Source: a virus
IMG/VR virus record: IMGVR_UViG_3300007511_000061
Location: 1 to 35,551 of that record
Length of the DNA: 35,551 nucleotides
Direction: 5' to 3' (one strand)
Under the pieces are notes generated by a model. It saw only the letters and a program-made list of their open reading frames with translations. It had not been told where the DNA came from and ran no database searches. Positions 1-35,551 of this stretch are shown one piece after another. The position numbers and the translations under genes were made by a program. The first letter of the stretch is position 1. Every line of letters starts with the position of its first letter.

Positions 1-3000
1 TCCAAGGAAGCAGAAAGTACCCCCCCACTTACGGCCCCATTAGAGACCCAGGATAAAACTGAAGTTGGAAAAGTTGAGGAAGAAATTGGGGGTACAACTG
101 AGACAGAACAGGCTGCAGACGTTGATACTACTGCGATTGTGGATGAGGATTCCGCAGTCACAGAAGATACAGAAATTACTCCCCCATTTACGGCCCCAGA
201 TACAGTCCTTGATAAAGTCCCTAGTGTAACAGATCAGCAGTTAGACGAATCAAAAGAGATTTTTGAGGAAACAAAAGAGAAAATTGACTTAAAGGAAATT
301 CCTAAACCTTTGTTTGAAGTGGTTGAAAAAGCTTCAATGGAGGATAAGTTGAATTCCGATGAAAGAAAATCTCTATACGATTTGGCGAGGGAAGAGGGGG
401 TTGATCTAAAGTACCCTAATGGTGAAACGAAAACTGATGAAGAGCTTGCAGATGCGTTGCTAGATAGGGTTCTTCCAGAGGATGATGACCTTGCATCCTA
501 TTACGAAGATACTACAGATCGGACAGAGACCTTGACACAGAGACAGTTGTCTGTGGCGATGAGATCCCTAAAAAATGGATTCAAGGCAATGCCGGATGTC
601 GAAGTTCTAGCTGATAATAAACAGGCTTCTGAAGTTATTGGCAGGGAGACAAAACCTATGGAAGGTTTTGTCAAGGGTGGGAAGATTTATGTCGTAGCAG
701 AAAACCTCAGAGGTAAGACAACGAAAGAAGCCGTAAATAGAGCCGTAGAGGTATTTTACCATGAGGGTATAGGTCACTTAGGGTTGACAAACTTCATGAA
801 CAATCATGGTGGTTTTGACAGCTTTATGGATGCTTTCGGAAAGAATACAAGGAACAGGAAGAAGCTTCGTAAGTGGCTTGGGACAGACAGAGGGAAACAG
901 TACAAAGACAAGAGTGAAAGGGTACAGTTTGAAGAGTACATTGCTTCTGAATTTACGGAAAAAGGAATCCGTGGAGTAGGAACTCTTGAGTCCGTTGGTG
1001 AGGCGATCCGCAGAGTAATGGGAATTAAAGGCTCAGAGACCGCTCTCAGACAGGCACTCCAGAAAGTACAGAAGGAGATGCAGTCAGACGGAAGTATGAG
1101 CTTGTTCTCTGGGAAAAGAGGGGGGAAAGAGATTGAGTCAAACCAAGATACAGAAAAGCTTAGGGGTGACCAAATCATTGGAGAAAAGCTGGATTTGGAT
1201 AGCTTTAATCAGTCTATGGATGAAGACTTCAGAGCATCCTATCTTCTTCAGGAAGAGGGCAAGGTCTTCCCAGTACCAGATAAGACTGAACCAATTTTCA
1301 CACCAGATCAAATCCGTAATATGGGCGGTCTGAAAGAGTCTGGTAAACAAAGAATGGATGCCTACCTTACTGGTCAAGAACAAGGAAAATCTGCATCAGA
1401 ACTCATCGTGGAAGCGAAGCGGAGCATGATGCGGTCTAAAGATGATTATGATGCTAAATCCGGTGAAACTGGAACAAAGACAAACTTTAATCCTAACAAT
1501 TACAAAGATGATGAAGTTGTTGTAAGACTTCACTTGGGTGGTGTTATAAAAGAAGGAGACCAAGTACTTGGTAAGGGATATACCGCACATCCTGTCAGGA
1601 AGAATGGTAATCCTGAATATAGTAAAGCCCTTTTTTATGGTCCTGGTTTTAATATCCAAGATGGGACACTTCAAGTTAACCAACAATTAAGAAGAGATAT
1701 TGCTGTTGGAAAAACCAAGTCTGGGAAGAAACAAACTAAAGTTCCAATGGCAGGAGTCCAAGGTAAGCTGGTCAATACACCACTCAGTACTGAAGGGAAG
1801 CAACTGGTATTTAATCCTAAGCGTGAACACGTTTTCTTAGAGGCATCATCTGGCATTGCTGTTAAAGGCTTTACTGGTGAGGCTAGTGTTATTGGAAACA
1901 GGGTCTATGTCCGAGGGGAGTTGGATTATTACACCAGAGATGATATGCCTTCTCCAGTGGATGATGTCGAAAGTGCAGCAATTGCGGATACTACAAGGGA
2001 GGAAAAAGACTGGATTCGCGCTCAATCCGAAATGCAGAAAACTGGCGTGGAAGATGATGGAATCCGAGAATCATTCATGGGTGAAGTCCTCGATGCTGCG
2101 AACCCAACATTCCGTGAGCCAATTATTGAGAAACTGAAATCAGCAGGTCAAGTCGTTGCCAAATATGCGGATTCAACAGTCAACCCAGTGGCATTGATTC
2201 CGAAAATGCAGGAATACTTGAAAGGAAGAAATCGTGTCAAGGGTAGGATCGATAGACTCAGTGAACTTGGGAAACAAATCTATGACACTTTGAAGAAAGC
2301 AAGTCCTGAACAGGGTGAACGGATATACAAATATCTAACGACTGTTGGTGCTGATCCTAATACCATACCGGAAGACGAATTCAGGGAGGTTTCAATCCAA
2401 GTTAAAGAAGGTATTGAACGTATTGGTGAACAAGCCGTAGCTTCTGGTGTCTTGGCAAGAGATCAAGTGAATGCCCTCAAAGGACAGTACTTACCTCGTG
2501 TGTACATGAAGTACCTACTTGGTGAAGACAACTCTGCATTTGCTCAAGTCCTAAGAAGTGATCTCAAGGTCCAAGGGGATTGGATGAAGGGACGGAAGAA
2601 TATTGATGAGGCAATCCGAAAGATCTTCCTTGGTGAGGTTGAAGACCCAGCCTATCTTGCCCAGAAAGGTATTGTTACTCCAGGAAGGGACTTGGCGATC
2701 ATTGATTTCATGGACTGGATTTCCGAGGAATCTGAGTGGGCATACCAAGAGCAGTTCTTAGAGTTTAATACCCAGCAGGAAATATTTGACCTTGCCCAGG
2801 ATGATGCACTTGCACAAAGCCTGATTAACGATTACGGATTGACTCCCACTGATAAGCCTATGCGGACTACCGCAAACTACTTATTGGGCGAAGCAAAAAG
2901 GATAGAGGCTCAGTTAAAAATGTTTGAGGAGAATGGTGGAAAGGACACTGCCAAACTCAAACTGATGAAGGGTCTTGCGGAGAGGATGCGAGAAGAGGGT

Positions 3001-4617
3001 GAGAGTAGTCTGAACGCTGCTGGTATCAATGAGGCTGCAGAGGCCGCAGGGTTCGTCAAGATGCCTGACATGAAGAAGTACGGAAAGCTCCGTGGTATGT
3101 ATGTTTTGCCAGAGATCAAAGAGGATCTGACAGGCGCACAAATCCTCTCTGACGAAGCACCAAACTGGCTCAAGAATCTTGTTGGCGAAGGTGGAAAGAT
3201 TGCCAAGTTTGGATCGCTTTTCAAACTCTCCAAAACAGCCCTGAACTTCCCAGCCGGTCACGTACGGAACTTCGTATCCGCTGTCAGTCTGGCCTATTTT
3301 GCAGACGTTCCAGCCACTAAACTCCCCAAGCTGATTGGTAGAGCCTTCAAGGAGATAAGGACACAGGGGCGATATTACAATATGGCTAAAGACCGAGGCT
3401 TGATGACTGCTGGCTTTATTGCTGAAGAGGTGAAGAGAGTCGAAATTGAATACCTGAATTCATTAAAACAGAATGAAACAAAAGGTCCGTGGGAACAGAT
3501 GTGGCTGTCAGTCCAATTAACTGCTTCCAAGCTGGGTAACAAAGCTGGTGACCTCTACCAGTTTGGTGATGAAATTAACAGGCTTGTAGTCCTGATGGAT
3601 CAGGTTGAGAACAAAGGGATTGATCCTGATACGGCAGCAGTTCATGCCAATAAATGGATCATGGATTATAGTTTGGCTAGAAGCTGGGTTAAGTATGGCA
3701 GAACCGCTGTTATTGGCGCACCATTCCTGACCTATACGGCAAAAGTAATTCCTTTGATGCTGGAAACAGCGGTCACTAAGCCGACAAAATTCATACTTCC
3801 ATATGCCCTTGGTCATGGGATGATGGAGTTCACAAAGCATCAATTTGACTGGGATGATGAAGATGTCGAAGCATTAAAACTAAATCTACCGGATTACCTT
3901 AGAAGTAAAGCTAATGCTGGAATGCTCCCCCCTGCTTTGATTCCAGTTCCATGGAAAGATTCAGAAGGAAGGATTCAGTTCTGGGATGCCAGTTATGTTT
4001 ACCCTTGGGGTATTATCAATGAACTTTGGTCTGAAATATCTGAAGGAGATGCATCTCAAGCACTTAGAACCTTGGGTGTAATGGGAAGTCCACTTCCGCA
4101 AGTTCTGACAGCGATCATGGTGAATGAAGATCCCTTTACCCAGAGAGAGATCCTCGAACCTTGGATGGAACCATTCGATCAGATCATGGCTCTTACAGAC
4201 TTTATGTGGAACCTTACAGCACCTCCGTTCATGCATGGTATGGTTTCCATGACGATGCCTGGACAAGAAAGCAAAGGCTTTGGTGTGGTCTCTAGAGCTA
4301 CAAGACTGGGTGACTTTAAGAGAGGTACTGGAGAACCAGAGAAAGATCTAGGTCAGATAGCTGGTCAGGCAATAGGTTTCAACCTGACGGCTGTCAATCC
4401 GAGGATTACAAGAGAGAGAAATATTCGTCAATTGGAAAGAGAATTGTCCGATATCCGTAGTGAACGAAAACAAGTCATTCAACAGCTTAACCGGAATAAG
4501 AGATACAGAAAAGCTGTTGAAGTAGGTAAAGAATTTAATGAAAGAATCCAACGTAAGCAGAAAGAGATACGAGGGTATCGTCAGTCCACTGTAAGAGCAA
4601 TGAGAGCTGCCTCTTAG
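1..4617 (+). CDS. Large virion-associated polyvalent protein, 5' end outside window
   Basis: The frame is open from base 1, so the true start is upstream; an in-frame GTG at 139 is only an internal candidate. From that GTG 1492 residues follow. The N-terminal 120 residues are acidic and low complexity and carry a repeated TPPxTAP motif. Around residue 208 (bases 760-777) is H-E-x3-H followed by LGL, a zincin-like motif known from phage polyvalent proteins. A middle region (about 430-600) is rich in beta-type sequence. The C-terminal half is helical, with hydrophobic stretches near residues 1040-1065 and 1195-1225, and ends in a basic coiled coil. Multi-domain proteins of this size in phages are usually packaged in the virion and injected with the DNA. 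The gene ends the late block and meets the next gene tail to tail with a 4-base overlap. Function as an injected protein is inference; the peptidase-like motif is seen directly. Confidence 0.75.
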   Translation, partial: SKEAESTPPLTAPLETQDKTEVGKVEEEIGGTTETEQAADVDTTAIVDEDSAVTEDTEITPPFTAPDTVLDKVPSVTDQQLDESKEIFEETKEKIDLKEIPKPLFEVVEKASMEDKLNSDERKSLYDLAREEGVDLKYPNGETKTDEELADALLDRVLPEDDDLASYYEDTTDRTETLTQRQLSVAMRSLKNGFKAMPDVEVLADNKQASEVIGRETKPMEGFVKGGKIYVVAENLRGKTTKEAVNRAVEVFYHEGIGHLGLTNFMNNHGGFDSFMDAFGKNTRNRKKLRKWLGTDRGKQYKDKSERVQFEEYIASEFTEKGIRGVGTLESVGEAIRRVMGIKGSETALRQALQKVQKEMQSDGSMSLFSGKRGGKEIESNQDTEKLRGDQIIGEKLDLDSFNQSMDEDFRASYLLQEEGKVFPVPDKTEPIFTPDQIRNMGGLKESGKQRMDAYLTGQEQGKSASELIVEAKRSMMRSKDDYDAKSGETGTKTNFNPNNYKDDEVVVRLHLGGVIKEGDQVLGKGYTAHPVRKNGNPEYSKALFYGPGFNIQDGTLQVNQQLRRDIAVGKTKSGKKQTKVPMAGVQGKLVNTPLSTEGKQLVFNPKREHVFLEASSGIAVKGFTGEASVIGNRVYVRGELDYYTRDDMPSPVDDVESAAIADTTREEKDWIRAQSEMQKTGVEDDGIRESFMGEVLDAANPTFREPIIEKLKSAGQVVAKYADSTVNPVALIPKMQEYLKGRNRVKGRIDRLSELGKQIYDTLKKASPEQGERIYKYLTTVGADPNTIPEDEFREVSIQVKEGIERIGEQAVASGVLARDQVNALKGQYLPRVYMKYLLGEDNSAFAQVLRSDLKVQGDWMKGRKNIDEAIRKIFLGEVEDPAYLAQKGIVTPGRDLAIIDFMDWISEESEWAYQEQFLEFNTQQEIFDLAQDDALAQSLINDYGLTPTDKPMRTTANYLLGEAKRIEAQLKMFEENGGKDTAKLKLMKGLAERMREEGESSLNAAGINEAAEAAGFVKMPDMKKYGKLRGMYVLPEIKEDLTGAQILSDEAPNWLKNLVGEGGKIAKFGSLFKLSKTALNFPAGHVRNFVSAVSLAYFADVPATKLPKLIGRAFKEIRTQGRYYNMAKDRGLMTAGFIAEEVKRVEIEYLNSLKQNETKGPWEQMWLSVQLTASKLGNKAGDLYQFGDEINRLVVLMDQVENKGIDPDTAAVHANKWIMDYSLARSWVKYGRTAVIGAPFLTYTAKVIPLMLETAVTKPTKFILPYALGHGMMEFTKHQFDWDDEDVEALKLNLPDYLRSKANAGMLPPALIPVPWKDSEGRIQFWDASYVYPWGIINELWSEISEGDASQALRTLGVMGSPLPQVLTAIMVNEDPFTQREILEPWMEPFDQIMALTDFMWNLTAPPFMHGMVSMTMPGQESKGFGVVSRATRLGDFKRGTGEPEKDLGQIAGQAIGFNLTAVNPRITRERNIRQLERELSDIRSERKQVIQQLNRNKRYRKAVEVGKEFNERIQRKQKEIRGYRQSTVRAMRAAS

Positions 4618-5081
4618 CCATGTACCTCTAGTTTGGGTTTCGGTTTCATGTCGAGCATTTCATGAATTGGGATATCATAAACCAATTCCCTGTCTGTAGG
4701 CCAAAACCTCTTGAAGGTTCCAGCCTCTACCAACGGATATTTCACTACTGAGTGTACATCAATAAACTTTGTGATATGGTCTGACCACTTTACAAAGTAG
4801 TACGCGCGACATCCAAACCCTGCAGCTAAAAGCTTCAAGGCAGAAGCCTTCCTCAAGTTTAGCCAGATGGTTGGGTGCTTATCGTGTGGGTTGTTCCGTT
4901 CCTTGAATTCAATGACTGAGTGAATCTGAAGTTCAGGTTTCCGGTAGCATATGAAATCTACAGGACTTAATTTTCCCAGGTGACTCAGTTTGTAGTTTCC
5001 GTTCTGAAGTTCAAAGTCTGTCTTGAACTTCTGTTCGTTTTCTTCTGCTAGTGCGATATCTCCAAACATCCCTGTCTCCAT
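4614..5081 (-). CDS. Small PD-(D/E)XK nuclease-like protein
   Basis: 155 residues. The stretch P-V-D-F-I-C-Y, about a dozen residues, then V-I-E-F-K matches the PD-(D/E)XK pattern (Asp on one strand, E-x-K on the next), followed by a Leu/Ala-rich helix. This suggests a small nuclease, perhaps a resolvase or end-processing enzyme. Two starts are possible: ATG at 5081 has no ribosome site, while the ATG four codons later (5069) has GGAG six bases upstream. It is the last gene of the leftward block and converges on the giant virion gene, sharing four bases at the stops. The nuclease assignment rests on motif spacing only; a catalytically dead or DNA-binding role is also possible. Confidence 0.65.
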   Translation of the reverse strand: METGMFGDIALAEENEQKFKTDFELQNGNYKLSHLGKLSPVDFICYRKPELQIHSVIEFKERNNPHDKHPTIWLNLRKASALKLLAAGFGCRAYYFVKWSDHITKFIDVHSVVKYPLVEAGTFKRFWPTDRELVYDIPIHEMLDMKPKPKLEVHG

Positions 5082-5141
5082 TGTCGATATTGTCTATACC
5101 ACTAAGCTTCAATGCTAGTGATATCAACAGATAGAGACTTC

Positions 5142-5231
5142 TCACTTGTTCAAACTGAAGGAGTAATAAAAAGCCTCTAATCTGTTTGTTTCCAACGGAT
5201 GGTCAATGAATCCGAAAAGTTTATTGTCCAT
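5142..5231 (-). CDS. Possible 29-residue small protein
   Basis: An ATG-to-TGA frame of 29 residues beginning MDNKLFGFIDHPLE, with balanced composition and aromatic residues. It fills part of the 247-base gap between the primase-helicase and the nuclease-like gene on the same strand. No convincing ribosome-binding site precedes the ATG. Nothing is recognised; it may be chance. Confidence 0.3.
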   Translation of the reverse strand: MDNKLFGFIDHPLETNRLEAFYYSFSLNK

Positions 5232-5248
5232 ACGTTGTCTATAAAAAT

Positions 5249-5323
5249 GGAGTCCCTAAAAGCTCCACACTTTTCCAATTGAGACTCAACCTATAAAGAT
5301 TAATTAACAAATGATGGGACTCC
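5249..5323 (-). terminator. Hairpin with T-run after the primase-helicase gene
   Basis: GGAGTCCC (5249-5256) and GGGACTCC (5316-5323) form a perfect 8-bp inverted repeat starting six bases downstream of the primase-helicase stop codon. In the direction of transcription the second arm is followed by ATTTTTATAG. The loop is long (59 bases) and holds a smaller TTGAG/CTCAA repeat, so this is a weak or complex terminator candidate. Confidence 0.4.
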
Positions 5324-5328
5324 AATTC

Positions 5329-7623
5329 CTAAACTCTTGCAAGACTAATGATCCAATCAGCTTTCTTCCCATTCTCCTTAGTTATATTAATGTGATTTAA
5401 GGAGACCAGGTTATTCAGTATTGCATCGTAATCTAATTCACGAGGGTCTTTCCCTTGATTGTAGGATTTAAGTGGCTTATTCATACGCATCTGGTTGTAC
5501 CTCACTTTACCATCCTTAGAAATAATGTAGCGGAGAATAGCCTCATTCCATCTTTCTTCTTGGGAACCACCAAGTGTCCCCCTGTACAGGCCGACTGTAC
5601 AGGATACCGCATGGGACACTATTGAGTTGGCTCCTTTAACTGCATTCGGTTCTATCTCCTTTGATCTAGGTTTACTGATCCATTGAAGTATCATGGAAAG
5701 CTTGATGATATTGGGAGACCAACGCTTACAGAATGCTTCCATTAAACTTTTGATGTAAGGGTCTTGTTCTGATCTTTGCTGTTCCCAGAGATAGTTGTGA
5801 GCGTCCTCAAACCATACCTTGGCATCGTCATCTAAAACCATCTCAGTATCTCCCTGAGTAAGCATAATCTTGTCAATGATCATCTTCATCTCAGCAAACT
5901 CAGTAGATGTACTGAAAGCCCTTGAGTTAGACGGCAAGGCCGGAGGAATTAAGTCCTTTGAGGGAACACTAAACATTAAAAACCTGGCAAGGAATCCAGA
6001 TAGAACATCACTGGGTGTGAGTAGATCCGATATAAATTCCTCCGTGGACACTCCAATTAGGCTGATATATGGATTGTTAAGCTGGATTATCCCACCATTC
6101 TTAGTGCTTTTTGTGTCCCTATAGTAAGCATTATAAAAGCTGGTCAGTTCATTCTTAAAGCCACTGTTATACCCCTTATCGTCCATGTTCTTCAGGAAGG
6201 AAGAGAACTCATCAATCACAAATCCACCACCATTTTCCTTTCTGCAGAGCAACTCATAAAACGCATCTAAACTGATGCGATTAGAGTAACGGAGTAAAGA
6301 TGATTCAAGAGTAGCTATTAACTCCTTCGTTGCTGCTTGTTGGTCCTTTTTCTGGGTAACTAAAAGGTTAGCGTGATGAATTATCTCTGATTTAATTGCT
6401 TCGTCATGAACATTATATAATTCACTGCCTCGATTCAGCGCGGTTGATTTTCCATTTCCAGACCCAGAAAAAATCAAACTCCAGATGTTTGCACGTATCT
6501 TCTCAAAGTACATGAAGTGTGATTTATGCCCTATGTACACAGATACTGTGTTCAATAAGGCCATAGTTACCATCGTTGGAGAAAGCATTGTTCCTTCTAC
6601 AGCCTTCTCAACATAGTCTTGAACTATGGATGGGAGGTACTGTAAATCCATCTCCTTACTTGCTTGGATATGCCGGTCAAGAATCTTATTAATGGATTCT
6701 TGAATAATATGATCCTCCTCCATTGGAGAGCTTCCATGTATTGCTGGTCCTACTTCCTTTCCTGCTTTTAGTCCTCTTTCAATTGTCCCAAAAGCCTTTT
6801 GTTCAGGGAAACCTACCCTACTGACAACAGCTTCCTGTAAAGCTTTTCTAGCTATATCAGTGTCTATCCCAGTCTGTCTTCCGACAAAGAAGGCCATGTC
6901 ATTAACTGTGTTATTGATCTGTCCATCAGGAGAGTTGATTATAGTCTGACAAGCATGAGCAATTGGACCAGGTTCCACTTGTGGAGCTTTGGGGGCTTCT
7001 ATCTTGATAACAGGCCATCCAGAATCTGGGTCTTTAGCAAAAGTCCTGTCAACGATCTTGGTGTAATTTCTTTTGTGTTTGGGAAACCACTGTTGTATTT
7101 GGCGTAAGCTAACGAGAGGAATCTTTTCGTAGTCTCCAGAAATCAACTTGTACTTCTGTAGTCCGTTCCCAGATTTGGTATCGTTAACTTCAGAGGGGGG
7201 GAGAACAGCCATAGAGCGATGACCAAGGACTTCTCCAGCAGCTTCTCCATTGAAATCAAAAGTCCACTTATTTACTGGAGTGTTACTGCTAACCCTGATC
7301 CAGACATGGGTTCCACCAGATGGTGTTCTTACTACTGGAGCCTTAAGACAGACATCTTGGAAGCCTGGGTCTTGGGTTAATTTTTTAAAGTACTCCTGGT
7401 TGTCAAAATCTAATACTAATGTATGGTCAGAATGAGATCCGATAAGACTTCCAATCACACCTCCAATATTGTATTCATCATCACTAAATTTCTCGATGAT
7501 GTCATTGAAATCCTCATCAGGCTTATCGTTCCATGTCTTGTCAATCGGTCTTTTGGTCCCCTTCTGAATTCTCAGTAATGGAATCCCTGCTTTGTGATAT
7601 GTCGCTAGTACATCTCTGTCCAT
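5329..7623 (-). CDS. Bifunctional primase-polymerase / helicase (prim-pol N-domain plus DUF3987-type ATPase)
   Basis: 764 residues. The N-terminal 170 residues match the archaeo-eukaryotic primase (prim-pol) fold: GIPLLRI near residue 13, the metal-binding D-F-D at 72-74, the GGTHVWIR strand with His106, and GHRSMAVLPPS at 134-144. The C-terminal half is a P-loop ATPase of the DUF3987 type, with Walker A GSGNGKST at 387-394 and Walker B VIDE ending at 472. Such fusions prime and unwind phage DNA at replication forks. AGGA nine bases upstream supports the ATG. It is the distal gene of the recombination cluster and is followed by a hairpin. Both active sites look intact. No separate DNA polymerase gene is in the window, so polymerase activity may come from this protein, the host, or a gene outside. 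Confidence 0.9.
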   Translation of the reverse strand: MDRDVLATYHKAGIPLLRIQKGTKRPIDKTWNDKPDEDFNDIIEKFSDDEYNIGGVIGSLIGSHSDHTLVLDFDNQEYFKKLTQDPGFQDVCLKAPVVRTPSGGTHVWIRVSSNTPVNKWTFDFNGEAAGEVLGHRSMAVLPPSEVNDTKSGNGLQKYKLISGDYEKIPLVSLRQIQQWFPKHKRNYTKIVDRTFAKDPDSGWPVIKIEAPKAPQVEPGPIAHACQTIINSPDGQINNTVNDMAFFVGRQTGIDTDIARKALQEAVVSRVGFPEQKAFGTIERGLKAGKEVGPAIHGSSPMEEDHIIQESINKILDRHIQASKEMDLQYLPSIVQDYVEKAVEGTMLSPTMVTMALLNTVSVYIGHKSHFMYFEKIRANIWSLIFSGSGNGKSTALNRGSELYNVHDEAIKSEIIHHANLLVTQKKDQQAATKELIATLESSLLRYSNRISLDAFYELLCRKENGGGFVIDEFSSFLKNMDDKGYNSGFKNELTSFYNAYYRDTKSTKNGGIIQLNNPYISLIGVSTEEFISDLLTPSDVLSGFLARFLMFSVPSKDLIPPALPSNSRAFSTSTEFAEMKMIIDKIMLTQGDTEMVLDDDAKVWFEDAHNYLWEQQRSEQDPYIKSLMEAFCKRWSPNIIKLSMILQWISKPRSKEIEPNAVKGANSIVSHAVSCTVGLYRGTLGGSQEERWNEAILRYIISKDGKVRYNQMRMNKPLKSYNQGKDPRELDYDAILNNLVSLNHINITKENGKKADWIISLARV

Positions 7624-7783
7624 CTTTGTAATCCTGTATGAAATGGTGAATTAATAATTCCATCCTTCCAAGTACATCTTGTATCCTTGGATGGAGTTTT
7701 GAACGATCCTCGCTATACAAAGCCGTGGCGAGGCCGTGGATTAAAAAACGTTTTGCTTCAAATACCGCTGTTCTGGGTCTCAT
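7541..7783 (-). CDS. Small hypothetical protein between RusA and primase
   Basis: 80 residues, unrecognised. The middle (about residues 10-60) reads like a helical domain with Leu, Ile and His spaced regularly. It overlaps the end of the RusA gene by 26 bases and the start of the primase-helicase by 83 bases; the second overlap is long. The ATG lacks a good ribosome-binding site, so expression may depend on coupling to rusA. Without it the 134 bases between its neighbours would be empty. Confidence 0.45.
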   Translation of the reverse strand: MRPRTAVFEAKRFLIHGLATALYSEDRSKLHPRIQDVLGRMELLIHHFIQDYKDGQRCTSDISQSRDSITENSEGDQKTD

Positions 7784-8174
7784 AAATGGTGCAGTCCAAA
7801 TGTAATTCCCCTCCCTTTTTTACTTCACCGAATTCGACAGTAAGTTTTTTGACTTGGCTGTCATCCTCGTAAATCAAACCGATCAACGAATCTAATATAG
7901 ATTTTCCGCTAAAGTTATCAATGTCTCTCCTGCGTTTATCTGGGGGATGAAGAACCATGTTCAGACTTACTAACTCTTTACCGAAAAGAGGGACTCCATG
8001 TCCCTCTTTTTCGGACTGTATTAAGATTCCCACCTCAGATTTAAACTCTCGGCCTCTTTTGGAAATCACCATCCTACCATTAAAATTCCGATAGAATGTA
8101 TTTGTTGATACAGGAAACGGAAGGGAGCATCGCACTCCCTCCAATCGTCCGCTACTGTTGATACGGAATCTCAT
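7758..8174 (-). CDS. rusA: RusA-family Holliday junction resolvase
   Basis: 138 residues. The family signature is clear: R-R-D-I-D-N-F at 82-88, then K91, the LDSLIGLIYEDD stretch with Asp95 and the Asp104-Asp105 pair, then VKKLTVEF. These acidic residues bind the metal used to cut four-way DNA junctions. The first 15 residues before SLPFPVSTNTFYR are unusual for RusA, so an internal GTG or TTG start is possible; the listed ATG has only a weak ribosome site. It overlaps the upstream DUF669 gene by 23 bases. With the annealing ATPase and DUF669 protein it forms a standard phage recombination set. Confidence 0.9.
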   Translation of the reverse strand: MRFRINSSGRLEGVRCSLPFPVSTNTFYRNFNGRMVISKRGREFKSEVGILIQSEKEGHGVPLFGKELVSLNMVLHPPDKRRRDIDNFSGKSILDSLIGLIYEDDSQVKKLTVEFGEVKKGGELHLDCTIYETQNSGI

Positions 8175-8634
8175 CCGATTCAGCGGTAGCCAATAAGGAT
8201 GGTCTTTGAGCCTGTGGTTGTGCCTGGGGTTTGGCTGAACTCCCCATGTGGATATATTGAATCCTCTGGTACTCTGGATTCTTCCGGTCCTTCTTTACAT
8301 CTATCCTGACTAAAGCTCCTATAATGGAGTCAGGCCCATTAATCTCAGAGAGACCAGCCGACTTCCCAATATCAAAGAGTCTGCTTTTCGTTATGTTGCT
8401 TAACATAGAATCGTTTGATTCAGGGAATATGAAGTCTGTCAGGAAAGCTCCTTCTGACTCTCCTCCAACAACTTTCAAGGTTATTGCCGTCATCGGCTCT
8501 CCCTTTTTCGTTGTCAGCGGTCCTTCATCATTTTCACTCTTTACAGAGTAAATTTTAGCGTTATGTTCCCCAAGTTCACACTGTTGTGAATTATATGGGT
8601 TCTTTTCTGTGTCTAATTTTACATCCCAACTCAT
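8152..8634 (-). CDS. DUF669-type single-stranded DNA-binding-like protein
   Basis: 160 residues. The opening MSWDVKLDTEKNPYN, the central beta-rich part with ITLKVVGGESEGAFLTDFI, and the tail ending DEIPYQQ resemble DUF669 proteins, which sit beside Sak4-like ATPases in many phages and are thought to bind single-stranded DNA. The Gln/Pro/Ala-rich linker (about 132-142) before an acidic tip is like the flexible tail of SSB proteins. An AAGGAG ribosome site supports the ATG. The gene lies 14 bases after the ATPase gene and overlaps rusA. DNA binding is inferred from family and context. Confidence 0.75.
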   Translation of the reverse strand: MSWDVKLDTEKNPYNSQQCELGEHNAKIYSVKSENDEGPLTTKKGEPMTAITLKVVGGESEGAFLTDFIFPESNDSMLSNITKSRLFDIGKSAGLSEINGPDSIIGALVRIDVKKDRKNPEYQRIQYIHMGSSAKPQAQPQAQRPSLLATAESDEIPYQQ

Positions 8635-8648
8635 ATTAATTCTCCTTG

Positions 8649-9401
8649 TTATGAGCGTGATTCATTAATTGCTTGCAGAAACAGCTTTGGGTCCACAGGC
8701 ATTTCAACAGCAAGTCCATAGCGGTTCTTTGCGAAGATACCACCGGCTGGCCCAGTAGTAATGATTCTTTCTCCGCGCGTAACGCTTTTGGACTCTTTTT
8801 GACCAAAACCTTTATCGACTTTATCGATTATAGTTTTGATCTGGAAAAACAGAACAGCATCAGCCCATGCATAAGTATCGATACACGTTTTTACACCAAG
8901 GAAAGCATGGTACTGATGATATGGGTCAAGGTGTGGTTCACTAATCTCTTTAGCTAATGTCTGAGTGGTCAAGACGATGTGCATTTTTTTGTGATCACGC
9001 AGTTCCTTCAGCATGATAAGTAGATCCTGAACCTTCTGACGGACTTGGGCATATGCCTTGCCATATGGAACGTCATTCAGATTCTCGACACTGTTTGCCT
9101 GACATACTTCACGGATTGCATCCGCTTCACAATGCTCGAAACCATCAATACAGAACACATTGTACTTATGATTTTCGGTGGCTAGTTCCTTCATAAGGCT
9201 AACCAACTTTTCTGTTCCCATCCCTTCTAAGGGAACCTTTGCACAGTCAATTTCACTCATCCCTCCGTCCTTTGAGGCAACTAAAGTCTTGGCTAAACCA
9301 GCCGCCCAAGTGGACTTCCCAGTGCCTGGGTGACCATGTATTAATATAGTGGAGGGCTTATTCTCTTTCCCTGTCACTACCTCGTCCTTCAATATTCCCA
9401 T
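8649..9401 (-). CDS. Sak4-like RecA-fold ATPase (AAA_24 family)
   Basis: 250 residues. Walker A GHPGTGKST at 23-31 and Walker B VFCIDGFEH with Asp86 are intact, followed by the strand IVLTTQTL, which fits the RecA-core sensor position. The length and context match phage Sak4-type recombinases, which promote strand annealing with a partner SSB-like protein; the next gene is that kind of partner. AAGGAG lies just upstream of the ATG. It overlaps the preceding small gene by 44 bases. The C-terminal third, with RGERIITTGPAGGIFAKNRYGL, matches the usual end of this family. Confidence 0.85.
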   Translation of the reverse strand: MGILKDEVVTGKENKPSTILIHGHPGTGKSTWAAGLAKTLVASKDGGMSEIDCAKVPLEGMGTEKLVSLMKELATENHKYNVFCIDGFEHCEADAIREVCQANSVENLNDVPYGKAYAQVRQKVQDLLIMLKELRDHKKMHIVLTTQTLAKEISEPHLDPYHQYHAFLGVKTCIDTYAWADAVLFFQIKTIIDKVDKGFGQKESKSVTRGERIITTGPAGGIFAKNRYGLAVEMPVDPKLFLQAINESRS

Positions 9402-9675
9402 TAAGTTCTCCTTGGAATAATCGTTCTTGAATAACTCGACTCACTTTTCCTGTTCGGTTCAGTTCGTCTTGTTCAGTGGGACTAAGCCATCCCCACTCCT
9501 CGTGCCAGCCTTCACGCCTTGAAAGTTTCTTTGGCTTCTTGGCTGCTATAATTTGGTTCACCTCCTGCGGAGTTTTCCCCTCCGACAAAAGCTTCTTGAC
9601 TTCCGTATCGTACTCCTTGGAGGAGACCCTGTTCCGTGATTTCAATGTCACTTTGTAGGACTCTAATGATGGCAA
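9358..9675 (-). CDS. Hypothetical 105-residue protein, TTG start
   Basis: The TTG at 9675 is favoured because GGAGAAAG sits directly upstream at good spacing and no ATG is in frame. The protein is Lys/Glu-rich and helical (SKEYDTEVKKLLSEGKTPQE), followed by a Trp-rich segment (GWHEEWGWLSPTEQDE). No family is recognised. It overlaps the ATPase gene by 44 bases, and a large part of its 5' half is also open in another frame of the same strand (see the 9512-9811 entry), so only one of the two may be fully real. Confidence 0.6.
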   Translation of the reverse strand: MPSLESYKVTLKSRNRVSSKEYDTEVKKLLSEGKTPQEVNQIIAAKKPKKLSRREGWHEEWGWLSPTEQDELNRTGKVSRVIQERLFQGELNGNIEGRGSDRERE

Positions 9676-9811
9676 GAGCTTTCTCCAGTTTGAGTTCTTG
9701 AACTGCCTGGTCTAATTGCTCCGCATGAAGGGCAATGCCCTTCGCTTTGCTTTTCAAGATCCTCTCTAGCGTTTCTGAGAGTTTCATCGATAGATTGAAT
9801 CCTCCGCTCAT
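9512..9811 (-). CDS. Hypothetical helical protein overlapping its downstream neighbour
   Basis: 99 residues. The start shares ATGA with the stop of the XRE regulator. A second ATG eight codons in (9787) follows GGAGG, though 13 bases away. Residues 9-55 form a convincing amphipathic helix pair (ALHAEQLDQAVQELKLEKAL). The last 45 residues are Gly/Ser/Glu-rich and run 164 bases into the next gene in a different frame, an unusually long overlap. Either the tail is genuine dual coding, or the two frames were once one or are joined by frameshifting. Unrecognised family. Confidence 0.5.
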   Translation of the reverse strand: MSGGFNLSMKLSETLERILKSKAKGIALHAEQLDQAVQELKLEKALAIIRVLQSDIEITEQGLLQGVRYGSQEAFVGGENSAGGEPNYSSQEAKETFKA

Positions 9812-10056
9812 GGCGAGTTGTGGTCATGAAGTTCTTGTGGATTGATCTGAAATGCATTGGCGATCAATTGAATATTTTCTTCTTTTGGTCTCGCTTTATT
9901 AGATTCGTAACAAACGATACTGTATCGGCTAAGGCCTGCTGCATCTGCCACTTCCTTCTGTGTAACCTTATGTTTCCTCCGTAAGCTTCTTAGCTTTTTA
10001 CCAATATAAACTCCTTCTCCTGTATGAAACTTGTAATTGCACTTTGGGCATTTCAA
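9808..10056 (-). CDS. XRE-type helix-turn-helix regulator
   Basis: 82 residues. An N-terminal C-P-K-C motif (residues 3-6) is followed by an XRE/Cro-type DNA-binding domain: LRSLRRKHKVTQKEVADAAGLSRYSIVCYESNKARP, where QKEVADAAGLSRYSIVCYE is the helix-turn-helix. The start is TTG, since the nearby ATG at 10051 is out of frame. Only one CxxC pair is present, so any zinc ribbon would need a partner chain. The gene sits between the Cas4-like nuclease and the recombination genes and is a candidate binder of the repeated operator-like boxes in this genome. That link is inference. Confidence 0.85.
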   Translation of the reverse strand: MKCPKCNYKFHTGEGVYIGKKLRSLRRKHKVTQKEVADAAGLSRYSIVCYESNKARPKEENIQLIANAFQINPQELHDHNSP

Positions 10057-10074
10057 TAAAATCGTCCATGAATG

Positions 10075-10875
10075 TTATGAGAATTTCTCCAGACTCCTGT
10101 CCAGAGGGATTAGATGATCGGACCAACAACGTCCGTAGAAAGCACACCATCGTTCAGAACACTTATCTGAATTCGTATTCCTGGGCCAATAATCGTTATC
10201 AATGGAAAACTGCATGACGGATGTTCTATCTATTAAATCGCTCACATCGTCAGCCGTGATATCCACATCAATGACTCTGCTACCTGGAGTCTTCCCAACG
10301 GAAATCATGTGAATCTGGGCTTGAGGAATAAAATCCAACTTCATATCAGCCTTAATGGCTAGGCTGTATATAGTTAATTGTCTTCTCCATGTTTGAGGGA
10401 CTCCCCAAGATAATTGGCCTTTAGACTTAATATCAGCAATGATTGGTATGCCCCCTTGGTCTATAAGAAGATCAATGAAGCCGACTAAGTTTGGCGTGGT
10501 TCCGTCAATGGAGAGTGCGACTTTCCTTTGAACAGGATCTCTGGGCCAGAGATTGAAATCTGTTCTGTATGTCTCCACGCCAGCAATCCAGCGAGGCCAC
10601 TGTTCCCTGTACCATTCTATATGCTCGGAACGCTCTGGCCTTTCAGCTATAAGCTGTTGCAACTTCTGCTCTCCAGCCTCTGCAAAATCTTTCTGGTAGT
10701 ATTTAGCAACAGCCATCTCTTCTGTAACAATGCCTCGGTCCATTTCTCTGGAAGGTGGCCTTGGCAGTCCTTTGTTGTACTGATAATCAAGTGCTTTCAG
10801 ACATTCAGCGTTAAGCCTGGAGGCTGAATTATTAGTCCAAATTGAGGATCGATCTTCCGGTATCAGTAAGCCCAT
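10075..10875 (-). CDS. Cas4/RecB-type PD-(D/E)XK nuclease with probable Fe-S cluster
   Basis: 266 residues from the ATG at 10875. Core motifs: G-F-I-D with Asp135, I-I-A-D-I-K with Asp148 and Lys150, and Q166-x3-Y170, which is the RecB/Cas4 arrangement. Cys25 near the N-terminus and Cys239, Cys244 and Cys250 near the C-terminus match the one-plus-three layout that holds a 4Fe-4S cluster in Cas4 and AddB. The frame extends to a TTG at 10914, but that codon lies at the edge of a good promoter (TTGCTA, 17 bases, TATATA), so the ATG is preferred. No Cas1 or CRISPR is nearby; the role is probably phage DNA recombination or end resection. Confidence 0.85.
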   Translation of the reverse strand: MGLLIPEDRSSIWTNNSASRLNAECLKALDYQYNKGLPRPPSREMDRGIVTEEMAVAKYYQKDFAEAGEQKLQQLIAERPERSEHIEWYREQWPRWIAGVETYRTDFNLWPRDPVQRKVALSIDGTTPNLVGFIDLLIDQGGIPIIADIKSKGQLSWGVPQTWRRQLTIYSLAIKADMKLDFIPQAQIHMISVGKTPGSRVIDVDITADDVSDLIDRTSVMQFSIDNDYWPRNTNSDKCSERWCAFYGRCWSDHLIPLDRSLEKFS

Positions 10876-10884
10876 GTTAGGTAA
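10876..10884 (+). promoter_or_regulatory. Operator-like box GTTAGGTAA before the Cas4-like gene
   Basis: GTTAGGTAA lies between the probable transcription start and the ATG of the Cas4-like gene, in the opposite orientation to transcription. The same nine bases form the core of the promoter spacer box at 14586-14594 and 17394-17402. Confidence 0.45.
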
Positions 10885-10898
10885 TTTGTCTTTACTTT

Positions 10899-10927
10899 TA
10901 TATATACTAGACAATAATGACTAGCAA
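10899..10927 (-). promoter_or_regulatory. Sigma70-like promoter for the Cas4-like gene
   Basis: On the minus strand TTGCTA (10927-10922), a 17-base spacer, then TATATA (10904-10899). Transcription would begin near 10892 and leave a short leader of about 17 bases before the ATG. An AGCAAGTCA box (10923-10931, plus strand) overlaps the -35 element. Confidence 0.6.
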
Positions 10928-10961
10928 GTCAGAATTAGCTATGACATTCTATTCATGGAAT

Positions 10962-10990
10962 AGATTAGGACTAAATGACATTGAAGTCAA
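10962..10990 (-). promoter_or_regulatory. Second, upstream promoter candidate
   Basis: TTGACT (10990-10985), 17 bases, TAATCT (10967-10962) on the minus strand. The -35 is near consensus and the -10 is weak. It would form a tandem promoter with the one 60 bases downstream. Confidence 0.4.
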
Positions 10991-11080
10991 GAAAAAATCG
11001 TTTACTTTCCTAAAAAGAGGCTAAATGGAAACCCAACCAACGGAAATTTTGTCAAATCTGCGCAACAACTATCACTATCA

Positions 11081-11173
11081 TCAAAATATTTTGTCATACT
11101 TCCAAAACCAATAGGCCAGGGCCAAAGTTCCAAGCATCATTGAGCCAATGTAAATCAGAACAAACCAAATCAT
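11081..11173 (-). CDS. Possible 30-residue single-span membrane microprotein
   Basis: ATG-to-TGA frame of 30 residues: about 22 hydrophobic residues (IWFVLIYIGSMMLGTLALAY) followed by the charged tail WKYDKIF. This is typical of a one-span membrane microprotein. There is no ribosome-binding site, only AT-rich sequence upstream, so translation is doubtful. Similar tiny membrane frames occur at 14911-14997, 20760-20843 and 23846-23929. Confidence 0.4.
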   Translation of the reverse strand: MIWFVLIYIGSMMLGTLALAYWFWKYDKIF

Positions 11174-11245
11174 TGATTAATTAAAAATAAACGATCAATG
11201 GACAGTTTAAACTTAACCCTTTCCTTTAATTCTCTTGGTCGCTTC

Positions 11246-11407
11246 CTACTTAAATGTAATGCCCCATTCATCATCATTAGTCCATTCATGATCACCATCA
11301 TGTCCTTCCTCGAGTAAACACGTTTTCGACATCACCATGATGTTCTCCAGGTACTCTTCCCAGGTCATCAGATCATGCCAACCTTCACCACATAATCGTT
11401 TTTTCAT
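11246..11407 (-). CDS. Small acidic hypothetical protein, 53 residues
   Basis: A well-placed AAGGAG seven bases before the ATG makes this a good gene candidate. The N-terminus is basic (MKKRLCGEGW) and the rest is acidic, with a DGDHEWTNDDEWG run rich in Asp, Trp and His. No family is recognised; the composition is like small phage inhibitor proteins, which is only a resemblance. It lies alone in the 700-base gap between the methyltransferase and the Cas4-like gene. Confidence 0.65.
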   Translation of the reverse strand: MKKRLCGEGWHDLMTWEEYLENIMVMSKTCLLEEGHDGDHEWTNDDEWGITFK

Positions 11408-11443
11408 ATAGACTCCTTGTAATAACTATAGTCTCCGTGTAAG

Positions 11444-11590
11444 TCATCTTAAATACAATTGCCTTTCCCTTGCAGTTAGATTCTTCCCTTCCCATTTGAT
11501 GAGATTGTAACGATTCAGAAACTGCTGAAGACGTTACTCAGGTGGGGACATCAGCATGGCCAATTGGACAAGCTTATCAGCTTCAGAAGC
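11444..11590 (-). pseudogene. Possible decayed small gene downstream of the methyltransferase
   Basis: After the methyltransferase stop the same frame reads ASEADKLVQLAMLMSPPE, then TAA (11536-11534), then RLQQFLNRYNLIKWEGKN and a further 11 residues to TGA. Both halves look protein-like, but neither has a proper start. A small gene broken by a stop is the simplest reading. Chance cannot be excluded. Confidence 0.3.
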
Positions 11591-12904
11591 CTAGCTGACT
11601 ACCTCTGACTTCATTACAAACTCAATTCTATCTGCGAGATACCGCATACAAGGAACAGCCATACTGTTTCCAAGTGCTTTGTATCTTGGTCCGTCTGGAC
11701 AATCTTTAGATGCTTTACCCCTCCACGGAATCTGGGTCCAGTTATCAGGAAACCCCTGAAGACGTTCACACTCTAAAGGCATCAGCCTACGGACTACAGA
11801 GTTTTTAACGACATTCAACTCTTTGTCTCCAGTCTTTGCCCCCAAAGTTGGAGCAATTTCCATCTGTTCCAGTTTCCCAAACTGTCTCAACTGAGAACGC
11901 TGAAACGCAACCGCAGGAGGATTGTTTCCATGTTCTCCGATCTTGACTGGTGGAGTGATATCAGCATTCCAGTCTGGTTCACTCATGTTAGACGAGAAGG
12001 TCACAATCGGAGTATTACCTCCACCTGTTCCGTAACGTGCGGAAACTGTGGATGCCACTTCGCCCATATCCTTGACTCTAGAATCGTTTGGGTGGTTCTC
12101 ATAGACATGAGGAACTAGTCCAGCACCTCCCTGTGAGAATAACTCTTGGTTAGAAAATCCAGGTCCACCAGAGTTTGAAGTGGACTGGGCTAGGCTGGGA
12201 TGTGGTCCTCCCTCCCAATGGTTTGAAGTAGAGCGTTTTCCAGTAGTAAAGGTAAGCTCTTCCCTTTGTTTGCGGCCCTTCGCAGAATCCCAATACAAGC
12301 CATCGGTGACAGGGAATAACGCTTTGGCACATCGGAAGTTTCCAAGATTTGGTGTAGCGATGACAAAAACTCTCTTTCTTCTCTGGGGTACTCCGAAGAA
12401 CTGAGAGTCGAGAACGCGCCATGCAACTTGGCGTTTCGGCCCAGAGACCAAACCTGAACTGTCCCATCTTCCGTTTGGCTGGAGGGGTACACTTGCTCCT
12501 GAAAGCTCTGCCAAAAAGCATCCAAATGCGTTGTCTTTGCTGGAGAGGACACCTGGGACGTTTTCCCAGATAACCCAGTCTGGCTGGAATTTGTCTGCGA
12601 TTCTACAGAAGGTGAGTGCCAAGTTTCCTCTATGATCTTCAAGTCCTTTTCTTGTTCCAGCGATACTGAAGGATTGACAGGGTGTGCCTCCGACAAGAAT
12701 GTCAACTGTTCCATCGATACTCCATTGTTCGTAATTAGTCATGTCACCAAAGTTGGTAACGTGAGGATACCTCTCCTTCAAAAGTTTGGAAGGAAATGGT
12801 GCATTCTCAGAGAATCCAACAGGCTTCCAGCCTTTGGATTCGACTGCACAACTGAAGGCTTCAATGCCTGAGCAAACCGAAAGATAATTTATAGTCTGTT
12901 CCAT
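11591..12904 (-). CDS. C5-cytosine DNA methyltransferase
   Basis: 437 residues with the ordered motifs of the Dcm family: AdoMet-binding CSGIEAFSCA (motif I, residue 11 on), GGTPCQSFSIAG with catalytic Cys76 (IV), WENVPGV (VI, Glu114), RRKRVFVIA (VIII), a target-recognition region about 215-370, and ALGNSMAVPC near the end (X). It transfers a methyl group to carbon 5 of cytosine in a short DNA target, which cannot be read from the sequence. No restriction enzyme is adjacent, so it is probably an orphan phage methylase that protects against host restriction. GGAG ten bases upstream supports the start. It overlaps the upstream zinc-motif gene by 16 bases. Confidence 0.93.
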   Translation of the reverse strand: MEQTINYLSVCSGIEAFSCAVESKGWKPVGFSENAPFPSKLLKERYPHVTNFGDMTNYEQWSIDGTVDILVGGTPCQSFSIAGTRKGLEDHRGNLALTFCRIADKFQPDWVIWENVPGVLSSKDNAFGCFLAELSGASVPLQPNGRWDSSGLVSGPKRQVAWRVLDSQFFGVPQRRKRVFVIATPNLGNFRCAKALFPVTDGLYWDSAKGRKQREELTFTTGKRSTSNHWEGGPHPSLAQSTSNSGGPGFSNQELFSQGGAGLVPHVYENHPNDSRVKDMGEVASTVSARYGTGGGNTPIVTFSSNMSEPDWNADITPPVKIGEHGNNPPAVAFQRSQLRQFGKLEQMEIAPTLGAKTGDKELNVVKNSVVRRLMPLECERLQGFPDNWTQIPWRGKASKDCPDGPRYKALGNSMAVPCMRYLADRIEFVMKSEVVS

Positions 12905-13419
12905 ATCAACGGATCTCCTTTTCTAACTTCAGTCATGCGAGCCTTGGCTTCATTATACTGGTAGTTAGATTCCCAATGTGGATGAGTATCTGAAATCACT
13001 TCTCCGTTGTCTACAAAGATGCGTACCACTCTTCCGTTTGGGTACTCGCAATCAGTGTAGTATCGGATTTTCCTTTTCATGGGAGTTGGCTTCTTCCCAG
13101 GTCTACCCATGTTCAGACAACCGCAGGAACGAATTCTCCTTCTCATAAGGGGACTAGCTACGATGATTTTCTCTGTTCCACATTTACAGCGACACATGAA
13201 TTCGGCTCCATCTGGCTTTCTCTCGAAACTTGACCGGATGACCTTGTAAAGAGGAGTCAAGAGACTACCCTCAAGCTGTTTACCTAAAGGAACCTTGAGG
13301 GGAGTACCCTTCTTTGTCCTATCGTGGATAGCATCATTTCTTCTCCGCTTTGGCTTACCCTCAACAGGGTTCCGGTAGCGAGGTGAGTTTCTGGGGAATG
13401 GGTTTATGGATACAGACAT
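12889..13419 (-). CDS. Basic zinc-motif DNA-binding-like protein
   Basis: 176 residues with many Arg, Lys and Pro in the first 60. Residues 76-101 hold C-R-C-K-C-G, 17 residues, then S-C-G-C, a knuckle seen in many phage proteins of the AP2/HNH-associated kind. The C-terminal part reads as beta strands (RIFVDNGEVISDTHPHW). No nuclease motif is visible. AGGAGAG upstream supports the start. It lies directly before the methyltransferase and overlaps it, suggesting coupled expression. DNA or RNA binding is inferred from charge and the zinc motif. Confidence 0.65.
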   Translation of the reverse strand: MSVSINPFPRNSPRYRNPVEGKPKRRRNDAIHDRTKKGTPLKVPLGKQLEGSLLTPLYKVIRSSFERKPDGAEFMCRCKCGTEKIIVASPLMRRRIRSCGCLNMGRPGKKPTPMKRKIRYYTDCEYPNGRVVRIFVDNGEVISDTHPHWESNYQYNEAKARMTEVRKGDPLIWNRL

Positions 13420-13433
13420 TGCTCTCCTAAATT

Positions 13434-13598
13434 CATTACCAGAGTGTCAGATTAATTTGGTCCTGTTGCTGCTGGCAAAGCCAACCCAAATCAAGCATCC
13501 TTATATTGTCACAAAAAAACATTTTCTGTACTTCATCGGCCTTCGGAGCCTCAGTACTAATGTTTTAAATATATGGCTTCTCTGACACTCTGGGTAAT
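13434..13598 (-). ncRNA. Structured intergenic element with long terminal inverted repeat
   Basis: ATTACC-AGAGTGTCAGA (13434-13451) pairs with its complement at 13581-13598 with one unpaired base: an outer stem of about 17 bp. Two inner hairpins lie inside. One has the arms TTTGG/CCAAA around TGGC-AAA-GCCA (about 13457-13490). The other has AAAACATT/AATGTTTT and GTACT/AGTAC arms around GGC-CTTCGG-AGCC, a UUCG-type tetraloop (about 13515-13567). The whole folds as a three-way junction of about 165 bases that fills the gap between two leftward genes. It could be a 5' leader element of the 12889-13419 gene, a small RNA, or a short inverted-repeat mobile element. No target duplication is evident. 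The function is unknown. Confidence 0.5.
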
Positions 13599-13601
13599 CG
13601 G

Positions 13602-13856
13602 TTAATTTATTAATCCGTTTATTTCTTCCTGATTGTCAGATATCTGCTTTTCCTTGTCCCATTGCTTCTGGGTGATCTGCTTCAAATCAAGCGAAATCGT
13701 AAACTCAAACTTCGCATGATCAAAATCCGTCAAAGCCATGAAAAGGGCTGTAGTCAGAATCTGTTGAAGAGTGTCTTCCTTATCAAAAGACATGGCACAC
13801 ATAAGTTCCTTGCCATCCATACCAGCTAAACCTTTTGCCAGGATTAGTTTTTTCAT
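13602..13856 (-). CDS. Small hypothetical protein, 84 residues
   Basis: A perfect AGGAGG site sits seven bases before the ATG, and the ATG overlaps the stop of the upstream zinc-finger gene (ATGA), so it is coupled to it. The middle has alternating strands (FEFTISLDL), and the tail is Lys/Gln/Glu-rich. No family is recognised. Confidence 0.75.
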   Translation of the reverse strand: MKKLILAKGLAGMDGKELMCAMSFDKEDTLQQILTTALFMALTDFDHAKFEFTISLDLKQITQKQWDKEKQISDNQEEINGLIN

Positions 13857-13990
13857 TTGCTTCCTCCTATACTGAATTCAAATCGTTCTAGTGCAGAATG
13901 GCTCCCCATACACTCATGTGATTGAGTGCGTTTAGGGAAAACTTTGTCACACTTTTTACAGTGCCAGTAGTACATGGTTCGTTTTTTCAT
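13853..13990 (-). CDS. 45-residue zinc-finger microprotein
   Basis: MKKRTMYYWHCKKC begins a C-x2-C, nine residues, then H-x-C-containing finger (Cys11, Cys14, His25, Cys27): a plausible single zinc site. Both ends are ATGA overlaps, with the 112-residue gene upstream and the 84-residue gene downstream, so all three form a translationally coupled chain. It is too short for usual annotation cutoffs. The partner is unknown; it could bind nucleic acid or a host protein. Confidence 0.7.
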   Translation of the reverse strand: MKKRTMYYWHCKKCDKVFPKRTQSHECMGSHSALERFEFSIGGSK

Positions 13991-14325
13991 AACTCAAAAT
14001 TCTCCAAGACACTTGCTACTGCTTTAAGCTTTTGGATGGAAACAGACCGTTTTCCGATTCTGGCCTTACCTTGCTTAATGTACTCAAGTGTGCAAAGTAC
14101 ACCTTGAGGATCAAGAAGATCAGCCCTCCCAATCTTAGCTAGTCTAATGTTCTGAATGAATCGATGGGTTTTCTCCTTCTTGAGCATGATTGGACCATTA
14201 GCTGTTACAACTTGGACACGTTTCATCTCGCAGGATTTATGATCAAAGATCCATTGACCTGGATTGAAGCGATCCGACAAGGTGACTGTTCTGGATGGTT
14301 TGTAACTGGTGCTAGAAATCGCCAT
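13987..14325 (-). CDS. Hypothetical protein, 112 residues
   Basis: AAGGAG lies just upstream of the ATG. The protein is mixed alpha/beta and basic, with a Ser/Thr-rich N-terminus and a C-terminal segment (GKARIGKRSVSIQKLKAVASVLENF) that could form a DNA-binding helical pair, although no canonical helix-turn-helix is evident. It is the first member of a three-gene ATGA-coupled chain. Family not recognised. Confidence 0.7.
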   Translation of the reverse strand: MAISSTSYKPSRTVTLSDRFNPGQWIFDHKSCEMKRVQVVTANGPIMLKKEKTHRFIQNIRLAKIGRADLLDPQGVLCTLEYIKQGKARIGKRSVSIQKLKAVASVLENFEL

Positions 14326-14404
14326 AATTCTCCTTCTTTTTGCGATTGTATAATTTACCGGAGGGCTTAACCTTCGTCCTCCAGCGAGTGAATGGAAACG
14401 TCAA
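14312..14404 (-). CDS. Possible 30-residue basic peptide, TTG start
   Basis: TTG at 14404 overlaps the TGA of the upstream 46-residue gene as TTGA, suggesting re-initiation. The product MTFPFTRWRTKVKPSGKLYN then continues RKKKENYGDF and is strongly basic. It overlaps the next gene by 14 bases. The frame runs on upstream to 14596, but that part reads as low complexity and collides with a better gene and promoter, so the short form is preferred. Confidence 0.45.
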   Translation of the reverse strand: MTFPFTRWRTKVKPSGKLYNRKKKENYGDF

Positions 14405-14541
14405 GATCTCATTGCCTTCAGGCTTGTTCTCACTCCTGCCTTGGCTAACTCTGTCTGTTTCCGTTGAGCTATCTTCTTTCTGAAGACTCCTGGCTCTAGA
14501 GTTCCGTCTGGGTGAATCAAAATGTATACTAGTTTCCTCAT
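14401..14541 (-). CDS. 46-residue hypothetical protein
   Basis: MRKLVYILIHPDGTLEPGVF opens a natural-looking sequence with a beta strand, a turn and a basic helix ending KAGVRTSLKAMRS. AAGGGG five bases before the ATG is a good ribosome site, and the promoter at 14573-14600 would give a leader of about 25 bases. This fits better than the longer frame on the same bases (14312-14596), whose ATG would sit at the transcription start. No family is recognised. Confidence 0.6.
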   Translation of the reverse strand: MRKLVYILIHPDGTLEPGVFRKKIAQRKQTELAKAGVRTSLKAMRS

Positions 14542-14572
14542 GTTTCCCCTTACTGTGAGTAGTCATGATACT

Positions 14573-14600
14573 AGTATAGCCAATTTTACCTAACATACAA
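14573..14600 (-). promoter_or_regulatory. Promoter with GTTAGGTAAAATTGG spacer box
   Basis: TTGTAT (14600-14595), a 16-base spacer, TATACT (14578-14573) on the minus strand. The spacer GTTAGGTAAAATTGG recurs with one change in the promoter at 17380-17408, and over 22332-22344 part of it recurs on the plus strand. Confidence 0.65.
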
Positions 14601-14626
14601 GACGAAATAACTTGATAATTAATGTT

Positions 14627-14664
14627 TCAATTTATATAAGTACTTACGTACTTATATAAATTGA
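14627..14664. repeat. 17-bp perfect inverted repeat, possible bidirectional terminator or operator
   Basis: TCAATTTATATAAGTAC (14627-14643), a TTAC loop, then the exact complement to 14664. It covers the stop of the 68-residue gene and lies 27 bases upstream of the promoter for the next transcript. AT-richness gives a weak RNA stem, so a terminator, an operator for a dimeric repressor, or both are possible. Confidence 0.55.
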
Positions 14665-14858
14665 CTTGCCTCAGACTTCACATCCTTAATGGCACAACTG
14701 GGACAAATACAGACGGCAATCGTTCCGTCACCCCATGTCCATCCGTAACGCTCACAGCGTTCCTCCGTGTACAAAAGATTGACTTCGTTCTCAGTAGGTT
14801 CATGCTCCTGACAGATCATGCATCTGAAGATTTTGTTTCTCATCGTTTGTTTTCCCAT
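14652..14858 (-). CDS. Small zinc-ribbon protein, 68 residues
   Basis: C-M-I-C at 13-16 and C-I-C-P-S-C at 50-55, with Cys35 between, form a likely zinc ribbon. The sequence between them (YTEERCERYGWTWGDGT) resembles small phage and host zinc-ribbon proteins. The ATG at 14858 lacks a ribosome site; a second ATG five codons later is an alternative. The stop codon lies inside a 17-bp inverted repeat. Confidence 0.65.
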   Translation of the reverse strand: MGKQTMRNKIFRCMICQEHEPTENEVNLLYTEERCERYGWTWGDGTIAVCICPSCAIKDVKSEASQFI

Positions 14859-14910
14859 CTGAATTTAGGTTCAAAAAATACTGCCTGTTCCACCCTTGTG
14901 ATGATTGGTG

Positions 14911-14997
14911 TTAAACGATTGCCATTAATAAAAAGTAGAAACCTAGCGAGGTTCCTATGAGGACTAAAAGTTCTGATATTATTTTAAGGTAAAGCAT
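14911..14997 (-). CDS. 28-residue single-span membrane microprotein
   Basis: MLYLKIISELLVLIGTSLGF followed by YFLLMAIV: nearly all hydrophobic after a short charged start, enough for one membrane span. AAGGA lies four bases before the ATG. Such peptides in phages can act as holin-like, superinfection-exclusion or enzyme-modulating factors; which applies here cannot be told. Confidence 0.5.
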   Translation of the reverse strand: MLYLKIISELLVLIGTSLGFYFLLMAIV

Positions 14998-15199
14998 AAT
15001 TTCCTTACATAAGTTTCAAAAGCAGAGACTCTGTTTCAGCAACCAGATTGCTTATTAAGATCAGAAGGGCATATATGAATCACTGGTACTTGAACTGATC
15101 AGCCGTGTTATGAATCGGCTTATTCACTGGTGATCAGCTAATAAGATCCCTGCTTTATCTGGGGACCAGTCACCTTCCTTACCCTCTGCTTTTGAGTGG
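14998..15199. other. 202 bases without a gene; repeats and hairpins
   Basis: No plausible frame is present. The stretch contains an AGCCG/CGGCT hairpin near 15101-15120, an AGCAA/TTGCT hairpin near 15041-15055, and two copies of a CACTGGT...GATCAGC arrangement (near 15080 and 15126). It follows the radical SAM gene on the same strand and may hold a terminator and a leader for the small membrane gene. Confidence 0.4.
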
Positions 15200-16150
15200 T
15201 TAACTAAACAAACTCAATTGATTCGGATCTTCCTTCTTCATCTGATGGTTCTTCAGTGGTTTGTGATACTCTTCAAACGGAATACTTTTGAATAACGCTT
15301 TATGATTAACCCACCGCTGGAACTTCCGTTGATATTCATTCTTTCTGTCATATGCCATGATAAATGGGTCAGCATCCCATTTGTGTATTTCCATTACCCT
15401 GTGCATGTCCTCTTCAGGCGATGAGTCGTAACCAATCAAGACATAAAACTGTACTTGATAAGGTTTTAATCCTGCCTCCATGATTCTGTTAAATCCTCTG
15501 CGTATAGTCCGTTCATCCTTTATGTTATCCCATGCAAACGTGACTGATTTGTTCTTACCTGAAGCGGAAGAAAAATTGATACTCGCTAAAGCGTGAGCCT
15601 GACGTTCCGATATAATCCTGATGTTCAGTCCTTGGCTAAAATTGACTTTTAGTTTATATTCTTTAATCTCTTCAATGCAGGACTCCCAATTCGGATTACC
15701 AAAAAAATCATTGTCCAGCAACATTAGAAAATTTGAACTCCTTTGAGTCCAAATTTTTGCAATCGATGCCTCACTTCTGGCCTTGCCTTCCTTCTCAGGA
15801 ACAACGCAGAAACTACACTTGAATCTACACCCACGCATAGCGAATCCAAGGTTATGCGGATAGTTATAGAGAGAATAGTCAGGGTCCATAGCATCTACCC
15901 CAGGAGGCAAATTGTTTTTATTATTAAACCCTGTTCCACCTGTAATCATATCAGTTGTCACTTGTGAGCCATCACTAAAATTGAAAATCTTTGATGCATA
16001 AATCTTGTCGTACATACTATGCCGGATAGGCATATACAGTTCTGTTTCATCTCCCCTCTGTTTGTGCCATGCAGACAACTTCATTAAGGGGAGATTCGGA
16101 ATCTTTGAATCCACATCAAAGAGACCGATCAGTCTTCCGCTTGAGTTCAT
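15200..16150 (-). CDS. Radical SAM protein, possible B12-binding-like N-domain
   Basis: 316 residues. G-C-R-F-K-C-S-F-C at 107-115 gives the C-x3-C-x2-C iron-sulfur motif of radical SAM enzymes, followed by barrel-like segments (MLLDNDFFGNP, VNFSQGLNIR, SVTFAWDN, QFYVLIGYDS). The first 60 residues (IGLFDVDSKIPNLPLMKLSAWHK) resemble the cobalamin-binding-domain start seen in MiaB-like and B12-dependent members, but no clear DxHxxG is present. The substrate is unknown; methylthiolation or methylation of RNA, a nucleotide or a protein is possible. AGAGG supports the start. It overlaps the acidic gene upstream by 35 bases. Radical SAM genes are uncommon in phages of this kind. Confidence 0.85.
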   Translation of the reverse strand: MNSSGRLIGLFDVDSKIPNLPLMKLSAWHKQRGDETELYMPIRHSMYDKIYASKIFNFSDGSQVTTDMITGGTGFNNKNNLPPGVDAMDPDYSLYNYPHNLGFAMRGCRFKCSFCVVPEKEGKARSEASIAKIWTQRSSNFLMLLDNDFFGNPNWESCIEEIKEYKLKVNFSQGLNIRIISERQAHALASINFSSASGKNKSVTFAWDNIKDERTIRRGFNRIMEAGLKPYQVQFYVLIGYDSSPEEDMHRVMEIHKWDADPFIMAYDRKNEYQRKFQRWVNHKALFKSIPFEEYHKPLKNHQMKKEDPNQLSLFS

Positions 16151-16601
16151 ATCCTCTAAGGATTGGTTCCACTTCAGCTACAATTGATTCAAACGTATCT
16201 CCGTTCTCAAATTCACTCTGACAATCCCTTAGATACAAAGTTGTCTCTGTGTCTGGTTGATTCTCATCGTCTGCATCAGGGAAGCAACAAAGAATATCTT
16301 CATCATATTCGTCCAAGTAATAGAAGAATCCGTCTGATGGTCTTTGGTAAAACTTCGGTGGAGGTTCCGTCTGTCCGCTTGGGGGGTTAATTAGCTTTTC
16401 CCTGACTCTTTTCAGGCCAATATAATCACTAATGGCTAAGGTCCGTTCTACCTCCTGAGCTTTGTCTGAGTTCTCGTCTATGTCAGAGATTGGGTCATTC
16501 GGATCAATGTAGTATTCATCCTCTAGAAAACGCATTTCATTAAGAATAATTTCACTTACGTTCTCTGCCTGTTTTTCTGTTAATGTGATTGTTATATTCA
16601 T
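16116..16601 (-). CDS. Acidic hypothetical protein, 161 residues
   Basis: Strongly acidic, with Asp/Glu runs at 26-51 and 97-118. The N-terminus (MNITITLTEKQAENVSEIIL) looks like a strand then a helix. AAGGAG precedes the ATG, which overlaps the stop of the zinc microprotein upstream as ATGA. High negative charge in phage early proteins is often seen in DNA mimics, but no homology was recognised. It precedes and overlaps the radical SAM gene, so joint function is possible. Confidence 0.65.
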   Translation of the reverse strand: MNITITLTEKQAENVSEIILNEMRFLEDEYYIDPNDPISDIDENSDKAQEVERTLAISDYIGLKRVREKLINPPSGQTEPPPKFYQRPSDGFFYYLDEYDEDILCCFPDADDENQPDTETTLYLRDCQSEFENGDTFESIVAEVEPILRGYELKRKTDRSL

Positions 16602-16747
16602 ACATCTCCTTCTGTTTCTTCTTCTTCTTCTTTAAAACAAAGAAATCGGTTACTTAAAACTATTTTATTACAGTGTTTGCAAATGTGAGCAAACCAGCAA
16701 TCATTAACCAACTCTTGAAATACTAACTCATGTTCGCAATCTTCCAT
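16598..16747 (-). CDS. 49-residue zinc-finger microprotein
   Basis: H-I-C-K-H-C at residues 21-26, with Cys4, Cys17 and Cys37, gives a possible zinc site. The tail holds a run of glutamates encoded by GAA repeats that also lie in front of the next gene's ribosome site. AAGGAAC lies seven bases before the ATG, and the stop shares ATGA with the acidic gene downstream. Unrecognised. Confidence 0.6.
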   Translation of the reverse strand: MEDCEHELVFQELVNDCWFAHICKHCNKIVLSNRFLCFKEEEEETEGDV

Positions 16748-16748
16748 G

Positions 16749-17345
16749 TCAGTTCCTTACTCTGCCAGATTGTTTTTTCCATACCATCAGGTCTTTCTCT
16801 GCGACACTCTTGCCCTCTGGTAATAGTTCCTTAAACATAGCCAAACATTCTTCTTCTATTTGCTTATAGCGTTTTCCTGGTTTGGGTGTACTCTTTGGAA
16901 CATCTGCTCCGTTATCCCTCATCCAAGATAAAATGTGAGTGTCCAATGGGATGCACTCACAATCCTTCACGGAATGCAACATGAAGAACCTTGCGGTCTT
17001 TGGTCCCATTCTTTTCTCAAGGACTTCTACCGGAAGGTTCAGAAGGATATCCTTCTCAATCTCAAAACGCATTTTGTCAATATGCGTTCCAATTCTGGTA
17101 TGTTGACCAGTATTGAAAGATTGAAAGAACTCCTGAATTAGAAACCTGTTTTCATGGTTCTGAACAATCCATGTCAGGATATCTCTCCTTCCATCTGTTT
17201 TCTCAAAAACACTCATACAAATCTCTTCAAGTTTAGACGAAGCAACATCAGAGTTCTTCCCTGCAACAAGTATTGCGAACAAAGCAAACTGTTCAGTCTG
17301 TTCCTTAGTGCGGTTGAAGTTAGTCACTTCTGTTGGGGTAATCAT
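16749..17345 (-). CDS. HhH-GPD DNA glycosylase / AP lyase-like protein
   Basis: 198 residues. M-G-P-K-T-A-R-F-F (113-121) is the hairpin of the helix-hairpin-helix, and I-P-L-D-T-H-I-L (132-139) carries the catalytic Asp135. Lys116 occupies the position of Lys120 in the GRKTA motif of E. coli Nth, so a bifunctional glycosylase/AP lyase mechanism is plausible. The four-cysteine Fe-S loop of Nth is absent. Such an enzyme removes damaged or modified bases. In a phage this could repair its own DNA or attack modified bases in host or rival DNA. AAGGAGG supports the ATG, and a promoter with the shared spacer box sits directly upstream. It is the first gene of its transcript. Confidence 0.75.
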   Translation of the reverse strand: MITPTEVTNFNRTKEQTEQFALFAILVAGKNSDVASSKLEEICMSVFEKTDGRRDILTWIVQNHENRFLIQEFFQSFNTGQHTRIGTHIDKMRFEIEKDILLNLPVEVLEKRMGPKTARFFMLHSVKDCECIPLDTHILSWMRDNGADVPKSTPKPGKRYKQIEEECLAMFKELLPEGKSVAEKDLMVWKKQSGRVRN

Positions 17346-17379
17346 GCAACCTCCTTGCTTTCTAGTTGAGGATGTATTA

Positions 17380-17408
17380 AACGTAAACCATTTTTACCTA
17401 ACAGTCAA
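17380..17408 (-). promoter_or_regulatory. Promoter with GTTAGGTAAAAATGG spacer box before the glycosylase
   Basis: TTGACT (17408-17403), a 17-base spacer, TACGTT (17385-17380) on the minus strand. The spacer GTTAGGTAAAAATGG differs by one base from that of the 14573-14600 promoter, and TCTTG also precedes it in both. Downstream lie AAGGAGG and the glycosylase ATG. Confidence 0.6.
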
Positions 17409-17410
17409 GA

Positions 17411-17746
17411 TCAATTTTCTAATTCAGACAATATCTTACTGCAGATATCCTGCAAAGCCTGTTTACGTCCCTGTTCCCTGCCTTGGAAAAAGCCAGTACT
17501 GTAGTTTATGCGGTCCTTTGAATCCTGGTTTCGCCTTAAATAGACACGAACTGTCTGTGACTCCTTGACAGGATACCCATAAGGAAAGTCCTGCCAACGT
17601 CTTCCCTCTTTCAGCTTCTGTCCTTTGGTATCAATTCGGTGATACTTATCCTTATTAATGTACTTATTTAAGAGCTTTCTAAAAAGCTTTCCCTCTTCAT
17701 TATTAGGGATATCACAAAAGTCATATTTATATGGTTTCTGAGCCAT
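17411..17746 (-). CDS. Basic hypothetical protein, 111 residues
   Basis: Rich in Lys, Arg, Tyr and Asp, with segments KLFRKLLNKYINKDKYHRID and TVRVYLRRNQDSKDR and a C-terminal helix. It is probably a nucleic-acid-binding phage protein by charge; no motif is recognised. AAGGAAC precedes the ATG. It ends just before the glycosylase promoter. Confidence 0.7.
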   Translation of the reverse strand: MAQKPYKYDFCDIPNNEEGKLFRKLLNKYINKDKYHRIDTKGQKLKEGRRWQDFPYGYPVKESQTVRVYLRRNQDSKDRINYSTGFFQGREQGRKQALQDICSKILSELEN

Positions 17747-17786
17747 TCTGTTCCTTGCGATGATAGTTAAGTGATAGTGAATGAAT

Positions 17787-17939
17787 TCAAGATCGATGCT
17801 GCTCTAGTTCCTTCTTGAGTTTACGGACCTTCCATGCAAGTTCTTCACGAAGGAAGTTGTCCCTGGATTTATTAATGCGATCCGTTAGATCCGAAATCTG
17901 AAGACGGAGATTGTATGCGGTATTTTTGGGAGGTCTCAT
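17787..17939 (-). CDS. 50-residue coiled-coil protein
   Basis: AGGAGG lies five bases before the ATG, and the ATG overlaps the upstream stop (ATGA). After MRPPKNTAYN nearly the whole chain is one charged helix with heptad-spaced Leu/Ile (LRLQISDLTDRINKS, then LREELAWKVRKLKKELEQ). It is probably a small dimeric helical protein. Unrecognised. Confidence 0.7.
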   Translation of the reverse strand: MRPPKNTAYNLRLQISDLTDRINKSRDNFLREELAWKVRKLKKELEQHRS

Positions 17940-18058
17940 GGTTTCCTCCTGCATTTATAACAGGTCCATGTGTGTTCCTCTTGCTGAGGATAAAACCATG
18001 TGGAGAGTCTGGATTTAATACATCCAGTACACTTGAGAAGTTTGTATTTAAGTTTCAT
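17936..18058 (-). CDS. 40-residue zinc-ribbon microprotein
   Basis: C-T-G-C at 10-13 and C-Y-K-C at 33-36 form a clean two-pair zinc ribbon separated by 19 residues. AAGGAG precedes the ATG, and both ends share start-stop overlaps with neighbours. It is small and very basic at the end (RRKP), which suggests nucleic-acid contact, but no function is known. Confidence 0.7.
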   Translation of the reverse strand: MKLKYKLLKCTGCIKSRLSTWFYPQQEEHTWTCYKCRRKP

Positions 18059-18222
18059 TTTGTTCTCCTTTCTATTTCTTTTTCTACATCTACTAAATGA
18101 GAGAGATTCATCACTCTCATTGAGTCACTGTAATAATCCTTATCAAGGCATGATTGCAACGACTTTTTAAATACATACAATTGCTTTAAATCAAATTGTT
18201 TAATCCAATTAGAATAAACCAT
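18055..18222 (-). CDS. Hypothetical 55-residue protein
   Basis: MVYSNWIKQFDLKQLYVFKK opens a helical, aromatic sequence. The last 14 codons (LVDVEKEIERRTK) coincide with a DNA repeat that also contains the next gene's ribosome site. AAGGAG precedes the ATG, and the stop overlaps the next ATG. It overlaps the upstream gene by 37 bases. Unrecognised. Confidence 0.6.
   Translation of the reverse strand: MVYSNWIKQFDLKQLYVFKKSLQSCLDKDYYSDSMRVMNLSHLVDVEKEIERRTK
18061..18094. repeat. Direct repeat copy A carrying a gene end and ribosome site
   Basis: On the minus strand AGTAGATGTAGAAAAAGAAA, a six-base insert, then AGGAGAACA. The same sequence without the six-base insert occurs at 18225-18252. Each copy encodes VDVEKE plus the AAGGAG site for the following gene. 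Confidence 0.6.
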
Positions 18223-18347
18223 CTTGTTCTCCTTTCTTTTTCTACATCTACTCGTTTACATTTAGTGCAGACACCATTTTTTATAAATCCATTACATTCA
18301 ACAACTCTCTTATAAACTTGGATTTTAGCTCTACATTGTTCCTTCAT
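18186..18347 (-). CDS. 53-residue zinc-motif protein
   Basis: Cys5, Cys18, Cys27 and Cys30 (C-T-K-C) could bind one zinc. The start shares ATGA with the upstream stop, and GGAG lies just before. The last 12 residues (TRWFILIGLNNLI) lie inside the next gene in another frame, overlapping it by 37 bases; they may have been added when a nearby duplication changed the stop. Confidence 0.6.
   Translation of the reverse strand: MKEQCRAKIQVYKRVVECNGFIKNGVCTKCKRVDVEKERRTRWFILIGLNNLI
18225..18252. repeat. Direct repeat copy B carrying a gene end and ribosome site
   Basis: 28 bases that match copy A (18061-18094) apart from a six-base gap. The spacing equals about one small gene, so it probably arose by tandem duplication or recombination between gene ends. 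Confidence 0.6.
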
Positions 18348-18574
18348 ATTCTCTCCTTAATTATGATGTCATTCATTAAAGACTTTATTTTTGATAGATC
18401 TTTAATCACTTCTCTCCTTACCTTATTGCTGGCGTTGATGTTACCGAAATCTTGCTCATATCTTCTTATCATTTTAGTTATACTCTCTTGAATAGTTTCA
18501 ATCTGTCTTGATCGGATTTCTACTCTCATTTGATCCCTTTCATATTTGTAATTTTTATTATCAATCCAAGTCAT
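18344..18574 (-). CDS. Coiled-coil hypothetical protein, 76 residues
   Basis: A long charged helix (IETIQESITKMIRRYEQDFGNI, then VIKDLSKIKSLMNDIIIKERI) with heptad hydrophobics. The start at 18574 is chosen because AAAGGGAC lies ten bases upstream and the ATG at 18622 has no site and overlaps the previous gene by 32 bases. Either start is possible. The stop shares ATGA with the next gene. Confidence 0.65.
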   Translation of the reverse strand: MTWIDNKNYKYERDQMRVEIRSRQIETIQESITKMIRRYEQDFGNINASNKVRREVIKDLSKIKSLMNDIIIKERI

Positions 18575-18590
18575 TGATCTTTGTCCCTTT

Positions 18591-18761
18591 CTATGTTGCT
18601 CCTTCTTTAATAGGTTTGCCATTCTTGGATATTATTCCGTTGTAACCTTTTGTTCTCATGTAATTAAGAAAACGTAATGCATCTGAATATTCTTTGTACA
18701 AGAAAACAAATATTTTGCCTCTCTTGCTTCTAGCAAGTTTTAATTCTAAGTATTCATCCAT
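18591..18761 (-). CDS. Hypothetical 56-residue protein
   Basis: AAGGAAC precedes the ATG at good spacing. The sequence has a strand (GKIFVFLYKEY) then a helix and a basic tail (ISKNGKPIKEGAT). The compact alpha/beta look suggests a real folded microprotein. No family is recognised. Confidence 0.65.
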   Translation of the reverse strand: MDEYLELKLARSKRGKIFVFLYKEYSDALRFLNYMRTKGYNGIISKNGKPIKEGAT

Positions 18762-18769
18762 CTTGTTCC

Positions 18770-18976
18770 TTATTCATCATCGTTTAAAAGCATTTCGTTC
18801 TTATGTAATATCTCTCTAAAATCTCTATTATTTCCTAATCCTATCCATCGCATTAATGCACCAATCACTTCGTTCTCGCTATAAATACCTTCTTCTATTC
18901 TTTCAAGAATGAGGTCACCATAATCTTTTTTTTCGTTATACTTCCTGTTCCTTTTGTAAAAGGTTAAAAGCGTCAT
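18770..18976 (-). CDS. Hypothetical protein, 68 residues
   Basis: The ATG at 18976 has AAGGATT at good spacing; an ATG ten codons upstream (19006) has none and lengthens the overlap. Contents are a helical pair, LILERIEEGIYSENEVIGAL, followed by MRWIGLGNNRDFREIL. It is acidic at the end. Unrecognised. Confidence 0.6.
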   Translation of the reverse strand: MTLLTFYKRNRKYNEKKDYGDLILERIEEGIYSENEVIGALMRWIGLGNNRDFREILHKNEMLLNDDE

Positions 18977-19154
18977 GTAATCCTTGGGTATAGATGAATG
19001 CTTCATCTAAAGTTTTGCAGATAAACTTCTCATGCATTGAGAAGTACCCTCGTTCCCCTGTTCCAAATTTGTGATATCCATCACTCACATGATGGATACC
19101 TGTTTTTTTACAGACTCTTTTAATAAAGTCTTTTTTCTCTTTAGTACTATACAT
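18936..19154 (-). CDS. Hypothetical protein, 72 residues
   Basis: The ATG at 19154 follows GGGAGG at good spacing and lies at the stop of the gene upstream; the frame itself opens further upstream. The sequence is basic at the N-terminus (MYSTKEKKDFIKRVCKKTG) with a beta-like centre (GYHKFGTGERGYFSM) and a helical end. The FGTGERGYF turn may be a small ligand-binding loop. Unrecognised. Confidence 0.6.
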   Translation of the reverse strand: MYSTKEKKDFIKRVCKKTGIHHVSDGYHKFGTGERGYFSMHEKFICKTLDEAFIYTQGLHDAFNLLQKEQEV

Positions 19155-19323
19155 CTTGTACCTCCCATTGTTCTTTGTTTTTGTCCCAAGAAACTTCCAC
19201 AACCTCATTTAAATCAACAGCGTTTACCTGTTCACCATTTTGGTTTTCATACTCCCATCCGGTGTAAGAATCCACACTACCGGTATTTACGTTCATGTAC
19301 ATTCGCTCTTTGGTTTTTTCCAT
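19147..19323 (-). CDS. Hypothetical 58-residue protein
   Basis: GGAG seven bases before the ATG at 19323 sets the start; a TTG two codons earlier is less likely. After a basic start it is acidic and beta-like (NVNTGSVDSYTGWEYENQNG, then VVEVSWDKNKEQWEV), perhaps a small barrel. Unrecognised. Confidence 0.6.
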   Translation of the reverse strand: MEKTKERMYMNVNTGSVDSYTGWEYENQNGEQVNAVDLNEVVEVSWDKNKEQWEVQDV

Positions 19324-19341
19324 TTTCAATCTCCATCTGTT

Positions 19342-19626
19342 TTAGATGTAAGGAACATAAAGATTCTCCTCTTTATCTAATTTATTAATCAGCTTTGATA
19401 CTCGGACTGCACCTTCATTCCTACCATCAACGTAACGTGCATTCTCGTACCCTTTAATGATTTCAATTAGTGTTCGAATAACACTGGCTTGATGAGTTAA
19501 GTGCTGGACAAATAGTTTGTCTAGAAATGCATCTATTAACTCTCTGTTATTTGTGGTTTGATAATTCCTGAATAATTCAATTACTTGATCGACTGATTCG
19601 TTTAGTTCTTCTTTCATCCTGTTCAT
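19342..19626 (-). CDS. Helical hypothetical protein, 94 residues
   Basis: GGAGCATAACA leads into the ATG. The chain is all-helical (VDQVIELFRNYQ, ELIDAFLDKLFVQHL, SVIRTLIEIIKGY) with an acidic/basic balance. It lies two bases after the gene at 19629-19844. No known family. Confidence 0.65.
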   Translation of the reverse strand: MNRMKEELNESVDQVIELFRNYQTTNNRELIDAFLDKLFVQHLTHQASVIRTLIEIIKGYENARYVDGRNEGAVRVSKLINKLDKEENLYVPYI

Positions 19627-19628
19627 TG

Positions 19629-19844
19629 TTATGCTCCAATAAGTTGTTTAACTTCCATCACTGTTTTAATGATTCCCACGTTATAAGAAACATCTTCAAC
19701 TGCATCTGCGTCTTGCACAGTTTGCATATCAACCTCACCATGCTCATCCAGTTCTAATCCGTAATCCTCACAGATTATTGATCTGGCTATAAATAGCTTA
19801 AAGTTAAGCTTTTGAATTAATTCTGATCGTTCTTCTACACTCAT
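19629..19844 (-). CDS. Hypothetical acidic protein, 71 residues
   Basis: GGAG precedes the ATG. Helix-acidic loop-helix layout: LIQKLNFKLFIARSII, then EDYGLELDEHGEVD, then GIIKTVMEVKQLIG. Unrecognised, and part of the run of closely spaced small early genes. Confidence 0.6.
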   Translation of the reverse strand: MSVEERSELIQKLNFKLFIARSIICEDYGLELDEHGEVDMQTVQDADAVEDVSYNVGIIKTVMEVKQLIGA

Positions 19845-19851
19845 AATGCTC

Positions 19852-20145
19852 CTATGAAATGATTTGATAATGATTTATTTGTTTTGTTATCCACCTATCG
19901 CAGTACTCTAGATGTTCTCCAGTACTGAAAGTGATGTTCGCTACTCTCTGTATAAAGCGAACTATTAGATGGTTGTTCTTTCTGGTGACAAACTGTCTCC
20001 AATCTGTCCCCTTCCATCGTTCTGCTTGTTCCCTTGCAAAGGATTCCATCTCATTCAGTAGTGCAACGGCATCCTCTCCTGAATACATATCAAGATGAAT
20101 CTCTTTGCGGACTCTTAACCCTTGATATTCTCTGACTTTAATCAT
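19852..20145 (-). CDS. Hypothetical protein, 97 residues
   Basis: The ATG at 20145 shares ATGA with the stop of the methyltransferase-like gene; an ATG four codons earlier is less likely. The protein has an amphipathic helix (VALLNEMESFAREQAERW) and a beta-rich second half (NHLIVRFIQRVANITFS). It is probably translated with the upstream gene. Unrecognised. Confidence 0.65.
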   Translation of the reverse strand: MIKVREYQGLRVRKEIHLDMYSGEDAVALLNEMESFAREQAERWKGTDWRQFVTRKNNHLIVRFIQRVANITFSTGEHLEYCDRWITKQINHYQIIS

Positions 20146-20750
20146 ACTGCACCCCACTGGTCAGCCATTGCTTTAGCGATTCCCTTGTAAGTTTTAGAAC
20201 GGAGTTTCCACCTGTCAGCACTAGGTGGGAGAGAGTGACAGTAGCCGAATCTACCTTCAACTACGTTGGTAGGTTCCAGTTTGGGCAAACCCTTCAACCA
20301 GAGACATGTCCGCTTTGTTTCTCCGTGTCCAAACTGCCAAGGCTGAATGGTTTGATTAGGTTTTCTGATCTTGGATGAGATCACAGAAACTGGGTTTTCT
20401 AATGCTATTTGAGGTATGTCTGCATCTAATAAGATGCGGACGAATTCAAGAGCTTCTTTCTGTTCCTTTCGTTTGTTCTTAAACCATCTTGCACCACTGA
20501 CCGCAAGGTGAGTGCAGGGAGGGTGAGCGATCATCAAATCCCATCCAAGATTAATCAGTTCAATCACGTTCCCTCTGTAGTGAGGGACAGATGGTTCCTC
20601 TGTAGGTAACAAGTCACAGGAGACCACAAAACAACCATTATCCTGAAAAGCTTTTGACACTGTTCCTGAGTGTTCACATGCTAACAAAACACACTTTTTT
20701 TCTTGTTCCTTTGCTATAGCTAAATACCTTTTTATTTCTGGAATAAACAT
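20142..20750 (-). CDS. Methyltransferase-like phage protein (C5-MTase-related, PPC motif)
   Basis: 202 residues. VLLACEHSGTVSKAFQDNG fits an AdoMet-binding motif I, C-D-L-L-P a second binding site, and GWDLMIAHPPCTHLAVSG with Cys79 resembles the PCQ catalytic loop of cytosine-C5 methyltransferases. IALENPVSV corresponds to the ENV motif, and QTIQPWQFGHGETKRTCLWL to a conserved later block. These short proteins are common in phages and are usually left hypothetical; whether they methylate DNA is not established. There is no target-recognition domain, so it may act with another protein or on nucleotides. AGGAAC supports the start, and ATGA couples it to the next gene. Confidence 0.7.
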   Translation of the reverse strand: MFIPEIKRYLAIAKEQEKKCVLLACEHSGTVSKAFQDNGCFVVSCDLLPTEEPSVPHYRGNVIELINLGWDLMIAHPPCTHLAVSGARWFKNKRKEQKEALEFVRILLDADIPQIALENPVSVISSKIRKPNQTIQPWQFGHGETKRTCLWLKGLPKLEPTNVVEGRFGYCHSLPPSADRWKLRSKTYKGIAKAMADQWGAV

Positions 20751-20759
20751 ATTTAGTTC

Positions 20760-20843
20760 CTATTGAATGAGTGAATTAAGATTGAAAAAAATTGCATACA
20801 TTCCAAGAGTGATGCCTAGTAAAATTATTTGATATTCTTTCAT
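20760..20843 (-). CDS. Possible 27-residue membrane microprotein
   Basis: MKEYQIILLGITLGMYAIFF plus NLNSLIQ: a short charged start, one hydrophobic span and a polar end. Upstream GGATAAAACTT is a weak ribosome site. It fills the gap between two genes of the same strand and resembles the other tiny membrane frames. Confidence 0.45.
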   Translation of the reverse strand: MKEYQIILLGITLGMYAIFFNLNSLIQ

Positions 20844-20858
20844 AAGTTTTATCCGTCA

Positions 20859-21065
20859 TTAGTTCTGATATTTGAGTGCAATTTTAATCTGGTCCCTGTT
20901 CCAGATAATCATGTCTGAATGCACTTTATCTGTTCTTGTTCCATTGAACGGAACTAGTTTGAATCCTTCATCTGCTTTGAAATATTCCGCATTTGTTTTC
21001 AGTGCTTGTTCTGCCTCTTGTTTGAAGTGCTTACACTTCCAGTAAATAGGATGAATAAATTTCAT
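20859..21065 (-). CDS. Hypothetical protein, 68 residues
   Basis: Basic with several aromatics (MKFIHPIYWKCKHFKQEAEQ) and an alpha/beta layout. GGAGCAAGACAA precedes the ATG, which shares ATGA with the stop of the coiled-coil gene upstream. Unrecognised. Confidence 0.65.
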   Translation of the reverse strand: MKFIHPIYWKCKHFKQEAEQALKTNAEYFKADEGFKLVPFNGTRTDKVHSDMIIWNRDQIKIALKYQN

Positions 21066-21205
21066 TTGTCTTGCTCCAATTGTTTGAGTTGATAGTTGAT
21101 GTTTTGATACTCTTCTATTGTTTCATTAATCCGATCATCTAATTCATCAAGCTTCTCTATTTCTCTTTGAAGTATCTGTTCAAAGGTCTCTCCTTTTTCT
21201 TCCAT
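21062..21205 (-). CDS. 47-residue coiled-coil protein
   Basis: Almost the entire chain is a heptad-repeat helix (FEQILQREIEKLDELDDRIN, then ETIEEYQNINYQLKQLEQ). AAGGAAC lies five bases before the ATG, and the stop overlaps the next gene as ATGA. It is likely a dimeric accessory protein; unrecognised. Confidence 0.7.
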   Translation of the reverse strand: MEEKGETFEQILQREIEKLDELDDRINETIEEYQNINYQLKQLEQDK

Positions 21206-21219
21206 GTTGTTCCTTTTTT

Positions 21220-21936
21220 TTAATGAATCGGATAACTCGTAGACTTATGGTTATTATTCCAGCACTTTCTACAATCAGTTTTCTTGTTTGTTCTGGTATC
21301 AATCCCAGAACAAAAGCCAGTATCTAGTTTGCCTGATTTAGTCGTTTTATTGCTGGTGATATACTTAGACGGACATGAAAAAGAATCCGTATTTTCAGAA
21401 TGTACTTCTGAAACTGTTAAGCCTAGTTTTTCGGCTAATTTTTGTGGTCCTTTGGTATCAATCTTGTGAGCGGATAGCCTAATATTTAAGTTTTCTGGCT
21501 TCTCATTCTTGGCAAGATAATCTGAAACAATCTTGTACTCTCTTGTTGGAATCCAAAACATAACATGAGGGTTTTGTTCTGCTATTCTGCAGATTAGTTC
21601 TAAATGCTTAACTGATTGAATATCGCCAGCATCATGCCAGCGAAAAAAAGTCTGTTTTTTTAGTAGTACTCGGAATGCTAATTCAAATTTATTTTGTTCT
21701 TCCTTGTTATTAAGTGCTTTGAGTAAAATTTGAAATCTGTTCTCCAATGCATTTTCTACGGTACTAAATCGGTACATTCCTTTAAGTGCATAGCACTTGT
21801 TGCATGTACTACCTACAACTTGTCTAAGTTTTGACCCTGTTTGACAATGAACCGCAGGAATTGAATATCCTTTACATGGCATTTTTGCAGGATTTGAGAG
21901 TCCGCCTATCGTTTCAAGTGCTTGTTTTGTTTTCAT
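21220..21936 (-). CDS. GP88-like protein with CxxCYA motif
   Basis: 238 residues. The opening LSNPAKMPCKGYSIPAVHC, then G-S-T-C-N-K-C-Y-A (43-50), FRWHDAGDIQS and VMFWIPTREYKIV match the pattern of the phage 'gene product 88' family. Cys45, Cys48 and the C-terminal cysteines (SCPSKY, DCRKCW) suggest a metal or iron-sulfur centre; the CxxCYA element recalls other phage proteins with radical-SAM-like barrels. The family has no proven function. It is the second gene of the leftward transcript, so it is probably made early. Confidence 0.7.
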   Translation of the reverse strand: MKTKQALETIGGLSNPAKMPCKGYSIPAVHCQTGSKLRQVVGSTCNKCYALKGMYRFSTVENALENRFQILLKALNNKEEQNKFELAFRVLLKKQTFFRWHDAGDIQSVKHLELICRIAEQNPHVMFWIPTREYKIVSDYLAKNEKPENLNIRLSAHKIDTKGPQKLAEKLGLTVSEVHSENTDSFSCPSKYITSNKTTKSGKLDTGFCSGIDTRTNKKTDCRKCWNNNHKSTSYPIH

Positions 21937-21939
21937 GAT

Positions 21940-22227
21940 TTATTTCCATTCTAAAATTGATGCTTCATGCCTTGTTCCGCCTAGTTTTGAATCGCAAATA
22001 TCACAGGAATTCCAAGAGAAAAATGGTTCATGTTCTTCACTGGATTCTGCAGATAAAATTTGATTGTTTTCTCTTAATACTTTTGATCCTGCTTCTAGTC
22101 GGTTCATTATTTCTGTTTGCTCTTGCTCACTCTGTAATTCTAGATAACTCATGTCTCCTGACTCGTGGAACATAAGACAATCAGAACAAATTTCAACTTG
22201 ATCTATTAAATGCAGTTTTTTAGTCAT
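21940..22227 (-). CDS. Small zinc-ribbon protein, first gene of leftward block
   Basis: 95 residues. C-S-D-C (14-17) and C-D-I-C (75-78) bracket an acidic helical insert of about 55 residues (LELQSEQEQTEIMNRLEAGS). Proteins with this layout are found in many phage early regions. As the first gene after the divergent control region it should be the earliest leftward product. The ribosome site is weak. Function unknown. Confidence 0.7.
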   Translation of the reverse strand: MTKKLHLIDQVEICSDCLMFHESGDMSYLELQSEQEQTEIMNRLEAGSKVLRENNQILSAESSEEHEPFFSWNSCDICDSKLGGTRHEASILEWK

Positions 22228-22375
22228 GATATAGCCTATTAAATAATTGATTTTATACTTAAAGCTAGTCTGAATTGACTTGCTCTGTGTTGCATGGTTA
22301 AATCATATCCAATTCATGACTAGATTGTCAAGTAAAATTGGCTAACACTAGCATTAGCAAGGACTTACAAGGTAC
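22228..22375. promoter_or_regulatory. Divergent early/late control region
   Basis: This 148-base gap lies between the leftward and rightward blocks. On the minus strand TATAAA (22255-22250) is a -10 candidate without a clear -35. An inverted repeat AGTC-TGAATT-GACT with outer GC pairs (22263-22284) sits just upstream of it and resembles the AGCAAGTCA box at 10923. On the plus strand TTGTCA (22325-22330), 18 bases, TAGCAT (22349-22354) includes GTAAAATTGGCTA, shared with the 14573-14600 promoter. Confidence 0.55.
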
Positions 22376-22876
22376 ATGATGACTGGGAAAAGTATCGTTT
22401 TGACTAAGCTTGATGCCTGTACGGATGAACAGATATCTAAAGCTGTCGGCATCACAAAAACATCAGTAAAGCGATGGAAAAAAGGTAAAATCATTCACTG
22501 CAGATACCATGATCAACTTGATAAATTTTTGAAACTGGATGCAGGAACAACCGAAAACTATGCAAAAGAAATATTAATAAAACAGGGAAGAATTAAAGTC
22601 TGTAAAGGTTGTGGAAAAACTTACATAGCAAGATTCAAAAGAACTAAAGCTTGTGGATCAATTTGTAGACAAAAACTTAAACCAGTATTTGAGTATAAAC
22701 TGAAAATAAAACCACAATTGCATAAAGAATTTATAGATGATTTGTCTAAGGATGAAACAAGAGCTTTAATTAGATCCGAAACTATTAAGTTTTTAGAACA
22801 GGGAAGTAAAATCCAAAAACTTAAACCTGAAATTGAATACTTTTCATTTGATGAAATGACATGGGAAAAGCAGTAA
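22376..22876 (+). CDS. Helix-turn-helix / zinc-finger regulator
   Basis: 166 residues. The N-terminus DEQISKAVGITKTSVKRWKK is a helix-turn-helix, and residues 76-100 form a zinc finger (C-K-G-C-G-K-T-Y, 12 residues, C-G-S-I-C). The C-terminal half is helical and acidic. ATG at 22376 or 22379 is possible, with AAGG a few bases upstream. It is the first rightward gene, next to the divergent promoters and overlapping the small terminase by 16 bases, so a late-gene activator or a terminase-linked DNA binder are both reasonable. Confidence 0.7.
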   Translation: MMTGKSIVLTKLDACTDEQISKAVGITKTSVKRWKKGKIIHCRYHDQLDKFLKLDAGTTENYAKEILIKQGRIKVCKGCGKTYIARFKRTKACGSICRQKLKPVFEYKLKIKPQLHKEFIDDLSKDETRALIRSETIKFLEQGSKIQKLKPEIEYFSFDEMTWEKQ

Positions 22877-23328
22877 AACAAGCTGAGGCAACGAATAGCA
22901 GGATGACTAGGTTGGAAGACAAGGTAAAAAACTTGTCACTTAAGGAGCAGGAATTTGTCCACAGATACTTAGAAACAGGGAAAGTGAAAGAGTCCGGTTT
23001 GCTCGCAGGATTCAGTGAATCAAGCAGTGAAACTTATTGCTCAGGTTTGCTTAAAAAACCTGTGATTCAGGCGTATATTTTGGAAGTGAAAAAAAATAAG
23101 GCAATCAAGCATGGTTGGACCCCAGACAAAGTAATTGCAAAGCTTGATGAAGTCTACACTAAATCAATGGAAGATAAATCATATACTGCATCGCTCAATG
23201 CACTAAAATTGTTAGGTCAATCTATTGGCATGTTTCAACAAGAAAAAGAAATTAAGCATAAGCATGAACTTAAGGTAGAAAACCTATTAAAAACATTGGA
23301 AAAGAAAACCCTTAAACAGCTTAATTGA
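22861..23328 (+). CDS. terS: Terminase small subunit
   Basis: 155 residues. LSLKEQEFVHRYLETGKVKE with ESGLLAGFSESSSETYCSGL and KPVIQAYI is the Terminase_2-type helix-turn-helix that recognises the packaging start, and the C-terminal helices (VENLLKTLEKKTLKQL) fit oligomerisation. The ATG at 22861 lacks a ribosome site; the ATG at 22903 (MTRLEDKVK) is an alternative. The gene is separated from the large subunit by about 2.2 kb of small genes. The GC-rich gap directly downstream may be its DNA target. Confidence 0.85.
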   Translation: MGKAVKQAEATNSRMTRLEDKVKNLSLKEQEFVHRYLETGKVKESGLLAGFSESSSETYCSGLLKKPVIQAYILEVKKNKAIKHGWTPDKVIAKLDEVYTKSMEDKSYTASLNALKLLGQSIGMFQQEKEIKHKHELKVENLLKTLEKKTLKQLN

Positions 23329-23522
23329 TATGTGCCAAAACATACATTATCGTACATATAGATTTTATCAAAAAAGCCACCCTTGTTTTTGCCACCATGT
23401 GCTGGATCGCAGCTCCTGGAGCGACATCGATGTAACCGCAGCTCCCCCTCCCCCCTCGAGGGCCGGCATACCCCATACTTAATTATTAGGAGTCCCCTAT
23501 CCATTCCCACCCACACCCAGAA
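23329..23522. other. GC-rich non-coding gap after terS, candidate cos/pac region
   Basis: No plausible gene. Positions 23400-23470 are much richer in GC than the surroundings and contain two CGCAGCTCC copies (23408, 23437; 29 bases apart), an 11-base GCTCC-T-GGAGC repeat (23412-23422), a C-rich tract, the palindrome CCCTCGAGGG (23453-23462) and GCCGGC. Repeats beside terS are typical of packaging sites. This is inference from position and composition. Confidence 0.4.
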
Positions 23523-23843
23523 ATGACTAAAGAGACCATACTTCAGGAAGCAGATCGCCTTGTAGACGGAGAACGCCAGTGGGCGTATGACCATCCTTAC
23601 GACAACTGCTTACGGATAGGCAGGATATGGGGGGTAATACTGGACACGGACCCTATTCCACCGGAGAAGGTTGCATTAATGATGTGCGGATTAAAGCTAG
23701 TGAGGGAGATACACAGGCATCGGAGGGACAATTTAGTAGATCTTGCTGGTTACGCAAAGGTTGCAGACATAGTGGAGAGAGAGAAACTGGTGAGAGAGAA
23801 GGGTTTAACGCTTAATAAGGTATTACCTTCGTTGAAGTCATAG
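23523..23843 (+). CDS. DUF6378-like protein
   Basis: 106 residues. ILQEADRLVDGERQWAYDHP, IPPEKVALMMCGLKLVREIH and DNLVDLAGYAKVADIVEREK match the conserved pattern of this small phage family of unknown function, whose helical layout with paired Glu/Asp/His has been compared to MazG/dUTPase-type nucleotide hydrolases. There is no clear ribosome site before the ATG. Its position between the terminase subunits is unusual. Nucleotide-related activity is speculative. Confidence 0.65.
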   Translation: MTKETILQEADRLVDGERQWAYDHPYDNCLRIGRIWGVILDTDPIPPEKVALMMCGLKLVREIHRHRRDNLVDLAGYAKVADIVEREKLVREKGLTLNKVLPSLKS

Positions 23844-23845
23844 TC

Positions 23846-23929
23846 ATGGATTTACTCAAGACGATACTATTTTTATCCATTATGGTTTTAATACTGGTTT
23901 TTATCCATTATGGGTTTAATACTGGTTAG
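23846..23929 (+). CDS. 27-residue membrane microprotein truncated by a tandem duplication
   Basis: MDLLKTILFLSIMVLILVFI then HYGFNTG: one membrane span and a short end. The last residues come from the second copy of a 28-base direct duplication read out of frame. Removing one copy would restore a 44-residue frame with the same span and a charged tail (HRELEKPKEERRVEYRFLNL). The position before the lipoprotein and lysin genes allows a holin-like or spanin-like role, which is inference. Confidence 0.5.
   Translation: MDLLKTILFLSIMVLILVFIHYGFNTG
23870..23925 (+). repeat. 28-base tandem duplication, two copies
   Basis: Copies at 23870-23897 and 23898-23925 differ at one base (GGT versus GGG after CCATTAT). 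The unit is not a multiple of three, so it shifts the frame of the membrane microprotein. Confidence 0.85.
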
Positions 23930-24008
23930 TATACTTCTACATAGGGAGTTGGAAAAGCCGAAAGAGGAGAGGAGGGTAGAATATCGGTTTTTAAACTTGA
24001 ACATATAG
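23910..24008 (+). CDS. Possible 32-residue membrane peptide, downstream half of the duplicated gene
   Basis: An ATG inside the second duplicate opens MGLILVSILLHRELEKPKEE and a further 12 residues: a short hydrophobic span then a highly charged tail. This is the C-terminal part of the gene as it would read without the duplication. No ribosome site is apparent. It may be translated on its own, by coupling, or not at all. Confidence 0.35.
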   Translation: MGLILVSILLHRELEKPKEERRVEYRFLNLNI

Positions 24009-24014
24009 AAAAAC

Positions 24015-24043
24015 TTGACTAGTTTTAGTCAGATTAGTATAAA
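24015..24043 (+). promoter_or_regulatory. Strong sigma70-like promoter with palindromic operator
   Basis: TTGACT (24015-24020), a 17-base spacer, TATAAA (24038-24043): the best promoter in the window. GACTA-GTTT-TAGTC (24017-24030) is a perfect 5-bp inverted repeat covering the -35 and spacer, well placed for a repressor. It would drive the lysis and packaging genes. Confidence 0.75.
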
Positions 24044-24053
24044 AGGGACGAAG

Positions 24054-24139
24054 GACTGTGAGCCACCCAAGTGGCGAACAGTCAGTACTACACACTAACA
24101 CTATATACTATAGGTAAGTGTACACGTATATGTGTACAC
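24054..24139 (+). ncRNA. Structured 5' leader RNA with two hairpins
   Basis: Starting a few bases after the probable transcription start, GACTGT-GA-GCCAC-CCAA-GTGGC-GA-ACAGTC (24054-24083) forms an 11-bp stem interrupted by a symmetric GA/GA internal loop, which can form tandem sheared G-A pairs. A second stem, GTGTACAC-GTATAT-GTGTACAC (24118-24139), places the GTG start codon of the next small frame inside its 3' arm. This suggests a regulatory leader or a stable small RNA. Confidence 0.5.
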
Positions 24140-24197
24140 GAAGAAGAGTCCTGCTAAGAAGACAGTAGCAGCAAAGCGTAACACCAAAAAGAAGTAA
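24132..24197 (+). CDS. Lys-rich 21-residue peptide, GTG start
   Basis: MYTKKSPAKKTVAAKRNTKK plus a final Lys: 21 residues, more than half basic or small. The GTG lies in a hairpin arm and lacks a ribosome site, so translation may be regulated. A second peptide of exactly the same length and style lies at 24555-24620. Nucleic-acid binding is likely from charge alone. Confidence 0.5.
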   Translation: MYTKKSPAKKTVAAKRNTKKK

Positions 24198-24204
24198 GAG
24201 ACTG

Positions 24205-24555
24205 ATGAGATATTTGATAATTGCGTTGCTCCTATTTAGTTTTGCATTATTAGGTTGTTCAAACGTGGGATTTATAAAACCCAGATTTTCAGGAGATCAC
24301 ACAACGCAGCAGATCAGGGGCATGTGGCAGATATGCTTTAATACCAGGAGGGCTAATATTCCGTATTTTCCACTTCCGATGCATGTAAATCATTGTGATT
24401 GTGTAGTTGATGCAAGCAGGGAAATACACTCATCGACTGATTACGTTAAGATTGACAGTGACAATTTAACCAAGTTTTTCGTTGAGGCATCAGTCAAGTG
24501 TGATGCAGATGGTGAGAGAAGATCTGAATCATTATCAAAGCCTAAGTTCTTATGA
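24205..24555 (+). CDS. Small lipoprotein
   Basis: 116 residues. MRYLIIALLLFSFALLGCSN is a lipoprotein signal with lipobox L-L-G-C, cleaved before Cys18 and lipid-anchored in the envelope. The mature part has further cysteines (Cys44, Cys64, Cys66, Cys99), perhaps disulfide-bonded outside the cytoplasm. Being just upstream of the lysin gene, it could be an outer-membrane spanin or an entry-exclusion lipoprotein. Its length is within the o-spanin range, but it is not Pro-rich. The stop overlaps the next small gene (TGATG). Confidence 0.75.
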   Translation: MRYLIIALLLFSFALLGCSNVGFIKPRFSGDHTTQQIRGMWQICFNTRRANIPYFPLPMHVNHCDCVVDASREIHSSTDYVKIDSDNLTKFFVEASVKCDADGERRSESLSKPKFL

Positions 24556-24620
24556 TGTACGGCAAGAAGGTAAAGCAGAGTAAGAAGCCTTACGGCAAGA
24601 ATCCGGTGAGGAAGAAGTAA
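24555..24620 (+). CDS. Lys-rich 21-residue peptide
   Basis: MYGKKVKQSKKPYGKNPVRK plus a final Lys. It starts on the last base of the lipoprotein stop (TGATG), a common coupling arrangement. The repeated YGK motif and length pair it with the peptide at 24132-24197. Similar short Lys/Gly-rich peptides occur in marine phage genomes; the role is unknown. Confidence 0.55.
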   Translation: MYGKKVKQSKKPYGKNPVRKK

Positions 24621-24633
24621 TGCAAGGAGTATA

Positions 24634-24930
24634 GTGAGTAAGGAATCACAGAAGCAGAAGGAACATCGTTTAGCGTACCAACGAGCAACAGGGATACAAA
24701 TGGACTCAGCAATACAGAAATGGGAATTTCGTTTTGAATCAGGGAAAGCGGTTGCAACGTGTAGCATACAGAATCCGATATTGGATATCAGTGATATGGA
24801 GGATTTTATGGTACAGGTAGCAAATTGTGCTGGTTTTCCTTGGATCAGGGCGGTTGATCTATATGAAGTAGATGAAGAGCCTAAAGCCACCGAAAGTGCT
24901 TCTCAATCTGAAGAAAAGCACCGAATGTAG
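24634..24930 (+). CDS. Hypothetical protein, 98 residues, GTG start
   Basis: AAGGAG lies five bases before GTG, supporting this start. A basic, Gln-rich N-terminus (ESQKQKEHRLAYQR) is followed by a compact alpha/beta part (WEFRFESGKAVATCSIQNPI) and an acidic end. Unrecognised. It lies in the lysis/packaging transcript. Confidence 0.65.
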   Translation: MSKESQKQKEHRLAYQRATGIQMDSAIQKWEFRFESGKAVATCSIQNPILDISDMEDFMVQVANCAGFPWIRAVDLYEVDEEPKATESASQSEEKHRM

Positions 24931-25060
24931 TATTTGCAGTTTATCTGCAGACTACAGGATACCCCACTACAAACTGGAATTCTCTAGGAGTGTTCCGGTA
25001 TGTCATTCATGTTTATTAGATCTAAGCCTCAATTCAGGGGCTAAACAATACGCAAATTAA
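24872..25060 (+). CDS. Zinc-ribbon small protein, 62 residues
   Basis: C-S-I-C (19-22) and C-H-S-C (44-47) form a two-pair ribbon. The first 18 residues are basic. It overlaps the previous gene by 59 bases in another frame, so an internal start is possible, although none has a ribosome site. Unrecognised. Confidence 0.55.
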   Translation: MKSLKPPKVLLNLKKSTECSICSLSADYRIPHYKLEFSRSVPVCHSCLLDLSLNSGAKQYAN

Positions 25061-25078
25061 TTTACTTAGGGAGGTTGC

Positions 25079-25558
25079 ATGGTGAAGTTTATCATCTTGC
25101 CTCTTATCTTCACTTTTACAGGTGCGGATAAAGCAAAACTCGATAAGTTAACAGAGGATGTGCTTTGGATGAGTACAGCCATTTATTTTGAGGCTAGGAG
25201 TGAATCCACTTCTGGTCAGTTAGCAGTTGCCTCGGTGATACGGAACAGGGTTAGGAGTAAGAAGTTTCCGAATAGTGTAACGGAGGTAGTGACACAGGGG
25301 CGTAGGGGTAGGAACGGAAGACCGTTGTTACACAAGTGTGCTTTCAGTTTTTACTGTGACGGAAAACCGGAAGTGATCAAAAATCGGACAGCCTGGTTAA
25401 AGGCGGTAGATATATCGAATCATGTTTTACGAGGTACGATTGACTATGCGGATGGTGCTGATCACTTTGAGTTAAAGAATCGGAAGCCCTACTGGTTAAG
25501 TAGTATGCGGAAGGTTGCAACCATCGATAACCACAATTTTTACATTGCAGTCAGATAA
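25079..25558 (+). CDS. SleB-type cell wall hydrolase (endolysin)
   Basis: 159 residues. A short hydrophobic N-terminus (MVKFIILPLIFTFTGAD) may be a signal or signal-anchor. AIYFEARSESTSGQLAVASV carries the catalytic Glu38, and VIRNRVRSKKFPNSVTEVV, CAFSFYCDG and ADHFELKNRKPYWLSSM complete the Hydrolase_2 (SleB/CwlJ) fold, which cuts peptidoglycan glycan strands. GGAGG precedes the start. The likely role is host lysis at the end of infection; the N-terminal hydrophobic segment may allow Sec export without a classical holin. It overlaps the terminase gene by 44 bases. Confidence 0.88.
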   Translation: MVKFIILPLIFTFTGADKAKLDKLTEDVLWMSTAIYFEARSESTSGQLAVASVIRNRVRSKKFPNSVTEVVTQGRRGRNGRPLLHKCAFSFYCDGKPEVIKNRTAWLKAVDISNHVLRGTIDYADGADHFELKNRKPYWLSSMRKVATIDNHNFYIAVR

Positions 25559-27308
25559 CAATTTAGAGGAATTAATCAACCGAATCTATTCTGATCCGGT
25601 TGATTATTTTCAGGTAGGTTTAAAGGTAGAGGAGTTTGGGACTGGCTTAATGGTCCCTTTTGAGTTGAACCCTGCTCAGTTGATTGTCCATGCGGTAGCA
25701 GAGAGGCAGTTAAGGGAACAGGACATGGTTAGAATCATTGTATTAAAAGCCAGAAGGCTTGGAATGAGTACTTATGTTCAAGGACGTTACTTTGCTAAGG
25801 CTGCGACTAGAACGAATCGTAATGTTCAGATTGTTACACATTCTCGCAGTGCTACGAATTCGATGTTTAATATGGCAAGGAGATTTGAGGAGAATCTTCC
25901 AGAAGAGATTAAGCCGGAGGTCAGATATTCAGGAAAGAATGAACTCGTATGGTCAGAACTTGGATCGAGTTACAGTCTTGCCACAGTGGGAGGAAAGGAG
26001 GTTAGGGGAAGCAAGGTGGATCTCCTCCATTGTTCAGAGGTGGCTTTCTGGGGTGAGGGGGGGAATGAATATTTGCTGGGGGTGCTTAACACAGTGGTAC
26101 AGGGTTACCAGACGGAGGCATTCTTGGAGAGTACAGCAAATGGTGTGGGCGGTATCTTCTATGAGCGTTGGAAGGATGCTGAAGAAAATCCGTCTTCAAG
26201 GTGGGCTTCGGTATTTATCCCATATTTTGTATTTTCGGAGTATCGGCTTCCTTTTAAGGATGACAAGGAGAAGCAGACTTTTAAGGACAGCTTGGGCCAG
26301 AACCCTGCTTATGGTGGCGAAGAAGAGGAGAAACTCTTGGGTCACTATGCAGAGTATTCTACTTTGGAAGGAGATCTGCGGTTTCAAATCGACTTAGAGA
26401 CCCTGAAATGGCGTAGACAGACCATTGATGTACAGTGTAATGGGGATATAGACCTGTTTAGGCAGGAATACCCCTGTAATGCTTCTGAGGCGTTTTTGAC
26501 CACTGGCAGGAGTGTTTTTGATAAGAAGTCGTTGCATTTTATGCAACTAGAGGCAGAAAAGAGGGTAAGAGAGACACCGCCAGGGTTATATAACATTCCT
26601 GTCAAGCAGAAGCGTAGGGATACTGGACTAAATCGGTACTATTTAGAAAGGGCTGATGATGAAGGAGAGTTGATTGTATGGACTCCACCGCAATCGGATA
26701 GGGAATATAGGGTGGGTTGTGATGTGTCTGAGGGTATTGAGGTTGGGACGAGGGATACGGACTGGAGTGTAGCGATTGTATTGGATGCTTTGACCTATGA
26801 AGAGCAAGCCATTCTGCGGACACGCATCGATCCTGATCTTCTTGCATGGAAACTGGTGAGCCTGGGACGTTGGTACAACAATGCAATGGTTGCAGTAGAG
26901 TCGAATAACCACGGATTAGTCTCGTTGAAGTTTCTCCAGGAGATCCACCAGTATCCGAATTTGTACTATGACAAGATTCTGGATGAGAGAAGTAACCGCG
27001 CGACACGGAAACTGGGGTTCAAGACTACGCTCAGGACGAAACCTGTGATCATTGATAACTTGCGTGAACTTGTGAGGGAGCGTGAAATTCAGCTTCACAA
27101 CAAGACCACTTTGGATGAGATGGCAAGTTTTGTTTTTCAGAGCAACGGATCAATGAGTGCAGCAACTGGGAGTCATGATGACTGTGTCATGAGTCTTGCT
27201 ATTGCGGCATTTGCTACGAAACTTTATCCTGGCTCGACTCGGTGGAAGGAGCAGAAGTATCAATCTGAGAAAAAGCGGTTTTCTCTGTATCAGGCTCCTG
27301 GGGTTTGA
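25515..27308 (+). CDS. terL: Terminase large subunit
   Basis: 597 residues. ATPase: K-A-R-R-L-G-M-S-T at 78-86 is the atypical Walker A of terminases, and VDLLHCSEVAFW with Glu175 is Walker B plus catalytic carboxylate. Nuclease: Asp403 in VGCDVSEG, Glu462 in VAVESNN and Asp555-Asp556 in SHDDCVMS form the RuvC/RNase H-type metal site. It packages DNA into the prohead and cuts it. The start is unclear: TTG at 25515 lies directly after GGAAGG, and TTG at 25545 is an alternative; both overlap the lysin gene. The last 95 bases are overlapped on the opposite strand by an HNH gene. Confidence 0.93.
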   Translation: MQPSITTIFTLQSDNNLEELINRIYSDPVDYFQVGLKVEEFGTGLMVPFELNPAQLIVHAVAERQLREQDMVRIIVLKARRLGMSTYVQGRYFAKAATRTNRNVQIVTHSRSATNSMFNMARRFEENLPEEIKPEVRYSGKNELVWSELGSSYSLATVGGKEVRGSKVDLLHCSEVAFWGEGGNEYLLGVLNTVVQGYQTEAFLESTANGVGGIFYERWKDAEENPSSRWASVFIPYFVFSEYRLPFKDDKEKQTFKDSLGQNPAYGGEEEEKLLGHYAEYSTLEGDLRFQIDLETLKWRRQTIDVQCNGDIDLFRQEYPCNASEAFLTTGRSVFDKKSLHFMQLEAEKRVRETPPGLYNIPVKQKRRDTGLNRYYLERADDEGELIVWTPPQSDREYRVGCDVSEGIEVGTRDTDWSVAIVLDALTYEEQAILRTRIDPDLLAWKLVSLGRWYNNAMVAVESNNHGLVSLKFLQEIHQYPNLYYDKILDERSNRATRKLGFKTTLRTKPVIIDNLRELVREREIQLHNKTTLDEMASFVFQSNGSMSAATGSHDDCVMSLAIAAFATKLYPGSTRWKEQKYQSEKKRFSLYQAPGV

Positions 27309-27720
27309 TGGTGGATTGTTTCCAAGTATAGAACATCTCGTAGGGTAGTACCCCTTTTTGTAGGTTGCACGATTTGCAGGAGATTACGAGGTTGTCCATT
27401 TCCTGTTTTGCCTCTCTGGTTTTCAGTTCAGAGCTTGGTACTTTGTGATCAATAACAAACGTGTCTACTGTGAGTTTCGTTTCGCAATAGTGACACGGCA
27501 CTGTACCAGGGTCTTCACCTCTGGCTTTACACCATAAACTGATATAGACTTTTCGGTTATATCCTCCCCTTTTATCTCCTTTCTTTTGCCTCTCTAGCCA
27601 TCGTTGTCTTTTCTTACATTCGTCATTACAGAACTTCTTAGTACCCCACTCATCCAGGAATTTTTTTTTACACTTAACGTGGGCGCACTTTTTAACAACT
27701 TTTTCTACAGCTTTAGGCAT
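27214..27720 (-). CDS. HNH endonuclease on the opposite strand to the late genes
   Basis: 168 residues. An N-terminal zinc finger (Cys12, Cys17, Cys31, Cys35) precedes the HNH core: C-H-Y-C at 76-79, VIDHKVP with Asp91-His92, Asn110, and C-K-S-C at 115-118 followed by NLQKG. AAGGAGG is ideally placed before the ATG, so this is a real gene although it runs against its neighbours. It shares 95 bases with the end of terL; its Ser/Thr-rich tail is encoded there. HNH genes near terminases can be free-standing homing endonucleases or packaging cofactors. The opposite orientation favours a mobile origin. Confidence 0.88.
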   Translation of the reverse strand: MPKAVEKVVKKCAHVKCKKKFLDEWGTKKFCNDECKKRQRWLERQKKGDKRGGYNRKVYISLWCKARGEDPGTVPCHYCETKLTVDTFVIDHKVPSSELKTREAKQEMDNLVISCKSCNLQKGVLPYEMFYTWKQSTIKPQEPDTEKTAFSQIDTSAPSTESSQDKVS

Positions 27721-27837
27721 CCAGCCTCCTTTTTAGTTCCAAAAAGGATAAATGTAAGGTATTAAGGCCTTATACACAAGTTATTACTTGCTTAACTTTA
27801 GAAAATATTGACTATTATAGACGTTCTCCTTGCTCTA

Positions 27838-27876
27838 GCAGGGGTGGGTTTTCTCCCTTCTTTTGCTCACCCCTGC
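27838..27876. terminator. Strong 9-bp hairpin downstream of the HNH/terminase pair
   Basis: GCAGGGGTG (27838-27846) and CACCCCTGC (27868-27876) pair perfectly around a 21-base pyrimidine-rich loop. It lies between the HNH gene start and the next rightward gene, ending 12 bases before its ATG and upstream of its TAAGGA site. There is no T-run, so a leader structure is as likely as a terminator. Confidence 0.45.
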
Positions 27877-27888
27877 GACTTAAGGAAT

Positions 27889-28059
27889 ATGGAAGAAGAA
27901 AGAAACAAAGACGAAGATGTATTTGTTGTAGACATTAACCTTGGACCTCAGTTTGAAGAAGTTGAAGCCCAGTTACAGCGAATCGCTTACTTTCTTGAGT
28001 CGATCAACAATGCTCTATTGAACTTTACGGATGCACTCAAGAAGCATGAAGAAACGTAA
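27889..28059 (+). CDS. Hypothetical acidic protein, 56 residues
   Basis: TAAGGA precedes the ATG at 27889; the frame also reaches a TTG at 27808, but that stretch contains a strong hairpin. MEEERNKDEDVFVVDINLG is acidic, followed by a coiled-coil-like helix (VEAQLQRIAYFLESINNALL). Unrecognised head-region accessory protein. Confidence 0.6.
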   Translation: MEEERNKDEDVFVVDINLGPQFEEVEAQLQRIAYFLESINNALLNFTDALKKHEET

Positions 28060-28270
28060 CTACAAGAAGGAATATGCAAGGGATCACGCCTCAAAAAAGG
28101 CTAAAACTGAACGTGCATCGAGAAACAAAGCCAGAAGATCCCTCACAACGAGTGGGCGTGTCCAAAAAGGTGATGGGAAAGATGTCGATCATCGAGATGG
28201 GAATCCCAGAAACAACTCCAAGAAAAACCTAAGAGTTATCTCTAAATCTAAGAATCGGAGCAAAAAATAA
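28046..28270 (+). CDS. Very basic HNH-like small protein
   Basis: 74 residues, about 40% Lys or Arg. D-V-D-H-R-D-G-N-P-R-N-N with KKNLRVISKSKNRSKK matches the core of short phage HNH proteins (His on a strand, Asn pair, NLR). The zinc cysteines are missing. Start at 28046 or five codons earlier. It overlaps its upstream neighbour by 14 bases and touches the next gene (TAATG). Confidence 0.65.
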   Translation: MKKRNYKKEYARDHASKKAKTERASRNKARRSLTTSGRVQKGDGKDVDHRDGNPRNNSKKNLRVISKSKNRSKK

Positions 28271-28530
28271 TGCCCTATGGGAGAACGCCAAAAGGCGGTG
28301 CAAAAAATAGTGTCACTTCAAGGATAGCAAGAGGTCAATCAAAACCAGCTAAAGCTAAAAATAAGACTACTAAAAAAGCTAATAAGGGCAAAGGTTTTAT
28401 ATCCGATATCCAGAGCAAATTAGGAATTAAAGACGTTAAAAAAAATAAGACTTCTTTAAAGAAGTCTTATGACAAGAAAAAGAAATCATTTAACAAGAAA
28501 ATGCAAAAACTGAAAGGAATGTTCAAATGA
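28270..28530 (+). CDS. Lys-rich DNA-binding-like protein, 86 residues
   Basis: It opens MPYGRTPKGGAKNSVTSRIA and is about one third Lys, with a short hydrophobic segment (GFISDIQSKLGI) and a Lys-rich helix at the end. The style matches the two 21-residue peptides upstream. A 26-base palindrome lies in the coding sequence. It is coupled to both neighbours by TAATG and ATGA overlaps. It may condense DNA or be packaged; no family is recognised. Confidence 0.65.
   Translation: MPYGRTPKGGAKNSVTSRIARGQSKPAKAKNKTTKKANKGKGFISDIQSKLGIKDVKKNKTSLKKSYDKKKKSFNKKMQKLKGMFK
28445..28470. repeat. 26-base perfect palindrome inside a coding gene
   Basis: ATAAGACTTCTTT followed immediately by its exact complement. 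The mRNA could form a 13-bp stem only with loss of the central pairs, or the DNA could bind a dimeric protein. It encodes NKTSLKKSY. Confidence 0.8.
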
Positions 28531-28652
28531 GTATTGCACACGGAAAAACTTTTCTACCGAAAAACCCTGCTCCAGTAGCAAAAGCTGAAGAGAAAAAAAG
28601 TACTCCCAAAGAAAAGCCAGCGAAAGAAGAAAAAGCTGAAAGTGCATCCTAG
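28527..28652 (+). CDS. 41-residue Lys/Glu/Pro-rich peptide
   Basis: MSIAHGKTFLPKNPAPVAKA, then alternating Lys and Glu/Ala. It starts in an ATGA overlap and ends 19 bases before the portal gene. It is probably disordered. Small charged proteins here may be virion-packaged or assembly helpers. Confidence 0.6.
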   Translation: MSIAHGKTFLPKNPAPVAKAEEKKSTPKEKPAKEEKAESAS

Positions 28653-28671
28653 AATTGGAATAAAAGGCTAG

Positions 28672-30921
28672 ATGGCAGTTGAAGAGCTAAAAGAAGAACT
28701 GATTGAGGAAGGTACTAAGGAGGATTCAGATGTCACTGTAGTGGTTGCCGAATTAGACGATGTCGGCAAAGCCATTAAAGAGATGTATGAAAACGCCAAA
28801 GAGTACCGCCAACCTTACGAAGAAGTCTGGGATGAGGCGTATTCTGCCTATAGGGCTGAATACCCTTCTCGCATTCATAAAGCCGCAGAGCTTGCGAATG
28901 AACGAGGTATCTTTGTAAACCTTACCAGACGGAAAGTTAATGCAGCCAGAGTGAAGATTGGTGCATTACTTTTTGATGAAGGACGAATTCCGTTCTCCAT
29001 CACTCCTTCTCGTATGCCTCGGTACTATCCACCTGACATTCCACCGAATTCACCGCCAGCGGTATTAGGAGACATTCTTGCCCAACGAGCTATCAAAATG
29101 GAGGCTCGTATCAGGGATATTTTAGATCGAACTGGTTTCCTAAACAGTGTCCTAGACACCTTGTTTGACCTGTGCCTCTACGGCACTGGGGTTATCAAGT
29201 CCCCTGTTCTCAAGACTCTTAATTTTCCTGTTTATGAAAATGTGAAAACCGCAGAAGACTTGATGACGGTGGAAAGCCAGATTGAGTCCGAATTAGTGCC
29301 AACCAGTACCTATGTTTCTCCCTGGAATCTTTTTCCTTCTCCTGAAGCCACTAGCGTAGAGGATGCGGAATATGTGATCCAGCGAACCTACATGAGTAGA
29401 AACGAATTACTGGATTTGAGCGCAGAAGATGGATTCCTGCCGTCTGTTATTAGTGAAGTCCTCGAAAAAGATATAGGAGTTCAACAGACCGCAGGAACCG
29501 ATAGCAGACATCCGATTAAAGATGAGGAACATCACTCTGAGGATGTCAAAGAATTTGAAGTGATTGAGTTCTGGGGGAATCTTAATACAGAGGATCTAAA
29601 GCCACACATCGATATCCCAGAAGATGCGGAAGGCTACCAGGATGTATGTGTTTGGCTGGTAGGTGATAAAGTCATCAAGATGGCGATGAATCCCTTTGAC
29701 GGAAGAATCCCTTTCGCTGTTTGTCAATGGCAACGGAGACCGGAAACTTTCTGGGGTGATGGAATCTACTACAGCATAAGAGATGTCCAGGCACTGACAA
29801 ATTTTTGTTACGCCATGATGGTAGAAGGAAAGACCCTTTCTGCCACTCCATTGACTGTTGTCAATCCGTCAGCACTGGAAGCTGGGAGTGACACAGAAAC
29901 GATTTATCCAGGTAAACAATTTAAAATTAGAGCAGGGAATGCGGTGTCAGATGCGTTTTCGTCTGTGGTGATACCAGATGTTACCAATGGCCTGACTCCT
30001 ATGATCCAGATGCTTGAGCGCGAAGCGGATCTGGATTCAGGCCAAACCGCAATTGGTTACGGAGATCAAAGTCCATCCCAGACTCGCACGGCTACTGGGA
30101 TGTCAATCCTTAACAGTAATGCAAACAAGCAAACTGCGGATGTAGTTAGAAGTATTTCCGATATGCTGACCTCCTGTATCACTGGGATTTACCACTGGCT
30201 GATGGTAGATAGCGAGGAAATTGGGATTAAAGGGGACTACGAAGCAATTAGTACTGGGTGGACACAGTATGTCAGTAAGGAAATTCACAATACCCAGTTA
30301 CTGAATTTTCTTCAGACGATCGGCAATATGCCTCAACTGCAACAGTACATAAATTATGAGTCATTTACACAACCATTAGTTCGCGCATTCAACCTGGACC
30401 CTGAAAAGATTTTAAAAACAGAAGAACAGGTTCAACAGGAACAACAACAAGCTGCACAACAACAGCAACAGCAAGCACAACAAATGGAGCAAATGAAAAT
30501 TCAAATGCTCCAACAAGAATTAGAATTGAGATCTGGTTTTGAAAAAGACAAAGCAATTTTGGATGAGAAAAAAGCAACATCTGAAGATATTAGGCAGTCA
30601 CAAATAGCAGAACGCCAAATGCTTATGTCAAGAGGCCAAGTATTACTTGATCCGATACCAGATTATTACGCTTTTTCCACATTACTGAATGAAGAAAAAC
30701 AAGAGCAATCCCAGCAACAGCAACAGCAACAGATGCAAGCACAACAGGCTCAAGAACAAGCGATGATGCAAGCGCAACAGTCTGGGATGACACCGCAACA
30801 AAATGCTCAAATGAACCAACAGATTCAACAAATGAATCAAGGGATTGAAGAAAGACAAGCTGGTGGACTAACAGGGAGAGACATAATTGATCAGCAGAGA
30901 GCTAATCCGTCAGCACGCTAA
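28672..30921 (+). CDS. Portal protein
   Basis: 749 residues. An acidic N-terminus is followed by a helical region (YEEVWDEAYSAYRAEYPSRI), the stem-and-wing segments (LYGTGVIKSPVL, PFAVCQWQRRPETFWGDGIY, RTATGMSILNSNANKQTADV), and a long helical C-terminus with Gln-rich tracts. This matches large podoviral-type portals, the 12-fold ring through which DNA enters the head. The size, the place between terL and the coat gene, and the PETFWGDGI/TATGMS motifs give the call. The C-terminal 170 residues carry CAA/CAG-encoded poly-Gln (bases 30427-30480 and 30706-30860), probably a barrel or disordered extension. AAAGG precedes the ATG. Confidence 0.88.
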   Translation: MAVEELKEELIEEGTKEDSDVTVVVAELDDVGKAIKEMYENAKEYRQPYEEVWDEAYSAYRAEYPSRIHKAAELANERGIFVNLTRRKVNAARVKIGALLFDEGRIPFSITPSRMPRYYPPDIPPNSPPAVLGDILAQRAIKMEARIRDILDRTGFLNSVLDTLFDLCLYGTGVIKSPVLKTLNFPVYENVKTAEDLMTVESQIESELVPTSTYVSPWNLFPSPEATSVEDAEYVIQRTYMSRNELLDLSAEDGFLPSVISEVLEKDIGVQQTAGTDSRHPIKDEEHHSEDVKEFEVIEFWGNLNTEDLKPHIDIPEDAEGYQDVCVWLVGDKVIKMAMNPFDGRIPFAVCQWQRRPETFWGDGIYYSIRDVQALTNFCYAMMVEGKTLSATPLTVVNPSALEAGSDTETIYPGKQFKIRAGNAVSDAFSSVVIPDVTNGLTPMIQMLEREADLDSGQTAIGYGDQSPSQTRTATGMSILNSNANKQTADVVRSISDMLTSCITGIYHWLMVDSEEIGIKGDYEAISTGWTQYVSKEIHNTQLLNFLQTIGNMPQLQQYINYESFTQPLVRAFNLDPEKILKTEEQVQQEQQQAAQQQQQQAQQMEQMKIQMLQQELELRSGFEKDKAILDEKKATSEDIRQSQIAERQMLMSRGQVLLDPIPDYYAFSTLLNEEKQEQSQQQQQQQMQAQQAQEQAMMQAQQSGMTPQQNAQMNQQIQQMNQGIEERQAGGLTGRDIIDQQRANPSAR

Positions 30922-31114
30922 CGTAGCCAATTTAGATCGTTGGTTTAGAGATCCTGCTTGGCAAACTTTTAAAGAAATAGTAAATATAGTTATAGAGCAA
31001 GAAAAACAAGTACTGTTTGATAATTTAGTAATCGATGACAGATCAAAAGCAATGCACAATTTAGTAGTGGGGCGTGTGCAAGCACTCGAAGAGATTATTA
31101 AACTTTATGATTAG
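30887..31114 (+). CDS. Hypothetical protein, 75 residues, after portal
   Basis: A TTG start with GGGAG seven bases upstream; it overlaps the portal by 35 bases. The protein is mostly helical (WQTFKEIVNIVIEQEKQVLF, then VVGRVQALEEIIKLYD). Small helical proteins in this position are often assembly factors. Unrecognised. Confidence 0.7.
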   Translation: MISRELIRQHANVANLDRWFRDPAWQTFKEIVNIVIEQEKQVLFDNLVIDDRSKAMHNLVVGRVQALEEIIKLYD

Positions 31115-31140
31115 TTTTTAACATTTTACGGACCTAACAT

Positions 31141-32115
31141 TTGAGCGAAAATCAAACTGAGGAAGTACAGAACCAAGATGGCACTCCTGAACTAACCGCA
31201 GATGAGATTTGGGCGCAAGCTGGAGCAACCGAAACTGAAAAAGTTACATCTGAGCCTGAGAACCAGGAACAGGAGACTGTTGAAGTTGAGGAGCCAGTTG
31301 CTGAAGGGCCAGAAAACGAATCTACTGATGGATATGAAGTAGCTGAAGTCGAGGCCACACCTGAAGAACCTAAACATGACTACGAGAAGAGGTACAAAGA
31401 CCTAGAAAGGGAATTTCACCGGAGAAACGAGGAACAGTCAAAACTCAGAGATGAGTATATGACTCTCCAGATACAGAATCTCAAGTTAAACCAGGATCTA
31501 CAGAAGCCAAAAACGGAAGCTAGGAAAGAAGAACCTAAAGTTAATCCTTATGCTTTAACGGATGATGAGAAAAAGGTAGCCGAAGAGTTTCCTGACATCC
31601 TTGCTGTAGCCCAGAAGATGGCTATGGAGGAAGTCAATAAGATGGCTAGTAAAAATGTGTTCGATCCGATGAATCAGCAACAGGAAACCCTGAAGCTGAT
31701 GCAGGACAGGATTGCACAATACGATCATCAACAGAAAGCACTGACCCATCAACAACTGATGAGACAGTATATAGGGGAAGACTTTAGGGATATCGACAAG
31801 TCAGATGAGTTTTACGATTTTGTGATGGCATCTCCCATAAGGGAACAGGCCATGACACAAACATTGGATGGTAAAGATGTCGCAAAGGTAGCGAGAGATC
31901 ACATAGCTGTGATGCACGATTTCTTATCTTCTCCGATAGGAAAATCAAAGTTTCGTCCAGAACCTGTTGCGGAAACTAAACCAGTCAGTGAACAAAAACA
32001 GCAACGCAGAAAGGCTGCTTCAGGATTAGTGAAAAACGCTACTCCAAAGCCAGAAAAGCGTATTGAAGATATGACACCTGATGAGCTTTGGGACAGTATC
32101 CCCTCACAGGTTTAA
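31141..32115 (+). CDS. Scaffolding-like protein
   Basis: 324 residues, TTG start. The first 85 residues are strongly acidic and disordered, followed by a coiled coil (KRYKDLEREFHRRNEEQSKL), Gln-rich helices and a basic C-terminal segment (EQKQQRRKAASGLVKNA) ending EDMTPDELWDSIP. An acidic helical body with a basic C-terminal helix just before the coat gene is the usual layout of phage scaffolding proteins, which guide prohead assembly and then leave. The call rests on layout and position. A short motif (ELTADEIWAQ near the start, DMTPDELWDS at the end) recurs at both termini. Confidence 0.8.
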   Translation: MSENQTEEVQNQDGTPELTADEIWAQAGATETEKVTSEPENQEQETVEVEEPVAEGPENESTDGYEVAEVEATPEEPKHDYEKRYKDLEREFHRRNEEQSKLRDEYMTLQIQNLKLNQDLQKPKTEARKEEPKVNPYALTDDEKKVAEEFPDILAVAQKMAMEEVNKMASKNVFDPMNQQQETLKLMQDRIAQYDHQQKALTHQQLMRQYIGEDFRDIDKSDEFYDFVMASPIREQAMTQTLDGKDVAKVARDHIAVMHDFLSSPIGKSKFRPEPVAETKPVSEQKQQRRKAASGLVKNATPKPEKRIEDMTPDELWDSIPSQV

Positions 32116-32132
32116 TTTGAAAGGAGGCAATT

Positions 32133-33185
32133 ATGCCTATTAACGCTGGAACCGGTACTTTAACTGGGAGTTCGTATGGAGATTTGTCAGCACATGATGC
32201 TTACACGATCCAGAAAGCTATGCTCCCTATTGCCAAAAGATTGTTAACTTTTGGACGTTTTGCTCAGAAAGAAACTAAGTCACAAGGTGAAGGATTAGAA
32301 ATCCGTCACAGAAGGTATGAGAGGTTTCCGATTGTTGATACTCCAGTTGCAGAGGGTATTACACCGGAATTTGACGTTTTACAACAAACGACAATAAAGC
32401 ACACTTTGGAGCAATTTGGAAGTTTTGTTAATACAACTGATGTCCAAATGGCTGCAGCGTCTGACCCTGTGGTTAAAATCATAACTGAAAGACAGGCGCA
32501 ACAGTGTGGAGAAACTCTCGACTTTATTTCTTACAAAACTTTTCGTGCAGGAACTCAACGTGGTTTCTCCAATGGAAGTGCAAGAAATACACTTAACACT
32601 ACCATTGGTGGAGAAAACGGAACACTTCCTTCCACTGTAGCCGCAACTACCTCTACTTTGGATGCCGCAATCCGAACTTTAGAGCGTAATGATGCTATGA
32701 AAATGATGAACCAACTAAATGCCGATGATGGTGTTGGAACATCTGCAATTCGTGCATCTTATGTTGCTATTTGTCATCCAGATCTAAGGGTTGACCTTGA
32801 GCGTATCCCTGGCTTTGTTTCAGTAGAAAATTATGCTGACCAAGGTGATGTAATGGATGGAGAAATGGGATCTGCCAGAGGCATCCGTTTCATTGGTACT
32901 ACTCAGGCTCAGAGCTTCAAAGGAGCCGGAGCATCATCAAGTAATGTTGTTAATACCAGTGGAAGTGCTGATGTTTATCCTGTCATTATAATGGCTGAAG
33001 ATTTTGGTGGTTGTGCAACTTTGGGTGGAAAAGACTCCATCAAAAGTAAAGTTGTCGCACCTAAGCCTGGACCAGGAGACCCTCTTGGACAGCGCGGAAC
33101 TGTTGCATGGGAAACTTTTTACTCCTGTGTGATCCTTCAGGATCTGTATTTGTACCGCATTGAGTGCTGTGCATCTGCCATTTAA
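32133..33185 (+). CDS. Major capsid protein, N4-gp56 type
   Basis: 350 residues. AAAGGAGG precedes the ATG. The pattern LPIAKRLLTFGRFAQKETKS, IRHRRYERFPIVDTPVAEGI, EQFGSFVNTTDVQ and the C-terminal VAWETFYSCVILQDLYLYRI agrees with the N4-gp56 coat family, an HK97-fold shell protein. There is no maturation-protease gene beside it and no long N-terminal delta domain. A strong terminator directly follows, which suits a very highly expressed gene. The exact family assignment is from pattern memory; capsid identity is well supported by context. Confidence 0.87.
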   Translation: MPINAGTGTLTGSSYGDLSAHDAYTIQKAMLPIAKRLLTFGRFAQKETKSQGEGLEIRHRRYERFPIVDTPVAEGITPEFDVLQQTTIKHTLEQFGSFVNTTDVQMAAASDPVVKIITERQAQQCGETLDFISYKTFRAGTQRGFSNGSARNTLNTTIGGENGTLPSTVAATTSTLDAAIRTLERNDAMKMMNQLNADDGVGTSAIRASYVAICHPDLRVDLERIPGFVSVENYADQGDVMDGEMGSARGIRFIGTTQAQSFKGAGASSSNVVNTSGSADVYPVIIMAEDFGGCATLGGKDSIKSKVVAPKPGPGDPLGQRGTVAWETFYSCVILQDLYLYRIECCASAI

Positions 33186-33192
33186 TTGACTT

Positions 33193-33219
33193 AAAGGTGG
33201 CTTCACTGGAGCCACTTTT
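33193..33219 (+). terminator. Rho-independent terminator after the coat gene
   Basis: AAAGGTGGCT and AGCCACTTTT pair (one G-T pair) around a seven-base loop eight bases after the coat stop, followed by ACTTTT. It probably tunes the coat transcript. Confidence 0.85.
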
Positions 33220-33260
33220 ACTTTTGACAAAAAACTATATCTAATTTTTGAAAGGTAAGC

Positions 33261-33740
33261 ATGGATTCTATCCAAGTTAGGGCATCTAATATGCCACAAA
33301 CCTCGGCACACACTGTTATTAATTTTGGGGATACTATTTCCGGTGGAAGTTTAGTAGCATCAAAGACTTATGATCTCGTTGTACCTAGAGGTACAATTGT
33401 GGATAAGGCTGTTGTCTTACTAAAAACAAGCTTTAACACCGGAACTTCCGCAGCACTAACTATTGGTGATGTTAATACAGCCGATGCAATTTTAGCATCT
33501 ACAAATATTAAAGGTACTGCAGCGGTTCATGAAACTCCTATTGCAAAACGTTTTCATACAGTAGCAGCTTCTACCGATGGTGATACTAACGAAAGTGTAT
33601 ATGTAGTTCGTTACACTATTGCATCAGCCGGTACTGTCCCAACTGCAGGGCAAATGATTATCTGGTTTGATTTTAGATTCGCTCCAGATACTGCGTATAT
33701 CACCAAGACTTATGGTGAGACCTCTGTCACTGAGGCGTAA
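33261..33740 (+). CDS. Probable head decoration or structural protein
   Basis: 159 residues, rich in Thr, Ala, Val and Ser with short beta strands (KTYDLVVPRGTIVDKAVVLL, AALTIGDVNTADAIL, VYVVRYTIASAGTVPTAG), ending in WFDFRFAPDTAYITKTYGE. The beta-sandwich composition and its position between two terminators after the coat gene suggest a capsid-decorating or vertex protein made in high amount. AAAGG precedes the ATG. No family is recognised. Confidence 0.75.
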   Translation: MDSIQVRASNMPQTSAHTVINFGDTISGGSLVASKTYDLVVPRGTIVDKAVVLLKTSFNTGTSAALTIGDVNTADAILASTNIKGTAAVHETPIAKRFHTVAASTDGDTNESVYVVRYTIASAGTVPTAGQMIIWFDFRFAPDTAYITKTYGETSVTEA

Positions 33741-33747
33741 TTTAGTT

Positions 33748-33771
33748 GAGGGGACATGAAGTCCCCTCTTT
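33748..33771 (+). terminator. Rho-independent terminator after the decoration-like gene
   Basis: GAGGGGAC, ATGAA loop, GTCCCCTC, then TTT, eight bases after the stop codon: a perfect 8-bp stem, extendable with AGTT/AACT beyond an interruption. Confidence 0.85.
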
Positions 33772-33793
33772 CAACTTTAATTGGACAACGTAA

Positions 33794-34267
33794 ATGCCAT
33801 TAGCTGGTGGTTTAGTTAAACAAGAACGAAAGGGCGGTCCTGTTTTACAGGAGTCCAAACTTTCTGGTGCTTATAAGCAAAGTGGACAAGGTGTTTTTAC
33901 CATAGTCCGAGATGGTATGGAGATGGCGAAGGATGCGGAGCCAGGAGCCGCACCATCAGAAGGTTGGTGCATCGTAGAAATCCAAACAGGAAGAGAGGCG
34001 TGGGACAACGGACCAGTGCCTATTACGCTTAATTCCTGGACGATTGTTGCACCCAGAGGTAAACCCATATACTTGCCTATCGAGCATCTAAACGTACTCA
34101 GTGATGCCGTAGAAACAAAGTACTTCCAACCTCAGATATCTCAACAGCTTGAAGCAAGACATGGACGAAGATTTGAGTTCAGAGTCATTGCCTGGCCTAA
34201 AGGATACGATAAGAAGCAATTGGATAATGCGATTGAACGGCATCAGGTCATCGAACTTGATCAGTGA
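33794..34267 (+). CDS. Hypothetical head-completion-region protein, 157 residues
   Basis: Alpha/beta sequence with Gly/Pro-rich turns (MPLAGGLVKQERKGGPVLQE; SEGWCIVEIQTGREAW; PRGKPIYLPIEHLNVLSDAV). Its last bases overlap the adaptor gene's start (GTGA), so the two are coupled. Position suggests a head-tail joining or minor head protein. There is no clear ribosome site. Family not recognised. Confidence 0.7.
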   Translation: MPLAGGLVKQERKGGPVLQESKLSGAYKQSGQGVFTIVRDGMEMAKDAEPGAAPSEGWCIVEIQTGREAWDNGPVPITLNSWTIVAPRGKPIYLPIEHLNVLSDAVETKYFQPQISQQLEARHGRRFEFRVIAWPKGYDKKQLDNAIERHQVIELDQ

Positions 34268-35541
34268 ATCGACTAGAACTCAGACAACGAGTTGAAGATT
34301 ATTTACAGGATCGTGATAACAGGCGTTGGGAAGATTCGGAGTTAAACCGATATATCTCTGATGCCCAGCGTGAGTTTATCCGTCTTGTAGAGTATCCCCA
34401 TGTTACGGCTGAAGTAGATTTTTCCAATGGAATCCCTAAAGCAGGGACACTTTCTTCTAATGGAAAAACTGCAAAGATCGTAACGTCTACTGCTCATGGA
34501 CTATCTACTGGCGATGCTATCTACATAGATAGGTGTGACCAAGCCGTGTTCAGCGGAGGTAAGGTTATCAGAAAGGTGAACGATACTACGTTCACTTACC
34601 CTATAGGTAACGCTACCTCTGTTGATGACAGTACAATTGTTTTCTACAACATTGGCCCCAACATAACCAAGCCTTCTACAATCGAAAAGATTGTCTCTGC
34701 AGAGATCCAAGGCGTTCAGTTGATGATCCTGAATGAGGGAGAACTGAACAGCGCGGTGTGGAGAACCACAACAAGTGGTCAATTCATAGAAGGTGTTTTC
34801 GGAACTGTCCCAAATCCATTTACAACCATCCAAACCACACTCACAGGAACCGGAGCTTACACTGAAAGCTGGAGTGAAAGGGAAGGTCATATTGAAGCCA
34901 TAGTCTTCAATAACATGACCCAAGATGATTTCAGAATATGGCCCCTACCAGCTAACGATGAAAACTTCTTTATGGACAAGAATGTTTCGCTGAAGGTTGC
35001 AGACTTATCACCTACTCCTAGTGGGGCATGGCAAGCAGATCAGACCCATACTCTTATTTCTACTGCAAATGAGGACACAGTAGTAACCTCCGGTAATGGC
35101 ATTGAAATAGCGTTTTCTGCAACAACTGACTCTAGTGGTAATCCTACATTTGTGATTACAGATGAAGGTGCAGGATATAACTTTGGTGACACCATTACTG
35201 TGACCGATCCTGGTAGTACCAGTAATACCGCAATCCTTACAGTCACTGATGCAAAACTGGTCAAAAAGATCAGTCTCCGAGGCACACCACTTCTAGCGGA
35301 TCTTGCTTCTGATTCAGCTAGTCCAACTATCTCTAATAGATACCATGAGTGTTTAGTTTGGGGTGCATTGGAACGTGCGTTTCTTAAGGAGTCACAGAGT
35401 AAAGATGTAGGTAAATCCGAAATGTACAAATCTCGTTTTATGCAAACTGTAGCGGAAGCAAAATCGCTGGAGGGAATGGTTAGTTCTTCAAATATTGAAG
35501 GCCGTAATGAGTCACGATTTCGAGTAGCAAGGGTGTTCTGA
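34264..35541 (+). CDS. Head-tail adaptor protein with beta-rich insertions
   Basis: 425 residues, GTG start in a GTGA overlap. The N-terminus RQRVEDYLQDRDNRRWEDSE, LNRYISDAQREFIRLVEYP is the helical signature of phage adaptors that sit under the portal ring, and the C-terminus (YHECLVWGALERAFLKESQS to VARVF) is the matching helical end. Between them lie beta-rich insertions at about 60-130 (SSNGKTAKIVTSTAHGLSTG) and 255-340 (FVITDEGAGYNFGDTITVTD), the latter like small repeats seen in tail and fibre proteins. It is much longer than usual adaptors (about 200 residues) because of these insertions. It ends in a TGATG overlap with the next gene. Confidence 0.8.
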   Translation: MNRLELRQRVEDYLQDRDNRRWEDSELNRYISDAQREFIRLVEYPHVTAEVDFSNGIPKAGTLSSNGKTAKIVTSTAHGLSTGDAIYIDRCDQAVFSGGKVIRKVNDTTFTYPIGNATSVDDSTIVFYNIGPNITKPSTIEKIVSAEIQGVQLMILNEGELNSAVWRTTTSGQFIEGVFGTVPNPFTTIQTTLTGTGAYTESWSEREGHIEAIVFNNMTQDDFRIWPLPANDENFFMDKNVSLKVADLSPTPSGAWQADQTHTLISTANEDTVVTSGNGIEIAFSATTDSSGNPTFVITDEGAGYNFGDTITVTDPGSTSNTAILTVTDAKLVKKISLRGTPLLADLASDSASPTISNRYHECLVWGALERAFLKESQSKDVGKSEMYKSRFMQTVAEAKSLEGMVSSSNIEGRNESRFRVARVF

Positions 35542-35551
35542 TGGCCGCAGG
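35541..35551 (+). CDS. Start of next late gene, cut by window edge
   Basis: An ATG sharing its first base with the adaptor stop (TGATG) opens M-A-A and continues beyond the window. Nothing can be said of its product. Confidence 0.5.

Follow-up and report, generated by a model that had tools for sequence, protein, structure and literature searches.

The spacer between two leftward genes of an uncultured phage without a described close relative is closed, almost exactly, by a long-range inverted repeat. Our leading interpretation, offered tentatively and at less than even odds, is that this repeat lies in an untranslated stretch between cistrons of a polycistronic, leftward-running phage message, and that the stem probably serves RNase III-type processing or insulation in an early message, as judged from its predicted fold and position. 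The element is most simply regarded as an ordinary mRNA spacer structure and not as a new kind of RNA, unless relatives show covariation.

Position and anatomy of the outer stem

The virus record is linear, and the window, i.e. the whole stretch of DNA analysed, comprises its 35,551 bases. Genes run leftward from ~4.6 to 22.2 kb and rightward beyond, with the terminase, portal and capsid proteins encoded in the latter part; the composition skew switches near 22 kb and shows no switch at the spacer (13434-13598). As the sequence-only reading had it, the element lies in a gap between leftward genes: the inverted repeat is located wholly between the ORFs 13856-13602 and 13419-12889 (Table 1). The near-perfect outer stem of 17 bp was likewise confirmed. 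On the minus strand, 13598-13581 pair with 13451-13435 through 17 pairs with one bulged C, including 13 perfect pairs between 13439-13451 and 13581-13593. These arms reach from the stop codon of the upstream ORF to just ahead of the next Shine-Dalgarno sequence. Pair probabilities computed in the transcript context were 1.00 and 0.85 for two tested core pairs and 0.40 for the pair at the outer edge.

Table 1. Features of the spacer and of the flanking genes (positions in the window).
Feature	Position	Strand	Remark
Upstream ORF	13602..13856	-	84 aa; no family, no relative found
5' arm of outer stem, ATTACCcAGAGTGTCAGA	13581..13598	-	begins 3 nt past stop codon of upstream ORF
Interior arm P2, interrupted hairpin	13499..13576	-	stability no greater than shuffles
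Interior hairpin P3	13452..13494	-	stability no greater than shuffles
3' arm of outer stem, TCTGACACTCTGGTAAT	13435..13451	-	ends 6 nt ahead of AGGAG of downstream ORF
Shine-Dalgarno-like AGGAG of downstream ORF	13424..13428	-	outside outer stem
Downstream ORF	12889..13419	-	176 aa; cysteine motif CRCKCG...SCGC

The downstream ORF extends into the beginning of a C5 cytosine methylase gene (11591-12904). Its product weakly resembles, over ~40 residues, part of a phage HNH-endonuclease family, matches none of the Pfam, NCBIfam and PADLOC toxin families, and is predicted to fold without confidence (pLDDT 43). The outer stem is not predicted to hide the start site of this gene, because the AGGAG motif is not part of the stem and is predicted to pair almost as before when the 5' arm is scrambled. 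A gating of the downstream start by simple masking is thus not what the predictions suggest.

The outer arms account for the stability of the fold

On the minus strand, which is the gene-sense strand, the element folds with a minimum free energy of -51.8 kcal/mol (z -4.2), and none of 2000 dinucleotide shuffles was as stable. A good fold was also obtained for the plus strand (z -3.2); the gene-sense strand has the lower energy and contains three G-U pairs versus none on the other strand. The excess stability is due wholly to the outer arms. When only the interior was shuffled, 58 of 300 sequences folded at least as well as the real spacer, and two or more hairpins arose in 280 of them and a single hairpin in the other 20. 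Conversely, keeping the interior and shuffling the arms gave a mean of -37.9 as compared to -51.8 kcal/mol, and not one of 300 sequences was as good. The interior on its own (13452-13580) has a z of -1.0, with 34 of 200 shuffles equally good. Since shuffled interiors behave alike, the three-way junction itself carries no signal; the signal is the pair of arms. The nested complementarity, which had been considered unlikely to occur by chance, therefore does not exceed chance in the interior, and the comparison with shuffled controls bears out the fold as a whole while its interior adds no significance. As a lesson in method, shuffling arms and interior separately shows at once that the arms alone stabilise the multi-branched fold.

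The UUCG-type tetraloop noted earlier is indeed present, as C(UUCG)G, only on the plus strand, the antisense strand of the two flanking genes; at this site the tip on the gene-sense strand reads GGCU-CCGAA-GGCC and has a 5-nt loop. No terminator-like hairpin occurs within 13434-13598. P3 directly adjoins the outer stem on the 3' strand, which gives 26 consecutive paired bases there, 9 bp of them contributed by P3, and from this prediction both could stack into a helix of more than two turns.

To what extent the arms themselves exceed chance depends on the comparison. A search across the window, which allowed one bulge or mismatch and arms 60-300 nt apart, returned a stem of at least 17 from 10 of 400 shuffled windows (2.5%); chance therefore has to be kept among the explanations for the arms. 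An end-to-end duplex as strong as the one in this gap was reached in 43 of 12000 shuffles, a rate to be read with 14 gaps of the window having been inspected. In a GC-corrected scan of 165-nt windows, the element ranks third (-2.8 sd). These statistics provide moderate evidence: the arms are unusual, not overwhelmingly so.

Other structured gaps

The gap 14999-15199, past the radical SAM gene, is closed on the minus strand by a perfect inverted repeat of 12 bp (15016-15195). This stem starts just past a stop codon and ends ahead of a 28-codon frame with a Shine-Dalgarno-like AAGGA; it is similar to the one at 13435-13598, and weaker. Its end duplex was equalled in 80 of 12000 shuffles, the limit of the gap having been set after sight of the 28-codon frame, and the whole fold reaches a z of only -2.0. 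The gap 5082-5328, ahead of a PDDEXK-like ORF, forms on the minus strand a row of separate hairpins (-74 kcal/mol, z -4.8), the first of which resembles a large-loop terminator, its 9-bp stem preceding a T run. Sequence matches of only 6-9 bases connect the element with 15016-15195 and 5082-5328. As a control, 13 gaps in three other phages were considered, in one of which a closing duplex reached the 1% level; such stems may hence be common or accidental.

Search for relatives

Neither phages nor 13 related virus records contain a match to the DNA of the element; one 29-base match in one plasmid is chance-like. There is no second copy within the window, and multiple copies were absent from window, phages, plasmids and related virus records. 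None of the 4227 Rfam models scored above threshold, nor did any at relaxed thresholds. The covariance-model search for homologues that had been suggested, run over all loci gathered, returned only the element itself. A search with the arm pattern gave nothing in viral contigs and one match in genome contigs (an actinomycete, L015), consisting of the arms alone inside a local repeat; we rejected it as a relative in favour of chance or local repetition, as by our own estimate about one such match is expected by chance.

The flanking proteins of 84 and 176 aa have no relative in viral contigs (pattern search) or in named phages. Contig searches with AAA ATPase, primase, terminase and radical SAM queries, and with a query in which the protein from 20142-20750 was aligned to its L011 copy, yielded no relative reaching the element: in viral contigs, only the radical SAM gene, the protein from 20142-20750 and the late region have relatives. 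Some late-region relatives are close, with terminase identities of 89-96%, and the contigs examined stop short of the element. As the collections are incomplete, absence of matches is weak evidence.

Interpretation and alternative explanations

Several observations support the assignment to a transcript spacer: position and orientation of the repeat, the core-pair probabilities, the stability derived from the arms, the gap-specific rate of 43 in 12000, the lower energy of the gene-sense strand, and the similar gap 14999-15199 (80 in 12000). It is weakened by the lack of a homologue, the contrast between a closed domain of 165 nt and the local hairpins that serve as RNase III sites in T7, the window-wide rate of 2.5%, the inspection of 14 gaps, the probability of 0.40 for the edge pair, the closed gap in a control phage, and the fact that no minus-strand promoter-like site placing a transcript start at the spacer was found upstream. 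The earlier proposal of a non-coding RNA or leader survives in part: a folded spacer or leader of a phage transcript fits the outer arms best, and the three-way junction on which it was built holds no signal. Once transcribed, the arms would pair, so that the spacer is tucked away as a single domain. With P3 stacked on the outer stem, the 26 consecutive paired bases on the 3' strand would be enough for a double-strand RNase, e.g. RNase III; the transcript is predicted to offer the long double-stranded stem typical of such substrates (17 bp with one bulge, plus the 9 bp of P3). By way of processing, the stem would probably set the upstream cistron apart from the downstream ORF and the methylase; alternatively, it may insulate the downstream start against upstream structure. 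If the stem is real, it is a further example of a phage early operon with structured RNA between its cistrons.

Known systems offer partial parallels. RNase III sites in T7 early mRNA are short local hairpins of ~60 nt. Like the spacer, they place a stable duplex between the cistrons of a polycistronic message made early by a phage, whereas the spacer stem is long-range and encloses ~130 nt in a closed domain of 165 nt, a putative substrate for cleavage. The processing stalks of bacterial pre-rRNA, also RNase III substrates, are long-range stems in which the two flanks of a domain pair with each other. The spacer shares this flank-to-flank design; in contrast to the stalks, no stable RNA product is known inside its stem. 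In retrons, the inverted repeats a1/a2 close the structured msr-msd RNA, which is of similar size. Here, however, no reverse transcriptase was recognised among the neighbouring ORFs in a family search, and a retron was rejected on this ground.

Accidental pairing of the arms, with no selection on the structure of the spacer, is the main competing explanation; we consider it rather unlikely, with a probability that is nevertheless appreciable. It is supported by the occurrence of a stem of this length in 10 of 400 shuffled windows, by the ordinary interior and by the lack of demonstrable conservation, and the choice of the most striking feature by the sequence-only reading introduces selection bias. 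What speaks against an accident is that the repeat coincides almost precisely with the ends of the gap in which it sits (43/12000), and that a second gap of the same operon is fitted similarly (80/12000). The arms might also be the terminal inverted repeats of a small non-autonomous, MITE-like element, or a remnant thereof, inserted in the spacer. Arms of 13-17 bp around ~130 bp of ordinary sequence are the plain anatomy of such elements, yet the spacer has neither a second copy in the window nor copies in related records or phages, the plasmid match covering only 29 bases. Moreover, the arm pair is absent from viral contigs (the L015 match being arms alone in a local repeat), the only candidate for a symmetric target-site duplication at the arms measures 3 bases, and no parent transposase was recognised among the window proteins scanned. 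The mobile-element reading raised earlier is accordingly improbable.

A discrete regulatory RNA, or a leader sensing a ligand or protein and controlling the 176-aa ORF and the methylase, would agree with the stable fold directly upstream of this gene pair. We give it a small probability, considering that no Rfam family matches even at relaxed thresholds, that the interior is no better than shuffled, that the Shine-Dalgarno sequence outside the stem has a predicted accessibility independent of the arm, and that a terminator-like hairpin is missing. A similarly low probability goes to a site acting at the DNA level, that is two inverted protein half-sites or a cruciform for replication or recombination. 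The repeat is equally present in DNA and the plus strand folds well (z -3.2), but the fit from stop codon to Shine-Dalgarno sequence points to RNA, and the composition switches near 22 kb and not at the spacer. We also rejected a group I intron or homing endonuclease (no Rfam intron match; upstream ORF ending before the element; downstream ORF with a pLDDT of 43) and a type III toxin-antitoxin RNA (ToxI), the hallmark of which is tandem repeats ahead of a ToxN-family ORF, given that the downstream ORF matches no toxin family and no tandem repeats are visible by eye. Finally, it is very unlikely that the operon follows an undescribed design in which several long spacers of a marine phage each have their two ends joined by a long-range stem (13435-13598, 15016-15195). 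If true, such closure would hold the stop codon near the next ribosome-binding site while the spacer folds away.

Repeats and hairpins elsewhere

Long inverted repeats in L003, L007 and L014 were inspected and rejected: those in L003 and L014 lie in coding sequence, and the one in L007 is a cluster of GGTCCCACT repeats. The latter cluster (7720-7990 of L007, a viral contig), situated between primase-like and radical SAM genes, is made up of GGTCCCACT-type repeats opposite copies in inverted orientation (AGTGGGACC); it is iteron-like and possibly an origin. Past the radical SAM gene, the segments 3019-3150 of L002 and 8880-9010 of L003 are GC-rich, contain several complementary segments and have a folded look. 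In the window itself, the ORF 14858-14652 has at its 3' end a hairpin (14627-14664) of 17 perfect base pairs and a 4-nt loop (TCAATTTATATAAGTAC / GTACTTATATAAATTGA).
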